Assembly (NCBI RefSeq): GCF_009707365.1
Contig: NZ_CP046122.1
Span: forward strand, 4,216,001-4,280,000
Length of the DNA: 64,000 nucleotides
Direction of reading: 5' to 3'
From: Microlunatus sp. Gsoil 973
Lineage (GTDB): Bacteria; Actinomycetota; Actinomycetes; Propionibacteriales; Propionibacteriaceae
The notes below the pieces were generated by a model, which saw nothing but the letters and a program-made list of their open reading frames with translations, had not been told where the DNA came from and ran no database searches. Positions 1 to 64,000 of the stretch are shown here, piece by piece; positions within the stretch are counted from its first letter, which is position 1, and each line of letters begins with the position of its first letter. Made by a program: the position numbers and the translations under genes.

Positions 1-1496
1 ACGCCGACGATCCCGAACCGCTCCAGAACCGGGATGTCACCGGGAGCCGTCGGTGCCACCCGGCGGGCCGCGCGTGCCCGATCCAGTTCGCTGAGCGCCA
101 GCAACCGCGCGTCGGCGGGATCCAGGTGATGGGCCACCAGGTCGACCGGACCGCGTGGGGTGTCGACGTGCACACTGGCCAGCCGCAGCCAGCGCTGCAG
201 GGGACCGCGGGTGATGCGCACCGATTGCACCTTGGCGTGGGGCACCAGGTCGGTGCTGCGGTTCAGGAACCCGTGACGGCTGACGATCACGGCCGCGTTC
301 CAGCCGTAACGCAGCGTCCAGCCGTCGAACCAGCGGATCAACCGCGCCCGCCGCGGCGACGGATGGAGGTCGAGCCGGTCCAGATCCGCACCGGGTAGCA
401 CCCGGGTCAACGCCGTCCTGACCTGGGCGTCGTCGGCGACGGGCAACAGGATGCTAGAGACGTCGGTACGGTTCTCGTCGCGTCCGCTGCTGGCGCCGTA
501 ACCCAGCACATCGATATCCACCCGGGACCACCCGAAGGGTCGCCAGAGGATCGGCTGGGCGATGCGTACGCCCTGGATCCGGTTCAACGGCAGCGACTGG
601 CTGGTCAGGTTGGTCAGCCCGCGGGTGATCCGCAGACCTCGGGAGGATTCGGCGAGGGTGTAGTTGAACTGGGCGGCCACCCGCCGGCTGACCAGACCGA
701 ACCCCGCGAAGACCATCGGGATGAGGCCGGCCAGGCTGACCACCGGCTGGCCGAGGACGGCGCCGACGATGAGCAGGACGATCAACACCATGATCGTCCA
801 CAGGAACTCGGTGGACAGGACGAAACCGGCGATCAGTCGAGCCGGCGTGATGGTGACCAGTCTCCGTTCCGATGCGCTGAGGTCGGTCAGCGCGCTGGCC
901 CGGGGCAGCGTCGACGAGCCGGCCATCGTCACCCGGTCGCCGTGTGCCCTGGCCAGCAGGTAGTCCCGGATCTGGGTGCCGTGTTGCCGGGTCAGATAGC
1001 GCAGGGTCGTCCTGCTGTCCCCGGCTCCGGCCTCGATCCGCAACTCAACCAGGCCGAAGACGCGCGCCGCCAACGGCTGCACGATGTCGACGGACTGGAT
1101 CCGTTCGAACGAGATCCGGCGGGAGCGTTTGGCCAGCCAGCCGGTCTCCACCCGCAGCTCGTCGTCGTCGATCACGAACCGCGTGAAGTACCAGGTGACG
1201 AAGCCCGCCGCCGCGGCGAGCACGACGATGCCGAAGACGATCAGCACCAGCCAACCGAAGCCGAGCCGGAGCAGATCCTTGATCGGCGACTCGCCGCTAC
1301 CGTCGGGGACCAGTTGCCGCCCGACACCGAACACGATCACCAGCAACACCACCCAACCGCGGATCAGCGGGGTGAGCGGATGAGGCCGGGCGGTCTCCTT
1401 GACGCGTGGGGCCGTCGGGGAGGGCGGAAGGCGGGCCGGTGACGGGGGTTGCGACGCGGCCGGCGGCCGGGACGGAGACGGAGGCGGAGACGTCAT
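1..1496 (-). CDS. PH domain-containing membrane protein (YdbT-like), 3' end outside window
   Basis: About 498 codons are visible and the gene runs off the left edge, so the C-terminus is missing. After a proline/serine-rich N-terminus come two hydrophobic segments (about residues 45-65 and 80-105). A first bacterial PH-like domain follows, with a typical stretch reading SFERIQSVDIVQP. Two more membrane segments lie near 235-285, then a second repeat (LPLNRIQGVRIAQP) and a third (LVPHAKVQSVRITRGP). This repeated bPH2 layout with membrane helices is that of the YdbT family, which has no firmly assigned reaction. The ATG overlaps the stop of the upstream PH-domain gene (ATGA), so the two are probably translationally coupled and may act as one membrane complex. 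The family call is firm; the role is unknown. Confidence 0.85.
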   Translation of the reverse strand, partial: MTSPPPSPSRPPAASQPPSPARLPPSPTAPRVKETARPHPLTPLIRGWVVLLVIVFGVGRQLVPDGSGESPIKDLLRLGFGWLVLIVFGIVVLAAAAGFVTWYFTRFVIDDDELRVETGWLAKRSRRISFERIQSVDIVQPLAARVFGLVELRIEAGAGDSRTTLRYLTRQHGTQIRDYLLARAHGDRVTMAGSSTLPRASALTDLSASERRLVTITPARLIAGFVLSTEFLWTIMVLIVLLIVGAVLGQPVVSLAGLIPMVFAGFGLVSRRVAAQFNYTLAESSRGLRITRGLTNLTSQSLPLNRIQGVRIAQPILWRPFGWSRVDIDVLGYGASSGRDENRTDVSSILLPVADDAQVRTALTRVLPGADLDRLDLHPSPRRARLIRWFDGWTLRYGWNAAVIVSRHGFLNRSTDLVPHAKVQSVRITRGPLQRWLRLASVHVDTPRGPVDLVAHHLDPADARLLALSELDRARAARRVAPTAPGDIPVLERFGIVG

Positions 1497-2008
1497 AGAC
1501 CCGACGCCCTGGCCTCACCCAGCTCGCTCAACCGGTCTCGCAACCGGGCGGCCTCCTCGGGCAACAGACCGGGGATCGCCGCGTCGGTCGACGCGCTGGC
1601 GGTGACCAGCTGCACCGTGGCCAGGCCGTAGGCCCGCTGCAGCGGTGTGCTGCGCACTTCGACCAACTGCATCCGGCCGTACGGGACGGTGACCATGGTC
1701 CGGAAGAGCACGCCGTTGGTGATGTACAGGTCCTCCTCCCGCTCCAGGTAGCCCCAGGACGCCCAGTTGCGGCCGACGACGATCCACCGGGCGACCAGGA
1801 TCGCGGCGCCGACGACGATGATGACGCCCGCCAGCCACCACAGTCCTGCGGCCAGGCCGGCGATCAGCGCACCGGCAAGGAAGACGACGCCGATGCCGAT
1901 CACCGAGGTCAGGCGCCGCATCGAGCGGTAGTTCGGCGAAAGTCGCTGCCAGGGCGCGCCGGGCGTGGCGAACAACTCCTCCATGGTGCTCACCCGCCCA
2001 TTGTTCAC
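1493..2008 (-). CDS. PH domain-containing protein (YdbS-like)
   Basis: This is a 171-residue protein with two adjacent hydrophobic segments at about residues 33-75, followed by a bacterial PH domain (bPH2) containing YITNGVLFRTMVTVPYGRMQ and VEVRSTPLQRAYGLATVQL. The pairing of a short one-domain protein with a longer multi-domain partner is the usual YdbS/YdbT arrangement, and the downstream gene starts inside this gene's stop codon. The start given is a GTG at 2008; an in-frame GTG eight bases-plus downstream (2008-15) and an ATG at 1984 are alternatives, and no strong ribosome site separates them. The function is not established for the family; a role at the membrane is inferred from the helices. 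Confidence 0.83.
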   Translation of the reverse strand: MNNGRVSTMEELFATPGAPWQRLSPNYRSMRRLTSVIGIGVVFLAGALIAGLAAGLWWLAGVIIVVGAAILVARWIVVGRNWASWGYLEREEDLYITNGVLFRTMVTVPYGRMQLVEVRSTPLQRAYGLATVQLVTASASTDAAIPGLLPEEAARLRDRLSELGEARASGL

Positions 2009-2027
2009 GACGCCGGGCCGGGCCGGG

Positions 2028-2675
2028 TCAGCGGTTGGTCCGCTTGGCCCCGCCCTTCACGCTGACCCCGCCGAACAGGGCGACGCCCTTGATGATCAGC
2101 ACCGGTGCGCCGGGCGCCGGGTCGCCGACCTTGGAGATGTCGGTGCCGCCGAAGATGCCCATCGTCTGGTCCTGCACCTCGACGCCCTCAGGAACCTTGA
2201 CCTCCATGCCGCCGAAGCACCAGAAGCCGCTGATCTCGGTCACCGGGCTTTCGAAGACCGCCTCCCGCATGTCGAGGTCCTGGCCGCCGAACAGGGCGTA
2301 CGCCTCGATCCTGCGGCGAACCCGCCAGCGTCCCTTGCGGGTGGTGCCGCCGAAGACGGCGACCATCCGGTCGGGCGTCGGATCGGCTCCGCTGGTGTCG
2401 ATCCGGTTGTCCTGCTGCTGCCCGACCGCAGGGGCCGGCGCGCCGGTGAAGACCAGATCCTGGGTGAGCGGGATCAATTCCTCGAACGTCCTGGCTGCCA
2501 TCACCTGGCTGAGGCGCTCGTCGTGCTCCTCGCGGGTCAGCCGGCCTTCGGCGTACGCGGTGCTGAGCACGTTGGCGACCTGGTCACGGTCGGCGTCGGA
2601 GGCGCGCAAAGCCCCCGGCTGCACTCCCTGCTGGGGTGTCGGAACCTGGGATTCGGGCTGGGGCGTGGTCACCAT
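2028..2675 (-). CDS. DUF1707 and LiaF-like C-terminal domain protein
   Basis: The protein is 215 residues long. Residues about 24-75 form a DUF1707 (SHOCT-like) helical domain, recognisable from LRASDADRDQVANVLSTAYA and the EGRLTREEHDERL stretch. Residues about 105-210 contain repeated FGG-turn beta units (VFGGTTRKGRW, ALFGGQDLDM, CFGGMEVKVP, IFGGTDISK, ALFGGVSVKG), the pattern of the LiaF/YvqF C-terminal domain. There is no membrane segment. In other actinobacteria this combination is found in small proteins of unknown function sometimes linked to cell-envelope stress; nothing here proves that. It lies 19 bp upstream of the PH-domain pair on the same strand and may be co-transcribed with them. 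Confidence 0.82.
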   Translation of the reverse strand: MVTTPQPESQVPTPQQGVQPGALRASDADRDQVANVLSTAYAEGRLTREEHDERLSQVMAARTFEELIPLTQDLVFTGAPAPAVGQQQDNRIDTSGADPTPDRMVAVFGGTTRKGRWRVRRRIEAYALFGGQDLDMREAVFESPVTEISGFWCFGGMEVKVPEGVEVQDQTMGIFGGTDISKVGDPAPGAPVLIIKGVALFGGVSVKGGAKRTNR

Positions 2676-2769
2676 CCCAAGGTAGCCGGGACGGTTCGGT
2701 CGGCGCGAGGATTTGAACCCGGTTCCGGGTCTGCTTCAGGGACGGATGGGTGGTGTCCCGCGGTGGGTG

Positions 2770-3642
2770 TCACCGGCGCGAAGGCGGCTCCAGTATCGTC
2801 CGCACGGCGTACAGCTCGGGAAAGAACGTCAGTTCGAGGGCGGCGTGCAGGAAGTCGACTCCGCTGGAACCGCCGGTGCCGACCTTGTGACCGATGGTCC
2901 GCTCAACGACCTTGAGGTGCCGGAAGCGCCATTGCTGGAAGTTGTCCTCGACGTCGATCAGTTCCTCGCAGGTCTCATAGGCCGACCAGTGCCGGGGCGG
3001 ATCGGAGTAGATGATCTTGAACGTCTCCAGCAACTCGTCGTGTTGCCGGTAGGCCCGGCTGACGTCGCGGGCCAACACCGAGTCCGGCACCGGATAACCC
3101 TGTCGTGCCAGGTGCCGCACGAACTCGTCGTACAGGCTCGGCGACTCGAGCAGCGCCATCAGCTTCGCCTCCGCCTGTTGATCATGACTGAAGACAGCGA
3201 TCATCTCGGCGTTCTTGTTGCCGAGGATGAACTCCACGGCCCGGTACTGATAGGACTGGAAGCCGGACGAGGTCGCCAGGAAGTCGCGGAACTCCAGATA
3301 TTCGCTGGGCGTCAGGGTGGACAGGACCGACCACTGGTCGGTGAGCGTGTGCTGGATGTGTTTGACGCGGGCCAGCCGTTTGAGCGCCAGCGGGATCTGG
3401 TCGGTGCGGAATCCGTCGCGGGCGCTGACCAGTTCGTGCAACATCAACTTCAGCCACAGCTCGCTGGTCTGGTGTTGGATGATGAACAGCAACTCGTCGT
3501 GGTGCACGGGGCGGGAGCGCGGATGCTGGGCACCCAGGATCTCGTCCAGGTGCAGGTATTCGGCGTAGGACAGCCGTCCGGGTTCCCGGTCGATCCCGTC
3601 CTCCAACGGTCGCTGGTTCGCTGGTGCGTCGCCGATCATCAC
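2770..3642 (-). CDS. kynA: Tryptophan 2,3-dioxygenase
   Basis: This haem enzyme opens the indole ring of L-tryptophan with O2 to give N-formylkynurenine, the first step of the kynurenine pathway. At 290 residues it has the normal family length. Diagnostic stretches are FIIQHQTSELWLKL (about residues 53-66, with the active-site histidine), SGFQSYQYR (substrate pocket) and the C-terminal RHLKVVERTIGHKVGTGGSSG region, where the histidine is the expected proximal haem ligand and GTGGSSG contacts substrate. The listed start is GTG; an ATG follows immediately. No kynurenine formamidase or kynureninase gene is beside it, so the rest of the pathway must lie elsewhere. It is transcribed away from the tRNA gene. 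Confidence 0.95.
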   Translation of the reverse strand: MMIGDAPANQRPLEDGIDREPGRLSYAEYLHLDEILGAQHPRSRPVHHDELLFIIQHQTSELWLKLMLHELVSARDGFRTDQIPLALKRLARVKHIQHTLTDQWSVLSTLTPSEYLEFRDFLATSSGFQSYQYRAVEFILGNKNAEMIAVFSHDQQAEAKLMALLESPSLYDEFVRHLARQGYPVPDSVLARDVSRAYRQHDELLETFKIIYSDPPRHWSAYETCEELIDVEDNFQQWRFRHLKVVERTIGHKVGTGGSSGVDFLHAALELTFFPELYAVRTILEPPSRR

Positions 3643-3727
3643 CCCATCTTGTCGCCGGGCCTCGGCCCAGTCCAGCAGGCGCCGGGCGACGCCCGGCGGT
3701 GATCGGGCATCGGCCGCCCGGATTGTG

Positions 3728-3733
3728 TAGACT
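3728..3733 (+). promoter_or_regulatory. Putative -10 element of the tRNA-Gly promoter
   Basis: TAGACT fits the actinobacterial -10 consensus TANNNT and lies about 24 bases before the mature tRNA 5' end. No convincing -35 is seen. This is an inference from position and sequence only. Confidence 0.35.
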
Positions 3734-3757
3734 CCGAGGCCGCAGTCAGTGCTGCGT

Positions 3758-3828
3758 GCGGGTGTAGTTCATCGGTAGAACGCGACCTTCCCAAGGTCGA
3801 GAGGCGGGTTCGACTCCCGTCACCCGCT
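3758..3828 (+). tRNA. tRNA-Gly (anticodon CCC)
   Basis: The 71-nt sequence folds as a standard cloverleaf. The acceptor arms GCGGGTG and CACCCGC pair fully. The anticodon stem CGACC/GGTCG encloses the loop TTCCCAA, giving anticodon CCC, which reads GGG. The T arm contains GGGTTCGACTCCC. The discriminator base is T, as expected for bacterial tRNA-Gly, and CCA is not encoded. A short hairpin follows immediately downstream (3829-3845) and could end the transcript. Confidence 0.95.
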
Positions 3829-3845
3829 CCCTCTTCCGCCGAGGG
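3829..3845 (+). terminator. Possible terminator hairpin after tRNA-Gly
   Basis: CCCTC (3829-3833) and GAGGG (3841-3845) are separated by a 7-base loop directly after the tRNA 3' end. There is no T-tract, which is common in high-GC genomes; the stem is short, so support is modest. Confidence 0.35.
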
Positions 3846-4199
3846 GTCACAAAATCCCTAATCTGGGCGGCGTGTCGCCGCCATCCGTGGCGTCGTCGAT
3901 CAGTCTGGTGGGCGCCGGCCATCCTTGGCCCCTCCGTCTCGTACGCCTACCTGTGCGTCCGACCCGCCCCCGCAAGGTCAAACGTTGATCGTGTGGCGGT
4001 CCGCCCCGGCGTGTCGGAGCCGTACGGTCAAACCTTGACTTTCGGGAACGGGGAAGAACTCGGGATCGGGGATGGCGGTCGGCGTCGCCGGGTCGAGGCC
4101 GCCGGATCGTCGGTCGGGATCGTCGGTCGGGATCGTCGGTCGGGATCGCGAATCGATCGTCGCGGTTGAGCCGCTGATTCGGAGATCGCCGCAGTACAT
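3846..4199. repeat. Gene-free stretch with a 13-bp tandem repeat (4105-4143)
   Basis: No credible coding region is seen between the tRNA and the alpha-galactosidase end. Within it, GATCGTCGGTCGG is repeated three times head-to-tail at 4105-4117, 4118-4130 and 4131-4143, followed by a broken fourth copy. Short open frames here are arginine-rich and frame-symmetrical, as expected of noncoding high-GC DNA. Confidence 0.7.
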
Positions 4200-4505
4200 C
4201 CTCGGCGGCGCACCGTTTACTCGTCCTCGCACCGTTTACTCGGCGGCGCACCGGTAACTCGACCGCGCACCCGTTGCAGCCGGTGCGCGGTCGAGTTACC
4301 GGTGCGGCGCGGAGTAAAGGGTGCGCGGCCGAGCTGCTGGTGCGGCCGTGCTACTGGTGCGGCCGATCTACCGGTGCGGCGCGGAGTAAAGGGTGTGCGG
4401 CCGAGCTGCTCGTGCGGCCGGGCTGCTGGTGCGGTCGATCTACTGGTGCGGCGACGAGCAAAGGGTGCGGCGACGAGCGAGGCGGGCGACGAGCGCGTTG
4501 CGGTG
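4200..4505. repeat. Intergenic repeat island: head-to-head arrays of a 17-19 bp unit
   Basis: The island is built from a degenerate 17-19 bp unit beginning GGTGCG, for example GGTGCGGCGCGGAGTAAAG (seen twice) and GGTGCGGCCGATCTACC. About ten units point rightwards from 4282; at least three point leftwards before 4271. The two arms meet at a perfect 21-bp inverted repeat (4251-4271 and 4282-4302) with a 10-base spacer. The same unit family recurs at 28283-28442. No open frame with coding character is present and there is no transposase, so this is a noncoding repeat family of unknown role, not a mobile element I can name. Confidence 0.8.
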
Positions 4506-4539
4506 TGGATCGGACGAGAGCATCGGCGCTGTGCCCGGG

Positions 4540-6642
4540 TTACCCGGTGATCCGGTAGAGCCGAGCGGCGGGGCCCGTCGGCGCCCGGAGTTCGAGCTGT
4601 GTCCCGTCGAGGGTCGTACCCCAATCGGCGACGATCCCGGGTTCCGGGTAGAGCTGCTCGACGGCCTGCGGCTGCCGGGCCAGCCCGGAAAGATCCAGGC
4701 GTACGTTCTCGGCGGCGTCCGCCTGCCGCCAGGCGATCAGATACGCGACGTCGTCGGCATCCAAGGCAATCGTGGTCCAGGGCTCGGCCCAACGGGGCAG
4801 ACCGGTCGGGAAGCGGGGAGTCGACCGGACAAGATCCTCGCGGAGTTCTTTGTGGACGGCGATCCCGGAGCTCACCAGCGCGCGCTGCGCAGCCGACAGC
4901 CGATCCAACGGCCCTGACTGGTACAGCCGTCCGGCGAGCCCGGTGCACGTCGTGAAGATGATCAGTTCGTCGGACATGTCGGGCTGCGGGTACGCCCAGT
5001 TGCCGGCCTGTTCGGGCAGGATGTGCGCCAGTGCGCCGACGGCGATCGCCGGGTAGAGGAGCGGGTTCTCCTGGTCCGACGTCGACTGCAGGGCGAGCCG
5101 GGAGAGCATCGCGAAATCCGAGCGCATGGCCCCGGATCCGCAGTTCTCGATGATCAACTCCGGATGCCGGTCCAGCAGGGCGTCCAGCCAGCGCAGCTGC
5201 GCCCGGTTGTGCTCCAACAGGCCGTGACCGACCGAGGGCGCATCGAGGTCCGTGCCCGCGCCGGGCGTCACGTTGTAGTCGAACTTGAAGTAGCCGACAC
5301 CAAGATCATTGATCAGTCGATCGACGGCCGAATCCAGATGGGCCACCGCATCGGGGCTGCGCAGATCGAGCAGGTATCGGTCGCGTTCCCGGATGCGTAC
5401 GCCGCCGCGCTGCAGGAACGCCGAATCCGGTAGGGCCTCTGCCGCCCGGCTCGTGGTGCCGACGACCTCGGGCTCCATCCACAGTCCCGGCACCATGCCG
5501 CGGTCCCTGATGTGGTCGAGGACGAACCGCAAACTCCGTGGAAAGCGGACCGTCGACGGCTCCCAGTCTCCGACACTGGCCCACCAGCCGGCCGTGTCGT
5601 CGTACCAGCCGGCATCGATACAGAAGTATTCGGCACCGGACTCGGCCGCACTGTCGATCAGTGGCAGCAACTTGTCCTCGGACGGATCACCCATCAACGT
5701 GTTCATGTAGTCGTTGAAGATCACCGGCAGCGTGCTGTTCTGCCGATGGTCACGACGGGCGGACCGCCGGTGGTCCGCCAGTCGTCCGAACGCGTCGTCC
5801 ATGGTGTCTGCCACCGCGATGGTGACCGGGACAGAGGTGAAGCTGTGATCGGCATCCACCGTGAACGACCAGTGATGCCGGACGTCGGTCGGACCGAGCA
5901 ATGCAAGGTACGCGCTCGGACCATGATCGGATCGCAGCTCGCCGACCTCGGCCAGCCACCCGCCGTTGTGCTCGATCTGCCAGGCCAGTGTGCGGCCGCT
6001 GACTCGATTGCGTACGGCTCCGGCAGGGTTGACGGCGCCCGAACTCCAGGTCCCGATGGACGAGGTCACGACGGCGTCCCGAATGGTCTCGCCGCGGGCC
6101 GAGGCGTCGATCCGGGAGAGCGCGGGCGCCCGCAGTGGCTGGGTCGACCAGCGGTTCTCAGCCGCCCAGCTGGAGGCTGCCGACCACACGTCGAGGTTGT
6201 TCGCGTCCTGGCTGACCACCGCCGACGTCGCCAGACTGGTGACCGCCCAGAGGATCATCGGCTCCGCTCCTCGGGGCATCGACACCTCGGTCTGGGACCG
6301 GACGGCCGCGACCCCCGGGAAGCTACTGAACCGGCTGATCACCACCAGCCCCGACTCCGGGTCCGATTGGGTGATGGCCAACTCCGACTGTCCGTCGGCG
6401 GAGTGCGAGACGTAGCGCAGCCGGCTGCCGAGATGCGTGCCGGTGTGCCGGGCGCCGGTGCCCCAGGTCTGGTTGCCCCAGCGCGGCGTCAGGATCTCCA
6501 CCAGTGGCTGCCCGGCGCGCTCAGTGGATCCGGATGGCTCGCCGACGTCGTGTAGGTCGACCAGCCGGATCGGTCCGTCCTCGCCTCCGTCGAACCGCAG
6601 AACCGTTGTGCCGTTGTCCCAGGTGATCACCACATCGCCCAC
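4540..6642 (-). CDS. Alpha-galactosidase, glycoside hydrolase family 36
   Basis: The enzyme should hydrolyse terminal alpha-1,6-linked galactose from oligosaccharides such as melibiose or raffinose with retention of configuration. The 700-residue length is typical of GH36. An N-terminal beta-sandwich is followed by the TIM barrel, with EYFCIDAGWYDD and GMVPGLWMEPEVV in the central strands. The nucleophile is the aspartate of YFKFDYN (about residue 452) and the acid/base is the aspartate of STSDQEN (about residue 522). A small beta domain closes the C-terminus. No signal peptide is seen, so it is cytoplasmic. Translation starts at GTG 6642. No sugar transporter is adjacent, so the physiological substrate is not clear from context. 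Confidence 0.9.
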   Translation of the reverse strand: MGDVVITWDNGTTVLRFDGGEDGPIRLVDLHDVGEPSGSTERAGQPLVEILTPRWGNQTWGTGARHTGTHLGSRLRYVSHSADGQSELAITQSDPESGLVVISRFSSFPGVAAVRSQTEVSMPRGAEPMILWAVTSLATSAVVSQDANNLDVWSAASSWAAENRWSTQPLRAPALSRIDASARGETIRDAVVTSSIGTWSSGAVNPAGAVRNRVSGRTLAWQIEHNGGWLAEVGELRSDHGPSAYLALLGPTDVRHHWSFTVDADHSFTSVPVTIAVADTMDDAFGRLADHRRSARRDHRQNSTLPVIFNDYMNTLMGDPSEDKLLPLIDSAAESGAEYFCIDAGWYDDTAGWWASVGDWEPSTVRFPRSLRFVLDHIRDRGMVPGLWMEPEVVGTTSRAAEALPDSAFLQRGGVRIRERDRYLLDLRSPDAVAHLDSAVDRLINDLGVGYFKFDYNVTPGAGTDLDAPSVGHGLLEHNRAQLRWLDALLDRHPELIIENCGSGAMRSDFAMLSRLALQSTSDQENPLLYPAIAVGALAHILPEQAGNWAYPQPDMSDELIIFTTCTGLAGRLYQSGPLDRLSAAQRALVSSGIAVHKELREDLVRSTPRFPTGLPRWAEPWTTIALDADDVAYLIAWRQADAAENVRLDLSGLARQPQAVEQLYPEPGIVADWGTTLDGTQLELRAPTGPAARLYRITG

Positions 6643-6749
6643 GCTAGGGCAAGATCATCATCTCCGCGCGGCGGGGTAGCGGGCGGGGGCGACACCGCGG
6701 TGTGACACACGGTGCTTGACCTCGCAGATGCTCGTCTATCGTCGGTTCC
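6643..6749. promoter_or_regulatory. Divergent promoter region
   Basis: The alpha-galactosidase and nucleotidyltransferase genes diverge from this 107-bp gap. On the plus strand TTGACC near 6717 and TATCGT near 6738 resemble -35 and -10 boxes, but the spacing is about 15 bases, shorter than ideal. I see no clear operator. Confidence 0.3.
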
Positions 6750-7496
6750 ATGCACCGGGACGAGGTACGCGATCGGCTGCTTCGGCTGGCAGCGAACGAT
6801 CCGGTGATCATCGGCGCGGCGATCACCGGGTCCGGCGCGACCGGAGCAGCGGACAGCTGGTCGGACCTGGACCTGGCACTCGGCGTCGGTGATCACGACC
6901 TGGCGGCCGTGCTCGACCGTTGGACCCGGATTATGATCGAGGAGTTCGGCGCACTGCACCACTGGGATCTGCCGGCAGCGGACTGGATCTACCGGGTGTT
7001 CCTGCTGCCCGGACTCCTCGAGGTCGATCTCGGCTTCGCCCCGACGGGTCAGTGGGGGCCGCGTGCCGACAGTTGGCGGACGATTTTCGGCGACCCGATT
7101 GATCAGCGGGAGGAGTCCCCGGTCGTCGACGTACGCACCTGGACCGGGTATCTGTGGCACCACCTGCTGCACGCCCGGACTGCGACGGAACGCGGACACG
7201 GTCTGCAGGCTGCCTACTGGATCGGCGCGGCGCGGGAGCTGATCATCGAATCGGCCTGTCGGCGTCATGGCCTGCCGACCGCGTACGGCAAGGGAGCCCA
7301 CCTATTGCCATATGACCTGCGCACCGCTCTGGGGTCGACCCTGGTCGGGTCGGTCAGCCGGACCGAGCTTCGCCGCGCAACCCGCGAGCTGCTGCGGGCC
7401 GCCAGGGCCGAACTGCAGGCGGTGGACCCGCCGGCGGCAGAGGTTCTGCTGCCCGCGCTTGCGCCGCTTGGCGGGGCGGGTGACCTGCCGAGCTGA
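6750..7496 (+). CDS. Nucleotidyltransferase domain-containing protein
   Basis: The protein has 248 residues. Near the N-terminus, ITGSGATGAADSWSDLDLAL (about residues 25-44) is the GS...SDxDL signature of DNA polymerase beta-like nucleotidyltransferases, in which the two aspartates bind the metal. The remainder is helical, with a stretch reading HHLLHARTATERGHGLQAAYWIGAARELI that resembles the C-terminal domain of streptomycin/kanamycin-type nucleotidyltransferases. The substrate cannot be read from the sequence; an aminoglycoside target is possible but not shown. It stands alone, divergent from the alpha-galactosidase and 205 bp upstream of the next operon. Confidence 0.8.
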   Translation: MHRDEVRDRLLRLAANDPVIIGAAITGSGATGAADSWSDLDLALGVGDHDLAAVLDRWTRIMIEEFGALHHWDLPAADWIYRVFLLPGLLEVDLGFAPTGQWGPRADSWRTIFGDPIDQREESPVVDVRTWTGYLWHHLLHARTATERGHGLQAAYWIGAARELIIESACRRHGLPTAYGKGAHLLPYDLRTALGSTLVGSVSRTELRRATRELLRAARAELQAVDPPAAEVLLPALAPLGGAGDLPS

Positions 7497-7609
7497 CCCT
7501 CCCGCGACGGCGCGGCTCCACACCCCTGGCGACCCGGGTTGATCGGTTGAACCGTCCGACACTCCGTGACCCCGGGTTCACCTCAGACGGAGAAAGGCGT
7601 ATCTTCACC

Positions 7610-7665
7610 CCTGGGCTTAGCGCACGATCGGTCGCTAAAATGCCCAGGTCCGGGCTGAGGCCCGG
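7610..7665 (+). promoter_or_regulatory. Two adjacent hairpins in the leader of the CHC-CoA-type operon
   Basis: CCTGGGC-TTAGCG (7610-7622) pairs with CGCTAA (7633-7638) and GCCCAGG (7642-7648), a long interrupted stem. A second stem, CCGGGC-TGAG-GCCCGG, lies at 7650-7665, and the start codon follows at 7702. They could be an operator, an attenuator, or a terminator of the upstream gene. No leader peptide or known riboswitch pattern is recognised. Confidence 0.45.
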
Positions 7666-7701
7666 GTCTGCCCTATCGGCGAACCACAGGAGTCGATCTC
7701 G

Positions 7702-10693
7702 ATGCATCTACTCGTCAAAGGGACCCACGGCCGGCTGACCGGCGAAGCACTGGTACCGAATTCGAAGTATCACGCCCACCGTGCCCTGATCCTCGCGTCG
7801 CTGGCGCCCGGCGTCAGCCGGATCACCGGACTCTCCGACGCCCGGCACGTGCAATACACGGTCGGACTGCTCCGTGGGCTCGGCACCCGGATCGACGTCG
7901 AGGGCGACACCTTCATCGTTCACGGCGGACCGTACCGGCCGGTTCGGGACAGCGTCTCGGCGGGCAGTTCAGGGACGACCCTCTACTTCATGATCGGCCT
8001 GGCATCGCTGTCCGAGAAGCCCGTCGTGGTCACCGGGCAGAAATACTTCCAGCGCCGTCCGGTGGGACCGCTGCTCCGCTCATTGCAGCAGATGGGCGTC
8101 GAGCTCGAGTCGGCCAACGACTGCCCGCCGATCAGTGTCGCCGCGAAGCGGCCCACCGGCGGCCACGTGACCATCGCCGGAACCTTGTCGCAATGGATCT
8201 CCGGACTGATCCTGTTGGCTCCCTTCGCCACCGGCAAGACGGTGATCGAGGTCGAGGGCGAGCTCAACGAGCAGCCGTACCTGGAGCTGACGGTCGAGAT
8301 GATGAAGCAGTTCGGCCTCAAGGTCAGCTACGCCCCGGACTGGCGGCGTTTCGAGATCGAACCCAATCAGGAAGCCACTCCTTGCGACCTGGTGATGCCC
8401 CCGGACATCGGCTCGGCCGCCTTCGGCATCGCCGCGGCGGCGCTGCATCCCTCCGACATCCTGTTGCGCGGGATGAACCAGCTGTCCGGCGGTCCCGCCG
8501 ACCATCCCGAGGTGCACTTCCTGGACATCGCCAAGCAGATGGGTGTGCCGATGGAGCTGACCGACGAGGGCGTACGGATCGCCCACGACGGGATCCGACT
8601 CACGCCGGCCGACATCGACTGCCGGGGCATTCCCGACATGCTGCCGATCCTGTCGGTGATGGGCTCCCTTCGCAGACGGCGAGACGACGTTCAGCAACAT
8701 CGCCCACGTCCGGCTCAAGGAGTCCGACCGGGTCTCGGCGATGCTTCAGCTCAACCAGATGGGCGGCAACCTCGATCTTGACGGCGACGTACTGAGGGTT
8801 CGCGGCATTCAGCGGCTGCACGGCGCCAAGCTGTCGTCCTTCAATGATCACCGGGTGCTGATGTCGCTGGCCATTGCAGCTTCGACCGCAGACGGTGACT
8901 CAACGCTGACCTATCCGAACGCGTACCGGATCTCCTATCCGGCCTATCTGGAAGCGATGAACAGCTTCGGCATCCCGATGTCGGTCGAGGGTGGTCGCCC
9001 GAGCCGGGCCGCGCGGACCCATCGGCAGTTGCCCGGCGAGGCCGGCAATCCTGATCTTGCCGCCGAGTTCACACTGTCCGATTGGCTGAAGCGCTGGGCG
9101 ACCGAGCGCCCCGATGATGTCGCGGTGATCGATGCCCGGCCGCGGACAACAGCGAAGATCACTTGGGCCGAACTTGATCAACAGGTCGACCGGGTGGCCT
9201 CGCAGTTGATCAGGCTCGGCGTGCAGCCAGGCGAGCCGGTCGCGCTGCAGCTGCCGAACTGGACCGAGTTCGTGATCATCGCGCTGGCCACCATGCGGAT
9301 CGGCGCGGTCTGTTGTCCACTGATGCCGATCTTCCGGCAACGGGAGATCGCGTTCATGCTGCGACGGGCCAAGGCACGGGTGCTCTTCGTGCCGGACACC
9401 TTCCGCGGCCGTGCTCACGCCGAGGAGATCGCCGGAATCGTGAACGGCGATTTCGGCGCGATTCCCGATGATCTTGCTCACGTCGTGGTGCTGCCCGGTG
9501 ATGTGCAGATCGGTGCGGACTGGTCGCCGGGCGACGTCTCCTGGCACGACTGGAGCGATCTGCTGCAGGGTGAGGTCGACGAGCAGGCGCTCGCCGAGCG
9601 CAAGCCGACACCGGACCAGACCGCCCAGCTGCTCTTCACCTCCGGCACCACCGGGGAACCCAAGGGCTCGTTGATGACCGGTGGCACGCTGTCCCGGGCA
9701 GCGTCGATGGAGATCCGACACCTTGGCCTCGACGCCTCCGACACCGTCTACATCCCCAGCCCGCTGGCCCACCAGACCGGATTCCTCTACGGCATGTGGT
9801 TGGCCATGGTGCTCGGCGTCCCGCAGATCATCCAGTCCGTCTGGGAACCCCGCCGCGCACTGCAGGCGTTGCGCGAGGGTGAGGGCACCTTCGTTCAGGC
9901 CGCCACGCCGTTCCTGGCCGATCTGGTCAAGGCGGTCGAGGCCGGGGAGGAAGCTCCCGAGAAGCTGCGGATCTTCGTCGCCACCGGTGCCGCCGTGCCC
10001 CGCGGCCTGGCCGAACGGGCCACCCGGGTGCTGGGCACCGCGGTCTGCGGGGCCTTCGGTACGACGGAGACCTGCCTGGGTGCGCTGAGTGCCCCGACCG
10101 ACGAGCCGGTGAAGGTCTGGGGCACCGACGGGCGACCGCTGGAGGGCATCGAACTGCGGATCACCGACGAGAACGGCGTCGTCCAGGCCGCGGGGACCGA
10201 GGGCAACTTCGAGATCCTGTCGCCGACCAACTTCCAGGGCTATCTGGACCGTCCCGACCTGACTGCCCAGGCCTACACCACCGACGGCTGGTACAAGACC
10301 GGCGACCTGGGCATCATCGACGAGTCCGGCTACATCCGGATCACCGGCCGGGTCAAGGACGTGATCAACCGTGGCGGGGAGAAGATCCCGGTCGCCGAGA
10401 TCGAGAACCTGCTCTACGACCACCCCGAGATCGACGACGTCGCCGTGGTCGCAATGCCCGACGAGCGTCTCGGTGAGCGGGCGTGCGCGTTCGTCGTGGC
10501 GAAGCCGGGCGCGAAGATCGGCTTCGAGGAGATGATCAGCTATCTCGATGATCACCAGGTCGCCAAGTACTACTGGCCGGAGCGGCTGGAGCTGATCGAC
10601 GTTCTGCCGCGCAACGCTGCCGGTAAGATCCAGAAGTTCCTGCTCCGGGAGCAGGCCAGGGGTCTGAAGCCCCAGCGTGTGGAAGGGAAGTAG
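7702..10693 (+). CDS. EPSP-synthase-like domain fused to acyl-CoA ligase (one frameshift)
   Basis: Residues 1-about 430 are an EPSP synthase fold. The catalytic lysine and arginine region reads PNSKYHAHR (19-27), in place of the usual GSKSxxxR. GSSGTT, QRRPVGPLLRSL, the aspartate in IPDMLPIL and the glutamate in RLKESDR are kept. After a linker of about 25 residues with no stop or plausible start comes a full AMP-forming acyl-CoA ligase, with TSGTTGEPKG, YKTGDLGIIDESG and PRNAAGKIQK. The frame breaks at GGG 8661-8663; removing one G restores MAPFADGE and joins both halves. AGGAG before ATG 7702 supports the start. With the three following genes it matches the five functions that make cyclohexanecarboxyl-CoA from shikimate. 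The ligase would activate the ring acid and the EPSPS-like part would act in ring deoxygenation. A housekeeping AroA role is unlikely because of the altered motif and the fusion. Confidence 0.8.
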
Positions 10694-10696
10694 ACA

Positions 10697-11851
10697 GTGA
10701 CGGGTATCGCCACCGGTGACTACGACAAGCTGATCACCGAGGTCACCGAATGGGTCCGTGGCCCCGGCGAGGAGTGGGCCGACCGGATCGAGGAAACCGG
10801 AGAGGTACCGGATGAGTTGTGGACCGAGCTGCGGGACCGCGGCTATCTGTCGCTGGCCGCACCGGAACGGCTGGGCGGCAGGGGACTGTCCTTCGAGCAG
10901 TGGATGGGTCTGATGGAGAGCTTCTCCACCTCCCACGCCTCGGTGCGGATGATCGTCCACGTGGTCAACGGCACCTGGCGGGCGATGGATCCGTTCGCCA
11001 GCGAGGAACAGCGTGACCGGTTCGTCCGGCCGTCGGTGGCCGGCACCAAGAAGGTCGCCTTCGCACTGACCGAACCGGGCAACGGCACCGGCGCGGACAT
11101 CACCTGTTCCCTGGAACGGGAAGGCGACACCTACTACCTCTCCGGTGAGAAACACCTGATCACCTTCGGGGTGCGGTGCGACTACTGGCTGCTCACCGCC
11201 CGGCTCGCGGGATCGACCGGTCGGGAGGGAACGGTGGCTGTGATGGTGCCGCGCGACGTCGCGGGCGTGACGGTCAACGACACCTCTCAGACAATGGGCG
11301 TCACCGGCACCGACCATGCGCACATGATCTTCGACCGGGCTCCCGTCCCGGCGGCCAACCGGCTCGGTGCCGAGGGGGACGGCCTGGCTGTGGCGCTCGG
11401 CGGATTCCTCACCCCATCACGGATCTCGGTCGCCATGAGTTGCGTCGGCCTGGCTCGCCGAGCCCAGGAGTTGGCCTACGACTACGCCAGCCGACGGACA
11501 ACCTTCGGCAAGCCGCTGACCGCGCGGCAGGCGATCCAGTTCATGCTCGCCGAGAACGAGGCCGACATCGAGGCGGCCAAACAGTTGATCTTGTACGCCG
11601 CCCGGGAGTGGGAGACCGGAGCACCGCGGGCGTCGCAGTTGTCCTCGATGGCCAAGCTGACCGCGGTCGACATGCTCGGTCGGGTGACCGACAAGGCGCT
11701 GCAGATCCATGGCGGCCTCGGCTACTGGAAGACCGAGAAGATCGAGCGGGTCTATCGGGACGCCCGGGCGCAGCGCTTCGAAGAGGGCACGAATGAGATC
11801 CAGAAGATGGTCGTCTTCCGCGAACTCCAGAAACAGAAGGACGTCTTGTGA
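10697..11851 (+). CDS. Acyl-CoA dehydrogenase, probably of the cyclohexanecarboxyl-CoA pathway
   Basis: This FAD enzyme is 384 residues, the normal length. It shows the N-terminal helical domain, [14 protein letters not shown] and the GEKHLITFG flavin-domain stretch (about residues 115-155). The C-terminal helical domain has [41 protein letters not shown] and EGTNEIQK, where the glutamate is at the usual catalytic-base position. It starts at GTG 10697, three bases after the ligase stop, with a GGAAGGGAAG ribosome site. In the CHC-CoA pathway such a protein would redistribute double bonds in ring-CoA intermediates, but the exact step is inferred from context. Electrons would pass to ETF; an EtfD-like reductase is encoded at about 31 kb. 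Confidence 0.88.
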
Positions 11852-12666
11852 GCAAGCTGCATGAGGGCAAGATCGCGTTGATCACCGGTGCCTCCCGGGG
11901 CATCGGGCGGACGCTGGCGCTGACGCTGGCCAAAGAGGGCGCGACCGTCGTCGTCAATTTCAAGAAGAACGCCGACCTGGCCGAGAAGACGGTGGCCGAC
12001 GTGAACGAACTGGGCGGGCAGGGCATGGCCGTGCAGGCCGACATCGAGGCGGACGGCGGGGTCTCGGGGCTGTTCGACGCGGTCGCGGAGAACTACGGCC
12101 GGCTGGACTACTTCGTGTCGAACGCGGCGGCGAGTGCCTTCAAGAACATCGTCGATCTCAAGCCCCATCACCTTGATCGTTCCTATGCGATGAACCTGCG
12201 CCCGCTCGTCCTGGGCGCGCAGGAAGCCGTGAAGCTGATGGACAAGGGCGGTCGGATCCTGACGCTCACCTCCTACGGCAGCATCCGCGCCTATCCGACC
12301 TACGCCACGCTGGGTGCGATGAAGGCCGCCGCCGAGGCCTGGGTCCGGTACATGGCTCTGGAGTTCGCCCCGTACGGGATCAACGTCAACGCGGTCAACG
12401 GGGGCCTGATCGACTCCGACTCCCTCGACTACTTCTACAACGTGCCGGGGATGGCGCCGATGCAGACGGTCCTCGACCGGATCCCGAAGGGGCGGCCGGG
12501 AAGTCAGCAGGAGGTCGCCGACACGCTGGCCTTCCTGTTGTCCCCGGGCGCGGAATACATCACCGGCCAGACGATCGTCGTCGACGGCGGGTTGAGCATC
12601 GTCGCGCCGCCGTTCTTCGCCGACACCGAGGCTCCGCTCACCCTGCCCGAGCGTCCCACGAGGTAG
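11848..12666 (+). CDS. SDR-family enoyl reductase, ChcA/FabL-like
   Basis: This is a 272-residue short-chain dehydrogenase with the NAD(P) motif TGASRGIGR near residue 14 and the NAA motif (SNAAAS). The catalytic tyrosine and lysine are spaced Y-x6-K (YATLGAMK) rather than the Y-x3-K of ketoreductases. Y-x6-K is typical of FabI/FabL enoyl reductases, so reduction of a C=C bond next to a thioester is more likely than ketone reduction. ChcA, the 1-cyclohexenylcarbonyl-CoA reductase of ansatrienin producers, belongs to the same kind of enzyme. The gene starts at a GTG overlapping the dehydrogenase stop (GTGA), indicating translational coupling. A FabL-type fatty acid synthase role is the main alternative. 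Confidence 0.83.
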
Positions 12667-12668
12667 CC

Positions 12669-14710
12669 GTGCAGGTCTGGCAGCCCGGCCGGATCGGCTC
12701 GCTCGAGCTCGATCACCGGTTGATCATGGGCTCGATGCACCTCAATCTCGAGGCCCGGGATGATCATGGGGCGGCGTTGGCCGCCTTCTACGCCGAACGT
12801 GCCCGGGGCGGCGCCTCGCTGATCGTCACCGGCGGCATTGCGGTCAACCGGGTCGGCGCGGGCGGCCGGCGGTACGCGATCGTCGGCGTCGCTGATCATG
12901 AGCAGACGCTGGCCCGGGCCGCCGCCGCAGTCCGGTCCGAGGGCGGCCGGATCGCCGCCCAGCTCTTCCACGCCGGGCGGTACGCCTTCGAGGCCGCGTT
13001 CGGCCTCACCCCGGTCGCGCCGTCGGCGGTCTACAGCAGGTTCTCTCGGTGCATGCCGGAGGCGATGACCGAGGAGCAGATCCGTCAGACCTTGGCCGAC
13101 TTCGGCACGGCCGCCGCGACCGCCCGAGTACTCGGCTACGACGCGATCGAAGTGATGGCGTCGGAGGGCTACCTGGTCAACCAGTTCCTGTCACCGCTGA
13201 CAAATCAGCGCGATGATGACTGGGGCGGCGACGCCGCGCGTCGCCGGAACTTCCCGCTGGAGCTGCTCCGGGTGATCAAGGATGCCGCCGAGGGACTGCC
13301 GGTGATCTTCCGCATCTCCGGTGCCGACCTTGTACCGGGGTCCAGCAGCCGCGCCGAGATCGGTGACTTCGCCGTGGAGCTGGCCGCCGCTGGGGTCGAC
13401 GCGATCAACGTCGGCGTCGGTTGGCACGAGGCACAGATCCCGACAGTGCAGACGCTTGTTCCCCAGGGAGTCTGGGTTCCGGTCGCCGAGTCGATCAAGG
13501 ACGTGCTGCGAGCCGCCGGACATGACATTCCGGTGATCGCGTCCAACCGGGTGAACCACATCGAACAGGCCGAGGCGATCATCGGCGGCGGCGCAGTCGA
13601 CTTCGTGTCGATGGCCCGGCCGTTCCTCGCCGATCCGGCTCTGGTCAGCAAGGCACGCAGCCGTCGGCTGGATTTGATCAACACCTGTATCGCCTGTAAC
13701 GAGGCGTGTATCGACCGTTCGATCGGGGACGCCGAAGTGTCCTGCCTCGTCAATCCGCGCGCCGGGCGCGAGCTCGGCTTTCCGATCGGCGAACGCGCGG
13801 TGATCAGCGGTCGGTTCGCGGTGATCGGCGGCGGCCCGGCCGGTCTCGAGGCGGCCCGTGCCCTGGCATCGCTTGGCCACCGGGTCACCCTCTTCGAAGC
13901 CGAGGCCGAGCTCGGCGGCCAGTTCCGGATGGCCGGTCGGGTGCCGGGCAAGCGGGACTTCACCGAGACCATCCGCTACTTCTCCGCCGAACTCGATCGG
14001 CTCGGGGTCGAGATCAGGCTCGACTGTCCGATCACCGGGCAGCACCGCGAGGAGTTGCAGACCTACGACGGCATCATCGTCGCCACCGGGGTGGTGCCGC
14101 GCCGTGTGGAGCTGCCCGGAAGCGACCGATCCCTGGTGATCAGCTACCACCAGGCGTTCGACGAACCGGAACGCCTCGGCGACCGGGTTGCCATCGTCGG
14201 CGGTGGTGGGATCGCGGTCGATCTCGCCCACCTGTTGGTGGGAACGGGTTCGAACGACCCGGAGGCCAACAGGCGAGACTTCCTCGCCGAATGGGGCGTG
14301 GAGCAGGAACCGCAGGCCCCCGGCCGGGCCGGACCGTCACAGTGATGCGGCGCACCGGCAAGATCGGCTCGGGAATGGGGCTGACCACCCGCTGGGCAGT
14401 GATCGGTGCGATCCGGCATCATGGTGTCAGGATGCTGACAGGCGTCGACTACCAGGAGATCACCGAGGACGGCCTGGTGATCATCAATGCCGACGGTCAC
14501 TCGGAACTCATCGAGGCCGACACGGTGGTCATCGCCGCCGGTCAGGAACCCAACGACGCCGTGGTCAAGACCGTCGCCGACGCGGGCGTTCCCTACCGGG
14601 TCATCGGCGGCGCGGCGGACACCGCCGGACTGAACGCCGTCCGAGCGACCAGCCAAGGCATCGAAGCGGCGTTCGAGCTCAGCGCCCTGACCGTCGCCCG
14701 GAGCCGCTGA
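12669..14710 (+). CDS. NADPH-dependent 2,4-dienoyl-CoA reductase-like flavoprotein (one frameshift)
   Basis: The gene encodes an FMN-binding old-yellow-enzyme TIM barrel (about residues 1-350), a [4Fe-4S] site CIACNEAC followed 11 residues later by a fourth cysteine, and an FAD/NAD(P) domain beginning VIGGGPAGLEAARALASLGH. This is the architecture of FadH, trimethylamine dehydrogenase and related enzymes. The reading frame breaks in a CCCCC run at 14317-14321. One more C would give EPQAPRPGRTVTVM and join the C-terminal part ending at 14710, for about 680 residues in total. In the operon it would reduce cyclohexadienyl-CoA intermediates, as proposed for the homologous gene of the ansatrienin cluster. 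Start GTG 12669 lies two bases after the SDR stop. Confidence 0.83.
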
Positions 14711-14737
14711 GCGTCGGCCGGTCCGGCGACTTCCCCG

Positions 14738-15377
14738 TCAGCGGCCGTAGCCGCCCGGCGCGGGGCCGCGCGCATCATGAACCCGGTCGTACCGCTGCCC
14801 TGTCGGGTCGCTGTCCAGGATGCACATGATCAACGGAACCAGAGCGCCGATCCCGCAGGCGAAACTGAGGAACCACCAGGCGCCGGAACGGCCGGTGTCG
14901 TGCAGTCGCCGCCAGAAGAGTCCTAGCGTGGGCAACAGCACGACCAGGCTCCAGACCAGACTGGCACTGTCGGCCAGGGCGAGACGTCCCAGCTGGGGTG
15001 GTTCGCCGTTCATCATCGCCGGAGCCTGGCCAACGTAGGCGATGATGTAGGGGATCGACAGCACCGTGCTGACGATCGCATTGAACAGATAGAACCACCA
15101 GAACTCGCTCCGGCTCGCCCTGCCGTCGAAGCGGACGTACTTGGCGAAAGCCCGCTTGATCGCCTGGCCGAAGCCGATCCCGTACCAGGGCAGGTCGAGG
15201 GTGCCGGGGTCCCCGACCGGCCGCCAGGGCGGTTGGCCGCCGAACTGTGGCCCCGGCTGGTGGCCGCCCGGAAACGGCTGCTGATACGGCTGCTGCTGGT
15301 ACGGCTGCTGCTGGTAAGGCGGCTGGTTGGGTTGTTGCTGGTGGGTCCTGCGGTCCGCCCGATCCCTGGGTACTCAT
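14738..15377 (-). CDS. DUF805 membrane protein with Q/P-rich N-terminus (one frameshift)
   Basis: The C-terminal part is a DUF805 domain: RFDGRASRSEFWWFYLFN is followed by hydrophobic segments and LGLFWRRLHDTGRSGAWWFL. The N-terminus is a low-complexity stretch of PYQQQ repeats, common in actinobacterial DUF805 proteins. The only reasonable ATG (15377) is out of frame with the domain. Removing one base from the GGG at 15343-15345 (plus strand) joins MSTQGSGGPQD to HQQQPNQPPYQQQ and gives about 212 residues. DUF805 proteins are small integral membrane proteins without assigned function. The gene converges on the end of the CHC-type operon. Confidence 0.75.
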
Positions 15378-15459
15378 CCCGCTCCTCCACGTGGCACGAT
15401 GCTGGCACCTATCGTGCCGCCTCCGCGGGCCAGTCGGCGGCATCCATGCGCCAGTCGGG

Positions 15460-16266
15460 TCAGCGGCAGCAGTGCGCGGTCGCCGGGCCGTCGGCGGCAC
15501 CCTGTTCGGCGGCTCCCAGATCGTCGGAGTGTCCGGCAGCGATCCGGGACCACTGACTGATCGGGCGTCCGATCGATCCGCTGGCGATGGGGGCCCATTC
15601 GGGCGGCCCCGACCGACTACGGAAAGTGCTCGCGTCCTGCGGCCACCCCTGCGGAGAGTCCTCCCACGTCTCTCGCCGCCCGTAAGGCGTCAGATCCATC
15701 ATCCGGTAGCTGTTGTCCAGCGCCTCGCATCCGCGCCACTCGGTCCAGTAGGTCTCGTAGACCTTGTCACCGTCGCGGAGATAGCAGATCAGGTGGAAGC
15801 GGCCGAGTTCCCTTCCGGCGAACAACTCGGCGCGAGCGTCCAGGGCGGAGTACCAAGGCATCCGCCAGCCCATGAAGTCGCGGTAGCGGCGGCTTTCGGC
15901 GTAAGCACCCTGACACAGCACAGCGAAGGTGATGTCCCGGGAATGCAGATAGTCCAGGCTGCCTATCTGTGCGCAGACCCAGGTACAGCCTTCGCACTGT
16001 TCTGCCGCAGGCCTTCCCTGGTGCCACATGGAGAAGTAGGCGATCAGTTGGCTCCGGCCCTCGAACGCGTCCAGCAGGGTGACGGCGCCGTTCGGGCCGG
16101 TGAGCGGCAGCGTGCCGTCGACCTCGACCATCGGCAGTCGTCGGCGCTGGGCGGCGATGGCATCCTGTTCGCGGGTGTGCGCCTTCTCCCGGGTCCGCAG
16201 TCGGTCGATCTCGTCCTGGAAGGTGGTCCGGTCGACGATCGTCGGCCTGGCCGTCGGTTGCTTCAT
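15460..16266 (-). CDS. DUF899 family protein (thioredoxin-like fold)
   Basis: The protein has about 268 residues from ATG 16266, which is preceded by a good AGGAG ribosome site. The segment from FEGRSQLIAYFSMWHQGRPAAEQCEGCTWVCAQIG carries the CEGC pair at the place where thioredoxin-like proteins have their redox motif. Later stretches such as RRYRDFMGWRMPWYSA and HLICYLRDGDKVYETYWTEWRG are typical of DUF899. The family is predicted to be thioredoxin-like but no reaction is proven. It lies downstream of an ECF sigma/DGPF pair on the same strand and could be one of that sigma factor's targets. Confidence 0.82.
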   Translation of the reverse strand: MKQPTARPTIVDRTTFQDEIDRLRTREKAHTREQDAIAAQRRRLPMVEVDGTLPLTGPNGAVTLLDAFEGRSQLIAYFSMWHQGRPAAEQCEGCTWVCAQIGSLDYLHSRDITFAVLCQGAYAESRRYRDFMGWRMPWYSALDARAELFAGRELGRFHLICYLRDGDKVYETYWTEWRGCEALDNSYRMMDLTPYGRRETWEDSPQGWPQDASTFRSRSGPPEWAPIASGSIGRPISQWSRIAAGHSDDLGAAEQGAADGPATAHCCR

Positions 16267-16369
16267 GATCACTCCTGTCTGGTGCGGCTCTGCTTGACCC
16301 GCGCTCTGCCCCACCGACGAAGCAACCGGCCGCGGATCGACAGCCGCAGCAGAAAATTCCGGAGTACTG

Positions 16370-17601
16370 TCAGAGCGTCGCCAGGCGGTCGCTCAGATAG
16401 CTGCGTTCGGCCTCGGTCGGCGCCAGCCGTAACGCGTCCTGATAGGCGAGCCGCGCCTCGGCCGGCCGGCCGTCACGCCGCAGCAGGTCTGCCCGGGTGG
16501 CGGGCAGCAGGTAGTAGCCCTGGAGTTGCCCGGATGCGTCCAGGCCGTCGACGATCGCCAGTCCGGCGGCAACGCTTTCGGCCATGGCGACCGCCACGGC
16601 GCGGTTGAGTTCGATCACCGGCGACGGCGTCAACCGGGCGAGTTCGCCGTACAGCCCGGCGATCCGCGGCCAATCCGTGCGCCCGGCATCCGGCGCAACG
16701 GCATGGCAGGCGGCGATCGCGGCCTGCACCTGGTACGGCCCATTGGGCCGCATGGTCAGTGCTGAGTCCAGGATCCGTATTCCCTCATCGATCATCGTCG
16801 GGTCCCAGCGGCTGCGGTCCTGATGTTCCAGGGTGATCAACCTGCCGTGCTCGACACGCGCCCGGCGCCTGGCCTCGGTGAGCAACATCAACGCCAGCAG
16901 ACCGTACGCCTCCGGCTCGGACGGCATCAGGCGGACCACGACTCTGGTCAGACCGATCGCCTCAGCCGCCAGCCCGCGGCGCTCGTTCTGTTGACCGTCG
17001 TCCTCGTTGTAACCCTCGTTGAAGATCAGATACAGCACGGCGAGCACAGCGGCCAGTCGCTCGGGCAACAATGCCGCCGGGGGTACCCGGTAGGGAATAC
17101 CGGCGTTCGCGATCTTGCGCTTGGCCCGCACCAGCCGTTGCGCCATCGTCGACTCCGAGGTGAGCAGCGCACGAGCGATCTCCCCGTCGTCAGTCCGCAC
17201 AGGGTGCGGAGGGTGAGGGCGACGCGGGCGTCGAACGCCAGGGCCGGGTGGCAACAGGTGAAGATCAATCGCAGACGTTCGTCGGGTATCTCCTCCGGCT
17301 CGTCGCCGGAGATCCGATCCGGCGTGAGAGCCGCCAACTGATTCAGCTTCGCCCGGCCGACTGCATCCCGGCGAAGACGGTCCGTGGCTGTGTTGCGCGC
17401 CGTCCGGGTGAGCCATGCCCCGGGCCGGTCGGGAATGCCGTCACGGGGCCAGGTCGCCAGCGCTCTGGCGAACGCTTCCTGGGCACACTCCTCGGCGAGG
17501 TCCCAGTCCCGCGTCACCGCGATCATGGTCGCGACGAGCTGCCCCCATTCCTCCCGGAAGGCAGCGTCGACAGCGGCACGGACACGATCGGCCGGTGTCA
17601 T
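16370..17601 (-). CDS. ECF sigma factor with long C-terminal extension, ECF42-like (one frameshift)
   Basis: Sigma-70 region 2 is seen in [18 protein letters not shown] and region 4 in the [11 protein letters not shown]...[21 protein letters not shown] stretch. A helical extension of about 230 residues follows, with [10 protein letters not shown] and [16 protein letters not shown], the TPR-like tail found in this class. The frame breaks at CCCC 17182-17185 (plus strand); one extra base gives GLTTGEIARAL and a product of about 410 residues. The start overlaps the stop of the DGPF/YCII gene (ATGA). In the ECF42 group, sigma factors with this tail are linked to and regulate DGPF genes, without an anti-sigma factor. 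That assignment is inferred from architecture and neighbourhood. Confidence 0.82.
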
Positions 17602-17927
17602 GGCTCCCAGATCGGGCGGATCTCGACCGCGCCGCGTTTGGCGTACGGGTGCGCAGCGGCGATCGCGATCGCGTCGTCCAGGTTGTCGCACTCGAAGGCG
17701 CTGATCCCGCCGACGAAGTCCTTGGTCTCGGCGAACGGCCCGTCGGAGACGAGCAGCTCGCCGTTGCGGACCCGGACCGTCGTCGCCTCGGTGGTCGGAC
17801 GCAACCGTGCTCCGAAGAGACCTTCCCCGCGGAGTCGCAGATGCTCCTGGTGCCCGGGGTCGTCGTCGATCTCCTCGAAGCTCATCGGATCGGACTCGTC
17901 ATCGCAGATGAGCAGCACGTACTTCAT
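17598..17927 (-). CDS. YCII-related (DGPF domain) protein
   Basis: This protein of about 109 residues starts MKYVLLICDDE and contains VSDGPFAETKDFVGGISAFEC, the DGPF signature of the YCII-related family. It ends with AAHPYAKRGAVEIRPIWE, also family-typical. The start chosen is ATG 17927; an ATG at 17945 would add six residues. DGPF proteins are small ferredoxin-like folds of unknown reaction, commonly encoded next to ECF42-type sigma factors, as here, where the stop overlaps the sigma start. Confidence 0.87.
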   Translation of the reverse strand: MKYVLLICDDESDPMSFEEIDDDPGHQEHLRLRGEGLFGARLRPTTEATTVRVRNGELLVSDGPFAETKDFVGGISAFECDNLDDAIAIAAAHPYAKRGAVEIRPIWEP

Positions 17928-17985
17928 GCAGCACGAGTCTGGCACGAAGCCGGGACAGAGTGCCGCGGGCAGCGGCCGGGCAGGA

Positions 17986-18618
17986 TCACGACTCCGGTTT
18001 GACGGCGACCACGCGCTCGATCACGCCGGCCAGAAAGCGTTCATGGTGGTGGATGCGGACACCCGCGGCGTGCAGGTGCTTGATCGGCCGGCGACTGAAG
18101 TGTTCACCGGCGCTCGGCACGCTCCAGAGTTCGACCGCCCGCTGCACGGTCCGCAACCAGAGCGCGGAGGAGGCAACATGGTCGGCCAGCACCAGTCGGC
18201 CGCCCGGTCGGACGACGCGGATCATCTCCGTGACCGCTGTCCGGTCGTCCGGGATGGAACACAGCGCGAGGGTGCAGATCACGGTGTCGAAGGTGCCGTC
18301 GGCGAAGTCCAGGTCCTCTGCGGTGCCCTCCAGCAGGTGAGCGGACAGGCCGAGATCCGCAGCGCGTTTCCGGGCGACGGCCAGCATGCGCGGGCTGACG
18401 TCGACGGCGGTCAGGTCGGTGCCCGGCCGGTAGTGGGGCAGGTTGAGCCCGGTGCCGACAGCCACCTCGAGGGTTCGTCCGGTCGCCAGGCCGGTCGCCC
18501 ACTGCCGGGTGTCGCGGAGGATGCGCTTCTCGGCGAAGCGCATGCCCCGGTCGTAGGTCTCGGCGTGCCTGTCCCAGTACTGTCGCTGCTGATCACTGCC
18601 GCCGGACAGCGGTGTCAT
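17986..18618 (-). CDS. Class I SAM-dependent methyltransferase
   Basis: The 210-residue protein has the Rossmann SAM-binding motif LEVAVGTGLNLPHY (motif I), VDVSPRML at the end of the second strand, and DGTFDTVICTLALCSIPD (motif II/III). The pattern is that of UbiE/COQ5-like small methyltransferases. The acceptor is not predictable: proteins of this type methylate quinones, lipids or small molecules. It stands between the YCII gene and the GNAT gene on the same strand with gaps of 58 and 23 bp, so it may be in a loose operon. Confidence 0.85.
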   Translation of the reverse strand: MTPLSGGSDQQRQYWDRHAETYDRGMRFAEKRILRDTRQWATGLATGRTLEVAVGTGLNLPHYRPGTDLTAVDVSPRMLAVARKRAADLGLSAHLLEGTAEDLDFADGTFDTVICTLALCSIPDDRTAVTEMIRVVRPGGRLVLADHVASSALWLRTVQRAVELWSVPSAGEHFSRRPIKHLHAAGVRIHHHERFLAGVIERVVAVKPES

Positions 18619-18641
18619 GCTTCAGAATCTACCCGGCCGGA

Positions 18642-19415
18642 TCACGGGCCGATCGTGTCCGGAGTTCGGCCCAGCACCCGCAGCCGGGCCTGCAACGGCC
18701 CGTTGCCCTCGGTCGCCGGCCGGAACTTCCACAACTGACCGATGAGCGGGAGCCCGAGCCGAGCCGCGACCCGCTGGGAGTGCAGATTGTCGGCGTCGGT
18801 GCTGTAGAAGACGAACCCACCACGGGGGCGGCAGGCGTCTGCCCAGGCTGCGGTCGCCGCCGCCGCCAATCCCAGACCTCGAGCGTCCTCGACGGTCCAG
18901 GTGCCGGCCTCCACGCCTTCGGGGGCCAGCCGGGCACAGTGGCAGATCGACAACACCCGGTCCTCGTCGATGATCATCGCCCAGGGCCCATACGCTCCCG
19001 CGAGCAGGTCGCGCCACTCGTCGTCCTCCCAGGTGATGGGAACCCTGAGCCGTCCCACCGTCGGGTCGGGTTGATCGGACCGGATGAGCCGGCCCACCGC
19101 CGGCGTCGGTTGCGGCCGGGGGTGCCGCGCGTCGTAGCCGGGGCCCACGGTCGCTTCGATCGGGCCGAGCGTCTCCTCCAACAGTGCGGCGACGGCCGTG
19201 GCAGCGGCCGGAAGGCCCTGCTCCGCCACGATCAGCCCGACTCGTTCGGCCAGCACCGGGTCAAGGTCGTCGCGGACCTCGATGATCAGCGCGTCATCCG
19301 CCTGTCCGATGACCACCGACGGTGGTGCCTCCGGCGCCCGCCGGGTCGGTCCCCAGATGACCCCGATCTCCGTCCGCAACATGTCGACCGCTGACCGGTC
19401 GGCGTCGTTGATCAT
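18642..19415 (-). CDS. GNAT family N-acetyltransferase
   Basis: The protein has 257 residues. The C-terminal half has the GNAT core: a beta hairpin ending in GVEAGTWTVEDARGLGLAAAATAAWA, where the R/QxxGxG/A acetyl-CoA loop is represented by RGLGLA, followed by FYSTDADNLHSQRVAARLGL. The N-terminal half is less conserved and may hold the acceptor site. The ATG overlaps the stop of the upstream response regulator (ATGA), so it is probably the third gene of a sensor-regulator-acetyltransferase operon. The substrate is unknown. Confidence 0.82.
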   Translation of the reverse strand: MINDADRSAVDMLRTEIGVIWGPTRRAPEAPPSVVIGQADDALIIEVRDDLDPVLAERVGLIVAEQGLPAAATAVAALLEETLGPIEATVGPGYDARHPRPQPTPAVGRLIRSDQPDPTVGRLRVPITWEDDEWRDLLAGAYGPWAMIIDEDRVLSICHCARLAPEGVEAGTWTVEDARGLGLAAAATAAWADACRPRGGFVFYSTDADNLHSQRVAARLGLPLIGQLWKFRPATEGNGPLQARLRVLGRTPDTIGP

Positions 19416-20068
19416 GAGACCAACCCCGCCTGATAGGCGATCACGACCAGCTGGGCCCGGTCCCGGGCCTGGAGTTTGATCATGGTGCGGCTGACGTGGG
19501 TGCGGGCGGTCGCCGGGCTGACCACCAGCCGCTCGGCGATCTCGTCGTTGCTCAGCCCTTCACCGACCAATCCCAACACCTCTCGCTCCCGGTCGGTCAG
19601 TTCGCCGAGCAGCGGGTGCGGCCTGTGCGTCGCCGGTCGACTGCCGGTGAACGAGGAGATCACCCGCCTGGTCACCGAAGGGCTGAGCAGCGATTCACCA
19701 CTGGCCGCAACCCGGATCGCCCGGACGAAGTCAGCCGGATCGCTGTCCTTGATCAGAAACCCACTGGCTCCCGAGGACAGGGCCTCGAAGACGTACTCGT
19801 CGAGCTCGAAGGTGGTCAGCATCACCACCTTGGTCTCACCGAGCCGCGGATCGTTCTTGATCTTGCTCAATGCCTGCAGCCCGTCGGACAACGGCATCCG
19901 GACGTCCATCAGGACGACATCAGGATGCAGCCGCGACACCAGATCGACGATCTCGTGGCCGTTGCCGGCCTCGCCGACGAGTTCAAGATCATCTTCGGCT
20001 TCGACGAGCACCCGCAGGCCCATCCGGACCAGTGGTTGATCATCGGCAAGAGCCACGGTGATCGTCAT
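19412..20068 (-). CDS. NarL/LuxR-family response regulator
   Basis: This 218-residue regulator has an N-terminal receiver domain with the acidic pair ADDQ near residue 9, the phospho-acceptor aspartate in VVLMDVRMP (about residue 55) and the conserved lysine in GFLIKD. The C-terminal LuxR-type helix-turn-helix reads LTDREREVLGLVGEGLSNDEIAERL and ATARTHVSRTMIKL. It overlaps the histidine kinase upstream and the GNAT gene downstream by four bases each. Its targets are not visible. Confidence 0.93.
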   Translation of the reverse strand: MTITVALADDQPLVRMGLRVLVEAEDDLELVGEAGNGHEIVDLVSRLHPDVVLMDVRMPLSDGLQALSKIKNDPRLGETKVVMLTTFELDEYVFEALSSGASGFLIKDSDPADFVRAIRVAASGESLLSPSVTRRVISSFTGSRPATHRPHPLLGELTDREREVLGLVGEGLSNDEIAERLVVSPATARTHVSRTMIKLQARDRAQLVVIAYQAGLVS

Positions 20069-21363
20069 CCCTGCGCCTCCGTCCGGATCGGGAATTCGGC
20101 GTGCACGGCGAAACCTCCGTCGGCGCGCGGACCGGCGGTCACCTCGCCGCCGACCGCTCGTGCCCGTTCCCTCATCCCGATCAAACCGCTTCCCTTCGGT
20201 TGCTGGTTGTCCGGTGCTGTACCGTCCCGATTACTGTCGCGACCACTGCGCGGGACGCTGGGGCCGTTGTCGATCACGTCGACGACCAGCAGTTCGGCAG
20301 TCCTGGTGATCACCACCTCGGCATCGGCACCGTCGGCGTGTCGGGCGACATTGGTCAGTGCCTCCTGAAGCACCCGGTAGGCGGCGGTGTCCACCGGACC
20401 GGGAAGATCGTCCAGCCGGCCGTCGGTCCGGACCGCCACGGAACGTCCTGCGCTGTGGAACGAGTCGACGAGCTCGGGCAGCCGGGCCAGCCCGGACACC
20501 GGTGCCCTGCCATCAGTCGTCTCACCGCGGAAGACTGCCAGGGTGGCGCGCAGTTCGTCCAGTGCATTCTTGCTGGTGGATCGGATCGCCTGCAGCGAGT
20601 CCTCGATCCGGTGGTCCGAACCGGTCCCGGCCTTCTGCCGGTCCTTGTCCAGCAGGTAGAGGGCGACTCCGGCCTGCATGTTGATCACCGAGAGGCTGTG
20701 GCCGATCAGGTCGTGCACGTCACGAGCGATCCGCAGTCGTTCCTGATAGGCCGCCCGGCGCAGGTCGAGATCATGCGCGCGCCGGCTCTCCTCGGTGCGG
20801 ATCCTGCGAATGGTGGCGATCAGGGCCGGCACCATGATCAACGGCGGTCCGAGGACGAGCGCGGTGTACAGATTCGGATTGGCGAAGCCGAGGTAGGGAT
20901 CACCGACGAAACCGCCCCAGATCAGCGGCAACAGCAGAGCCGCCCACGGTGCCCATCGGCGGACCGGCAGCCGCGTGGCCAGGGCGAGCAGCCCGAGAGC
21001 CGGCGCGAACAGCACCGGGCCGAACGGCAGTCCGACAGACAGATAGCCGGTTGCACCCACGACCGTCATTGCGTAACCGGTCAGCGGGCGGATCCGGCGT
21101 ACCGCGATGCCGATCCCGATGATCAACACCAACAGCACCGCGGACCAGGTGTAGGGCTCACCGAGCACCGGTGTCTCCGGGAAGTGCATGGGGCGCCGCC
21201 CGAAGCCGGGCTGCATCCACGGCGGCTGCATCCACGGCGGCTGCATGGTCGGAGTGCCTTCGCGGATCACGGAGCCGGCGACTCGGGCGACGCCGAGCGA
21301 CACAACGGCGACGATGAAGCCGAGTGGCGCATCAAGGAGATAAGGGCGTGATCGTGTGGTCAT
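20065..21363 (-). CDS. Sensor histidine kinase (NarL-partner, HisKA_3 type)
   Basis: The kinase has about 432 residues from ATG 21363, which follows a GAGGAG ribosome site. After a first hydrophobic segment there is a low-complexity PPWMQPPWMQ stretch (two exact 15-bp repeats in DNA), then further membrane segments up to about residue 190. The phospho-acceptor histidine is in RIARDVHDLIGHSLSVIN, and the C-terminal ATPase domain has EALTNVARHA and VIDNGPSV, with GSGLIGMRERARAVGGE. It is the partner of the overlapping regulator. The input signal is not predictable. Confidence 0.92.
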   Translation of the reverse strand: MTTRSRPYLLDAPLGFIVAVVSLGVARVAGSVIREGTPTMQPPWMQPPWMQPGFGRRPMHFPETPVLGEPYTWSAVLLVLIIGIGIAVRRIRPLTGYAMTVVGATGYLSVGLPFGPVLFAPALGLLALATRLPVRRWAPWAALLLPLIWGGFVGDPYLGFANPNLYTALVLGPPLIMVPALIATIRRIRTEESRRAHDLDLRRAAYQERLRIARDVHDLIGHSLSVINMQAGVALYLLDKDRQKAGTGSDHRIEDSLQAIRSTSKNALDELRATLAVFRGETTDGRAPVSGLARLPELVDSFHSAGRSVAVRTDGRLDDLPGPVDTAAYRVLQEALTNVARHADGADAEVVITRTAELLVVDVIDNGPSVPRSGRDSNRDGTAPDNQQPKGSGLIGMRERARAVGGEVTAGPRADGGFAVHAEFPIRTEAQG

Positions 21364-21528
21364 CGCCGGCTCCTCCCCGTCGCAGATCATCGGTTCCGGA
21401 CAGAGCCTAGTGATCGACCGCGATCGGGACGTCGGGCGAATCGCGTACCCGTCCTACGTCGGGGAGCGTACGGAAAGTGTCGCTCGACAGCCGATGTGCG
21501 CCGACGGTCCGAAGCGGATGGTTGAGCC

Positions 21529-21891
21529 ATGAATCCATACGGATGGGGTCCACCAGGCGGCCCCGGCTTCCATCACGGGATACCCGTGTTCGCACCCTTT
21601 CTAGGAGTTCTCATGTGTCTGCTCATTCCGCTGCTGCTGGCAGCAGTCGTCTTCTTCCTGGTCCGCCGCGGCAAGATCGGTCCTCCGCCGTGGGTCCGCG
21701 CCGGAGGCCCGGGTGCCTGGTCGGGTGGTCCGTTCGGCCAGACCAGCCCGGAGTACGAGGCCCGCAAGACGTTGGCGAATCGCTTCGCCAACGGTGACAT
21801 CTCGCCCGAGGAGTTCCTGGAACGGGCGGCAGCCCTGAACTGGACCCCCGGTGTCGATCACCGTCCGAACGGCGACGCCAACAAGTCCTGA
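21529..21891 (+). CDS. Small SHOCT-domain membrane protein
   Basis: The 120-residue protein begins with a Gly/Pro/Trp-rich stretch, then one strongly hydrophobic helix (about residues 22-46: FLGVLMCLLIPLLLAAVVFFLV). Its C-terminus is a SHOCT-like helix, ARKTLANRFANGDISPEEFLERAAAL. Such proteins are frequent next to envelope-stress or two-component genes, and this one diverges from the histidine kinase. Its function is unknown. A clear terminator hairpin follows. Confidence 0.8.
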   Translation: MNPYGWGPPGGPGFHHGIPVFAPFLGVLMCLLIPLLLAAVVFFLVRRGKIGPPPWVRAGGPGAWSGGPFGQTSPEYEARKTLANRFANGDISPEEFLERAAALNWTPGVDHRPNGDANKS

Positions 21892-21902
21892 ACACCCGGA
21901 TC

Positions 21903-21938
21903 CGCCGGACCCGCCGATGATCGTCGGTGGGCCCGGCG
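21903..21938 (+). terminator. Terminator-like hairpin after the SHOCT gene
   Basis: A 15-position stem (21903-21917 with 21924-21938) has 13 Watson-Crick pairs, one G-T wobble and one mismatch, around a 6-base loop (TGATCG), starting 12 bases after the stop codon. No T-tract follows. Confidence 0.65.
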
Positions 21939-22009
21939 TTCCTGTCGGTCCGGCCTGTGCCCCTTGACGAATGGCCCGGTGGTCGGGACGCTTGGGCTGA
22001 GGAGGGGCC

Positions 22010-23098
22010 ATGACCGAATCTGTCGTACTGGTGGGTACCCGTAAAGGTCTGTGGATCGGACGGTCCGACGAGGAGCGCAGACAGTGGACGTTCGATCCGC
22101 CGCAATTCCTGATGCAGTCGGTCTACGGCGTCGGCATCGACGCCCGCACCCCCGGGCCGCGGCTGTTCGCCGGCGGGACCAGCGAGCACTGGGGGCCGGG
22201 CGTCTACTACTCCGATGATCTCGGTCGGACCTGGACCGAGACCCAGGGCGCTGCGGTGCATTTCGACCCGGACATCGGTTCCAGCGTCGAACGGGTCTGG
22301 CAGATCCAACCGGCGCCGGAGGATCAGCCGGACGTGATCTATGCCGGCACCCAGCCGTCAGCCCTGTTCAAGTCCACCGATCGCGGGGAATCGTTCGAAT
22401 TGGTCAAACCGCTCTGGGACCACCCGCACCGGCCGGAGTGGGGCGCCGGGTTCGGTGGGCAGGCGATCCATACGATCATTCCCCACCCGTCCGACGCTGG
22501 TCAGCTCACCGTCGCGATGTCCACCGGCGGGGTCTATCGCACCGCGGATGCCGGGCAGTCCTGGTCGCCGGCGAATGTCGGCATCAAGGCGTACTTCCTG
22601 CCCGATCCGTGGCCGGAATTCGGTCAGTGCGTGCACAAGGTCGCGATGCATCCGGCCAATCCGCGCCGGATGTACGCCCAGAACCACCACGGCGTCTATC
22701 GGTCCGACGACGCCGGTGATCAGTGGGTGTCGATCGCTGATGGGCTGCCCAGCGACTTCGGCTTCCCGATCGTCGTGCATCCCCAGGACCCTGACACTGT
22801 GTTCGTCTTCCCGTTGATCGCCGACGGTGCACGGATCCCGCCCGACGGGGCCGCCACCGTCTGGCGCTCGACGGACGCCGGACGGACCTGGACCGGTTTG
22901 AGTGACGGCCTGCCGACGGGCTTCTACGCCGCCGTCATGCGGGACGCGTTCAGTGCTGACAACGGCCGCCGGTCCGGGCTCTATCTCGGCGCCCGCGACG
23001 GCACGGTGTACGCCAGCACCGACGACGGCGACCACTGGGAGCAGATCGCGGCGCACCTGCCCGATATCTACTCGATCCGAGCGATCGTCGTCTCCTGA
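22010..23098 (+). CDS. BNR/WD40-YVTN-like beta-propeller protein
   Basis: The protein has 362 residues and no signal peptide or membrane segment. It is made of repeated BNR/Asp-box units: SDDLGRTWTE, STDRGESFEL, TADAGQSWSP, SDDAGDQWVS, STDAGRTWTG and STDDGDHWEQ, each preceded by a strand such as LFAGGT or VIYAGT. This is the fold of sialidase-like and Vps10-like propellers, but the catalytic arginine triad and Tyr/Glu pair of sialidases are not evident. An enzymatic sialidase role is therefore not supported. It is often annotated simply as an exo-alpha-sialidase-like repeat protein. The role is unknown. Confidence 0.82.
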   Translation: MTESVVLVGTRKGLWIGRSDEERRQWTFDPPQFLMQSVYGVGIDARTPGPRLFAGGTSEHWGPGVYYSDDLGRTWTETQGAAVHFDPDIGSSVERVWQIQPAPEDQPDVIYAGTQPSALFKSTDRGESFELVKPLWDHPHRPEWGAGFGGQAIHTIIPHPSDAGQLTVAMSTGGVYRTADAGQSWSPANVGIKAYFLPDPWPEFGQCVHKVAMHPANPRRMYAQNHHGVYRSDDAGDQWVSIADGLPSDFGFPIVVHPQDPDTVFVFPLIADGARIPPDGAATVWRSTDAGRTWTGLSDGLPTGFYAAVMRDAFSADNGRRSGLYLGARDGTVYASTDDGDHWEQIAAHLPDIYSIRAIVVS

Positions 23099-23163
23099 CC
23101 GAGATTCGACCCAGGGATTCCGAACCGGGCCGTCGAACGGCGTCGTCACGGGGACGATCGTCG

Positions 23164-23179
23164 GTTAGGCTTGCCTAAC
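23164..23179 (+). promoter_or_regulatory. DtxR/IdeR-type iron box
   Basis: GTTAGGCTTGCCTAAC is an inverted repeat, mismatched only at its central TT, and close to the actinobacterial iron-box pattern TTAGGnnnnnnCCTAA. It sits 40 bases before the siderophore-interacting protein start. Iron-dependent repression of that gene is the likely meaning. Confidence 0.75.
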
Positions 23180-23218
23180 TCACGCCAGCAGTGCATATGT
23201 CCGTCAGCAAGGAGCTGC

Positions 23219-24025
23219 ATGCCCGACCAGCCCGAACCCGGAGCCCCCGAACGACTTCGTCGACGCGGCGGTCCGCCCAAGACCGCAACACTGCTCCGCA
23301 AAGAGTGGCTGAACGACTCGATGGTGCGGTTGTTCTTCGGCGGAGCCGATGTCGACCAGCTTTCCGAACTCGAGTACACCGACCACTACCTCAAGATCCT
23401 CTTCCCGGGCCCGGTGACCCGCACCTACACGATCCGGTCGCTGGACCGGAAAACCGGTGAACTGGCGATCGACTTCGTGGTGCACGGCGATGAGGGGCTG
23501 GCGGGGCCGTGGGCTGCCACCGTCGATCCGGGGGCGGTGATCGAATTCCGCGGGCCGGGCGGAGGGTATGCACCCCAGGAGCAGTACGACGCCCACCTGT
23601 TGGCCGGCGACGAGGCCGCGATCCCGGCGATCGCGGCTGCCATCGAGCGACTGCCTGTGCAGGCGAGCGCGGTAGCCGTTCTCGAGGTCGCTGATGCCGA
23701 TCACCGGCTGGCGGTGCCGTCGGACCGGGCCGAGATCGTCTGGGTCCATCGGGACGGCCGCCCGTACGGCGAACGGCTGGCCGAAGTCGTCCGGGAGCGT
23801 GGCCTTCCTGAGGGCCGGGTGCAGGTCTTCGTGCACGGCAACGCCGGGATGGTCAAGGATCTGCGTCGCTACTTCTTCCTCGAATGCGGCCTCGACCGCC
23901 GCGACGCGTCGATCTCGGGATATTGGCGGACCGGACAGAACGAGGACGCGTGGCAGGCCGGCAAGCACGAGTTCGTTGCGCAGATGGAGGCCGAGGAGGC
24001 TGCCGTCGGTTCGGGAGCCCACTAG
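23219..24025 (+). CDS. Siderophore-interacting protein (FAD-dependent ferric-siderophore reductase)
   Basis: The 268-residue protein belongs to the SIP/ViuB family of cytoplasmic flavoproteins that reduce and release iron from imported ferric siderophores. The FAD site is recognisable in GPVTRTYTIRSLD (RxYTxR) and IDFVVHGDEGLAGPWA. The C-terminal NAD(P)H domain has LLAGDEAAIPAIAAAIERLP and a terminal SGYWRTGQNEDAW, both family hallmarks. ATG 23219 follows AAGGAG. An iron box lies 40 bp upstream, so iron repression is expected. No siderophore transporter or synthesis gene is adjacent. Confidence 0.93.
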   Translation: MPDQPEPGAPERLRRRGGPPKTATLLRKEWLNDSMVRLFFGGADVDQLSELEYTDHYLKILFPGPVTRTYTIRSLDRKTGELAIDFVVHGDEGLAGPWAATVDPGAVIEFRGPGGGYAPQEQYDAHLLAGDEAAIPAIAAAIERLPVQASAVAVLEVADADHRLAVPSDRAEIVWVHRDGRPYGERLAEVVRERGLPEGRVQVFVHGNAGMVKDLRRYFFLECGLDRRDASISGYWRTGQNEDAWQAGKHEFVAQMEAEEAAVGSGAH

Positions 24026-24036
24026 AGTCCTCTGTC

Positions 24037-24831
24037 GTGCACCTGCTCGACTTCGGGGCGGAGACCGACCGCGGAACGACCCGCGCCATCAACGAGGACA
24101 GCATCCTGGCCTCGCCGCCGGTGTTCGTCGTTGCCGACGGCGTCGGCGGCAGCGAAGGCGGTGAGGTGGCCAGCGCGCTGGTGGTTGAGGAGTTCGGCAG
24201 ACTCGCCACGCTCCCGGTGATCGATGCCGACGCGGTGCGGGCGACGTTGACCTCCGCCCACCGGCGGGTGCGCGAGTTGCATGCCCGCCAGTTGCATGGT
24301 GCCAGTAGTACGGCGGTCGGCGTCGTCGGCGTCATGTCCGGCGACGAACCGTACTGGGTGGTCTTCAACATCGGCGACAGCCGGGTGTACCGGCTGCCGA
24401 CCCGCAACGCCCCGGACGACCGGCCGGGCCTCACCCAGATCAGTGTTGACCATTCCCATGTCCAGGAACTCGTCGATGCCGGCGTGATCACCGCCGATGA
24501 GGCGGAGACCCATCCGGAACGCAATCTGGTCACTCGGGCGGTGGGCGCCGACGAGGTTGCCGAACCGGACTTCTGGATGATTCCGATGGTGCCCGGCGAC
24601 CGCTGGCTGATCTGTTCCGACGGGCTGCTGGCCGACCTTCCCTATGCGGCAGTACGGGACCGCGTCGAGCAGCGAACCCCAGCCGCAGAGACTGCGCGGG
24701 ACCTGATCGGGATGGCGCTGCAGGCCGGCGTGACCGACAACGTCTCGGTCATCGTCATCGACGTCATCGGCGACGGCCTGGCCTCGGCCGCCCAGGAAGC
24801 CACGGCCGTCCAACCGCACCTTGAGGCATAA
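24037..24831 (+). CDS. PP2C-family protein serine/threonine phosphatase
   Basis: The protein has 264 residues from GTG 24037. PP2C motifs are in order: NEDSILASPPVFVVADGVGG (metal-binding aspartate and glycines), FNIGDSRVYRL, WLICSDGLLADL and TDNVSVIVIDV. It lacks membrane segments, so it is a soluble phosphatase of the PstP/PppA type. The two FHA-domain genes directly downstream fit a phospho-threonine signalling unit: the phosphatase would reset the signal read by FHA domains. No Ser/Thr kinase is encoded in the window. Confidence 0.9.
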   Translation: MHLLDFGAETDRGTTRAINEDSILASPPVFVVADGVGGSEGGEVASALVVEEFGRLATLPVIDADAVRATLTSAHRRVRELHARQLHGASSTAVGVVGVMSGDEPYWVVFNIGDSRVYRLPTRNAPDDRPGLTQISVDHSHVQELVDAGVITADEAETHPERNLVTRAVGADEVAEPDFWMIPMVPGDRWLICSDGLLADLPYAAVRDRVEQRTPAAETARDLIGMALQAGVTDNVSVIVIDVIGDGLASAAQEATAVQPHLEA

Positions 24832-24905
24832 CAAGCCATGGACAACGTAGGGTTTCGACGACGTACGGACCGGTACTGCGTTCACACGCACGGGAGATTG
24901 GGACG

Positions 24906-26081
24906 ATGAGCGAGCCGAAGACTGATGCCGCGGTGACCGAACGGGCCCACTGGACCAGCCAGTGGCGCGCACGCTATCGCCGCGGCGACTGGCTGGTGCT
25001 GGCCGGACCGACCAGTCTGGTCGTGATGCAACCGGCGGCACCGCAATGGTCCGACCTGATCAACGCGGTCTGGGAGGAGGTGGTCTCCTCGGCCTCGATC
25101 GAGGAGCTCGGCGCCCGGCTGGCCGCCTTCAAACTGGACCGCATGCCGGATTTCGCGGCACTGTTCTGGGACCGCGGGCAGATGCGGTCCCTGGTACGCG
25201 GCGGGGTCAGCCTGGTCGATCCGGGCACCGGCCGGCCGATCGCCGACGGCGTGGGCGTAAGGACCTGGACCGAGATCGGCCTGGGTGGACTGCAACGGGT
25301 CGAGCTGCGGGCCGGTGAGCAGAGCGCGGTCGAAGAGCTGGAGCTGCCATTGGTGATTGGTGCAGCGAACGCCTCCCGGGTGCTGTTGGACTGTTCCGAA
25401 GAGGTGCAGATCCACTCCCCGCAGGGCACGTTGGTCGGCGATATCTCGTCACTGCGGTTGCTCGATGCTCCCGCGCCGTCGGCCGTGGTCGCCTCGGAGC
25501 CGACCCAACCGGTACCGTCGCCCCAGCCTGAACCGCAGCCTGAACCGGAGCCCGAACCGGAGCCGACGGTCGCCTTCGCGAACCCGACCCCGGTGCCGGA
25601 CCAGCACCAGGTGATGGAGACCGGCGAGACGCTGGTGGACCAGCCGCCGGTGCCGCCGGCGTCCTCGGAGGATGAAGGCGCGAAGACGATCTTCGCAAGC
25701 AACCTGCCGGGCCTACCCGTGTCGTCCCAGTCACCGCGATCGGTGCTCGGCGTCCTGCTGCCGTCCAGCGGCGGCCGGATCGAGGTCGATCGTCCGGTGG
25801 TCATCGGCCGGTCGCCGGCCGCCAACCGGGTCAGCGGAGACCAGCTGCCCCGGCTGCTGACGGTGCCGAGCCCGAGCCACGACATCAGCCGTACCCACGT
25901 CCAGGTGGCCCCGGAGAACGGCCGGATGGTCGTCACCGATCTGAACTCGACCAACGGCACCATCCTGGTCTTCCCGGACGGGCGGCGCACCGATCTTCGT
26001 CCGGGTGTCGGCGTGCCCGTCGAGGTCGGCAGCGTGATCGATCTCGGCGACGGCATTACCATCGCGGTCGACCGGGCCTGA
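24906..26081 (+). CDS. FHA domain-containing protein
   Basis: The 391-residue protein has an N-terminal domain (about residues 1-190) that I do not recognise, a proline/glutamate-rich linker with repeated PEPEP units, and a C-terminal FHA domain. The FHA signature is complete: VVIGRSPAANR, SHDISRTHVQVA and LNSTNGTIL contain the Gly-Arg, Ser-x-x-His and Asn-Gly positions used to bind phosphothreonine peptides. No membrane segment is seen. It lies 74 bp after the PP2C gene and shares the operon with the RDD-FHA gene. Confidence 0.87.
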   Translation: MSEPKTDAAVTERAHWTSQWRARYRRGDWLVLAGPTSLVVMQPAAPQWSDLINAVWEEVVSSASIEELGARLAAFKLDRMPDFAALFWDRGQMRSLVRGGVSLVDPGTGRPIADGVGVRTWTEIGLGGLQRVELRAGEQSAVEELELPLVIGAANASRVLLDCSEEVQIHSPQGTLVGDISSLRLLDAPAPSAVVASEPTQPVPSPQPEPQPEPEPEPEPTVAFANPTPVPDQHQVMETGETLVDQPPVPPASSEDEGAKTIFASNLPGLPVSSQSPRSVLGVLLPSSGGRIEVDRPVVIGRSPAANRVSGDQLPRLLTVPSPSHDISRTHVQVAPENGRMVVTDLNSTNGTILVFPDGRRTDLRPGVGVPVEVGSVIDLGDGITIAVDRA

Positions 26082-26165
26082 TCGCGGCGTGGCCCGAGCA
26101 GGTCGCGGCCTGGATGGCGCAGGCCGGTCGGAACGGGCCGAACCCAACGGGTTGGAAGGAAGAGG

Positions 26166-27379
26166 ATGGCAATGAGCAGCGTGGCTCCGATATCCCGACC
26201 CGGCGGACCGGCGGTCGGTCTGCCCGAGGGCGTCTACCTGGCGTCGATGGGACGACGGCTGGGTGCGTACCTGCTCGATGCCGTGGTGCCGCACATCCTG
26301 GTCCTGCTCGGGGTGGCCAACCTCGCTCGCGGTGGTCCGGTGTGGCTGACGGTGATCTTCTGGGTGCTGGTGATGTGTTGGCTGCTGGTGCTGCTGTGGA
26401 TGTACGGGAAGCTTGCCGCCGGCCCGGGGATGCGGCTGATGCGTCTGCAACTGGTCGGGCTGCACAACGGGCGGCCGATCGGCCTGTCGCGGGCATTGGT
26501 CCGGGGCGTCGTGCTCTGGCTGCTCAGCGATGTCACCGTGCTGCTGATCGTGATGGTGGTGCTGATGTGGCAGCAGCCGCGTCGGCAGGGTTGGCACGAT
26601 CTCGCCGCCGACTCGGTAGTGATCGAGGAGCGGCCGCTGGCGCCGCCGCGGGCAGGGGAGTTCCGAGACCCGCGGGCCTGGTTCCTGAACCTCATCGGCC
26701 GCCGCACAGGAGCGGCCTCCCGGTCGCCGCGGCCGGCCCGGGTCGAGGGCGCCGCGGCTCGGCCGGCGATCGAGGCCGGGCCCGTGCCGCAGCCGTCCCC
26801 GGCGGTGCAGGGACCCCGGGAACAGCCGCAACCACAGCACCAGGCCCAGCAAGAGGCCCAGCAAGAGGCCCAGCAAGAGGCCCAGCAGGAGGTCCAGCAG
26901 GAGGCCCAGCAAGAGGTCCGGAACCCGCCCGCGGCGGAGCCGGTCGGCGCCGAGTCCGCTGTCGGCCCGGAGCCCGAGCCCTCGGCCTCGGTGGAGACCA
27001 GGGTGCAACCGGCTGCCACTGAGCCGATCCAGCTGCCGCCGCCGAACGTCGGCTGGTCGGTGATCATGGACGGCGACCGAGAGATCCCGATCACCAGGCT
27101 GACGCTCTTCGGACGCAATCCTCAGCCGCGACCCGGCGAGGACGACGCGCAGTTGATCAAGGTCGTCGACGAGGCGCGGACGGTGTCCAAGACCCATCTG
27201 GCGATCAACGTCGACTCCCGGGGGTGTTCGTCACCGATCGCGGCTCGACCAACGGCTCGGCGGTGACGGATCCGCAGGGCGTCTACAACCTGATCGCCGC
27301 CGAGCAACCGGTCCGACTGGCCGGCGAGGGATACGTGGTGTCCTTCGGCAACCACCATCTCCGACTGGTCCGACGCTGA
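26166..27379 (+). CDS. RDD family membrane protein with C-terminal FHA domain (one frameshift)
   Basis: Residues about 20-160 are an RDD domain with GVYLASMGRRLGAYLLDAVV, two central hydrophobic helices and LMRLQLVGLHNGRPI. A long linker contains tandem QQEAQ repeats (DNA about 26845-26925). The C-terminal FHA domain has ITLFGRNP-like strands, KTHLAI and DRGSTNGSAV. The frame breaks at GGGGG 27220-27224; one more G gives DSRGVFVTDRGSTNG and continues to TGA 27377-27379. The protein would anchor phosphopeptide recognition at the membrane, next to the soluble FHA protein and PP2C phosphatase. The corrected length is about 404 residues. Confidence 0.8.
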
Positions 27380-27389
27380 AGCTCGGCCG

Positions 27390-27671
27390 ATGAAGATCAG
27401 CGGCGAAGTGATCGTCTGGCGCGGACCGGCGCCGTTCTATTTCCTGCCGGTGCCGGCCGAGGAAAGTCTGGACATCCGCGAACTGGCCAACGAGCTCACC
27501 TACGGTTGGGGCGTGATCCCGGTGACCGTACGTCTCGGCCGGACCGAATGGACCACCTCGTTGTTCCCCAAGGACGGCCGCTATCTGGTGCCGTTGAAGG
27601 ACAGGGTCCGCAAGGCCGAAGGTGTCGGGGAGGGAGACACCGTGACGGTCGACCTGTCCCTGGGCCGTTAG
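27390..27671 (+). CDS. DUF1905 domain protein
   Basis: This 93-residue protein opens with [19 protein letters not shown] and has [37 protein letters not shown] and a C-terminal [10 protein letters not shown], which is the DUF1905 beta-barrel pattern. Its function is unknown. It lies 10 bp after the RDD-FHA stop and 10 bp before dcd, so it is probably co-transcribed with both. Confidence 0.87.
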
Positions 27672-27681
27672 GGTCTGCTGC

Positions 27682-28257
27682 ATGCTGCTTTCGGACCGCG
27701 ATATCAAGGCCGAGGTCGAGTCGGGCCAGATCGCGCTCGACCCGTACGAACCGGGGATGATCCAGCCGGCCAGTATCGACATTCGCCTGGACCGGTTCTT
27801 CCGGGTCTTCGAGAACCATCGCTACCCGCACATCGATCCCGCCGAGGATCAGGCCGAACTGACCAGGATGGTGGAGCCGACCGGCGACGACCCGTTCATC
27901 CTGCATCCGGGAGAGTTCGTGCTGGGCTCGACGTTCGAGGTGATCACGCTGGGGGATGCCATCGCGGCCCGGTTGGAGGGCAAGTCATCCCTCGGGCGGC
28001 TCGGCCTGCTGACCCATTCGACGGCCGGCTTCATCGACCCAGGGTTCTCCGGGCACGTCACTTTGGAGTTGTCCAATGTCGCGACCTTGCCGATCAAGCT
28101 CTGGCCCGGGATGAAGATCGGCCAGTTCTGTTTCTTCCGGCTGTCCTCGCCGGCGGAGCAGCCGTACGGATCGGCGTCGTACGGCTCCCGTTATCAGGAC
28201 CAGCGCGGCCCGACCCCCAGCCGGTCGAGTGTGAACTTCCACCGGACGAAGGTCTGA
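27682..28257 (+). CDS. dcd: dCTP deaminase
   Basis: The 191-residue enzyme deaminates dCTP to supply dUTP or dUMP for thymidylate synthesis. Family motifs are [15 protein letters not shown] at the start, [24 protein letters not shown] and [19 protein letters not shown], where the last glutamate is the catalytic base, and a C-terminal SSPAEQPYG with [13 protein letters not shown] closing over the nucleotide. Actinobacterial members are often bifunctional and form dUMP directly; the sequence alone does not settle this. The start is the ATG 10 bp after the DUF1905 stop. Confidence 0.95.
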
Positions 28258-28282
28258 ACGGCGCTGCCGAAGGGTCCGCGTT

Positions 28283-28442
28283 TCCCGCACCCTTTGCTCG
28301 ACCCGCACCCGTTGCTCGACCCCGCACCCGTTGCTCGACCCCGCGACCTTTACTCGGCCCCGCACCGGATGCACCCGGTGCGCCGCCGACCTAGAGGTGC
28401 GGCGTCGAGGAACTGGTGCGGCGTCGAGGAACCGGTGCGACG
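28283..28442. repeat. Second island of the GGTGCG 19-bp repeat family
   Basis: Left-pointing units such as CGCACCCGTTGCTCGACCC (twice in a row) and CGCGACCTTTACTCGGCCC meet right-pointing units GGTGCGGCGTCGAGGAACT and a near copy, around the inverted repeat CGCACCGG/CCGGTGCG near 28362-28383. Read in one orientation, the units match those at 4200-4505. No gene is present between dcd and the small gene at 28468. Confidence 0.78.
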
Positions 28443-28467
28443 CGCCGAACGGCTGATCGGGTCGGGT

Positions 28468-28713
28468 CTACCTGGCTGAGGTCAGCGGCCGGGGCCGGCC
28501 GAGCCGCCGCGGGCGGCGATCCGGCTCTGGGGCGAGCCGGTCGGCGGCGCCCCGCAGCACCCGGGCGAGTCGGGCTCGCGCGCCGAGCTCTGGATGGGCC
28601 TGCCGGTACGTCTTGAGCAACCGGCGCTCCTCGGCCTCGGTCAGCCGGTCGTGCATTCGCTGCTTGACGACGAAGCCGTTGACAAAGGCGTCGACGTAAT
28701 CGGTGTTGGTCAT
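28468..28713 (-). CDS. Hypothetical small protein
   Basis: This 81-residue protein is supported by a strong GGCAGGAG ribosome site seven bases before its ATG. The N-terminal half (DYVDAFVNGFVVKQRMHDRLTEAEERRLLKTYRQAHPE) is predicted helical and has normal amino-acid composition; the C-terminus is Arg/Pro-rich. I do not recognise a family. It lies beside the repeat island and is transcribed away from the DUF4097 gene region on the same strand. Confidence 0.55.
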   Translation of the reverse strand: MTNTDYVDAFVNGFVVKQRMHDRLTEAEERRLLKTYRQAHPELGARARLARVLRGAADRLAPEPDRRPRRLGRPRPLTSAR

Positions 28714-28851
28714 GGCGGTGCTCCTGCCTGGTTGGCGAATGCGATTTCGGGCGCACTCGATCGCGGTATGGCGGCGTACGCCGTCATCGGGTCGGTCGTG
28801 GTGAAGGGGGACGGGCGGCGGGACCGTCGGGAAGACCCGCCGCCCGACGAA

Positions 28852-29610
28852 TCAGGCTCGGGAGACCGAGATGTCCCCGCTGGCCGTGTTGGCGCGGATG
28901 CTCACGTAGGGGTCGCCCTCGTCGGGCTGGTTGCCGGCCTCCAGACCGATCAGCACCTCACCCGAGACCGACTTGAGATCGAGCCAGGCCGGCAGGGACT
29001 CTGCAACGGCGACGTTGATGTCTCCCGAGGAGCTGCGGCTCTCGACCGAGCCGGTGGTGCGTCCGACGTTGATGTCGCCCGAGGCAGTGTTGGCGCGCAA
29101 CGCCCCGGTCAGCTCGCCGATGCTCACGTCACCGGAGGCGGACCGGGCCTGGACCGCTGCACCCGTTCCGCCGATCGAGATGTCGCCGGAGCCGCTGGTG
29201 ATCTGGCCTGCGCTGCCGGTCACGGTCTGGATGCTCACGTCGCCGGAGCCGGTGGTGATCTGGACATCGGTCACCGAGTCCAAGGAGACGTCACCGGAGC
29301 CGGTGGTGATCCGGGTGGCGGCCAGCCCGACCTCGGCGGACACATCGGCCGAGCCGGTGGTCGCCTCGAATGCGAGCCCCGTGGGCATCGAGATCTCAAG
29401 GTTGACCTCGGCATGGTGGTTCTGCGGGAAGGCGACGAGCAGCCTGCCTTCGGACTCGGTCAGCTCGATCCGGTCCAGCAGGTTCTCGTCGGACTCGACG
29501 ACGCCCTGGACGGTTTCGTCGGACGACTCGAGCAGTCGGACCTCGCCGCTGCCCAGGTTGCGCACGGCAACCGCGGTGATGTCATGGAAGATGAAGTTGC
29601 GCGTGCTCAT
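28852..29610 (-). CDS. DUF4097 beta-strand repeat protein
   Basis: The protein has about 252 residues from ATG 29610, which overlaps the stop of the upstream gene (ATGA). From about residue 90 it consists of short repeats ending in SGDVS or SGDIS (TTGSGDVSLDS, TTGSGDVSIQT, TSGSGDISIGG, SASGDVSIGE, TASGDINVGR), the DUF4097 right-handed beta-helix pattern. There is no signal peptide or membrane helix, so it is probably cytoplasmic. DUF4097 proteins have no known reaction; related forms are called putative adhesins, which is not supported here without export. Coupling to a HicB-like regulator suggests autoregulated expression. Confidence 0.85.
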   Translation of the reverse strand: MSTRNFIFHDITAVAVRNLGSGEVRLLESSDETVQGVVESDENLLDRIELTESEGRLLVAFPQNHHAEVNLEISMPTGLAFEATTGSADVSAEVGLAATRITTGSGDVSLDSVTDVQITTGSGDVSIQTVTGSAGQITSGSGDISIGGTGAAVQARSASGDVSIGELTGALRANTASGDINVGRTTGSVESRSSSGDINVAVAESLPAWLDLKSVSGEVLIGLEAGNQPDEGDPYVSIRANTASGDISVSRA

Positions 29611-30281
29611 TTGACCCATCCTTGGACTTGGTTTCCGGTACGAGGCGGCCGCGGGGGCCGTGGCGGGCGAGGCGGTCGGGGCGGTCGGGGATTCCGGGAC
29701 GAACCGGTCTCACCGAAGACGCCGCCTTCGCCGAAGAGTCCGCCTGGACCGAAGATCCCGTTCGGGCCGAACGGGCCGTTGGGTCCGAGCACACCCATGC
29801 CGCCGAGACCCTGGCCGGCCTGACGAACCGGGCTGAGGGCGTTCTGGATGGCCTTGACCAGCCAGGCGTTGGTGGAGATGCCCTCCGCGTCGGCTGCTTC
29901 GTCGACCTTCCGCTTGACCGATGCCGGCAGCCGCAGGCTGACCCGGATCATCGGCTCGTCCTCGTCGATCTCTGCGGTGGGCTCGGCGTCGGCCTCGCTC
30001 GGATCGGGGAGGATGACGGTGGGCTCACCGGAGGGCTGCTGCGGAACATGCACGGCGAAGTTGGGGTTGCCGTCGACCACCCGGACCTCGATGGAGCCGG
30101 GAGCCAGTTCGGCGCTGATCTCGCTGGTGGCGTCGGTGATGGCACCGAAGAGCGCCAGCCGGGCGGACGATTCGACCGCGGTACCCAGACGCCGGGCGAC
30201 GTCCTGGGTGTGTTCATCGGCCAGGGAGGCCGCGCTGACGATCCCGTTCCGGACGGTCTCGACATGCTTTGAAAGATCCAT
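29607..30281 (-). CDS. HicB-like ribbon-helix-helix regulator with Gly/Pro-rich tail
   Basis: The protein has 224 residues from ATG 30281. An N-terminal helical part (DLSKHVETVRNGIVSAASLADEHTQDVA) is followed by a beta-rich part. A ribbon-helix-helix segment then reads RVSLRLPASVKRKVDEAADAEGISTNAWLVKAIQNAL (about residues 115-152), as in HicB/CopG-type DNA-binding antitoxins. The tail has GPNGPFGPNGIFGPGG and tandem RPPRPP repeats. A perfect palindrome lies just upstream, a likely autoregulatory operator. No HicA toxin is present; the partner gene is a DUF4097 protein, so a classical toxin-antitoxin pair is not supported. Confidence 0.75.
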   Translation of the reverse strand: MDLSKHVETVRNGIVSAASLADEHTQDVARRLGTAVESSARLALFGAITDATSEISAELAPGSIEVRVVDGNPNFAVHVPQQPSGEPTVILPDPSEADAEPTAEIDEDEPMIRVSLRLPASVKRKVDEAADAEGISTNAWLVKAIQNALSPVRQAGQGLGGMGVLGPNGPFGPNGIFGPGGLFGEGGVFGETGSSRNPRPPRPPRPPRPPRPPRTGNQVQGWVK

Positions 30282-30290
30282 GACATCATC

Positions 30291-30311
30291 ATGACACCAT
30301 CGTGGTGTCAT
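30291..30311. promoter_or_regulatory. Perfect palindrome, putative operator of the HicB-like gene
   Basis: ATGACACCA and TGGTGTCAT form perfect 9-bp arms around TCG, 10 bases upstream of the regulator's ATG. A second palindromic core TGACGTCA lies at 30336-30343. Ribbon-helix-helix proteins usually bind paired short inverted sites like these. Confidence 0.65.
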
Positions 30312-30410
30312 TTGCAAGAGTTATGGCGCCACTTGTGACGTCATTTGTGGATCGGTGGCGTCACTCCCACCCCAGCATCAGCCTTCGAGTGGCGGCTCCC
30401 GGCCACGTCG

Positions 30411-32613
30411 TCAAGGGCGGACGTCGCTACGGCGGACCGACTCCAGCAGCAGCTGCGCGACGTCGAGCACCTCCACCGTCTCGGCCGCCAGGCCGTCCGC
30501 CTGTCGGGCGGTCAACCCGTCGGAGAGCATCACCCGGCAGAAGGGACAACCGGTGGCGATCGCCGCCCGGTTCTGGTCCGCTGCCCCCGGTGTGGCGTGG
30601 CCGTTGAGGGCCGCCAACGCCTCGTCGGTCCTGGCCAGGTTGATCCGGGTGCCGATCCTCTCCTCCATCCACATCCGGGCACCGCCGGCGCCGCAGCAGA
30701 AGGACCGCTCGCGGTTCCGCGGCATCTCGGTGTAGGTGGAACCGGGGATACTTGCCAGCAGATCCCGGGGCGGGTCGTAGACCTGGTTGTGCCGTCCGAG
30801 GAAGCAGGGATCGTGATAGGTGATCGTCCGGCCGCCCACCGATCCGGCCGGCGGTGCCACCGGTGTCAGCCGTCCCTCCCGCACCAGTCGGTTCAGCAGC
30901 TGGGTGTGGTGCACCACCTCAAGATCGACCCCGACCTGCGGGTATTCGTTCCGCAGCGTATTCAGGCAGTGCGCGCAGGTGACCACCACCTTGTGGGCCT
31001 TGGCCTCCCTGAGGGTCTCGGCGTTCTCCAATGCGAGTTGCTGGAAGACGAACTCGTTCCCGGACCGCCGCGCAGGATCGCCGGTGCAGGTCTCACCGTT
31101 TCCCAACACCGCGAACGAAACCCCGGCAGTGTTCAGCAGTTCGGCGACAGCCTGGGTGGTCTTCTTCGCACGGTCCTCGTACGCTCCCGCACAACCGACC
31201 CAGAACAGGTACTCGACCTCGGTCAGATCCTCGACGTCCTCACCGACGACCCTGACGTCGAAATCCAGGTCCTTGGCCCAGTCCATCCGGCGTCGGGCGT
31301 TCTGGTTCCACGGATTCCCCCTTGCTCTCCAGGCCCTTGAAGAGAGTGTTCAGCTCGCTGGGGAAGTCCGATTCGATCATCACCTGGTAGCGCCGCATGT
31401 CCATGATGTGATCGACATGCTCGATGTCCACCGGGCACTGCTGGACGCAGGCGCCGCAAGAGGTGCAGGACCACAACACATCGGGATCGATCACGCCGGC
31501 ATGACCGTCGCTGACCTGGATCGGTCCGACCAGCGGGCGCTCGGCCTCCTCCAGCACTGCGGCACCGAGGCCGCCGCGGGCCTCCTCCGCTGCCTGCAGA
31601 TACGGCGCCTTGGCATATCCGTGATCACGCAGAGCGGTGATCAACAGCTTCGGCGACAGCGGTTTCTCGGTGTTCCAGGCAGGGCACTGGCTCTGGCAGC
31701 GGCCGCATTCGGTGCAGGTGGTGAAGTCCAGCAGCCCCTTCCAGGTGAAGTCCTCGACCTTACCGACCCCGAGTGGTGTGTCCTCGTCGATGTCGTCGAG
31801 TTCGGCGAAGTCCAGTGGCTTGCCGTCGACCATGATCGGTTGCAGTTCGCCGAGTGTCGGCGTGCCGTCGGCGTCGCGGCGGAACCAGATGTTGAACCAA
31901 ACCGTGAACCGGTGCCAGCCGACGCCCATGGTCGTGTTCAAGCCGAAGATCGCCAGCATCAGCATCGAGATCAGGATCTTGATCAAGGCGATGACAGTGA
32001 TCGTCGTGGCGATCGAGTCGTACGCCGTACCGCCGGGGAGCAGGAAACTGCTCAGCGGAAAGTGCCACCGCGTGGTCTCCTCGCCGAGCAGTTGATATTC
32101 CAGTCCGCGCAACAGCAGGACGCAGATCACAACCGAGAGCACGGTGGCCTCGATGTAGTACGCCTGGCCGGCATTGGAGCCGTAGAAGCGGTTGGCGCGA
32201 CCCTTCCGCCGCTGGGCCTGGCGATAGACGATCAGGAACAGGATGCCGAACAGGCTCAGCCAGGCGATGACCTCGCTGAGCCATTCGTAGACCACCCAAT
32301 GGCCGATGATCGGCAGGGCGAACGCCGGGTCGAAGATCTGGCCGTACGCCGTTGCCAGGCTGAAGAGTAGGGCGATGAAGGCGACGAAGACGAACCAGTG
32401 GGCGGCACCGTTGCGGGACCACTGCAACATCCGCGTGTGCAACAGGGTCTCGCGCAGCATCGTGCCCCAGCGACGGCCTGGTTGATCGCTGCGGCGCCCC
32501 TCGACCGATCGTCCGAGCCGCACCACCGCAACGATCCGGGCGATGCCGAAGATGAACAACCCGAAACCGGCAGCGGTCGCGGCCAGGCCAAGCACGATCG
32601 CCAGAATCCTCAT
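30411..32613 (-). CDS. EtfD-like membrane iron-sulfur reductase (heterodisulfide reductase family; one frameshift)
   Basis: The N-terminus (to about residue 250) has five or six membrane helices of the NarI-like type. Two 4Fe-4S motifs follow, CTECGRCQSQCPAWN and CTSCGACVQQCPVD. The C-terminal half has two CCG-type domains with CAHCLNTL, TYHDPCFLGRHN and FCCGAGG. This is the architecture of mycobacterial Rv0338c (EtfD), which passes electrons from acyl-CoA dehydrogenases via ETF to the respiratory chain. The frame is broken in CCCCC 31317-31321 (plus strand). Removing one base gives SKGNPWNQNARRRMDWAKDLDFDV and a product of about 734 residues. The start is ATG 32613. ETF genes are not in the window, but acyl-CoA dehydrogenases such as the one at 10.7 kb would be natural donors. 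Confidence 0.85.
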
Positions 32614-32774
32614 GTCCTCAGTCTTTCGTATCGCCGTCGATGTGCCGATGTTACTCGCGAGTAACAGCTGGCGGGCCGGACCATCCCCATCGAGGTGGAC
32701 CTGGTGCGCCCGACGCAACGCTCGGCGCGACAATAGGCAGGCGTCAGCTGCCTACCGACCGGAGGAGCGGATGG

Positions 32775-34067
32775 CTACCCGAATGTCGGAGGCTCACCGA
32801 GTCGGAACAGGATCTCGCCGGCGTTGTCCACCACAAGGGTGTCCGGATCCTCCCGGGCGGCCGTGATGTCGATCGACCCGGGTGAGCGATAGTCCAGCGC
32901 CAGCGATCGGGTCTCCTGCTCGCTGATCGCAGTCGCCAGTGTCACAGTGACGCGATCCCGTTCGCCGTCCTGCGGCGACCAGGTGCCGGCGCCGCGCAGA
33001 TGCGTGGAGTGAGCCAGCACCCCCCAGGGATGGTCCTTGAACTGGTCCCACTGCTTGGCGAAGTAGTCCCGGCAGTGATAGCCGATCTCGGCGATCGCTG
33101 CTCCGTGGGTATGGCTGACCACCGAGAGATGCGGTGCAAAGATGATCACCTCGCCGCCGTCGGCCACGATCGGCTCGACCTTGTACATGCCCTTGGCTGC
33201 CACCCAGATCTCGTCGTACCGGTCGGGAATGATCGAGATCACGCGCTTGACCGGTCGCTCCAAATAGCGGATGTGGGTGTTGGCCGACAGCGCGGACGCC
33301 TTCTCCCAGGCACTGTGCACGTCGCCGACGGCGACACCGTAGAGATCGTGGCTCCCGGATCTGACCACGACGCAGCAGGCGAGCAGGTTGCCGGGAATCA
33401 TCGAGGCCGCCTCGTTGATCATCGCCCGTACCGGTGTGATGCCGGGAGTGCCGATGATCGCCGCACTGCTGATCAACGCGCCGAGCCAGTGCGATGCGTC
33501 GATCATCTGCTGGCCGGAAACGCCGGGGAAGAGATACTTGGTGCCGCCGGAGAAGCCGACCACCTCATGCGGGAACACCGGTCCGAGGATCAGCACGTCG
33601 TCGGCCTCGACGACCGCCCGATTCACCGTGACCTCGACGTCGAGGCTGAGTCGCCCCTCGGACAGGTCCTCCACCCGGGCAGCCGGGATCGTCCCGATGC
33701 TGATCAGCTCCGAAGGCTCCCACCAGGCGTGATTGTCGATGCTCGCCTCGGGATACCGCCGGGCCAGGCCATCGGGCCCCACCTCGAACATCGCCTCGAG
33801 CTGTTGCTGCGACATCTTCGGGTGGGTGCCCAGGGCGATCAACACGCGGAGCCGGCGGACCCGGCCGACCAGTGCCCCGTACACGGTGTCCATCAACAAC
33901 TGCAGTGGGCACGACCGGGTGCTGTCCGGAACGATCACCAGCACGTCCCGCCCGTCCAGCGGCTGGCCGGCCAGTTGCTCGGTGATGAAGGCCGTCGTCT
34001 CCTCGGGGGTCAACGAACGGTCGGAGGATCCGATGAAGGCGGCAGGCGTCCTGGTCGCGGTGTCCAC
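32775..34067 (-). CDS. LarA-like (nickel-dependent lactate racemase family) protein
   Basis: The 430-residue protein belongs to the LarA/DUF2088 family. Recognisable parts are VLVIVPDSTRSCP at the N-terminal domain, ALGTHPKMSQQQLEAMFE (with a histidine expected near the cofactor), HEVVGFSGGTKYLFPGVSGQQMID, whose lysine is the residue that carries the nickel-pincer nucleotide in LarA, and later SVVSHTHGAAIAEIGYHCRDYF. LarA interconverts D- and L-lactate, and relatives act on other 2-hydroxy acids. No larB, larC or larE cofactor genes are nearby, so the substrate and cofactor loading are uncertain. Confidence 0.8.
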   Translation of the reverse strand: MDTATRTPAAFIGSSDRSLTPEETTAFITEQLAGQPLDGRDVLVIVPDSTRSCPLQLLMDTVYGALVGRVRRLRVLIALGTHPKMSQQQLEAMFEVGPDGLARRYPEASIDNHAWWEPSELISIGTIPAARVEDLSEGRLSLDVEVTVNRAVVEADDVLILGPVFPHEVVGFSGGTKYLFPGVSGQQMIDASHWLGALISSAAIIGTPGITPVRAMINEAASMIPGNLLACCVVVRSGSHDLYGVAVGDVHSAWEKASALSANTHIRYLERPVKRVISIIPDRYDEIWVAAKGMYKVEPIVADGGEVIIFAPHLSVVSHTHGAAIAEIGYHCRDYFAKQWDQFKDHPWGVLAHSTHLRGAGTWSPQDGERDRVTVTLATAISEQETRSLALDYRSPGSIDITAAREDPDTLVVDNAGEILFRLGEPPTFG

Positions 34068-34113
34068 CCTGGAATCCTGCTACCGGACGACTCCCACCGC
34101 AATCCGGGGTGGG

Positions 34114-34824
34114 TCAGCTGATGCGTTTCACGGCCGCTGCGCTGAGCGAGTCGAGCATGTCGCCCGGCTCGTCGGAACCGGACCCGACGAGTTCGAAGAT
34201 CCCGAAGCTCCGGCCGTTGTGGAAGACCCCGACCCCTCCGATGGCCGCCCCATCGGCGTTGAAGGCGACGAACCGTACGGCGTTGCCGGATCCCGCGTGC
34301 ACCGCGACCGGGCTGCCCAGTCGCCGATCGTCACCGTGCTGGCGGTACCGGCAGCCGGACAGGTCGTCGGTGAGGGCGGAGACGAGCCGGTGGACCGACC
34401 GGGCGGTATCGCCCCGGGAGACCGACTCGCGCAGCGTCGTCCGCCCGCCGACCGCGGACTCCTCACTGCGCCAGACCGCGGATGCGTAGCCGGCCCCGGC
34501 CGCGGAGAGGTCCTGCATCGTTCGGGCCCCGGTGCAGCCGCTCAACCGCTGGCGGCCGTCGGATCGCTGATCCGCACCGTCGAAGTCCAGCCCGAGCTGG
34601 TAGAAGTCGTCGGTCTGCAGGAGCATGCCGGTTCCGAACGGCTCGGGCGGCGTGCCGGCCGGATCCGCTGTGGCCGGGCTGACCCGTGTGGTCGGTGACC
34701 CCGGCGTGCTGGCCGATGTCACCGTCACGCCGTTGCCCAGGAGTTGAGGTGCGACGACGAACCCCGCGATCGCACCCGCGACGAGCGCGCCGACGACGAC
34801 GGCCATCGCTGTACGGCTTCTCAC
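34114..34824 (-). CDS. Hypothetical secreted or membrane-anchored protein
   Basis: The 236-residue protein has an N-terminal hydrophobic segment (AMAVVVGALVAGAIAGFVVAP, about residues 6-26) after two arginines, consistent with a signal anchor or signal peptide. A Thr/Ser/Pro-rich linker follows, then a domain of about 170 residues with two cysteines (LSGCTGAR and LSGCRYRQ) that could form a disulfide. The general layout resembles extracytoplasmic sensor domains of actinobacterial PknH-like proteins, but I cannot confirm the family. It is the last gene before the LarA-like gene on the same strand. Confidence 0.65.
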   Translation of the reverse strand: MRSRTAMAVVVGALVAGAIAGFVVAPQLLGNGVTVTSASTPGSPTTRVSPATADPAGTPPEPFGTGMLLQTDDFYQLGLDFDGADQRSDGRQRLSGCTGARTMQDLSAAGAGYASAVWRSEESAVGGRTTLRESVSRGDTARSVHRLVSALTDDLSGCRYRQHGDDRRLGSPVAVHAGSGNAVRFVAFNADGAAIGGVGVFHNGRSFGIFELVGSGSDEPGDMLDSLSAAAVKRIS

Positions 34825-35116
34825 ACCATCTCCTCGCCCGACCTGCTGGTCAACGACCCCCGTTGCTTCCCAGCGAGCAGCAGTCTGCCGTCACGGGCCG
34901 ACCGGCGCATCAACCCCTGGCATGGAATCTCCTGGCCGCGGACACGATCGGTCTCCTACTATCGGTGTATGCAGCCACGGCGATTTCTCCGCCCCCGGCC
35001 GGATCACGGCCGCGGGCTCCGTCGTGTGCGCACGGACAGCTAGCGGCGTCGCTGTGATCGAACGGCCGGGGGAGAACGTGTCCCAGCCGAGACCGATCCC
35101 AGGAGAAGAACAGACC
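34825..35116 (+). promoter_or_regulatory. Upstream region of the PheRS-like gene
   Basis: This 292-bp gap separates two divergent genes. TACTAT near 34957 could be a -10 element, and AGGAG at 35101 is the ribosome site of the ligase gene. No T-box, terminator series or other tRNA-responsive leader was found, although the downstream gene is synthetase-like. Confidence 0.35.
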
Positions 35117-36301
35117 ATGTCCATCGAACCGTCCGCCCAGTTGCCCGACCAGTTGCCCGACCAGCTGTCGGACCAGCTGTCCGCCGAACCGCGCTATCTG
35201 ACCCCGACCGAACTAAAGCGTGCGCTCAGCGTGCGCGATCTCACCGATCCGGCCACCGGACCGCATGCCATGCAGTTGATGCTGGCCGCGGTCGTCGACG
35301 CACTGACCGCGCGCTGGGGAGTGTCCGCAGCCGTCGTCCGGGTGCCGCCGCTGGTCTCGGTTGCCGACAACTACGACCGGCTGGGTTACGCCGCAACCGA
35401 TGTGACCCGCGAATCCCGTTACACCCGCTACACCAGTCCGACGACGATGTTGCGCAGCCACACCAGCGCCAACATCCCGTACGCCATCAGTCGGTACGCG
35501 GTCCGGCTGGCGCCGGTGGATGAGTTGATCACCGTTCCGGGCCTCGCCTACCGGCGGGATGTGGTCGACCGTACCCATGTCGGCGAACCGCACCAGGTCG
35601 ATCTGTGGCGGCTGCGATCAGTGCCCGACACCACAGAGGACGACCTGTTGATCATGATCGGCACCGTGGTCGATGCGGTGCTCCCCGGAGCTCGCTGGCG
35701 TACCACCCCGGCCGTCCATCCGTACACCCGCAACGGCTGCCAGGTCGATGTCTGGTACGACTCGTCCTGGCTGGAGCTGGCCGAATGTGGGCTGATCCAT
35801 CCCGACGTGCTGCGCCGATCCGGACTCGATCCGGTCCGCTGGTCCGGTCTGGCGCTCGGAATGGGTCTGGACCGCGCATTGCTGCTGCGCAAGGGCATCC
35901 CCGACATCCGCTATCTCCGATCGGCCGAGCCACGGATCCTGGCCCAGCTCGATGATCTTGATCAGTGGCGCCCCGTCTCCATGCTGCCGCCGATCACCCG
36001 CGACCTGTCGATCGTGGTCGACACCGGTACCACCGACGAGCTGCTCGACGACGCGATCCGATCGGCGTTGGGCGACCGCGTCGATGACGTCGAGAGCATC
36101 GTCGTGTTGCAGCGGACGACCTACGATGATCTTCCGCCGGCTGCCCGACAACGGCTGGGATTGTCGCCGGACCAGGAGAACGCGCTGGTCCGGCTAACCT
36201 TGCGACCGATCGATCACATGCTCACCGATGCCGAAGCCAATCAGCTGCGCAACCAGGTGTATCGGGCGATCCACCGCGGGCCGGTGGTGGAGCTCGCCTG
36301 A
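35117..36301 (+). CDS. Stand-alone PheRS-alpha-like class II ligase with FDX-ACB domain
   Basis: The protein has about 394 residues from ATG 35117, 11 bases after AGGAG. Class II synthetase motifs of the PheS type are clear: LAYRRDVVDRTHVGEPHQVD (motif 2), QVDVWYDSSWLELAECGLIHPDVL, and LALGMGLDRALLLRKGIPDIRYLRSAEPR (motif 3). The C-terminus from PPITRDLSIVV to the end is an FDX-ACB anticodon-binding-like domain. This single-chain layout resembles mitochondrial PheRS but differs from bacterial PheS/PheT. Such paralogues are sometimes labelled PheS-related ligases of unknown function. It could aminoacylate a tRNA, misacylate, or activate an amino acid for another purpose. No pheT is adjacent. 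The N-terminus has a QLPDQLPDQLSDQL repeat. Confidence 0.8.
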   Translation: MSIEPSAQLPDQLPDQLSDQLSAEPRYLTPTELKRALSVRDLTDPATGPHAMQLMLAAVVDALTARWGVSAAVVRVPPLVSVADNYDRLGYAATDVTRESRYTRYTSPTTMLRSHTSANIPYAISRYAVRLAPVDELITVPGLAYRRDVVDRTHVGEPHQVDLWRLRSVPDTTEDDLLIMIGTVVDAVLPGARWRTTPAVHPYTRNGCQVDVWYDSSWLELAECGLIHPDVLRRSGLDPVRWSGLALGMGLDRALLLRKGIPDIRYLRSAEPRILAQLDDLDQWRPVSMLPPITRDLSIVVDTGTTDELLDDAIRSALGDRVDDVESIVVLQRTTYDDLPPAARQRLGLSPDQENALVRLTLRPIDHMLTDAEANQLRNQVYRAIHRGPVVELA

Positions 36302-36363
36302 TCGGCAGGATCGAACCTTCCCGCGGATCGGCCGGCTCGGCCGGTCGCCGGCGGGATGCGACG

Positions 36364-36942
36364 TCAGCGGCGCACCTCGAACTGGAAGCAGCCGTACTCC
36401 AGCGCGCGGACGTGGACCAGCACGACCCGAGGATCACCGAACGCGTGGTCCAGGACGCGCGCAAAGCCGTCCTGGGCATCCTCGGGGATGCGGAACTGCT
36501 GACCTCCGACGATGTGGCCGCGGCTGTCATAGCGTCGGATGGTTCGCAGGGCGCCCGGCCGGGCGAAGGGATAGCTCGTGTCGGACGGGCCGGGGCACGG
36601 ATCGGCGTGGATGAAGATCGGCCCGACCTCGTCGTAGGCGCCGGGATCGGCTCCCGTCCGTGCTGCCCACCGGCGCAGGGGAGCGTAGGAGACCAGGGCG
36701 ACGCGCTCCCCTCCGCGGATCGACCGCAGACAACACCGCAGCGGGCTTCCGACACTGTCGATCGGCAGCCCGTCGGGGGTCGCCACGAACGGCCGCATAG
36801 CGTTGCCGGCATCGTCGCGGCTCCGGAGCTGGGCCAGGTGTTCCTCCGGGATCGCCCGCGGGCGACGGGATGGCACCGGCTGAGCGGTCCGGCCTTGAGC
36901 AGGGGATGCGTCGGTCGGTGCGGTCGAAGATGATGTGGTCAT
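36364..36942 (-). CDS. DUF1203 domain protein
   Basis: The 192-residue protein has an unconserved N-terminal 30 residues and then the DUF1203 pattern: PLRCCLRSIRGGERVALVSYAPL, GPIFIHADPCPG, RTIRRYDSRGHIVGG and VLVHVRALEYGCFQFEV. The family has no known function. It converges on the PheRS-like gene, and its upstream side faces the osmoprotectant operon. Confidence 0.85.
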   Translation of the reverse strand: MTTSSSTAPTDASPAQGRTAQPVPSRRPRAIPEEHLAQLRSRDDAGNAMRPFVATPDGLPIDSVGSPLRCCLRSIRGGERVALVSYAPLRRWAARTGADPGAYDEVGPIFIHADPCPGPSDTSYPFARPGALRTIRRYDSRGHIVGGQQFRIPEDAQDGFARVLDHAFGDPRVVLVHVRALEYGCFQFEVRR

Positions 36943-37107
36943 GGATCCATCGTCCTGCCGGCGAGGGCTGCGTGCTGGCGGTCATCGGACGCCGAATGGC
37001 GGAGCTGTCCTGACGGAATCGGCGGGTACTGTTGCCGCGCCGATACGTGAGTTCGTCGGCACCGGCCGTTAGGGTCGAGTGGTTCAGGCGACAGCTGGCA
37101 GACGGAC

Positions 37108-37147
37108 GAGCAGATGGGGCCAAGCAGATGGCCGAGCAGATGAGGTT
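37108..37147 (+). repeat. Short direct repeats before the osmoprotectant operon
   Basis: GAGCAGATG occurs at about 37109 and 37135, with AAGCAGATG between them, in the 40 bases before the ATP-binding gene's ribosome site. They could be regulator half-sites or chance; nothing else supports either reading. Confidence 0.3.
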
Positions 37148-37150
37148 GGC

Positions 37151-38524
37151 GTGATCGAGTTCGATTCGGTGTCCAAGACGTACCGCGACGGCACGACCGC
37201 GGTGCACGATCTCAGCCTGGTCATTCCGTCGAACAAGATCACCGTCATCGTCGGCCCGTCGGGCTGCGGCAAGACCACCACCCTGCGGATGATCAACCGG
37301 ATGCTGGAACCCACCAAGGGCGAGATCAGGTGGGACGACAGGCCGCTGCGCACCATCCGCAGGACCCAGCTCCGCCGGGAGATGGGTTATGTGATCCAGA
37401 GCGGTGGACTGTTCCCGCACCGCACCATCGCGGAGAACATCCAGACGGTTCCGCACTTGCTCGGCTGGAAGAAGGCCAGGAGCCAGGAACGCGCCCTGGA
37501 GCTGCTGGAGATGGTCGGCCTCGAACCGCGGCTGGCCAACCGGTATCCGAGCCAACTGTCCGGAGGACAACAGCAGCGGGTCGGCGTCGCCAGGGCGCTG
37601 GCCGCCGATCCGGTGGTGATGTTGCTGGACGAGCCGTTCTCCGCCGTCGACCCGGTGGTCCGTGCCGATCTTCACGAGCAGTTCCTGGAGATCCAACGGC
37701 AGGTCGGCAAGACCATCGTGCTGATCACCCACGACATCGACGAGGCGATCAAGCTCGGCGACCAGATCGCGATCATGCGAGTGGGCGGTGTCCTGGCCCA
37801 AGTGGGAAGTCCGCAGCAGTTGCTCGAGGAGCCTGTCGACGATTTCGTCGCCGCCTTCGTCGGCAAGGACCGCGGTTACCGCGGGTTGAGCTTCACCTCC
37901 GCGTCCGGTCTGCTGTTGGGTAGCGTGCAACTGGCCCGCGACCCGGCCTCGGCACGTCGTGACGCGCCGGTGCTGGTGATCGACGAGAACGCCCACCCGC
38001 TGGGCTGGGCCGATCGCAACCGGCCGGGCAAGATCCAGATGCTCGGTACCACTTTCCAGCCGGACAGCGACACCATGCGGATGGCGCTGGACTCCGCCCT
38101 GAACTCACCGGCCGGGCTGGCAGTCGCGGTGGAAGGGAACGGCCGCTTCGCCGGGGTGGTGACCGCCAGCGAGATCCTTGATCAGGTACGTCACCTCAAG
38201 GCCTCGGTGGCCGATGCGATCGCGGCCCGCGCCGAGGCCGATGCCGCCCGCGAGGAGGCCGAAGCTGCCCGGCGGGAGGCCGAGAGCGTACGGGCCGAGG
38301 CATCGCGGATCGCGGCTGACGCCAACGCGGAGGCCGAAGAGGCCGGCCGTATCGAAGCCGCGATCAAGGCCGCCGAGGAGAAGGAGGCCCAGGCCAGGGC
38401 GGCCGAGGAGGAGGCCGCAGCCAAGGAGGCTGCGAGCACGCCGAAGCCGACCGTCCGCGCCGACCAGCCGGCCGAGGACTGGTCCTGGGACGCGGTTGAG
38501 GAGTCGGGGACCCACGACCGATGA
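37151..38524 (+). CDS. opuCA: Osmoprotectant ABC transporter ATP-binding protein (OpuCA/ProV type)
   Basis: The ATPase has about 457 residues from GTG 37151, preceded by GATGAGG. It shows Walker A GPSGCGKTT, the Q-loop region, signature LSGGQQQRVGVARAL, Walker B VVMLLDEPFSAVDP and the switch histidine in LITHDID. A CBS-like region follows (about residues 260-345, ending GRFAGVVTASEIL). The last 100 residues are an unusual Ala/Glu/Arg-rich coiled coil (ADAAREEAEAARREAESVRAE and onward). With the two permeases and the binding protein it should import glycine betaine, choline or similar solutes under osmotic stress. The stop overlaps the next start (ATGA). Confidence 0.9.
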   Translation: MIEFDSVSKTYRDGTTAVHDLSLVIPSNKITVIVGPSGCGKTTTLRMINRMLEPTKGEIRWDDRPLRTIRRTQLRREMGYVIQSGGLFPHRTIAENIQTVPHLLGWKKARSQERALELLEMVGLEPRLANRYPSQLSGGQQQRVGVARALAADPVVMLLDEPFSAVDPVVRADLHEQFLEIQRQVGKTIVLITHDIDEAIKLGDQIAIMRVGGVLAQVGSPQQLLEEPVDDFVAAFVGKDRGYRGLSFTSASGLLLGSVQLARDPASARRDAPVLVIDENAHPLGWADRNRPGKIQMLGTTFQPDSDTMRMALDSALNSPAGLAVAVEGNGRFAGVVTASEILDQVRHLKASVADAIAARAEADAAREEAEAARREAESVRAEASRIAADANAEAEEAGRIEAAIKAAEEKEAQARAAEEEAAAKEAASTPKPTVRADQPAEDWSWDAVEESGTHDR

Positions 38525-39165
38525 ACTGGCGATGGATTGCGGAGAACTACGGCATGATCGGCACAGCGCTGGGCCAGCATCTGGTGCTGGCGCTGATTCC
38601 GGTGCTGGCTGCCTTCGTCCTGTCGATCCCGATCGGCTATCTCGTGTTCCGTACCCGATCGGTCGCCAACGCGATCCTGGCGATCTTCGGCGCTATCTAC
38701 TCGATCCCGTCGCTGGCCCTCTTCGTCGTGCTTCCGCTCGCACTGGGCACCAAGATCCTCAATCCGCTGAACGTGATCGTGGCACTGACGATCTACACCA
38801 CCGCGCTGTTGTCCCGCAGCGTCGTGGACGGCCTCCGTGATGTCCCCGCCGATGTGAAGCAGTCGGCGGATGCCATCGGGTACGGGGCGGTCCGGCGGTT
38901 CTTCGGAGTCGACCTGCCGTTGGCGATGCCGGTGATCTTCGCCGGTCTGCGGGTCGCCACCGTCTCCAACATCGCCCTGACCAGCATCTCGGTATTGATC
39001 GGCACCCCCTCGCTGGGAACCCTCTTCGACCAGGGCTTCAACCAGGGCTTCCTCACCCCGGTCTGGGTCGGATTGATCCTGTCGATCGTGGTGGCGCTGG
39101 CCGCGGATCTGGTGATCCTGATCATCCAGCGCGGAACGCTGCCTTGGGTCCGGAGGGCGTCGTGA
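38521..39165 (+). CDS. opuCB: Osmoprotectant ABC transporter permease (OpuCB type)
   Basis: The 214-residue inner-membrane protein has about five or six hydrophobic helices. The conserved EAA-type cytoplasmic loop appears as SADAIGYGAVRRFFGVDLPLAMPVIFAGLR, which docks on the ATPase. YSIPSLALFVVL and the SISVLIGTPSLGTLFDQGF stretches are typical of OpuCB/ProW-like permeases. It overlaps the ATPase gene upstream and the second permease downstream by four bases each, indicating a coupled operon. Confidence 0.92.
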   Translation: MNWRWIAENYGMIGTALGQHLVLALIPVLAAFVLSIPIGYLVFRTRSVANAILAIFGAIYSIPSLALFVVLPLALGTKILNPLNVIVALTIYTTALLSRSVVDGLRDVPADVKQSADAIGYGAVRRFFGVDLPLAMPVIFAGLRVATVSNIALTSISVLIGTPSLGTLFDQGFNQGFLTPVWVGLILSIVVALAADLVILIIQRGTLPWVRRAS

Positions 39166-39848
39166 ACTTCTTCTCCTATCTTCTCGACCCGTCGCATTGG
39201 AGCGGTTCCGACGGGCTCGGTCTGCATGTCGCCCAGCATCTGCTCTACAGCCTGATCGCCGTGGCGATCGCTGCGCTGATCGGCATTCCGATCGGCATGC
39301 TGATCGGGCACACCCGGCGTGGCAACTTCCTGGTGATCGCCCTGGCCAACTCCTTCCGGGCGATTCCCACCTTCGGCTTGTTGATCTTGGTCGTGCTGCT
39401 CACCGACACCAGTTGGATCCCGGTGGTCTGTGTGCTGGGCGTGCTGGCGCTTCCGCCGTTGCTGACGAGTACGGCGACCGGCATCCTGCAGGCTGATCAG
39501 CAGGCCGTGCACGCTGCGCGGGCGATGGGCATGTCGCCCGGCCAGGTGCTCGGCCGGGTCGAGATGCCGTTGGCCACCCCGCTGGTGATCTCGGGTCTGC
39601 GCAGTGCCACCCTGCAGGTGATCGCCACTGCGACCGTCGGTGCCTATGTGCCGGGATTCGGCGGGCTGGGTCGGCCGATCATGGACGGCTTGCGCAACGG
39701 TGACTACGGCCAGGTACTCGCCGGAGCGATCCTCGTCGCGGGGCTGGCGATCCTGCTTGATCTTGTGCTCAGCCTCATCGGTCGGGTGACCGGCCGGCAC
39801 CTGCGCTTCAAGCCGCCGCGTTCGGCGGTGGTCGAGACAACATCCTGA
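39162..39848 (+). CDS. opuCD: Osmoprotectant ABC transporter permease (OpuCD type)
   Basis: The protein has about 228 residues from GTG 39162, which overlaps the previous stop (GTGA). It has hydrophobic helices at IAVAIAALIGIPIGMLIG, FGLLILVVLL and GAILVAGLAILLDLVLSLIG. The EAA loop reads AARAMGMSPGQVLGRVEMPLATPLVISGLR. It would pair with OpuCB to form the heteromeric channel. The extracytoplasmic binding protein is encoded 0.8 kb downstream, after an M23 peptidase gene. Confidence 0.92.
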   Translation: MNFFSYLLDPSHWSGSDGLGLHVAQHLLYSLIAVAIAALIGIPIGMLIGHTRRGNFLVIALANSFRAIPTFGLLILVVLLTDTSWIPVVCVLGVLALPPLLTSTATGILQADQQAVHAARAMGMSPGQVLGRVEMPLATPLVISGLRSATLQVIATATVGAYVPGFGGLGRPIMDGLRNGDYGQVLAGAILVAGLAILLDLVLSLIGRVTGRHLRFKPPRSAVVETTS

Positions 39849-39862
39849 ACCCCGGGTTTGTC

Positions 39863-40594
39863 GTGCGACGGACCGTGGTTGCAGCACTCTGCGTGATGCT
39901 CGTGCTGCCGCCGTCCGCCTGCGCCGCCGGACCGCCGGCCTCGGCGCACAGCCCGACCGCTGCGAAGCCATCAGCCGGGCCGACGCCGGCGGCGACGTCC
40001 GCCCCGGCATCTCCACCGACCTCCGCGCCGGCATCCGCACGGTCTGCATCAGCGTCGGCACCGGGTCGACATCCGACCTCGCGAGTATCGCCCCATACCG
40101 GCCTGACCCCGGACCCCCGCAACCGGTTCTACACCGACGACAAGTCCTGGTACGCGTCCCCGTGGTACTCCGGGCGGCACCGGATCATGGTCGAGTACGG
40201 CTGCACACCCGCGCCGTACTACGATCCGGATCCCCGCTGCCCGGACCGCCACGGATTCCACCACGGAGTCGACATCGCCATGCCGTGCGGCACACCGATC
40301 CTCTCCGGTGTGCGCGGCCGGATCATCCGGCCGAAGAGCCCCGGCGCCCCCGGGCCCGCCTACGGCAGCACCGCATTCCGGATCCGCACCCCGGCCGGCC
40401 GTGACGTGCTCGTCGGACATGCTCGGAGGGTCTTCGTCAGACCGGGTGATGTAGTGCGACGTGGAGAGTTGATCGCCCTCGCCGGATCACGGGGTGCGCC
40501 GGACGGCTGCCACCTGCACCTCGAAGTCCGTCGTCGCGGTGGTGGAGTCGCCGAGGCTGTGAACCCGATGCGGCTGGCCGCACTGCGGACCTGA
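39863..40594 (+). CDS. M23-family peptidase, exported, within the osmoprotectant operon
   Basis: The protein has 243 residues from GTG 39863. It has an N-terminal signal sequence (VVAALCVMLVLPPSACA), possibly a lipoprotein signal with a weak lipobox at the cysteine. An Ala/Pro/Ser-rich linker follows, then the LytM-type M23 domain. Zinc motif HHGVDIAMPCG and the active-site HLHLEVR are both present, with VGHARRVFVRPGDVVRRGELIALAGSRG between them. It should cleave peptidoglycan peptides or regulate such cleavage at the wall. Its position between permease and binding-protein genes suggests co-expression during osmotic change, when wall remodelling may be needed. Confidence 0.87.
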   Translation: MRRTVVAALCVMLVLPPSACAAGPPASAHSPTAAKPSAGPTPAATSAPASPPTSAPASARSASASAPGRHPTSRVSPHTGLTPDPRNRFYTDDKSWYASPWYSGRHRIMVEYGCTPAPYYDPDPRCPDRHGFHHGVDIAMPCGTPILSGVRGRIIRPKSPGAPGPAYGSTAFRIRTPAGRDVLVGHARRVFVRPGDVVRRGELIALAGSRGAPDGCHLHLEVRRRGGGVAEAVNPMRLAALRT

Positions 40595-40654
40595 CTCGGA
40601 CGCTGTCTGTGGCAGATGGCAGGCTTGACCGCAGCCGAACCGAGGGAGAAACCG

Positions 40655-41590
40655 ATGCGCACGAAGAGCCGCACGATCCTGATCACCGCTGTGCTGACGA
40701 TAGTGACTGCGGTTCTCGCCGCGTGTGGCGCCAAGGGCGACAACCCACTGGCCGGCGGCGCGTCGTCGAGTGCCGATGCCGGAGGGGGACAGGGCCTGGT
40801 CGTCGGATCGGCCAACTTCACCGAGAACCAGGTGCTTGCCGAGTTGTACGCGCAGGCCATGAGTGCCAAGGGCGTCAAGGCCTCGACCCACCTGAACATC
40901 GGCTCCCGCGAGGTCTACATCAAGGCGCTCAAGGACGGTTCGATCTCGGTCATCCCGGAGTACACCGGGAACCTGCTGCAGTATCTGGATCCCAAGACCA
41001 CCGCCAGCACTGAGAAGGAGGTCGACGAACAGCTGCCGAAGGTGGCCAAGGAGCAGGGCTTCGCGACCCTCACCTTCACCAAGGCCGCCGACCAGGACGT
41101 TTACGTGGTCACGAAGACCACCGCAGACAAGTACGGCCTGAAATCCCTTGCCGACCTCAAGAAGGTGCCGAACCTGATCGTCGGCGGTCCGACCGAGCTG
41201 CAGAAGCGGCCGTACGGCCCGCAGGGGCTGGAGGGGATGTACGGCGCCAAGGTCAAGGGCTTCAAGGCGTACGACTCTCCGGCGATCAAGGTCAAGGACT
41301 TGAAGGACGGCAAGATTACGGTTGCTGACTTCTTCACCACCGACTCGGCGATCGCGGACAACGGCTTCGTGATGTTGGAGGATCCGCAGACCCTGATCCT
41401 GCCGCAGAACGTCGTCCCGTTGGTGCGGTCCGACGTCACCCAGAACGCCAAGGCCGTCGATGCGATGAACGGGGTCGGAGCAGCGCTGACCACGGCGGAT
41501 CTGACGGCGATGATCAAGCAGGTCGACGTTGATCATCGAAATCCCGACGACGTCGCCAAGCAGTGGCTGCAGGACAAGGGGCTCGTCTAG
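40655..41590 (+). CDS. opuCC: Osmoprotectant ABC transporter substrate-binding lipoprotein (OpuCC type)
   Basis: The protein has about 311 residues from ATG 40655, after GAGGGAG. A lipoprotein signal (ITAVLTIVTAVLAACG, lipobox LAAC) anchors it outside the membrane. The mature part begins VVGSANFTENQVLAELYAQAM and has SREVYIKALKDGSISVIPEYTGNLLQYL, both typical of the OpuAC/QAT-type glycine betaine, choline or carnitine binding domain. The aromatic residues that cage the quaternary amine cannot be assigned from sequence alone. It completes the transporter with the upstream ATPase and permeases. Confidence 0.92.
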   Translation: MRTKSRTILITAVLTIVTAVLAACGAKGDNPLAGGASSSADAGGGQGLVVGSANFTENQVLAELYAQAMSAKGVKASTHLNIGSREVYIKALKDGSISVIPEYTGNLLQYLDPKTTASTEKEVDEQLPKVAKEQGFATLTFTKAADQDVYVVTKTTADKYGLKSLADLKKVPNLIVGGPTELQKRPYGPQGLEGMYGAKVKGFKAYDSPAIKVKDLKDGKITVADFFTTDSAIADNGFVMLEDPQTLILPQNVVPLVRSDVTQNAKAVDAMNGVGAALTTADLTAMIKQVDVDHRNPDDVAKQWLQDKGLV

Positions 41591-41696
41591 TCCGGGCAGC
41601 TTCACCGACGCACGTCAGCACAACAATCTCGACGGTCCGACCGGACCCAGTCGCACCCGTTGAACCACCGGTCTGCGAGCTGGGTAGGTTGACCGT

Positions 41697-43508
41697 GTGC
41701 CTCACGACGTGCGTTCCATGATCAACGTCCTGTTCGATCTCCGCACCTGGGCGGTGTTCGACGTCGACAGCGCCGGCCGGATCCTGGCCGGACACGACGA
41801 GTCGGGCAGCCTCCAGCTGGTGGAGCTGGCGCCGGACGGGTCGCGGACCCAACTGACGGCGTTGCCGTCCCGGTGTACCGGACGGTATGTGCCCGGCAGC
41901 AGACCTCGCCAGGTGATCGTCCAGCACGACGCCGGCGGCAACGAACTGATGCAGCTGTCGATGATCACCGTTGAGGCCGGTCGTCCGCCGTACACGCTCG
42001 ACGAGCTGACACCACTGGTCGCCGATGGCCGCTACATGCACGTCCTGCAGGATGTCACCGAGACGTCGCTCATCTACTCCACCAACCGGCGCAACACCGT
42101 CGACATGGATGTCGTCGTTCGCGATCTGGGTACCGGTGAGGAGAAGGTGCTGTACGACCAGGGCGGTTACGTCGGAGCCACCACGGTGTCGCACGACCAG
42201 GCCAGCGTGGCGGTGACTGCGCTCAGCCTGCAGCCGGCCAGCACGACCGTCTTCCTGGCCGGCGAACGCTCGGGCCCGGTCACCGACGCCGACGAACACG
42301 CCGCGCATCATGACGTCGCCTGGGCGGCCGACGACGACTCGTTGATCATCAGCTCGAACCATGATCGGGAATTCACCGCGGTGCTGAGGGTCTGGCTTGA
42401 CGGCACTACCTGGGAGGAACTGGTCGCCGCCGATGATCATGACCTGGCGGTGAGCGTCTCACCGGATGCCTCGGCGATGGTGGTCGGGCATCAGATCGAC
42501 GGCGTGTACCGGCTCGCCGTGCACGACGGCGACGGCACCTTCCGGGCCGAGGTCGGCCTGCCGGAGGACGGCGTACCGTCGGTCGTCTGGGCTCCGGACT
42601 CCTCGCGCTTCGCCCTGCTGGTCAGTGCCCCGAGCGATCCCGGGTCGATTCACAGCGTCGACGCCCGGACCGGGGAAGTGACCACCGTCATCGACGGACG
42701 CGAGCAGTTGCCGGTCGGCCTCGCGCTGGTGACACCGACGGTGCATCGGGTGCCGACCCCGGACGGCGAACAGATCCCGTGCTTCGTCTATCGACCTGCC
42801 GAGGAGGCTGAGCCGGACCTCGCCGGCGCCTCGGTGCTGCACATTCACGGCGGGCCGGAGGGCCAGGCGACCCGGATGTTCAATCCGATCGTCCAGGCCC
42901 TGGCCGGAGCCGGTCTGACGGTCATTGTGCCCAACGTTCGCGGCTCCTCCGGGTACGGCAAGCGGTGGGTGAGTCTGGACGACGTGGACAGGCGCCTGGA
43001 CTCGGTTGCCGATCTGGCGGCACTGCATGCCTGGTTGCCCGACATCGGTCTTGATCCCCACCGCAGTTCCCTGTGGGGCGGGTCGTACGGCGGCGACATG
43101 GTGCTGGCCGGCGTGACCATGCAGCCCGATCTGTGGGCGGCCGGTGTGGACATCGTGGGAATGTCGTCGCTGGTCACCTTCTTGGAGAACACCTCGGCCT
43201 ATCGTCGGGCCTACCGCGAGCGCGAGTACGGCCGGCTGGATGCTGATCGGGACTTCCTGATCAAGGCCTCGCCGATCACCTACCTTGATCAACTCCGTGC
43301 GCCGTTGTTCGTCATCCACGGTGCCAACGATCCCCGTGTTCCGCTGTCGGAGGCCGAGCAGATCACCGCAGCGCTGGCCGAACGGGGTATCCGGCACGAG
43401 CTCAAGGTGTACGCCGACGAAGGGCACGGCCTGGCCAAGCGGGTCAACCGGAAGGACGCCTACCCGGCTGCGATCTCCTTCCTCACCGAGGTTCTCGCCC
43501 GGCCCTGA
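41697..43508 (+). CDS. S9-family (prolyl oligopeptidase-like) serine peptidase
   Basis: The 603-residue enzyme has an N-terminal beta-propeller made of blades such as HDVAWAADDDSLIISSNHD and SVVWAPDSSRFALLV. The C-terminal alpha/beta hydrolase domain has HIHGGPEGQ (oxyanion region), NVRGSSGYGKRW, the nucleophile serine in LWGGSYGGDM (about residue 463), the aspartate in HGANDPRVP and the histidine in DEGHGL. It is cytoplasmic, without a signal peptide, and probably an acylaminoacyl- or oligopeptidase of the S9C type. The start is GTG 41697; an ATG at 41718 is an alternative. Confidence 0.9.
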   Translation: MPHDVRSMINVLFDLRTWAVFDVDSAGRILAGHDESGSLQLVELAPDGSRTQLTALPSRCTGRYVPGSRPRQVIVQHDAGGNELMQLSMITVEAGRPPYTLDELTPLVADGRYMHVLQDVTETSLIYSTNRRNTVDMDVVVRDLGTGEEKVLYDQGGYVGATTVSHDQASVAVTALSLQPASTTVFLAGERSGPVTDADEHAAHHDVAWAADDDSLIISSNHDREFTAVLRVWLDGTTWEELVAADDHDLAVSVSPDASAMVVGHQIDGVYRLAVHDGDGTFRAEVGLPEDGVPSVVWAPDSSRFALLVSAPSDPGSIHSVDARTGEVTTVIDGREQLPVGLALVTPTVHRVPTPDGEQIPCFVYRPAEEAEPDLAGASVLHIHGGPEGQATRMFNPIVQALAGAGLTVIVPNVRGSSGYGKRWVSLDDVDRRLDSVADLAALHAWLPDIGLDPHRSSLWGGSYGGDMVLAGVTMQPDLWAAGVDIVGMSSLVTFLENTSAYRRAYREREYGRLDADRDFLIKASPITYLDQLRAPLFVIHGANDPRVPLSEAEQITAALAERGIRHELKVYADEGHGLAKRVNRKDAYPAAISFLTEVLARP

Positions 43509-43564
43509 CCCGTGGTCGGATCGGACCCGGTCGCAGCGTCAGCGGGCGGGCCTAGGCTGCCGTC

Positions 43565-45229
43565 GTGGACGTGGCGGTGGCGTACGAGAGCGGCAGCCGG
43601 TTGCTGGTGGCCCCGCTGTCGGACGGCCTGCCGGTGCAACCGCGACAGCTCTCGGTCGACCAGCTGGATCGGCTTCCGAGCCTGATCGATGCGCCGGCGG
43701 ACCGGATCCGCTGGGTCTGGGCCGACACCGCCGCGATCTATCCCCGGCTGCTCGACCGGGGTGTACGGGTCGAGCGCTGCCAGGATCTGCGGCTGTGCCA
43801 CGCCATCCTTGCCGGACATGAACCGAGCCTGGCCGCCGATGATCGCTGGCGGCGGCAGGGGAGCGTCGACGCGGAGCCGACCCTGCTCGACGACCAGCTA
43901 TCCGACGACCGGGTCGACCTGGACGAGGTGATCGCCGAGCACCGCCGTCAGCAGGATCATCTGGCGCCGGCACCCGACCTCGATGACCAGGAACGGATCC
44001 GACGGGCCAAGCTGCGGCTGTTGTTGTCGGCCGAATCGGCCGGTGCCCTGATAGCGGCCGAGATGGCCCACAGCGGCCTGCCCTGGGACGTGGCGGTCCA
44101 TGATCGGCTGCTCACCGAGATGCTCGGTCCGCGGCCGCGCTACGGCGAGCGGCCGGCCAAGCTGCAGGCCGTCGTCGACGCGTTGATCGGCGCCCTGGAG
44201 GTCGGCCCGTTCAATCCGGACTCGCCCGTGACGTTGATCGATGCCCTGCATCGTGCCGGGATCCAGGTCAACAGCACCCGCAAATGGGAACTGGAGAAGA
44301 TCGATCATCCGGCGATCGAGCCACTGCTGGAGTACAAGAAGCTGTCCCGGCTGCTGTCGGCCAACGGGTGGTCCTGGATGGACACCTGGATCACCGGCGG
44401 ACGCTTCCGGCCGGACTATGTGGTCGGCGGCGTGGTCACCGGCCGCTGGGCCACCGACGGCGGCGGTGCGCTGCAGTTGCCAAAACAGATCAGATCGGCC
44501 TCCCGGGCCGACCCGGGTTGGAAACTGGTGGTTGCCGACGCGTCGCAGCTCGAACCCCGGGTGCTGGCGGCCATGGCTCGGGATGACCGGATGGCCGCCG
44601 CGGCGCACGGTCATGATCTTTATCAGGGGTTGGTGGACACCGGCGTGGTGGACACCCGGGCGCATGCCAAGGTGGCCATGTTGGGCGCGTTGTACGGCGC
44701 GACAACCGGATACGGCGGCAACCTGATGCCGCGGTTGATCCAGGCCTATCCGCGGGCCACCGGAGTGGTGGAGCAAGCGGCCCGGGCCGGTGAACGGGGC
44801 GAGATCGTCAGCACCTTCCTCGGCCGGCGTTCGCCGCGTCCACCGGAGTCCTGGCGGGAGCAACAACGGCTGGCGGCCGGCGGGGACGCCCCGGCCGAGG
44901 AGGTCCGCCGGGCGCGGCAGCAGGCCCGGGACTGGGGACGGTTCACCCGGAACTTCGTGGTCCAGGGCACGGCCGCGGAATGGGCCCTGTGTTGGATGGC
45001 CGGACTGCGACAGCGCCTGGTCGATCTCGGTACGCCGGGTGCCCGACCACATCTGGTGTACTTCCTGCACGACGAGGTGATCGTGCACAGCCCGGCCGAC
45101 TGTGCCGACGTTGCTGCGGAGTTGATCAAGGACGCCGCCGCCGCCGCCGGCCGGTTGCTCTTCGGCGAGAGCGGTGTCGAGTTCGCCCTCGAGGTGGCGA
45201 TCGTCGACAATTACGGCCAGGCGAAATGA
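43565..45229 (+). CDS. Family A DNA polymerase (PolA-like, bifunctional exonuclease/polymerase type)
   Basis: At 554 residues it is shorter than PolA (about 900) and lacks a 5'-3' nuclease domain. The C-terminal polymerase has motif A as VADASQLEPRVLAAMA, motif B region HAKVAMLGALYGATTGYGG and motif C as YFLHDEVIVHS. The catalytic aspartates of A and C are therefore present. The N-terminal region corresponds to the exonuclease domain, but classical ExoI (DxE) is not obvious, so proofreading is doubtful. Actinobacteria often carry this second polymerase; a repair role is inferred. Its stop and the stop of the convergent regulator share the palindrome TGATCA. Confidence 0.87.
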   Translation: MDVAVAYESGSRLLVAPLSDGLPVQPRQLSVDQLDRLPSLIDAPADRIRWVWADTAAIYPRLLDRGVRVERCQDLRLCHAILAGHEPSLAADDRWRRQGSVDAEPTLLDDQLSDDRVDLDEVIAEHRRQQDHLAPAPDLDDQERIRRAKLRLLLSAESAGALIAAEMAHSGLPWDVAVHDRLLTEMLGPRPRYGERPAKLQAVVDALIGALEVGPFNPDSPVTLIDALHRAGIQVNSTRKWELEKIDHPAIEPLLEYKKLSRLLSANGWSWMDTWITGGRFRPDYVVGGVVTGRWATDGGGALQLPKQIRSASRADPGWKLVVADASQLEPRVLAAMARDDRMAAAAHGHDLYQGLVDTGVVDTRAHAKVAMLGALYGATTGYGGNLMPRLIQAYPRATGVVEQAARAGERGEIVSTFLGRRSPRPPESWREQQRLAAGGDAPAEEVRRARQQARDWGRFTRNFVVQGTAAEWALCWMAGLRQRLVDLGTPGARPHLVYFLHDEVIVHSPADCADVAAELIKDAAAAAGRLLFGESGVEFALEVAIVDNYGQAK

Positions 45230-45988
45230 TCAACGTGCCTTGAGCCAGGCCAGTACCGCCAGCACCCGCCGGTTGTCGGATCCGACATCGGGCAGGTTGA
45301 TCTTGGTGAAGATGTTCGAGACGTGCTTCTCGACGGCGCCTCCGGTGACCACCAGTCGCTGGGCGATCGCGGAATTGCTGCGCCCCTCGGCCATCAGTGC
45401 CAGCACCTCCCGTTCCCGTGGCGTCAGCTTGGCCAACGGGTCCTGGGTGCGGCGGGCGACCAGCAACTGGGCGACAACCTCCGGATCCAGCACCGTGCCG
45501 CCCTCGATGATGGTGCGCAGCGCATCGGCCAGGGTGTCCAGCGAGGTGACCCGGTCCTTGAGCAGATAGCCGACGCCGCCACGGCCGTCGGACAGCAGCA
45601 CATCGGCATAGGACAGCTCGATGTAGGCCGACAGCATCAACACACCAAGATCGGGATTGGCCGTTCGCGCCTCGACGGCGGCCCGGAGCCCGTCGTCGGT
45701 GTTGGACGGAGGCATCCTGATGTCGACCACCGCGACGTCGGGCCGGTGCTTGGCCGCCGCGTCGACCAGGCTCTGCGCGTCCCCGACCGCGTCGACGACA
45801 TCACAGCCGACCTCGGCCAGCAGCCGGATCAGTCCTTCGCGCAGCAGTACCGAATCGTCGGCGACGAGAACACGCATACCCGCCAGTGTTTCGTACGACG
45901 GTGCGAACGCGGTATCGGTTCGGCCGGTCGTCGCAACACTCGTCGTCGCGAAACCGGTGATTGCCGCACTGGTCATCGGTTCGCTCAC
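45230..45988 (-). CDS. NarL/LuxR-family response regulator
   Basis: The receiver domain begins MRVLVADDSVLLREGL, with phospho-acceptor VAVVDIRMPP and lysine in GYLLKDRV. The LuxR domain reads LTPREREVLALMAEGRSNSAIAQRL and GAVEKHVSNIFTKINL. The listed start is GTG 45988, which overlaps the kinase stop (GTGA) and adds 37 low-complexity residues. A conservative start is ATG 45877. Because overlapping starts are common in this window I prefer the longer form, but the receiver itself needs only the shorter one. Partner of the kinase immediately upstream. Confidence 0.88.
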   Translation of the reverse strand: MSEPMTSAAITGFATTSVATTGRTDTAFAPSYETLAGMRVLVADDSVLLREGLIRLLAEVGCDVVDAVGDAQSLVDAAAKHRPDVAVVDIRMPPSNTDDGLRAAVEARTANPDLGVLMLSAYIELSYADVLLSDGRGGVGYLLKDRVTSLDTLADALRTIIEGGTVLDPEVVAQLLVARRTQDPLAKLTPREREVLALMAEGRSNSAIAQRLVVTGGAVEKHVSNIFTKINLPDVGSDNRRVLAVLAWLKAR

Positions 45989-47268
45989 TCGTGGTTCATC
46001 AACGGGATGGTGGCGGTCAGGTGGGTCGGGCCACCGGTGGGAGACTGGACGGCGAGTGACCCGTCGACCCCGCGCAGCCGTTCGGCCAGGCCGGCAAGGC
46101 CGTGGCCCTTGGCGGCGGAGGCGCCGCCGATGCCGTCGTCGGTGACGGTGATCAGCGCGATCGCCCCGGCCCGACGCAACTCGACCGAACAGGATGACGC
46201 GCGGGAATGTTTGGCCATGTTGGCCAGGGCCTCGGCCGTGACGAAGTAGGCGGCGTTCTGGGCGGCGTCGGACAGCGGCACGTCGTCGACGTCCACCGTG
46301 GTGGGGACGGTCGACCGGGCGGCGAGCGCGGTGATCGCGGCGCGCAGTCCCTGCTCGGAGAGGATCGGCGGGGCGATGCCGCGGGACAGCGTACGGATCT
46401 CCGCGAGCGCCTCCTGGGATTGGGCAAGCGCTGAGCGGAGCATCTCCCGGGCCTGGTCCGGGTCGGTGGTGATCCGGCGCTCGGCGGCGCTGATGTCCAT
46501 CCCGAGCCGGACCAGCCGTTGTTGCGGTCCGTCGTGCAGGTCGCGTTCCAGCCGGCGCAGGGTGTGTGCCTCGGCCTCGCCGGCAGCGGCCCGGCTGGTC
46601 GCCAGCTGGCTGACCTGCTCGCGGAGTTGGGACGCTTCGTCGTCGAGAAGTCCGCGGGCGATGCCGACGTGCAACAGGACCAGGCCGCGGAGCACGTACG
46701 GTGCGGTGGCCACCACGATCAGGCTGAGCAACAGGTAGATGACCATCTCGGCGGCCCGGCCCGGCAGGCCGAGCAGCCAGCCGAGCCCGTCGTCGACGTT
46801 GTGCATCCAGATGCCGAAGATCGCATAGAGCAGTCCGCCGGGCCCGGCGATGCACCAGACCAGACCGACAGGGAAGGTCGCGGTGCCGACGACGAAGATC
46901 AGCAGGACGTGCAGCAGCTCCCGCCAGGACTGGGTGTGGGTGAGCCGGCGGAACCGACTGCGCAGGCCTTTCGTGCGGGTCGGGTAGACCGGGCGGGCGA
47001 TCTCGAAACCCCGACCGGACAGCAGGTTGCGGTGGATCTGGGAGAAGCTGCCGGCCGTCGCCAGGCTGATAGTCAGCAGCAGGAAGCCGACGACTATGGG
47101 GATGGTGCCGACGCCGACGACGAACAGCACGATGCAGACGATGAACGCCGGAAGCGCGACGAAGAACGTTGACACCAGAAAGCCCAGGTCGCCGACCGTC
47201 CGGCGAACCAGTTGGCCGATCGCCACACCCCTACGCACAACCCCAAGCTTCGCTGATCGCCGTGCCAC
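45985..47268 (-). CDS. Sensor histidine kinase (HisKA_3 type)
   Basis: The 427-residue kinase has an N-terminal sensor region with four or more membrane helices (for example FFVALPAFIVCIVLFVVGVG and VIYLLLSLIVVATAPYVL). The dimerisation helix is LERDLHDGPQQRLVRLGMDI with the phospho-acceptor histidine, and the ATPase domain has AEALANMAKHSRA, VTDDGIGGAS and GHGLAGLAERLRGVDG. DUF4118-like or PDUF domains are not recognised. GTG 47268 is the start used; its ribosome site is weak and later GTG codons are possible. Confidence 0.9.
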   Translation of the reverse strand: MARRSAKLGVVRRGVAIGQLVRRTVGDLGFLVSTFFVALPAFIVCIVLFVVGVGTIPIVVGFLLLTISLATAGSFSQIHRNLLSGRGFEIARPVYPTRTKGLRSRFRRLTHTQSWRELLHVLLIFVVGTATFPVGLVWCIAGPGGLLYAIFGIWMHNVDDGLGWLLGLPGRAAEMVIYLLLSLIVVATAPYVLRGLVLLHVGIARGLLDDEASQLREQVSQLATSRAAAGEAEAHTLRRLERDLHDGPQQRLVRLGMDISAAERRITTDPDQAREMLRSALAQSQEALAEIRTLSRGIAPPILSEQGLRAAITALAARSTVPTTVDVDDVPLSDAAQNAAYFVTAEALANMAKHSRASSCSVELRRAGAIALITVTDDGIGGASAAKGHGLAGLAERLRGVDGSLAVQSPTGGPTHLTATIPLMNHE

Positions 47269-47348
47269 GCGCCATCAGGGGAACCGGCGATTTCCGGGTG
47301 GGGATAACCCCAGGCCGCCGGATCGGCGGGCTGGATCGGACGGGTTGC

Positions 47349-48983
47349 TCAGGTGGGATCGGGTGCGGCCGCCAGGGGCAGTCTCAGTTCGAAGCGGGTG
47401 TCTCCCGGGACACTCCACACCCGGACCAGGCCGTGATGAGCTTCGGCCACGGCGGCGACGATCGCCAACCCGAGTCCGGTGCTGCCCCTGGCCTCGTCCC
47501 CGTTCCGCGCACGGCTGTCGTCACCACGACTGAACCGCTCGAAGACCCGACCCTGGACGTCGGCGGGGATGCCCGGGCCGTTGTCGCTGACGCTGATCAC
47601 CACCTCCTGGCCCTCGACCCGCAGTCCGGCGCGGACGGACGTACCGGCCGGTGTGTGGGTCCGGGCGTTGGCCAGCAGGTTCACCACGGCCTGGTAGAGC
47701 CGGTTGCGGTCCCCGATGACCACGGGCGGGGGATCGTTCCCCTGGCCCAGCGATCCCAGTTCCAGCGACCAGTGATGATCGGGGCCGGCAGCCCTGGCGT
47801 CGCTGACGGCGTTGATCAGCAACTCGGTCGCGTCGACCGGCCCGACCTCGATGGCAGGGCCGGAATCCAGCCGCGCCAACAACAGCAGGTCCTCCACCAG
47901 GGACGACATCCGCTCGGCCTCGGATTCCACCCGGCCCAGGGCGTACGCCGTGTCGCGGGGAAGTTGGTCCCGCTCCCGGCGAGTCAGCTCGGCATAACCG
48001 CGGATCGATGCCAGCGGGTTGCGGAGTTCGTGGGACGCGTCGGCGATGAACTGCTTGAGTTTGGTCTCGCTGGCCTGGCGGGCGGCCAGAGCGCGGTCGA
48101 CGTTGTCGAGCATGTGATTGAACGCCTGGCCGACCCGGCCGACCTCGGAGACCGGATCCGCATCGGCCTCCGGCACGCGCAGGGCCAGTGTCACGTCACC
48201 CCGATCGAGTTTCAGTTGGGACACCTGCTGCGCCGTCGCCGCAACCCGGTTCAGGGGCCGGAGACTGCGGCGAACGACCTCCTGGACAGCCACCGCGGCA
48301 CCGATCAGGGCCAGCAGGGACACGCTGAGGGCAACCAGGACCGTACGGGAAAGCACCCGGTCGGTGTCGGAGAGCGGGATACCGACGACGAGGGTGCCCT
48401 GCTGGTTGTCGTTGAAGACCGCCGGATAGCCGGCCACCCGGTAACGGCCGAGGCCCTTCAACCGGATGGTCGTCGGTCCGTCATTCGGGTCGATCTGGGA
48501 CAGCTGGGCCACCACGGCATCAGTGAGCGCAGCCTTGATCACCTGGGGTCCGCGGGTCGAAGCGAGTCTCCCGGAATCTGCCTCCTCTCCGCTCCCGGCG
48601 ACGTAGGCGGCGTACAGCGTGCCGATCGGCTGGCCGCCCCTGAGCAGGGCGTCCGCGGTCTGGAAGCCGGCGCCGGGAGCACGCAGCCGGTCGACGATCG
48701 CGGAGAGTTGTCGGTCGGCGTTGCCGGTCAGTTGCCGGCTGAGCGTCAAGGTGCTGGCGCCGCTGAGCAGTACAGCGATCGCCGCAACGATCAGCAGCAC
48801 CCGCACCAGCAGTTGTCGGCCGAGGGTCCCGCGGGCGAAGGTGCCCCGCGACAAGGTTCCCCGCGAGGTGCCCCGCGCCGAAGTGCCCGCACCGGTGGCG
48901 TCGGCACCATGGGCCGGGGCCGGCTGTGCGGCCGGAGGCTGCCCGGGGTTCGGGCGGTCCGGACCCGGCGCGGCAGTGGTCAC
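47349..48983 (-). CDS. Sensor histidine kinase with HAMP domain (OmpR-partner type)
   Basis: The 544-residue kinase has a cytoplasmic N-terminus with repeated RGT units (ARGTSRGTLSRGTFARGTLG), a first membrane helix (VLLIVAAIAVLLSGAS), an extracytoplasmic region of about 140 residues and a second helix (VLVALSVSLLALIGAAVAV). A HAMP linker follows, then the H-box FIADASHELRNPLASIRGYAEL, N-box NLLANARTHT, and G-boxes VSDNGPGIP and GSTGLGLAIV. It is like actinobacterial TcrY/PrrB-type kinases. It lies 28 bp downstream of its regulator. Confidence 0.92.
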   Translation of the reverse strand: MTTAAPGPDRPNPGQPPAAQPAPAHGADATGAGTSARGTSRGTLSRGTFARGTLGRQLLVRVLLIVAAIAVLLSGASTLTLSRQLTGNADRQLSAIVDRLRAPGAGFQTADALLRGGQPIGTLYAAYVAGSGEEADSGRLASTRGPQVIKAALTDAVVAQLSQIDPNDGPTTIRLKGLGRYRVAGYPAVFNDNQQGTLVVGIPLSDTDRVLSRTVLVALSVSLLALIGAAVAVQEVVRRSLRPLNRVAATAQQVSQLKLDRGDVTLALRVPEADADPVSEVGRVGQAFNHMLDNVDRALAARQASETKLKQFIADASHELRNPLASIRGYAELTRRERDQLPRDTAYALGRVESEAERMSSLVEDLLLLARLDSGPAIEVGPVDATELLINAVSDARAAGPDHHWSLELGSLGQGNDPPPVVIGDRNRLYQAVVNLLANARTHTPAGTSVRAGLRVEGQEVVISVSDNGPGIPADVQGRVFERFSRGDDSRARNGDEARGSTGLGLAIVAAVAEAHHGLVRVWSVPGDTRFELRLPLAAAPDPT

Positions 48984-49011
48984 GACGCAGTCTTTCCGGT
49001 CGTCGACCCGG

Positions 49012-49755
49012 TCACTCGGCGGCGGGACGCAGGACGTACCCCGCGCCTCGCATGGTGTGGATCATCGGAGCGCGATCGGCGTCGATCTTCTTGCGCAGAT
49101 AGGAGATGTAGAGCTCGACGACGTTGGCCTGACCGCCGAAGTCGTAGTTCCAGACCCGGTCGAGGATCTGGGCCTTGGACAGCACACGGCGCGGGTTGCG
49201 CATCAGATAGCGCAGCAGTTCGAACTCGGTGGCGGTGAGATAGATCTCCTGCCCGGCCCGGTACACCTCGTGGGAATCCTCGTTCAACACCAGGTCGCCC
49301 ACCACGAGAGAGGACTCCTCGCGGGCCGAGCCGGCACCGGTCCGCCGTAGCAGTCCGCGCAGCCGAGCGATCAGCTCCTCCAGGCTGAACGGCTTGGTCA
49401 CGTAGTCGTCACCGCCGGCGGTCAGCCCACCGATCCGATCCTCGACCGCGTCCTTGGCGGTCAGGAAGATCACCGGGACATCGGGGTCCTCGGCCCGGAT
49501 GCGGCGCATCACCTCGAGGCCGTCGAAATCGGGCAACATCATGTCCAGCACGATCGCGTCCGGGCGTACCTCCCGGGCTGCCCGGACCGCCTCGACACCG
49601 GATCCGGCCGTCGTCACCTGCCAGCCCTCGTAGCGCATCGCCATCGAGAGCAGTTCGGTGAGGCTTCGCTCGTCGTCGACAGCGAGCACCCGGATGGGGC
49701 TCCCGTCAGGCCGCGTCAGCGGCACGGCTTGGGTCTGCAGGTCAGTACGCGCCAT
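49012..49755 (-). CDS. OmpR/PhoB-family response regulator
   Basis: The 247-residue regulator has a receiver with VDDE, phospho-acceptor in DAIVLDMMLPDFDG and lysine in YVTKPFSLEEL. The winged-helix effector domain has LTATEFELLRYLMRNPRRVLSKAQILDRVW and VVELYISYLRKKID, ending IHTMRGAGYVLRP. It is upstream of and probably co-transcribed with the HAMP kinase. Close relatives include TcrX-type regulators; no target operator is visible. Confidence 0.93.
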   Translation of the reverse strand: MARTDLQTQAVPLTRPDGSPIRVLAVDDERSLTELLSMAMRYEGWQVTTAGSGVEAVRAAREVRPDAIVLDMMLPDFDGLEVMRRIRAEDPDVPVIFLTAKDAVEDRIGGLTAGGDDYVTKPFSLEELIARLRGLLRRTGAGSAREESSLVVGDLVLNEDSHEVYRAGQEIYLTATEFELLRYLMRNPRRVLSKAQILDRVWNYDFGGQANVVELYISYLRKKIDADRAPMIHTMRGAGYVLRPAAE

Positions 49756-49844
49756 GCCTCAACGATCCCAGCAGCAGCTTCGGCCGCGCTGGGTGTTGGC
49801 TATGAGTTTCCTGTGAGACGGTCCGAGGATCGGCGGCGGGCCGA

Positions 49845-50492
49845 TCAGCCGCGCGGGCGGATCAGTGTGTCGGTCGTGTTTTCACTCGGGGCCGGGCCGG
49901 TCGACCGATCGCGCGTGCTGGGTGGGGCAGTGCTCGGCGTGCCGGTGCCGGTCGATGTCGCGGGCGTTGCCGGGCGCGGTTCGGTCCGGCGCTCCAGGCG
50001 TTGCCGCGGCTCCGGTTCCGGCTGGGCGTCCTCGCCCTCGTCCTTGGTGCGACGGCGGAATAGCCGGTCGACACCGACCGCACCGCTGCCGTACACCACC
50101 AGCAGCAGGGCCAGCAGACCGAGGATGACGTTGTACTCCCAACCACCGTTCCAGGTCGCCTGGCCCCCGTTCACCTCGGCGAGGTTCCAGCCCTTGTACC
50201 AACTGGTGTAGGCGATGATCAGCACCTGCTCGGCGACCACGACGGCAGCCACCAGCGGGACCAGGGCGCCGACGATCAGGAAGATGCCGCCGACCAGTTC
50301 GATGATGGTGCCGCCCCAGGCCGCGTAGTTGGCGAAGGGGGTGGCGAAGGTCCGCAGATAGGCGATCTGGCTGTCCATGCCCTGCTCCTGCCACCGGCGC
50401 CACCCGTGCAGGATCAGGATGCCGCCCAGGCCGATCCGTGCCAGCAGGAGGACGAGGCTGCGTACGACTCTCAGGAATCCGGCCATGATCAT
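49845..50492 (-). CDS. DoxX-family membrane protein
   Basis: The protein has about 215 residues. LVLLLARIGLGGILILHGWRRW and WGGTIIELVGGIFLIVGALVPLVAAVVVAEQVLIIAYT form the four-helix DoxX domain, with GLLALLLVVYGSGAVGVDRLF as the last helix. A charged, proline- and threonine-rich C-terminal tail of about 60 residues follows. ATG 50492 and ATG 50486 are both possible starts; upstream in-frame codons would extend into the intergenic region. DoxX proteins are linked in mycobacteria to oxidative stress and thiol balance, but a reaction is not established. It diverges from dnaK. Confidence 0.83.
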   Translation of the reverse strand: MIMAGFLRVVRSLVLLLARIGLGGILILHGWRRWQEQGMDSQIAYLRTFATPFANYAAWGGTIIELVGGIFLIVGALVPLVAAVVVAEQVLIIAYTSWYKGWNLAEVNGGQATWNGGWEYNVILGLLALLLVVYGSGAVGVDRLFRRRTKDEGEDAQPEPEPRQRLERRTEPRPATPATSTGTGTPSTAPPSTRDRSTGPAPSENTTDTLIRPRG

Positions 50493-50625
50493 CAATTTAG
50501 GCGACAACTGGCCGGTTTCTGAGGCTACACGCCGCACGGCTTCGGTCAGGGTGATCCCCCGCCGAGCCATGACCTGAGCCATTCGGACTCAACCCGGATT
50601 GAAGTTGCTCCGCACTTCGTGCATA

Positions 50626-50646
50626 GTTGAGCCAGGCCCGCTCAAG
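50626..50646. promoter_or_regulatory. HAIR-type HspR operator 1
   Basis: TTGAGC and GCTCAA flank a 7-base spacer (CAGGCCC), close to the HAIR consensus CTTGAGT-N7-ACTCAAG bound by HspR. It lies about 95 bases before the dnaK start. Confidence 0.75.
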
Positions 50647-50652
50647 GGCGAA

Positions 50653-50673
50653 GTTGAGTGGAATAGACTCAAG
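50653..50673. promoter_or_regulatory. HAIR-type HspR operator 2
   Basis: TTGAGT and ACTCAA flank GGAATAG, matching the HAIR core exactly. It starts 27 bases after operator 1, placing both sites on nearly the same DNA face. HspR is encoded at the end of this operon and would repress it with DnaK. Confidence 0.88.
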
Positions 50674-50740
50674 GCTGGGACGTTGCACCAGATGCAATTC
50701 CCGAACCACACACAGATACAGCACCGGAGGAAGAACACAC

Positions 50741-52627
<1,887 letters not shown>

Positions 52628-52631
<4 letters not shown>

Positions 52632-53371
52632 CCCAGGGACCGCACGAAGCCGACAACGAGAGGGACGACGGTCGTCCGAGGGTCCGGGACAGACGTCGGA
52701 TCGACCCCAAGACCTACGAGGTCAGGGACCCGGACGCCCAGACGACGAACGAGGCGCCGGCCGCTGCTGAGCAGGATCAGCAGCCGGCCGGAGCCGCGCC
52801 GGAGGTGGACGGACTGGCTGCCGAGATCGAGAAGTTGAAGGGCGAGGTGGCCGACCGGACCGCGGATCTGCAGCGGGTGCAGGCCGAATACGTCAACTAC
52901 AAGAGGCGGGTGGATCGCGACCGCGACCTCGCCCGGGCCGGGGGCATCGAAGCGGTGCTCCGCGACCTGCTCGGCGTACTCGACAGCATCAAGGCTGCTC
53001 GTGATCACGGTGAGCTCACCGGCGGCTTCAAGGGTGTCGCGGACGAGATCGAGAAGCTGGCCGCCCGTTACGGCCTCGAGGCCTTCGGCGAGCCGGGCGA
53101 TCCGTTCGACCCGCGCATCCACGAGGCGCTGATGCACGCCCACGCCGACGGCATCACCGGGCCGACCGCGGTGACCATCCTGCAGCTGGGCTACAAGTTG
53201 AAGGACCGGGTGATCCGCCCGGCCAGGGTAGCTGTCGCCGAGCCCGAGGAAGACGCCGCACAGCCGGGCGGTGCCGAAGCGGGCGCTCCCGTTGCGGAGG
53301 CCGCTTCGGGAGTCAGGGACACTGGGGCTGAGGAAGCAGTCGATGCGGGCGAATCCGCCGATCAGGTGTGA
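52628..53371 (+). CDS. grpE: Nucleotide exchange factor GrpE
   Basis: The 247-residue protein drives ADP release from DnaK. A charged N-terminus is followed by the long helix ([21 protein letters not shown]) and the core domain with [17 protein letters not shown] and [17 protein letters not shown], ending in the beta part [20 protein letters not shown]. The last 40 residues are an Ala/Glu-rich tail. GTG 52628 overlaps the dnaK stop (GTGA). The N-terminus is longer than in E. coli, as is usual in actinobacteria. Confidence 0.93.
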
Positions 53372-53425
53372 TCATTCCCATCGGGTGAGAGAGTTCGATC
53401 AGGTGACGGAGGAGGTGACGTCGGG

Positions 53426-54625
53426 ATGAGTACGAAGGACTGGCTGGAGAAGGACTACTACAAGGTCCTCGGCGTCTCCTCCAACGCCACGGCGGACGAG
53501 ATCAAGAAGGCCTACCGGAAACTGGCCCGGGCCAATCATCCCGACGCCAATCCGGGGAACGCCGACGCCGAACGACGCTTCAAAGAGGTCTCCGAGGCCA
53601 ACGACGTGTTGTCCGATCCGGCCAAGCGCAAGGAGTACGACGACGCCCGGAAGCTCTTCGGCGGTGGCGGCTTCCGCTTCCCGCGCGGAGGGAACACGGC
53701 AGGCGCATCGTCGATGGACGACCTGTTCCGCAACGCCTCCGGTAGTGGTGACAGCTTCTCCGACATCTTCGGCGGGCTGTTCAACGGTGCCGGTCGGACG
53801 CGGACGACGGCGTCCAGTCGCGGACCGCGGCGCGGCAGCGACATCGAGGGCGAGGTCACCATCGACTTCGTCGACTCGGTGAACGGTGTCACGGTGCCGA
53901 TTCAGATGATCTCCGATGCACCGTGCTCGGCCTGCCACGGAACCGGCGCGAAGGCCGGAACGGTGCCGCGGGTCTGCCCGACGTGTCAGGGCAGTGGCAT
54001 GCAGACCTCGACCTCGGGCGGCGTGTTCGCCGTCACCGAGCCGTGTGTCGACTGCCGCGGCAGGGGCATGATCGTCGACGACCCGTGCCCGGTCTGCAAC
54101 GGCTCGGGCCGCGGCCGGTCCGCACGGTCGATGCAGGTCCGGATCCCGGCCGGCGTGACCGACGGACAGCGGATCCGCTTGAAGGGCAAGGGCGGTGCCG
54201 GCGAGAACGGCGGCGCCCCCGGCGACCTGTACGTCATGGTGCACGTCACGGCGCACCCGGTGTTCGGCCGCAAGGGTGACAACCTGACGCTGACCGCACC
54301 GGTGACCTTCAGCGAGGCTGCCCTGGGCGCCGAGATCGAAGTGCCGACCCTGGATGGTCCCGCGGTCCGGATCAAGATCGCGCCGGGTACACCCAACGGC
54401 CGCACCCTGCGGGTCCGCGGCAAGGGCGTCGCCCGACGGGACGGCAGTCACGGGGATCTCCTGGTCACGGTCGAGGTGGTCGTACCCGAGCAGCTCAGTG
54501 AGCAGGCCCGGGAGGCGTTGGGCAGCTTCGCCGCTGCCGCGGGAAGCAGTGATCCGCGGCAGGCGCTGTTCGCCAAGGTCCGGGCTGCCGGTGGTCGCGC
54601 TACCAGTGGGACCAGGACGGGCTGA
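53426..54625 (+). CDS. dnaJ: Molecular chaperone DnaJ (Hsp40)
   Basis: The 399-residue co-chaperone has an N-terminal J domain ([27 protein letters not shown], then the HPD motif in NHPDANPG) and a Gly/Phe-rich linker. Four zinc-binding repeats follow ([32 protein letters not shown]), then two C-terminal beta domains. It recruits substrates and stimulates DnaK ATP hydrolysis. It lies 54 bp after grpE, and its stop codon shares a base with the hspR start (TGATG). Its place in the dnaK operon points to the DnaJ1-type paralogue of actinobacteria. Confidence 0.95.
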
Positions 54626-55078
54626 TGTCCACCGCACACGCCGGCGGTTACGGCGGGGCCGGGCTACCGCAGCCGATCGACTCGGATGCGCCGCTGTTCG
54701 TGATCTCGGTTGCTGCGCAGCTTTGCCGGTATGCACCCGCAGACCCTGCGGACCTATGACCGGATGGGATTGGTGTCGCCCCGCCGCACCCGCGGCCGCG
54801 GGCGGCGCTATTCCGCCCGGGACGTCGCCCGTCTCCGGCTGATCCAACGACTCAGCCAGGACGAGGGCGTGAACCTCGAAGGCATCCGCCGGATCCTGGC
54901 CATGGAGGACGAGATCACCGAGCTCCGGTCCCAGGTCAGGAACCTGACAGAGCTGCTCCAGGCCAGCCGCGCCGCTCCGCCCGGAGCACGATTCTTCACC
55001 GCCGATCCGGCCGGCCGGGTGCACCTCGGCCAGACCCGGCCCGGCCCGCAGCGGGCCTTGCCCGGCGGCCGCGCCTGA
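54625..55078 (+). CDS. hspR: Heat shock repressor HspR, MerR family (one frameshift)
   Basis: HspR represses the dnaK operon by binding HAIR sites, two of which lie upstream of dnaK. The MerR-type DNA-binding helix reads GMHPQTLRTYDRMGLVSPRRTRGRGRRYSARDVARL, followed by a helical region (EGVNLEGIRRILAMEDEI). The only upstream start, ATG 54625, is one frame away. Removing one T from TTT 54722-54724 joins DAPLFVISVAAQLAGMHPQTLRTYD and gives about 150 residues. The C-terminal 30 residues are Arg/Gly/Pro-rich. It is translationally linked to dnaJ. Confidence 0.88.
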
Positions 55079-55227
55079 TCTGTCGGGGACGTCGGCACGG
55101 GCGTCTGAATTCGACCCCCTCTCCTTTTCCACGAGGTCCGCTCGGCCCTTCTATGCAGGCTGCGTCACTCCGAGCGACCGGCCTCTCGCGTTGCCGAGGA
55201 CTCCCGCGGCCCGTGCCTCCCGCGTGG

Positions 55228-55380
55228 TCGGTCTCCCGTGTCGACCGTCTCCGGTGTCGACCGTCTCCCGCGTGACACCGTCTCCCGCGTGACACCGTCT
55301 CCCGCGTGACACCGTCTCCCGCGTGACACCGTCTCCCGCGTGACACGGTCTCCCGCGTGACACGGTCTCCCGCGCCCCTC
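55228..55380. repeat. 17-bp tandem repeat array
   Basis: CGTCTCCCGCGTGACAC is repeated head-to-tail five times from 55262 to 55346, followed by a copy starting GGTCTCCC (55347-55363) and a truncated copy. Degenerate 16-bp relatives precede it from about 55228. Unit identity is almost complete, so the array is recent. There are no spacers, so it is not CRISPR. It lies in the gene-free stretch after hspR. Confidence 0.88.
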
Positions 55381-55399
55381 TCGCCCTCACCTCGCCAAA

Positions 55400-55880
55400 C
55401 CGCGTCAACTTCGTAACACGTGCTACGAATTCGCCTCTTCCCGCGCGGTTCGGCGTCGATTTCGTAGCACGCGTCACGGTTTCGCTCGATGCCGCCGGCG
55501 TCGTACGTCCCGCTGTCGATTTGGTAACACGCGCTGCGAATTCGCCGCGTCCGCTGCGTTTCGGCGCCGAATTCGTAGCACCTGCCACGGTTTCGCTCGA
55601 TGCCGCGACCATCCCTGCCCCAGCGTCGACTTGGTAACACGTGCTACGAATTCGGACGCATCCGGGCGGGTTGGCGTCGATTTCGTAACAGGTGGCGCCG
55701 CTTGCCGGGGAGGCGCGGTGCCGTACGTCGTCCGCGCCGAGTTGGTAGCACGTGGCACGGTTTTCGCCCGATGCCGCGACCATCCCTGCCCCAGCCGCGA
55801 CTTGGTAACACGTGCTACGAATTCGCGGGCACTAGAACCGGATTAGCGCCGATTTCGTAACACGCGGTGCCAATTCGGCG
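55400..55880. repeat. 111-bp higher-order tandem repeat carrying paired palindromes
   Basis: Nine copies of a 20-bp imperfect palindrome, best form TTCGTAACACGTGCTACGAA, start at 55410, 55461, 55521, 55572, 55631, 55682, 55742, 55802 and 55854. Intervals alternate between about 51 and 60, giving a period of about 111 bp with two palindromes per period. Odd copies keep GTAACACGTGCTACGAATTCG-like ends; even copies resemble GTAGCACGTGGCACGG. Some intervening text also repeats (GATGCCGCGACCATCC at about 55600 and 55772). No credible gene is present up to 55946. Confidence 0.85.
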
Positions 55881-55946
55881 TAGCCGCGAACTGACGGCGT
55901 CGACGACCAGGATCGGCTCCGGCCGATATCAGGGGCACCGACCGCC

Positions 55947-57101
55947 CTAGGACTGCAGATCCGCGCCCCAGCGGTCTTCGATGCGGCCACCCCGCCAGAT
56001 CGCGATGGCGATCACCCAGGCGAGCACGAACAGGCCGACGATCGCGAACCCCACGTAGTCCAAGGGAATTCCGGCGATCCAGGCCAGCGGGCCGGTGGTG
56101 ATCGACATCCGGTCGGCCAACACCCCGATCAACTCGATGCTGCCGATCACCAGTGCAACGATCACCGAGATCGTCGTGATCGTGATGTTGTAGAAGATCT
56201 TGCGGATCGGTTTGGCGAACGCCCAGCCGTACGCCCCCGCCATGAATACGCCGTCCGTGGTGTCCATCACCGACATCCCGGCCGCGAACAGGATCGGCAG
56301 CACCAGGATGGCGTAGAACGGCAGCTCGAACGCGGCCGCGCCGCCGGCCAGCACGAGCAGTCCCACCTCGGTCGCGGTGTCGAAGCCCAGCCCGAACAGC
56401 ACACCGACCGGATAGATGTGCCAGGGCTTTCTGATCACGCGCGTCAGGCCGCCCAGAAACCTGTTGAAGAAGCCTCGCTTGTTCAGTTGATCTTCCAGTT
56501 GGTGCTCGTCGTACGATCCCTGCCGCATCCGTCGCAGCACCCGGACGATGCCGACCAGGGCGGCCAGATTGAGGATTCCCAACAGCCACAGGAAGATCCC
56601 GGACACCGACGGGCCGATGACTCCGGTGATCGTGTGCAGCAATGAGGTCCGGTTCTCGATCGGGCCGACCAGAGCCCGGACGCCGAGCGCCAACAGGAAC
56701 GACAGGCAGAAGACGATCGTCGAATGGCCCAGGGAGAACCAGAAGCCCACGGAGTGCGGCCGCTCCGGTGACCTGCCCGCCGTGTGGTCGGTGATCAGTT
56801 TCCTGGTGGCATTGTCCACTGCCGCGATGTGATCGGCATCGAACGCGTGCCGCAGTCCGAAGGTGTAGGCGAGCAGGCCGACGCCGACGGTGAAGACCGG
56901 ATGATCACCTCCGACCCGGAAATGCTGTGGCGCGACCAACGCGAGCAGAATCCCGAAACCGGCGAGATGCAGCACGACGACGAAGCCGTACATCGCGCCG
57001 ATGCGACGTCGCTCGATGGGGGACAGGTCGCTCACGAACCTCCTGAGGCGCCATCGGGCGCCGGCTTTCGCCGTTGCCGTCGTCGGACCCGTTGTGGTCA
57101 T
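55947..57101 (-). CDS. Nickel/cobalt permease, NiCoT family
   Basis: The protein has about 384 residues from ATG 57101 and eight predicted helices. The family signature HAFDADHIAAVDN (HX4DH) forms the metal-recognition site in the second helix. LGHSTIVFCLSFLLALG and GLGFDTATEVGLL are the other conserved blocks, and the central cytoplasmic loop (MRQGSYDEHQLEDQLNKRGFFNRFLGGL) is typical. It imports Ni2+ or Co2+ for metalloenzymes or cobalamin. It diverges from a Fur-family regulator across an inverted repeat, so metal-dependent repression is likely. A LarA-like nickel enzyme is encoded at 33 kb. Confidence 0.92.
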   Translation of the reverse strand: MTTTGPTTATAKAGARWRLRRFVSDLSPIERRRIGAMYGFVVVLHLAGFGILLALVAPQHFRVGGDHPVFTVGVGLLAYTFGLRHAFDADHIAAVDNATRKLITDHTAGRSPERPHSVGFWFSLGHSTIVFCLSFLLALGVRALVGPIENRTSLLHTITGVIGPSVSGIFLWLLGILNLAALVGIVRVLRRMRQGSYDEHQLEDQLNKRGFFNRFLGGLTRVIRKPWHIYPVGVLFGLGFDTATEVGLLVLAGGAAAFELPFYAILVLPILFAAGMSVMDTTDGVFMAGAYGWAFAKPIRKIFYNITITTISVIVALVIGSIELIGVLADRMSITTGPLAWIAGIPLDYVGFAIVGLFVLAWVIAIAIWRGGRIEDRWGADLQS

Positions 57102-57134
57102 CTGTTCCCAGCCCCTGTCCCTGTTACGCGGCCA

Positions 57135-57167
57135 CGAGCTTACTGCTACTCGGTTGCAATAAGCTCG
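57135..57167. promoter_or_regulatory. Inverted-repeat operator between NiCoT and the Fur-family gene
   Basis: CGAGCTTACTGC (57135-57146) pairs with GCAATAAGCTCG (57156-57167) around a 9-base centre with one internal mismatch. It sits in the divergent promoter region and is the natural candidate for binding by the adjacent Fur-family protein. The TTGCAA inside it recalls Nur-box half-sites. Confidence 0.65.
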
Positions 57168-57237
57168 CGGGGTACGGGCCGCCGACTTCATACCGGGACG
57201 ACGCGATCTCCCGATACGCTCGACGGTGGAGGTTGCG

Positions 57238-57696
57238 ATGCCCGAATCACCCCTGCGGACCGTGCGCCCGGTGGCCACGGTCGACGAAGCGGTCGAGGTG
57301 CTGCGTGAGGACGGCGGTCGCGTCACCAAGGCACGCCGGGCCATCCTTGACGTGCTGTTCGAGGTCCGCGATCCGCTGTCGGTCGAGCAGATCGCCCGGC
57401 GAGCCGCGCCGGAGCTCGACGTCCCGTCCACCTACCGCAATCTTGAGCACCTGGAGACCGTCGGACTGGTTCGGCACGTACATTTCGGTCACGGACCCGG
57501 CCTGTATGAGCTGGTCAGTGATCACGAGCGGTGGTACGCCCTGTGCGAGTCCTGTGGAGCGGTGACCGCCTTCTCGCCCGCTGATCTGGATCCGGTACGG
57601 GTCACCATTGACGAGCGGATCGGCTATCAGGTGCGGTTCGCCCACTTTCCCCTGGTCGGGCTCTGCCGGGCATGCCAGGCACCCGATCAGGCGTGA
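57238..57696 (+). CDS. Fur-family metal-dependent regulator (Nur- or Zur-like)
   Basis: The protein has 152 residues from ATG 57238, after GGAGG. The winged helix is seen in GGRVTKARRAILDVLFE and ELDVPSTYRNLEHLETVGLV. The dimerisation domain has the metal ligands HVHFGHGPGLYEL and SDHERWYALCESCG, with a second CxxC pair (CRACQ) forming the structural zinc site. The divergent NiCoT permease suggests a nickel-sensing Nur-type regulator, but Fur-family metal specificity cannot be read from sequence with certainty. Confidence 0.87.
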   Translation: MPESPLRTVRPVATVDEAVEVLREDGGRVTKARRAILDVLFEVRDPLSVEQIARRAAPELDVPSTYRNLEHLETVGLVRHVHFGHGPGLYELVSDHERWYALCESCGAVTAFSPADLDPVRVTIDERIGYQVRFAHFPLVGLCRACQAPDQA

Positions 57697-57699
57697 TGA

Positions 57700-58478
57700 T
57701 CAGGCCGGATCCTCATACGCCCGGGATGGGATCTGCGTTGCGAGCTTCCCGCCGCTCACGTCGATCAAGGTGCCGGTGATGTAGCCGGCGGCACCGCTGG
57801 CCAGGAAGATCAACAGATCGGCGACATCGTCGGCCGACTCCCAGCGCCGCAGCGACAGCGTGTCCAGCAGTCGGTCCTGTGCCTGCTCCGGCATCTCGGT
57901 GAAGCCGTTCATCGCCGTCGGCACCATGCCCGGTGCGTACGCATTGACCGTCACGCCCCACGGACCGAGTTCACCGGCCAACACACGGGTGAACTGGACG
58001 ACGGCCGCCTTCGACGCGGCGTACGCCGCACTGCCGATGCTCGGCACGATGGCGGCGAACGAGGCGGCGTTGATGATCCGCCCGGAGCGTTGCTGTTTCA
58101 TGATCGGTATCACCGCCTGGCTGAGCAGGAACACCCCGCCGACGTTGACCTCAAGGCACTTCCGGAAGCCTTCCCATTCCAGCTCGGCGACCTGGCGGCG
58201 ACGTTGATGCCGGCGTTGTTGATCAACACGTCGATCCGTTCGTGCCGATCGACGATCTGCTGGACGGCGGCGGCGACCGACGCCGGGTCACTGACATCGC
58301 ACTGGATCTGATCATGGCTCAGGCTGTCCGCGTCGAGATCGGATTCGACGTCGGGAAAAGCAAGATCGAGAGCGACCACCGTCGCGTCCTCGGCGACGAA
58401 CCGGTCGACGATCGTCCGGCCGATGCCGCGGCCGCCGCCGGACACAACGACGACCTTTCCGGAGTGGTTGATCAACAC
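57700..58478 (-). CDS. SDR-family oxidoreductase (one frameshift)
   Basis: This classical short-chain dehydrogenase has the cofactor motif VVVSGGGRGIGRTIV, NNAG in VLINNAGINVAA, the catalytic serine in INAASFAAIVPSIGSAAYAASK and YAASK as the Y-x3-K pair, followed by NAYAPGMVPTAM. The C-terminus GYITGTLIDVSGGK is typical of FabG-like enzymes. The frame breaks at GG 58194-58195 (plus strand); one more base gives VAAQVAELEWEGFRKCLEVNVGGVFLLSQ. GTG 58478 follows AGGGAG and is the preferred start; an ATG at 58508 is possible. Corrected length is about 260 residues. The substrate is unknown. Confidence 0.82.
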
Positions 58479-58513
58479 GGGCGTACTCCCTTCGAAAGCC
58501 ACCGGCATACTAT

Positions 58514-59239
58514 GTGCCGGTGTCCAGAGTCTTGTGGGTGACCGGTGCAGGAAGCGGAATGGGGGCCTCGGCGGCCCGACAGGCTGCCGGGTCGGGCTGG
58601 CGCGTCGCGCTGAGCGGACGCCGAAAGGATGCGCTCGAGACCGTCGCCGAACAGATCGCCGCGGACGGTGGCGAGGCGCTGGTCGTGCCGGCCGACGTCA
58701 CCGATCCCGACCAGGTCGGCGGCGCACACCAGACGATCGTCGACCGCTGGGGCCGGATCGACGGCCTGGTGCTCTCGGCCGGGCTGAACAACCCGCGCCG
58801 GGCCTGGGCCGACCAGGACATGGCCGATTTCGCGAAGATCATCGACACCAATCTGACTGCCGTTGCGCGGGTGATCGACGCATCGCTGCCGCAACTGCGG
58901 GCGGCCGGTCACGGTGTCGTGGTGGTGATCTCCTCCTACGCCGGCTGGCAGTTCAACCCGGGGTCCGGGATCGCGTACGGGGCCAGCAAGACGGCGCTGT
59001 CGTCGATCGTCGTCAGCCTCAACAAGCAGGAGGCGGAGAACGGGATCAGGGCCTGCCACCTGTGTCCCGGCGACGTTGCCACTGACTTCCTGCAGATGCG
59101 TCCGGTCGTTCCTGATCAGGCAGCACAGGACAGGATGCTGACCGCCGACGACATCGGCCGTGCGGTCGGCTTCGTGCTGGAGTCGCCGCCGTATGTGCGG
59201 GTCGACGAACTGGTGATCTCACCGGTCTCCCAGCACTGA
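58514..59239 (+). CDS. SDR-family oxidoreductase
   Basis: This 241-residue short-chain dehydrogenase has TGAGSGMGASAARQAAGSGW as the cofactor loop, ADVT for the adenine site, LSAGLNNPRR in place of NNAG, and the catalytic serine, tyrosine and lysine in VISSYAGWQFNPGSGIAYGASK. The product is NAD(P)-dependent with unknown substrate. GTG 58514 lies only 35 bp from the divergent SDR start and has no ribosome site, so a leaderless mRNA is likely. Its stop is 41 bp from the end of the convergent carboxylase gene. Confidence 0.85.
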   Translation: MPVSRVLWVTGAGSGMGASAARQAAGSGWRVALSGRRKDALETVAEQIAADGGEALVVPADVTDPDQVGGAHQTIVDRWGRIDGLVLSAGLNNPRRAWADQDMADFAKIIDTNLTAVARVIDASLPQLRAAGHGVVVVISSYAGWQFNPGSGIAYGASKTALSSIVVSLNKQEAENGIRACHLCPGDVATDFLQMRPVVPDQAAQDRMLTADDIGRAVGFVLESPPYVRVDELVISPVSQH

Positions 59240-59280
59240 GCGCCGACGACGCCGGCGGTCCGGCGGTCTTTGGCGTCCGG

Positions 59281-62200
59281 TCAGCGTCGGCGTTCGATGG
59301 CTGTGATGATGCCGGGTCGCAGTTCGGAGGCGGTGATCACCCGGTCGACCGAGCCGACCTCGACCGCCCGGTCGATGTTGTGGATGCCGTCGAACTCCGC
59401 GGCGAGCTCGGCGATCTTCTCCGAACGGAGTGTCGCCAGCAGGTCGGCCAGTTCCACCCCGAGGGCGCCGCGTTGCTCCTGCGGTGCGGCCGCGATCCGA
59501 CGCTCGAGCTCGGCCACCTGTGGATCGGCTGCGGCGCGCTTGGCGACCTCCGAGGCGAACACCACGGCGGCAGCCGGCGCACCGCCGAGCACCGATGCGT
59601 ACGACCCCTCGACGGCGAGCACGGTCAGATTGGGGTTGAGCCGCTTGGAGAAGACGACGAACGCACCACCGTGGTAGCGGGAGATCACGCAGAACACGAT
59701 CGGGCCGTCGAAGTTGACGATCGCTCGGCCGATCTCCGCGCCGTACTCCAGCTGCAGGTTGCGCATCGACTCCGGTGAGCCGTCGAATCCGGAGAGATTC
59801 GCCAGCACCACCACCGGACGGTTGCCCGAGGCCGCGTTGATCGCCCGCGCCACCTTCTTCGACGACCGCGGGAACAGCGTGCCTGCGGTGAACGTGTCGG
59901 GACCGTCGCTCGGCGGAAAGCCCGACCGGGCGACCGGCGTCGACTCGATTCCGATCAGGCACACCGGATGGCCACCCATCCGGGTGTCGACGACGACCGC
60001 GGTCTCTGCTTCGGCCATCCCGGCCCAACGCTCGAGCATCGGGTGGTCGGCGTCGGCGACGGCTCGCATCACGGTACGGATGTCGAAGGGCCGCTTGCGG
60101 TCCGGGTTGTGGGTGGCTGAGAAGATCTCGCCGACCGTTGCGAAGTCCCCGCCGGGATGCGGATAGTCGCTGACGTCCCGGTCGACCGGGTCCTCGGTGG
60201 GCGCTCGTCGCGGACCGGGCTCGCCGGGAACGACATAGCTGTGTTCGTAGTGATCCAGGACGATCTCCACTGCGCCGGCCAGATCCGCCGCCCAATACTG
60301 TGCCTGGCCGTTGGGGCCCATGATCCGGTCGTAGCCGCCGATGCCGAAGTTGTCCTCGGCCGACACGCTGCCGGCGAAATCGAGGGTCTGCTTGCCGGTC
60401 AGCACCATCGCGCTCTCCGGTGTCATCACCAGGATGCCCTTGGTGTGCATCAGCATCGTCGCCTCGGCGTTCCAGTACGGCTGCGCGCCGACGTTGATGC
60501 CGGCCACCACCACATTGATCTCGCCGCCGCCCTGGGTGAATTCGACGATCCGCTTCAGCGCGGCCGCCACCCAGTCCATGTTCTCGGTGCCGCTGGTCAT
60601 CGAGACCCTCGCACCCGCCGACACCGCGTACCACTCGACCGGCACCCTGAGCCGTTCGGCCAGGTCCAGGGCGGCGATGATCCGGGTGCACTCGGCCTCG
60701 GACAGCGCGCCGAGGGCCTTCGTCGGGTCGCCGCAGAGCACCACCCGGGTGACGCCCTCCGGATACAAGGCAGTCGGGGTGCTGACCACCGCGGTGATGA
60801 TCCCGGCAGTGTTCCGACCACGCGGCCGGTCGACCGGGACCAGCGACCCGGACTCGTCCAGGTCGTACTCGATCGCGCTGCCGCCGCGGGTCAGAGTCGG
60901 CGCCAGCTCGTAGGGATAGACCAGGCCGCGACGCCGGGCACGATCGACCAGCGTCTTGTACTCGTTCAACGGCGCCAGCGGCTTGGTCGGCGGCTCGATC
61001 ACGTCCGCGGAGGTCCCGCCGTCGGGTCGGGCATGGAAGCGGATGGCGATCGGGTGCACCGTGCCGTGATCATCGACCACCCGGCCCTGGGCCAACACCT
61101 CCTCGATGCCGGTCCCATCGCTGAGTGGCGTGATCTTGTCACGCAGCGCGGTGAGTTGATCAAGCTCGGCCTCGATCGCCGGCCAGACCGTGACCCAGAC
61201 GTGGTTCATCTGCAGTTTCGACGCCGCCCGGCCGCGCGCCGTACGGACCCGGCGGATCGCCTCGAGACAGTTCTCCACCGCCCGCTCGGCATGGGGGAGA
61301 CCGACCACTGCGCCGGTCTCATCGCGGACCACGGCCATCTGCCGCACCTGAGCAGCGGCCACCAGCCGCCGGTCGGCCGGATTGTCCCGCGCCACACACT
61401 CGTACAGCAGGACGTCGCCGGGCGCGTCCAGCCGGGTGACATCGAAGTTCACCAGACGCCACAGGTTCAGCCGGCGGCCGACCATCGGGTGGATGCCGCG
61501 GACCAGGGTGTCCTCGACCAGCGTCGTACGGTCCGAACGGTCGGGTCGGAAGGTGTAGTAGCGCACCGGCTGCCCGTCGTCCGGGCAGACGGCGACCGAC
61601 ACCCGACGGGACGCGGTGACGAACGGCCGGCCCTGGAGGCACTTGATCAACTGGGCCGATGTGGCTTCCGGATCGGTCGGCGGTTCGTCCCAGTGCAGAT
61701 ACAACTCGACGACATTCTGATCTTTGTCGTTGACCTGGTCCGGGGCCAGCCGGGCGGAGACCAGATCGTCGATGCCGTCACCGTGGAACAGTTCGGAGAT
61801 CTCACCGATCGTCGAGAGCACCCGGGTCCGGCCGTGCTCCTGGCTCACATAGTCCGCCCACACAACCGGACGTTGTGGCGTGCCATCATGATCAACAATC
61901 GGCGCCTCCAACCCGTACTCGAGATAGTGTCGGCGGAGCAGCACCTCCAGGAGTGGTTCGCTGGACCCGACTCCATCGGCCAACCGGTCGCGTAGGAAGC
62001 CGACCAGCTGCTCCGGAATCGCTGCCAGGGCTTGGATCCTGGCCTCCCGGTCCGGAACCGACGGATCAGCGAGAGCCGCCACCTCCTCGGTGACACCGCC
62101 CAGTACCTTGCGCCGTTCGGCGTCGACGATCGGCTGGTCGAACCAGCTGAACCGCACTGATCGGGCAAGATCACCGATCACCGGGATGCGCCGTCTGGTT

Positions 62201-64000
62201 GCCCGGACCGTACGTTCCAGCAGGGCCCGGGCGGACAGGGCGATCGGCTGTGCCGGCGCCGGCAGCGTGACCCAGCATTGCAGGATGCCGATGACGATGT
62301 CGTTGTCGGCAGTGCTCTGTCTGGCCAGGAAGATCCGGAACAGCGCCTCGTCAAGATCAGCAGTGCGTTCCAGATCGGTGACGCCGTAGTGGCCGAGGGC
62401 GCGGACCAGCTTGTCGCGGAAGTGCGCCGGCAACCCGCCCCGGTCGGGGTCGACGGTCTGCAGATAGGTGTGGAAGTACTCCTGCGCGCTGTGCACCCGC
62501 AACTCGGTCCGCAGCTCCTCGTCGGCCGGGCGGTTCCGAGTGAGTTCGGCGAAGTCGGCGAACATCCCGATCAGACCCATCTCCTGGGCGAGGACGTCGA
62601 CGCCGGACTCCGTGAGGGCGTCACGACCGGTGAGATAGGTCTGGAGTGCCGCAGTCGCCTGGTCGTGGCTGACGTCGTAGCCCAGCAGCAGGTCACGCAA
62701 GGTGGTCAGTGCCACGGTCGCGGCCCGCACCGGATCGGGATCGCCGGTGCCGTCGGGAAGCTCCACCATGCGACCCGTCGGCTGGTCGACGGCCGCGGCC
62801 TGGTCCCCGCTCGGTTCCAGCCGGGCGAGAGCCTCCCCGGCACCGACCTGGGTGCCGGCGCGGACCAGGAGTTCGGTCAGCCGGCCGGCCGTCGGCGCCA
62901 ACAGCGGCATCTCCATCTTCATCGATTCCAGGACGATCACCGGGCTGCCGGCCGCAACCTCCTCGCCGACCGCGACCGGTGTGCCGACCACCAGGGCGGG
63001 CGCGGGTGAACGCACCACGCCACCCTCGTCACGCGTGATCCGGTGCGCGACACCCTCCACCTCCACCAGCTGGATCGGCCCGTGGTTGGCTGTGACCAGC
63101 CGGTAGCGGTGATCACCGATCCACAGTCGCGCGTGCACCTCGTCGATCCGGTCCAGCCGGGCGATCACCGAGCCGTCGTCGACGATGCTGACCCGGTGCC
63201 GGTCGGCTCCGATCCGGCTCACCGTCAGGCGATGGCTGGTGCCGCGGAGCTTGAGCTCGACCCGCAACTCGGATTCGTGGGCAAGGTGCGGACGTCCGCC
63301 CCTGGCCGTGGTCAGGAAGTGCGAGATCTCCGTACGCTCCTGCTCCGCGTAGGTCTCGATGGCCGCGGCGATCAGGGCGACGCCGGCGTGCCGGTCGGCG
63401 ACCAATCCGCCCTCGGCCATGGTGCGGTCGATCCAACCGGTGTCGGCCCAGGCCGGCTCGCCGCTGCGGACGGCCGGTTCGTCGAGCAGTTCCAGCACGA
63501 AGCTCTTGTTGGTGGCGCCGCCCTCGATCACCACCGTGGTCTCCAGCATCGCCCGGCGCAACCGGGCAAGCGCCTCGTCCCGGTTCGCGCCGTAGGCGAT
63601 GATCTTGGCGATCATGGAGTCGAAGTCGGCCGGGATGCTGTCGCCCTCGGTCACCCCGGTGTCGACCCGGACGCCGGGCCCGGCCGGGAATTCCAGCCGG
63701 GCGATCCGCCCCGGGAGGGGTGCGAATGATCGATCCGGGTCCTCGGCGTTCAGCCGGGCCTCGACGGCGTGGCCGCGTTCGGCCGGTCGCTGCCCGGTCA
63801 GCGGGACACCGCTGGCCACCTGCAGTTGCAGGCCGACCAGATCCAGGCCGGTGACCAGTTCGGTCACCGGGTGCTCGACCTGCAACCGGGTGTTGACCTC
63901 GAGGAAGGCGAAGCTGCGGCTCTCGGGGTGGTAGAGGAACTCGACGGTTCCCGCGCCGGAATAGCCGACGGTCAGCGCCAACCGCTCGGCAGCCGCCATC
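59281..64000 (-). CDS. Fused acyl-CoA carboxylase (biotin carboxylase-BCCP-carboxyltransferase), N-terminus outside window
   Basis: At least 1572 codons are visible and the 5' end lies beyond the right edge. The ATG at 63999 is internal, since the ATP-grasp N-terminal part of the biotin carboxylase is missing. In order there are the biotin carboxylase C-terminal part (FAFLEVNTRLQVEHPVTELV), a biotinyl domain with VLESMKMEMP (about residue 357) and an ACC central-type region (EYFHTYLQTVDPDRGG). Two carboxyltransferase halves follow (AGINVGAQPYWNAEATMLM and RYHGGAFVVFSKRLNPN). This is a eukaryote-like single-chain acetyl/propionyl-CoA carboxylase found in some actinobacteria. It makes malonyl- or methylmalonyl-CoA for lipid synthesis. 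Confidence 0.9.
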   Translation of the reverse strand, partial: MAAAERLALTVGYSGAGTVEFLYHPESRSFAFLEVNTRLQVEHPVTELVTGLDLVGLQLQVASGVPLTGQRPAERGHAVEARLNAEDPDRSFAPLPGRIARLEFPAGPGVRVDTGVTEGDSIPADFDSMIAKIIAYGANRDEALARLRRAMLETTVVIEGGATNKSFVLELLDEPAVRSGEPAWADTGWIDRTMAEGGLVADRHAGVALIAAAIETYAEQERTEISHFLTTARGGRPHLAHESELRVELKLRGTSHRLTVSRIGADRHRVSIVDDGSVIARLDRIDEVHARLWIGDHRYRLVTANHGPIQLVEVEGVAHRITRDEGGVVRSPAPALVVGTPVAVGEEVAAGSPVIVLESMKMEMPLLAPTAGRLTELLVRAGTQVGAGEALARLEPSGDQAAAVDQPTGRMVELPDGTGDPDPVRAATVALTTLRDLLLGYDVSHDQATAALQTYLTGRDALTESGVDVLAQEMGLIGMFADFAELTRNRPADEELRTELRVHSAQEYFHTYLQTVDPDRGGLPAHFRDKLVRALGHYGVTDLERTADLDEALFRIFLARQSTADNDIVIGILQCWVTLPAPAQPIALSARALLERTVRATRRRIPVIGDLARSVRFSWFDQPIVDAERRKVLGGVTEEVAALADPSVPDREARIQALAAIPEQLVGFLRDRLADGVGSSEPLLEVLLRRHYLEYGLEAPIVDHDGTPQRPVVWADYVSQEHGRTRVLSTIGEISELFHGDGIDDLVSARLAPDQVNDKDQNVVELYLHWDEPPTDPEATSAQLIKCLQGRPFVTASRRVSVAVCPDDGQPVRYYTFRPDRSDRTTLVEDTLVRGIHPMVGRRLNLWRLVNFDVTRLDAPGDVLLYECVARDNPADRRLVAAAQVRQMAVVRDETGAVVGLPHAERAVENCLEAIRRVRTARGRAASKLQMNHVWVTVWPAIEAELDQLTALRDKITPLSDGTGIEEVLAQGRVVDDHGTVHPIAIRFHARPDGGTSADVIEPPTKPLAPLNEYKTLVDRARRRGLVYPYELAPTLTRGGSAIEYDLDESGSLVPVDRPRGRNTAGIITAVVSTPTALYPEGVTRVVLCGDPTKALGALSEAECTRIIAALDLAERLRVPVEWYAVSAGARVSMTSGTENMDWVAAALKRIVEFTQGGGEINVVVAGINVGAQPYWNAEATMLMHTKGILVMTPESAMVLTGKQTLDFAGSVSAEDNFGIGGYDRIMGPNGQAQYWAADLAGAVEIVLDHYEHSYVVPGEPGPRRAPTEDPVDRDVSDYPHPGGDFATVGEIFSATHNPDRKRPFDIRTVMRAVADADHPMLERWAGMAEAETAVVVDTRMGGHPVCLIGIESTPVARSGFPPSDGPDTFTAGTLFPRSSKKVARAINAASGNRPVVVLANLSGFDGSPESMRNLQLEYGAEIGRAIVNFDGPIVFCVISRYHGGAFVVFSKRLNPNLTVLAVEGSYASVLGGAPAAAVVFASEVAKRAAADPQVAELERRIAAAPQEQRGALGVELADLLATLRSEKIAELAAEFDGIHNIDRAVEVGSVDRVITASELRPGIITAIERRR

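Follow-up and report, generated by a model that had tools for sequence, protein, structure and literature searches.

The question raised by the operon at 7702-14710 of the window, the 64 kb stretch of Microlunatus sp. Gsoil 973 DNA analysed here, is which compound its enzymes make and into what that compound is built. At a probability of roughly two in three, the operon is a cassette of the cyclohexanecarboxyl-CoA (CHC-CoA) type, and a FabF-like ketosynthase and a ligase encoded at a distant locus would build its six-carbon ring primer into omega-cyclohexyl acyl chains. Omega-cyclohexyl lipids have been described in a small number of acidophiles and of actinobacteria. The ansatrienin-type CHC-CoA cassette combines an EPSP-like protein, a CoA ligase, an acyl-CoA dehydrogenase family enzyme (ACAD), an SDR and an old-yellow-enzyme (OYE)/dienoyl reductase, and that of the Streptomyces collinus ansatrienin cluster was reportedly treated by Cropp, Wilson and Reynolds in 2000. 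The latter work is cited in the available part of PMC4581413.

Layout and integrity of the operon

Five enzyme activities lie in one order on the + strand at 7702-14710, as read from Pfam matches and ORF coordinates: EPSP_synthase, AMP-binding with its C-terminal domain, acyl-CoA dehydrogenase domains, adh_short_C2, and Oxidored_FMN with Pyr_redox_2. The N-terminal part of the EPSP-synthase-like domain (7702..8664; PF00275, E 3.6e-58) runs up to a frame break in a fused EPSP-like/CoA-ligase protein, the remainder of which comprises a C-terminal EPSP-like segment and an AMP-forming CoA ligase (8669..10693; PF00501, PF13193, PF00275 match 346-417). An ACAD (10697..11851; PF00441, PF02770, PF02771) and an SDR of the FabL-like enoyl reductase type (11848..12666; PF13561), a candidate ChcA (1-cyclohexenylcarbonyl-CoA reductase), are followed by an OYE/2,4-dienoyl-CoA reductase type FMN-FeS-FAD enzyme, divided into an N-terminal part that runs to a second break (12669..14318; PF00724, PF07992) and a C-terminal part in a different frame (14324..14710; residual PF07992 match). 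The ligase stops at 10693 and the ACAD starts at 10697, the ACAD stop (11851) and SDR start (11848) overlap by 4 bases, and the SDR stop (12666) precedes the OYE start at 12669. Domains and junctions agree with the initial annotation, which described these enzyme kinds on one strand with gaps of 2-3 bases or a 4-base overlap, and which overlooked both frame breaks. The five kinds of enzyme of the ansatrienin-type cassette are thus encoded together on one strand.

The frame breaks lie at about 8662-8669 in the fused gene and at about 14316-14324 in the OYE-type gene; both genes are intact in three congeners, where the OYE-type ORFs span 678-704 aa. The N-terminal part of the fused gene (7702..8664) is 88-92% identical to the intact fused ORFs of these congeners, the ACAD 86-90%, the SDR 82-94%, and the C-terminal OYE part (14324..14710) 70-74% identical to the congener C-termini. 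When reading frames across the window were scanned by codon usage, 11 places were flagged: 12643/12666, which is plainly the normal junction of SDR and OYE, the two breaks in the cassette, and eight further candidate places. The two ORFs at one of the latter match parts of a sigma-factor-like protein, and another EPSP-family gene (C1:1028698-1029928) is also in two pieces in different frames. This is the pattern expected from indel errors, and the breaks in the window are probably sequence error. Two breaks inside one operon would also be seen if they were genuine and the pathway dead in Microlunatus sp. Gsoil 973, but this is improbable given the eight further flagged places in the same 64 kb, the similarly split EPSP-family gene, and a dN/dS of 0.05-0.27 across the cassette genes, with values for the window copy about equal to those of intact-congener pairs (slightly higher for the ACAD, 0.161 vs <=0.149). 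The internal-stop fraction among SDR matches was discarded as a gauge of sequence quality, because congener matches have such stops too.

The order of the cassette recurs in loci of Actinomycetota and Eremiobacterota whose EPSP-like domains are 61-92% identical to the congener query, suggesting an arrangement beyond chance. The best 80 of the 172 relatives from the contig scan include many Streptomyces, some with identical gene order, and none from Alicyclobacillus, Sulfobacillus or Curtobacterium. No relative was found on viral contigs with the SDR query, or on plasmids with the EPSP query. For 15 of the 83 cassette loci, the flanking sequence retrieved includes a DAHP synthase gene. The likeness to the S. 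collinus cassette, matched by enzyme kind rather than by sequence and accompanied by same-order relatives in Streptomyces, is qualified by the absence of an ansamycin PKS from the Microlunatus cassette and by the location of its ketosynthase and second ligase at another locus. The EPSP-like and ligase domains are fused in Microlunatus. Available parts of PMC4378227 and PMC3035248 describe a shikimate-derived ring primer for omega-cyclohexyl fatty acids in Alicyclobacillus and Sulfobacillus, and the accessible text of PMC10562698 gives omega-alicyclic acids of about 60% for Alicyclobacillus isolates. The likeness to these genera, drawn from such accounts, would lie in the use of a ring primer from shikimate for fatty acids.

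Model matches of the individual enzymes raise degradation of cyclohexanecarboxylate (ali/bad type catabolism) as an alternative role. For the CoA ligase the top NCBIfam model is TIGR03208, which describes cyclohexanecarboxylate-CoA ligase, and for the ACAD the model of cyclohexane-1-carbonyl-CoA dehydrogenase comes second, but both fall far under their cut-offs, and the scores against the catabolic models are 498.8 for TIGR03208 (cut-off 792.3), 137.6 for TIGR03207 (cut-off 575.35) and 199.3 for NF043006 (cut-off 650). In relatives, neighbouring genes for DAHP synthase and ketosynthase also suggest synthesis, and we know of no role for an EPSP-like domain in ali/bad catabolism, which makes degradation very unlikely. 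The SDR has FabL as its top NCBIfam model, under cut-off, and the enoyl-ACP reductase 3oic as its top PDB chain; the top PDB chain for the OYE-type enzyme is 1ps9, 2,4-dienoyl-CoA reductase.

The EPSP-like domain is distinct from the housekeeping AroA

The initial annotation had recorded an EPSP-like domain and a CoA ligase; the domains are present, but it missed that a single ORF carries both of them, fused, in 81 of the 83 distinct loci with the cassette and in each of the three congeners. It had also named grouping with housekeeping AroA as evidence that would count against its reading. On a phylogenetic tree, 84 EPSP-like sequences instead form their own group away from 11 AroA sequences (100/99, branch about 3.5). 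Of 14 candidate AroA loci, three (L118, L123 and L127) had no tblastn match at 1e-10 and are absent from both the tree and the residue count. The window genome encodes a separate AroA, as do 12 of the 13 cassette-bearing genomes that were inspected, and the EPSP-like domain shares 27-31% identity with the AroA of the same hosts.

The cassette domain resembles AroA (3-phosphoshikimate 1-carboxyvinyltransferase) in fold, its predicted model being an EPSPS fold (pLDDT 91.7, TM 0.89), and in the residues K22, R27, Q164, E340, R343, H383 and R384 (L014 numbering). At L014 positions 23, 95, 162 and 190, however, AroA has S, R, S/T and S/T, whereas all 83 cassette sequences have Y, Y, L and E. The counterparts of S23, S169 and S197 of E. 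coli AroA, which we take to be the serines that bind shikimate-3-phosphate, are Y, L and E in 83/83, so that the phosphate serines of AroA are missing and the latter two are replaced by Leu and Glu; E. coli R124 and K411 were left out of the comparison because the alignment is ambiguous at both. Fusion to a CoA ligase is a further difference from AroA.

Full domains of two congeners pass the NCBIfam aroA equivalog TIGR01356 (308 and 317.7 bits, cut-off 287.25), and the N-terminal fragment left by the frame break in the window copy scores 202.8 bits by itself. The EPSP-like domain is therefore AroA by this model, and automatic annotation would label it so. These passing scores, and the membership of all the proteins in large families, are what would be expected if housekeeping AroA/FadD/FadE/FabG genes had come together by chance. 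That explanation is scarcely credible against the separate grouping of the EPSP-like domain, the better score of the separate AroA (364.6 bits), and an order and fusion conserved across many genera.

A ketosynthase and second ligase that travel with the cassette

To our knowledge, no ketosynthase dedicated to a ring primer has been described. At a distant locus outside the window (G000:C1:2926251-2929249), a second AMP ligase is encoded together with a FabF-like ketosynthase, and the new observation is that this pair travels with the cassette. The cassette is present in four of 20 Microlunatus genomes, and the ketosynthase (71-72% identity) and second ligase occur in exactly the same four. As these genomes constitute one group in the EPSP tree, the co-occurrence within the genus may reflect a single event. 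In seven Streptomyces loci the pair directly follows the cassette, and the Microlunatus pair is 61-66% identical to these. All 12 Arthrobacter and Cellulomonas cassettes that lack the SDR have an SDR beside an unlinked ligase-ketosynthase pair, and it is 65-68% identical to the Microlunatus SDR. Among 46 cassette genomes without a linked ketosynthase, 16 lack an unlinked one too.

The ketosynthase resembles FabF (beta-ketoacyl-ACP synthase II) in its active site, with C, H and H kept in 31/31 aligned sequences, and in its scores against the FabF equivalog TIGR03150 (487.9 bits, under the cut-off of 493.75) and the subfamily model PRK07314 (472.2 bits, above the cut-off of 387). It differs in occurring within Microlunatus only with the cassette and in forming a group apart from the five housekeeping FabF of the genus, with support of only 87 (SH-aLRT).

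The pair could instead serve a small secondary metabolite made from CHC-CoA or cyclohexenyl-CoA, rather than lipids. The flanks of four relatives (L022, L049, L054 and L046) contain very long ORFs with ketosynthase domains that are presumably PKS, those of three others (L038, L068 and L073) contain KAS III type genes, and the distribution within the genus is patchy. Against this, no ketosynthase match occurs in the window or in stretches of 20 kb from three congeners, and no PKS is present among the second-locus neighbours given to Pfam. The ketosynthase is FabF-like, and no such ketosynthase is among the 40 candidates scored in each of three genomes whose cassette has putative PKS genes in its flanks (G479, G480 and G481; G299 was left out). 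A secondary metabolite is unlikely on this evidence, though the least improbable of the alternatives. The initial annotation had argued for fatty-acid priming from the lack of flanking polyketide genes, an argument from absence; positive support now comes from the co-occurring ketosynthase and ligase.

Predicted pathway and its reach

Gene content and order, the neighbours in relatives and the status of the EPSP-like domain as a separate subfamily give good support to a cassette of the CHC-CoA type. From the observed gene content, fusion, subfamily, residue changes and two-locus co-occurrence, we infer all of the chemical steps, the product and its destination. The EPSP-like domain would dehydrate shikimate itself, without phosphate and without PEP transfer, and the fused ligase would then form the CoA ester. 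The OYE-type enzyme, the SDR and the ACAD-like enzyme would reduce and dehydrate the ring to give cyclohexanecarboxyl-CoA or a close relative. This primer would be condensed with malonyl units by the dedicated FabF-like ketosynthase encoded beside the second AMP ligase, with the other fatty-acid-synthase steps borrowed from the housekeeping system, to yield omega-cyclohexyl acyl chains.

The co-occurrence of the ketosynthase and second ligase, together with the SDR beside the unlinked pair in Arthrobacter and Cellulomonas, suggests that the pathway probably primes fatty-acid-type chains. The initial proposal of a CHC-CoA operon making omega-cyclohexyl fatty acids is upheld for the cassette type, but not for a bulk membrane lipid. 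Sinomonas humi and S. susongensis possess the cassette and lack the ketosynthase, and the fatty-acid table of PMC10394333, in its available part, lists no cyclohexyl acid for either species. No fatty-acid data for cassette-bearing Microlunatus were found in the literature searched, and no account of the Microlunatus cassette or of the ketosynthase-ligase pair was found in the open-access literature.

A broader proposal, tentative and put at somewhat less than even odds, is of a widespread two-part system in which the CHC-CoA cassette, its EPSP-like/CoA-ligase fusion dehydrating shikimate, is served by a dedicated FabF-type ketosynthase and second ligase as an unrecognised elongation partner. 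The pair would adjoin the cassette in some Streptomyces and lie apart from it in Microlunatus, Arthrobacter and Cellulomonas; in Eremiobacterota and Gammaproteobacteria a different ketosynthase would take its place. The omega-cyclohexyl chains of many soil bacteria would then have been missed by routine fatty-acid typing. Since many bacteria have relatives of the cassette, lipids that end in a ring may be more widespread than has been assumed. The two-locus reading, if correct, would provide a gene test for makers of omega-cyclohexyl lipids, extend such lipids to Eremiobacterota, known here from metagenome bins only, and offer an additional supply of CHC-CoA for doramectin-like compounds. The EPSP-like family would exemplify an EPSP synthase fold switched from enolpyruvyl transfer to shikimate dehydration.

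Organisation and integrity of the cassette

Five enzyme activities are encoded at 7702-14710 on the forward strand, in the Pfam order EPSP synthase, AMP-binding ligase, acyl-CoA dehydrogenase (ACAD), short-chain dehydrogenase (SDR) and OYE-type FMN/FAD oxidoreductase. The successive junctions (gaps of 3 and 2 bases on either side of a 4-base overlap) bear out the compact one-strand cassette of the initial annotation, with its 2-3 base gaps or 4-base overlaps. Judged by gene content and its distinct EPSP-like protein, the cassette is of the cyclohexanecarboxyl-CoA (CHC-CoA) kind, as had been proposed, but a gene fusion, two frame breaks and a second locus had been overlooked. The EPSP-like domain and the ligase form a single ORF in three Microlunatus congeners (995 aa in the intact copy L014), as does the OYE-type gene (678-704 aa). 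The fusion is present in 81 of 83 distinct related loci, 78 from a contig scan and five from whole genomes, with L025 and L101 left out as repeats of L012 and L024. In the Gammaproteobacteria MAG locus L102 the two domains are unfused and in different frames, and in L104 the fusion state is cut off by the contig end.

The window, part of one 4.91 Mb contig, carries a cassette copy broken at about 8662-8669 and about 14316-14324. A frame scan of the 64 kb found eight further candidate frame switches, all without a nearby stop, at 17190-17200 (reverse strand), 27213, 27350, 31305, 39127, 49026, 51869 and 58192. Near 17190 on the reverse strand, sigma-70 region 2 and DUF6596 are matched by two overlapping ORFs in different frames that look like parts of one sigma factor, which suggests indel errors in the assembly. 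Elsewhere in the genome (G000:C1:1028698-1029928), another EPSP-family gene, probably murA, is likewise split into two out-of-frame pieces. Across five cassette stretches, compared with the OYE C-terminus left out, dN/dS was 0.05-0.27 and about as low in pairs with the window as between intact congeners, that of ACAD being slightly higher with the window (0.161 versus at most 0.149). Given the further frame switches, the split EPSP-family gene and the low dN/dS, sequence error is more likely than decay to account for the cassette breaks.

An EPSP-like domain apart from AroA

The full EPSP-like domain of two congeners scores 308 and 317.7 bits on the NCBIfam aroA equivalog (cut-off 287.25), and automatic annotation would therefore name it AroA. 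The window genome also possesses a separate AroA (364.6 bits), which is 28% identical to the EPSP-like domain, and of 13 cassette-bearing genomes checked, all but a Gammaproteobacteria MAG have a separate AroA (12 of 13). A maximum-likelihood tree places the 84 cassette sequences in a group of their own, separated from 11 AroA sequences by a branch of ~3.5 changes per site (support 100/99). As judged from sequence, the domain is a subfamily of its own; with its own tree group and a separate AroA in the same genome, the grouping with housekeeping AroA that would speak against the proposed pathway was not seen for this domain.

The positions of AroA S23, R100, S169 and S197, in E. coli numbering, are Y, Y, L and E in all 83 cassette sequences, while S, R, S and S/T are held by 10, 11, 10 and 11 of the 11 AroA rows. 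K22, R27, Q171, E341, R344, H385 and R386 are retained. The replacement by Leu and Glu of S169 and S197, which bind the phosphate of shikimate-3-phosphate, suggests that the substrate is shikimate. A structure model of the domain (pLDDT 91.7, 20 sequences) has a TM of 0.89 to EPSP synthases.

Distribution, neighbours and a second locus

The cassette is present in 4 of 20 Microlunatus genomes and, at E 1e-75, in three of 394 genomes drawn from the class, the window genome included. Among the best 80 of 172 relatives examined in the contig scan were Streptomyces, Lentzea, Actinoplanes, Arthrobacter, Sinomonas, Cellulomonas, Solirubrobacterales, Eremiobacterota, two Gammaproteobacteria MAGs and others; a plasmid search with the EPSP query gave no match. 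Besides fuller cassettes elsewhere (L155, L028), Streptomyces sulphureus and S. albus each have an EPSP-ligase fusion (L050, L086) with no other cassette genes next to it; the lone fusions may supply an early intermediate for another product. In ten Arthrobacter loci (L053, L055, L066, L074, L076, L078, L088, L089, L096, L099) the cassette has ribosomal-protein genes on one side and the EF-Tu and EF-G genes on the other, and in nine Arthrobacter loci it adjoins a very long ORF of 1704-2181 aa (L089:3990-9644, reverse strand), which had no Pfam match in the one representative scanned and may be a real gene or a shadow frame.

With a threshold of 56% identity to either of two queries, a FabF-like ketosynthase (KS) adjoins the cassette in 32 of 83 loci. 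The KS tree splits into two separate families, one actinobacterial (17 by tree plus partial L060) and one from Eremiobacterota, an unclassified MAG and Gammaproteobacteria (12 plus partial L081 and L103); L063 and L068 belong to neither, and all 31 aligned sequences, these two included, have the active-site Cys, His and His. L022, L049, L054 and L046 instead possess very long ORFs with KS domains, which we infer to be PKSs. In the Gammaproteobacteria MAG loci L102 and L104, a KS lies directly 5' of the cassette-type EPSP gene. DAHP synthase, which catalyses the first step of the shikimate pathway, is encoded within flanks of at most 10 kb in 15 of 83 loci (nine Eremiobacterota, six Streptomyces or Lentzea). 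DAHP synthase, KS and cassette adjoin in Eremiobacterota MAGs (L062, L067, L071, L072, L077, L079, L080, L093, L100), several of which carry the name palsa, and this arrangement predicts that Eremiobacterota make cyclohexyl lipids.

No KS match lies beside the Microlunatus cassette. The window genome has an unlinked KS at C1:2927984-2929249, 71% identical to the cassette-linked KS of L024, and across the 20 Microlunatus genomes this KS coincides exactly with the cassette (four genomes); in the other 16 any match is no better than 46%. A FadD-like AMP ligase adjoins it, again only in these four. In seven Streptomyces loci a KS and ligase pair sits directly 3' of the cassette, with 64.6-66.2% (KS) and 61.5-65.1% (ligase) identity to the Microlunatus pair. 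A linked KS is missing from 51 loci, 46 of which were checked genome-wide (all but three Microlunatus, checked separately, L022 and L064). The KS is present in 30 of these 46 genomes, although in four (G446, G486, G489 and G490) it is part of another cassette copy or, probably, of a broken-off contig piece; the ligase adjoins it in 27 of 29 loci (the 30 minus G446), the exceptions being L154 and L155. Twelve Arthrobacter or Cellulomonas cassettes retain ACAD and OYE and have no SDR match, and in all 12 the second locus has the order SDR, ligase, KS, with an SDR 65-68% identical to that of Microlunatus. Co-occurrence, contiguity in Streptomyces and the position of the SDR suggest that the cassette and second locus belong to a single pathway. 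The remaining 16 genomes (two Sinomonas, three Lentzea, eight Streptomyces, two Actinoplanes-type and one Acidimicrobiaceae MAG) gave no match to this KS, an absence that is not certain in large genomes, where the best 40 candidates were scored; eight of the 16 have another KS, KAS III or PKS in the cassette flanks.

Lipid profiles and the proposed pathway

Known Arthrobacter fatty-acid profiles are anteiso-dominated. For the cassette-bearing Sinomonas humi and S. susongensis, Table 3 of PMC10394333 lists no cyclohexyl acid, and anteiso acids predominate in both according to that source. Neither species has a match to this KS at E 1e-120, with which the missing cyclohexyl acid fits. Summed feature 8, 8.3% in S. 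humi and missing in S. susongensis (PMC10394333), could, speculatively, conceal a cyclohexyl C17 acid in the former. The Sinomonas table and the Arthrobacter profiles suggest that any cyclohexyl lipids that are made may be minor or conditional.

The ansatrienin pathway begins with water loss from shikimate and ends with the reduction of 1-cyclohexenylcarbonyl-CoA by ChcA. A CHC-CoA gene cassette in a Streptomyces avermitilis bkd mutant gave doramectin without added CHC, as described in PMC4581413. From gene content, the window cassette would most likely make the same primer as the ansatrienin pathway and pass it to the dedicated KS for fatty-acid-type elongation, which would use borrowed reductases and carrier protein, and the second ligase may re-activate free cyclohexyl acids.
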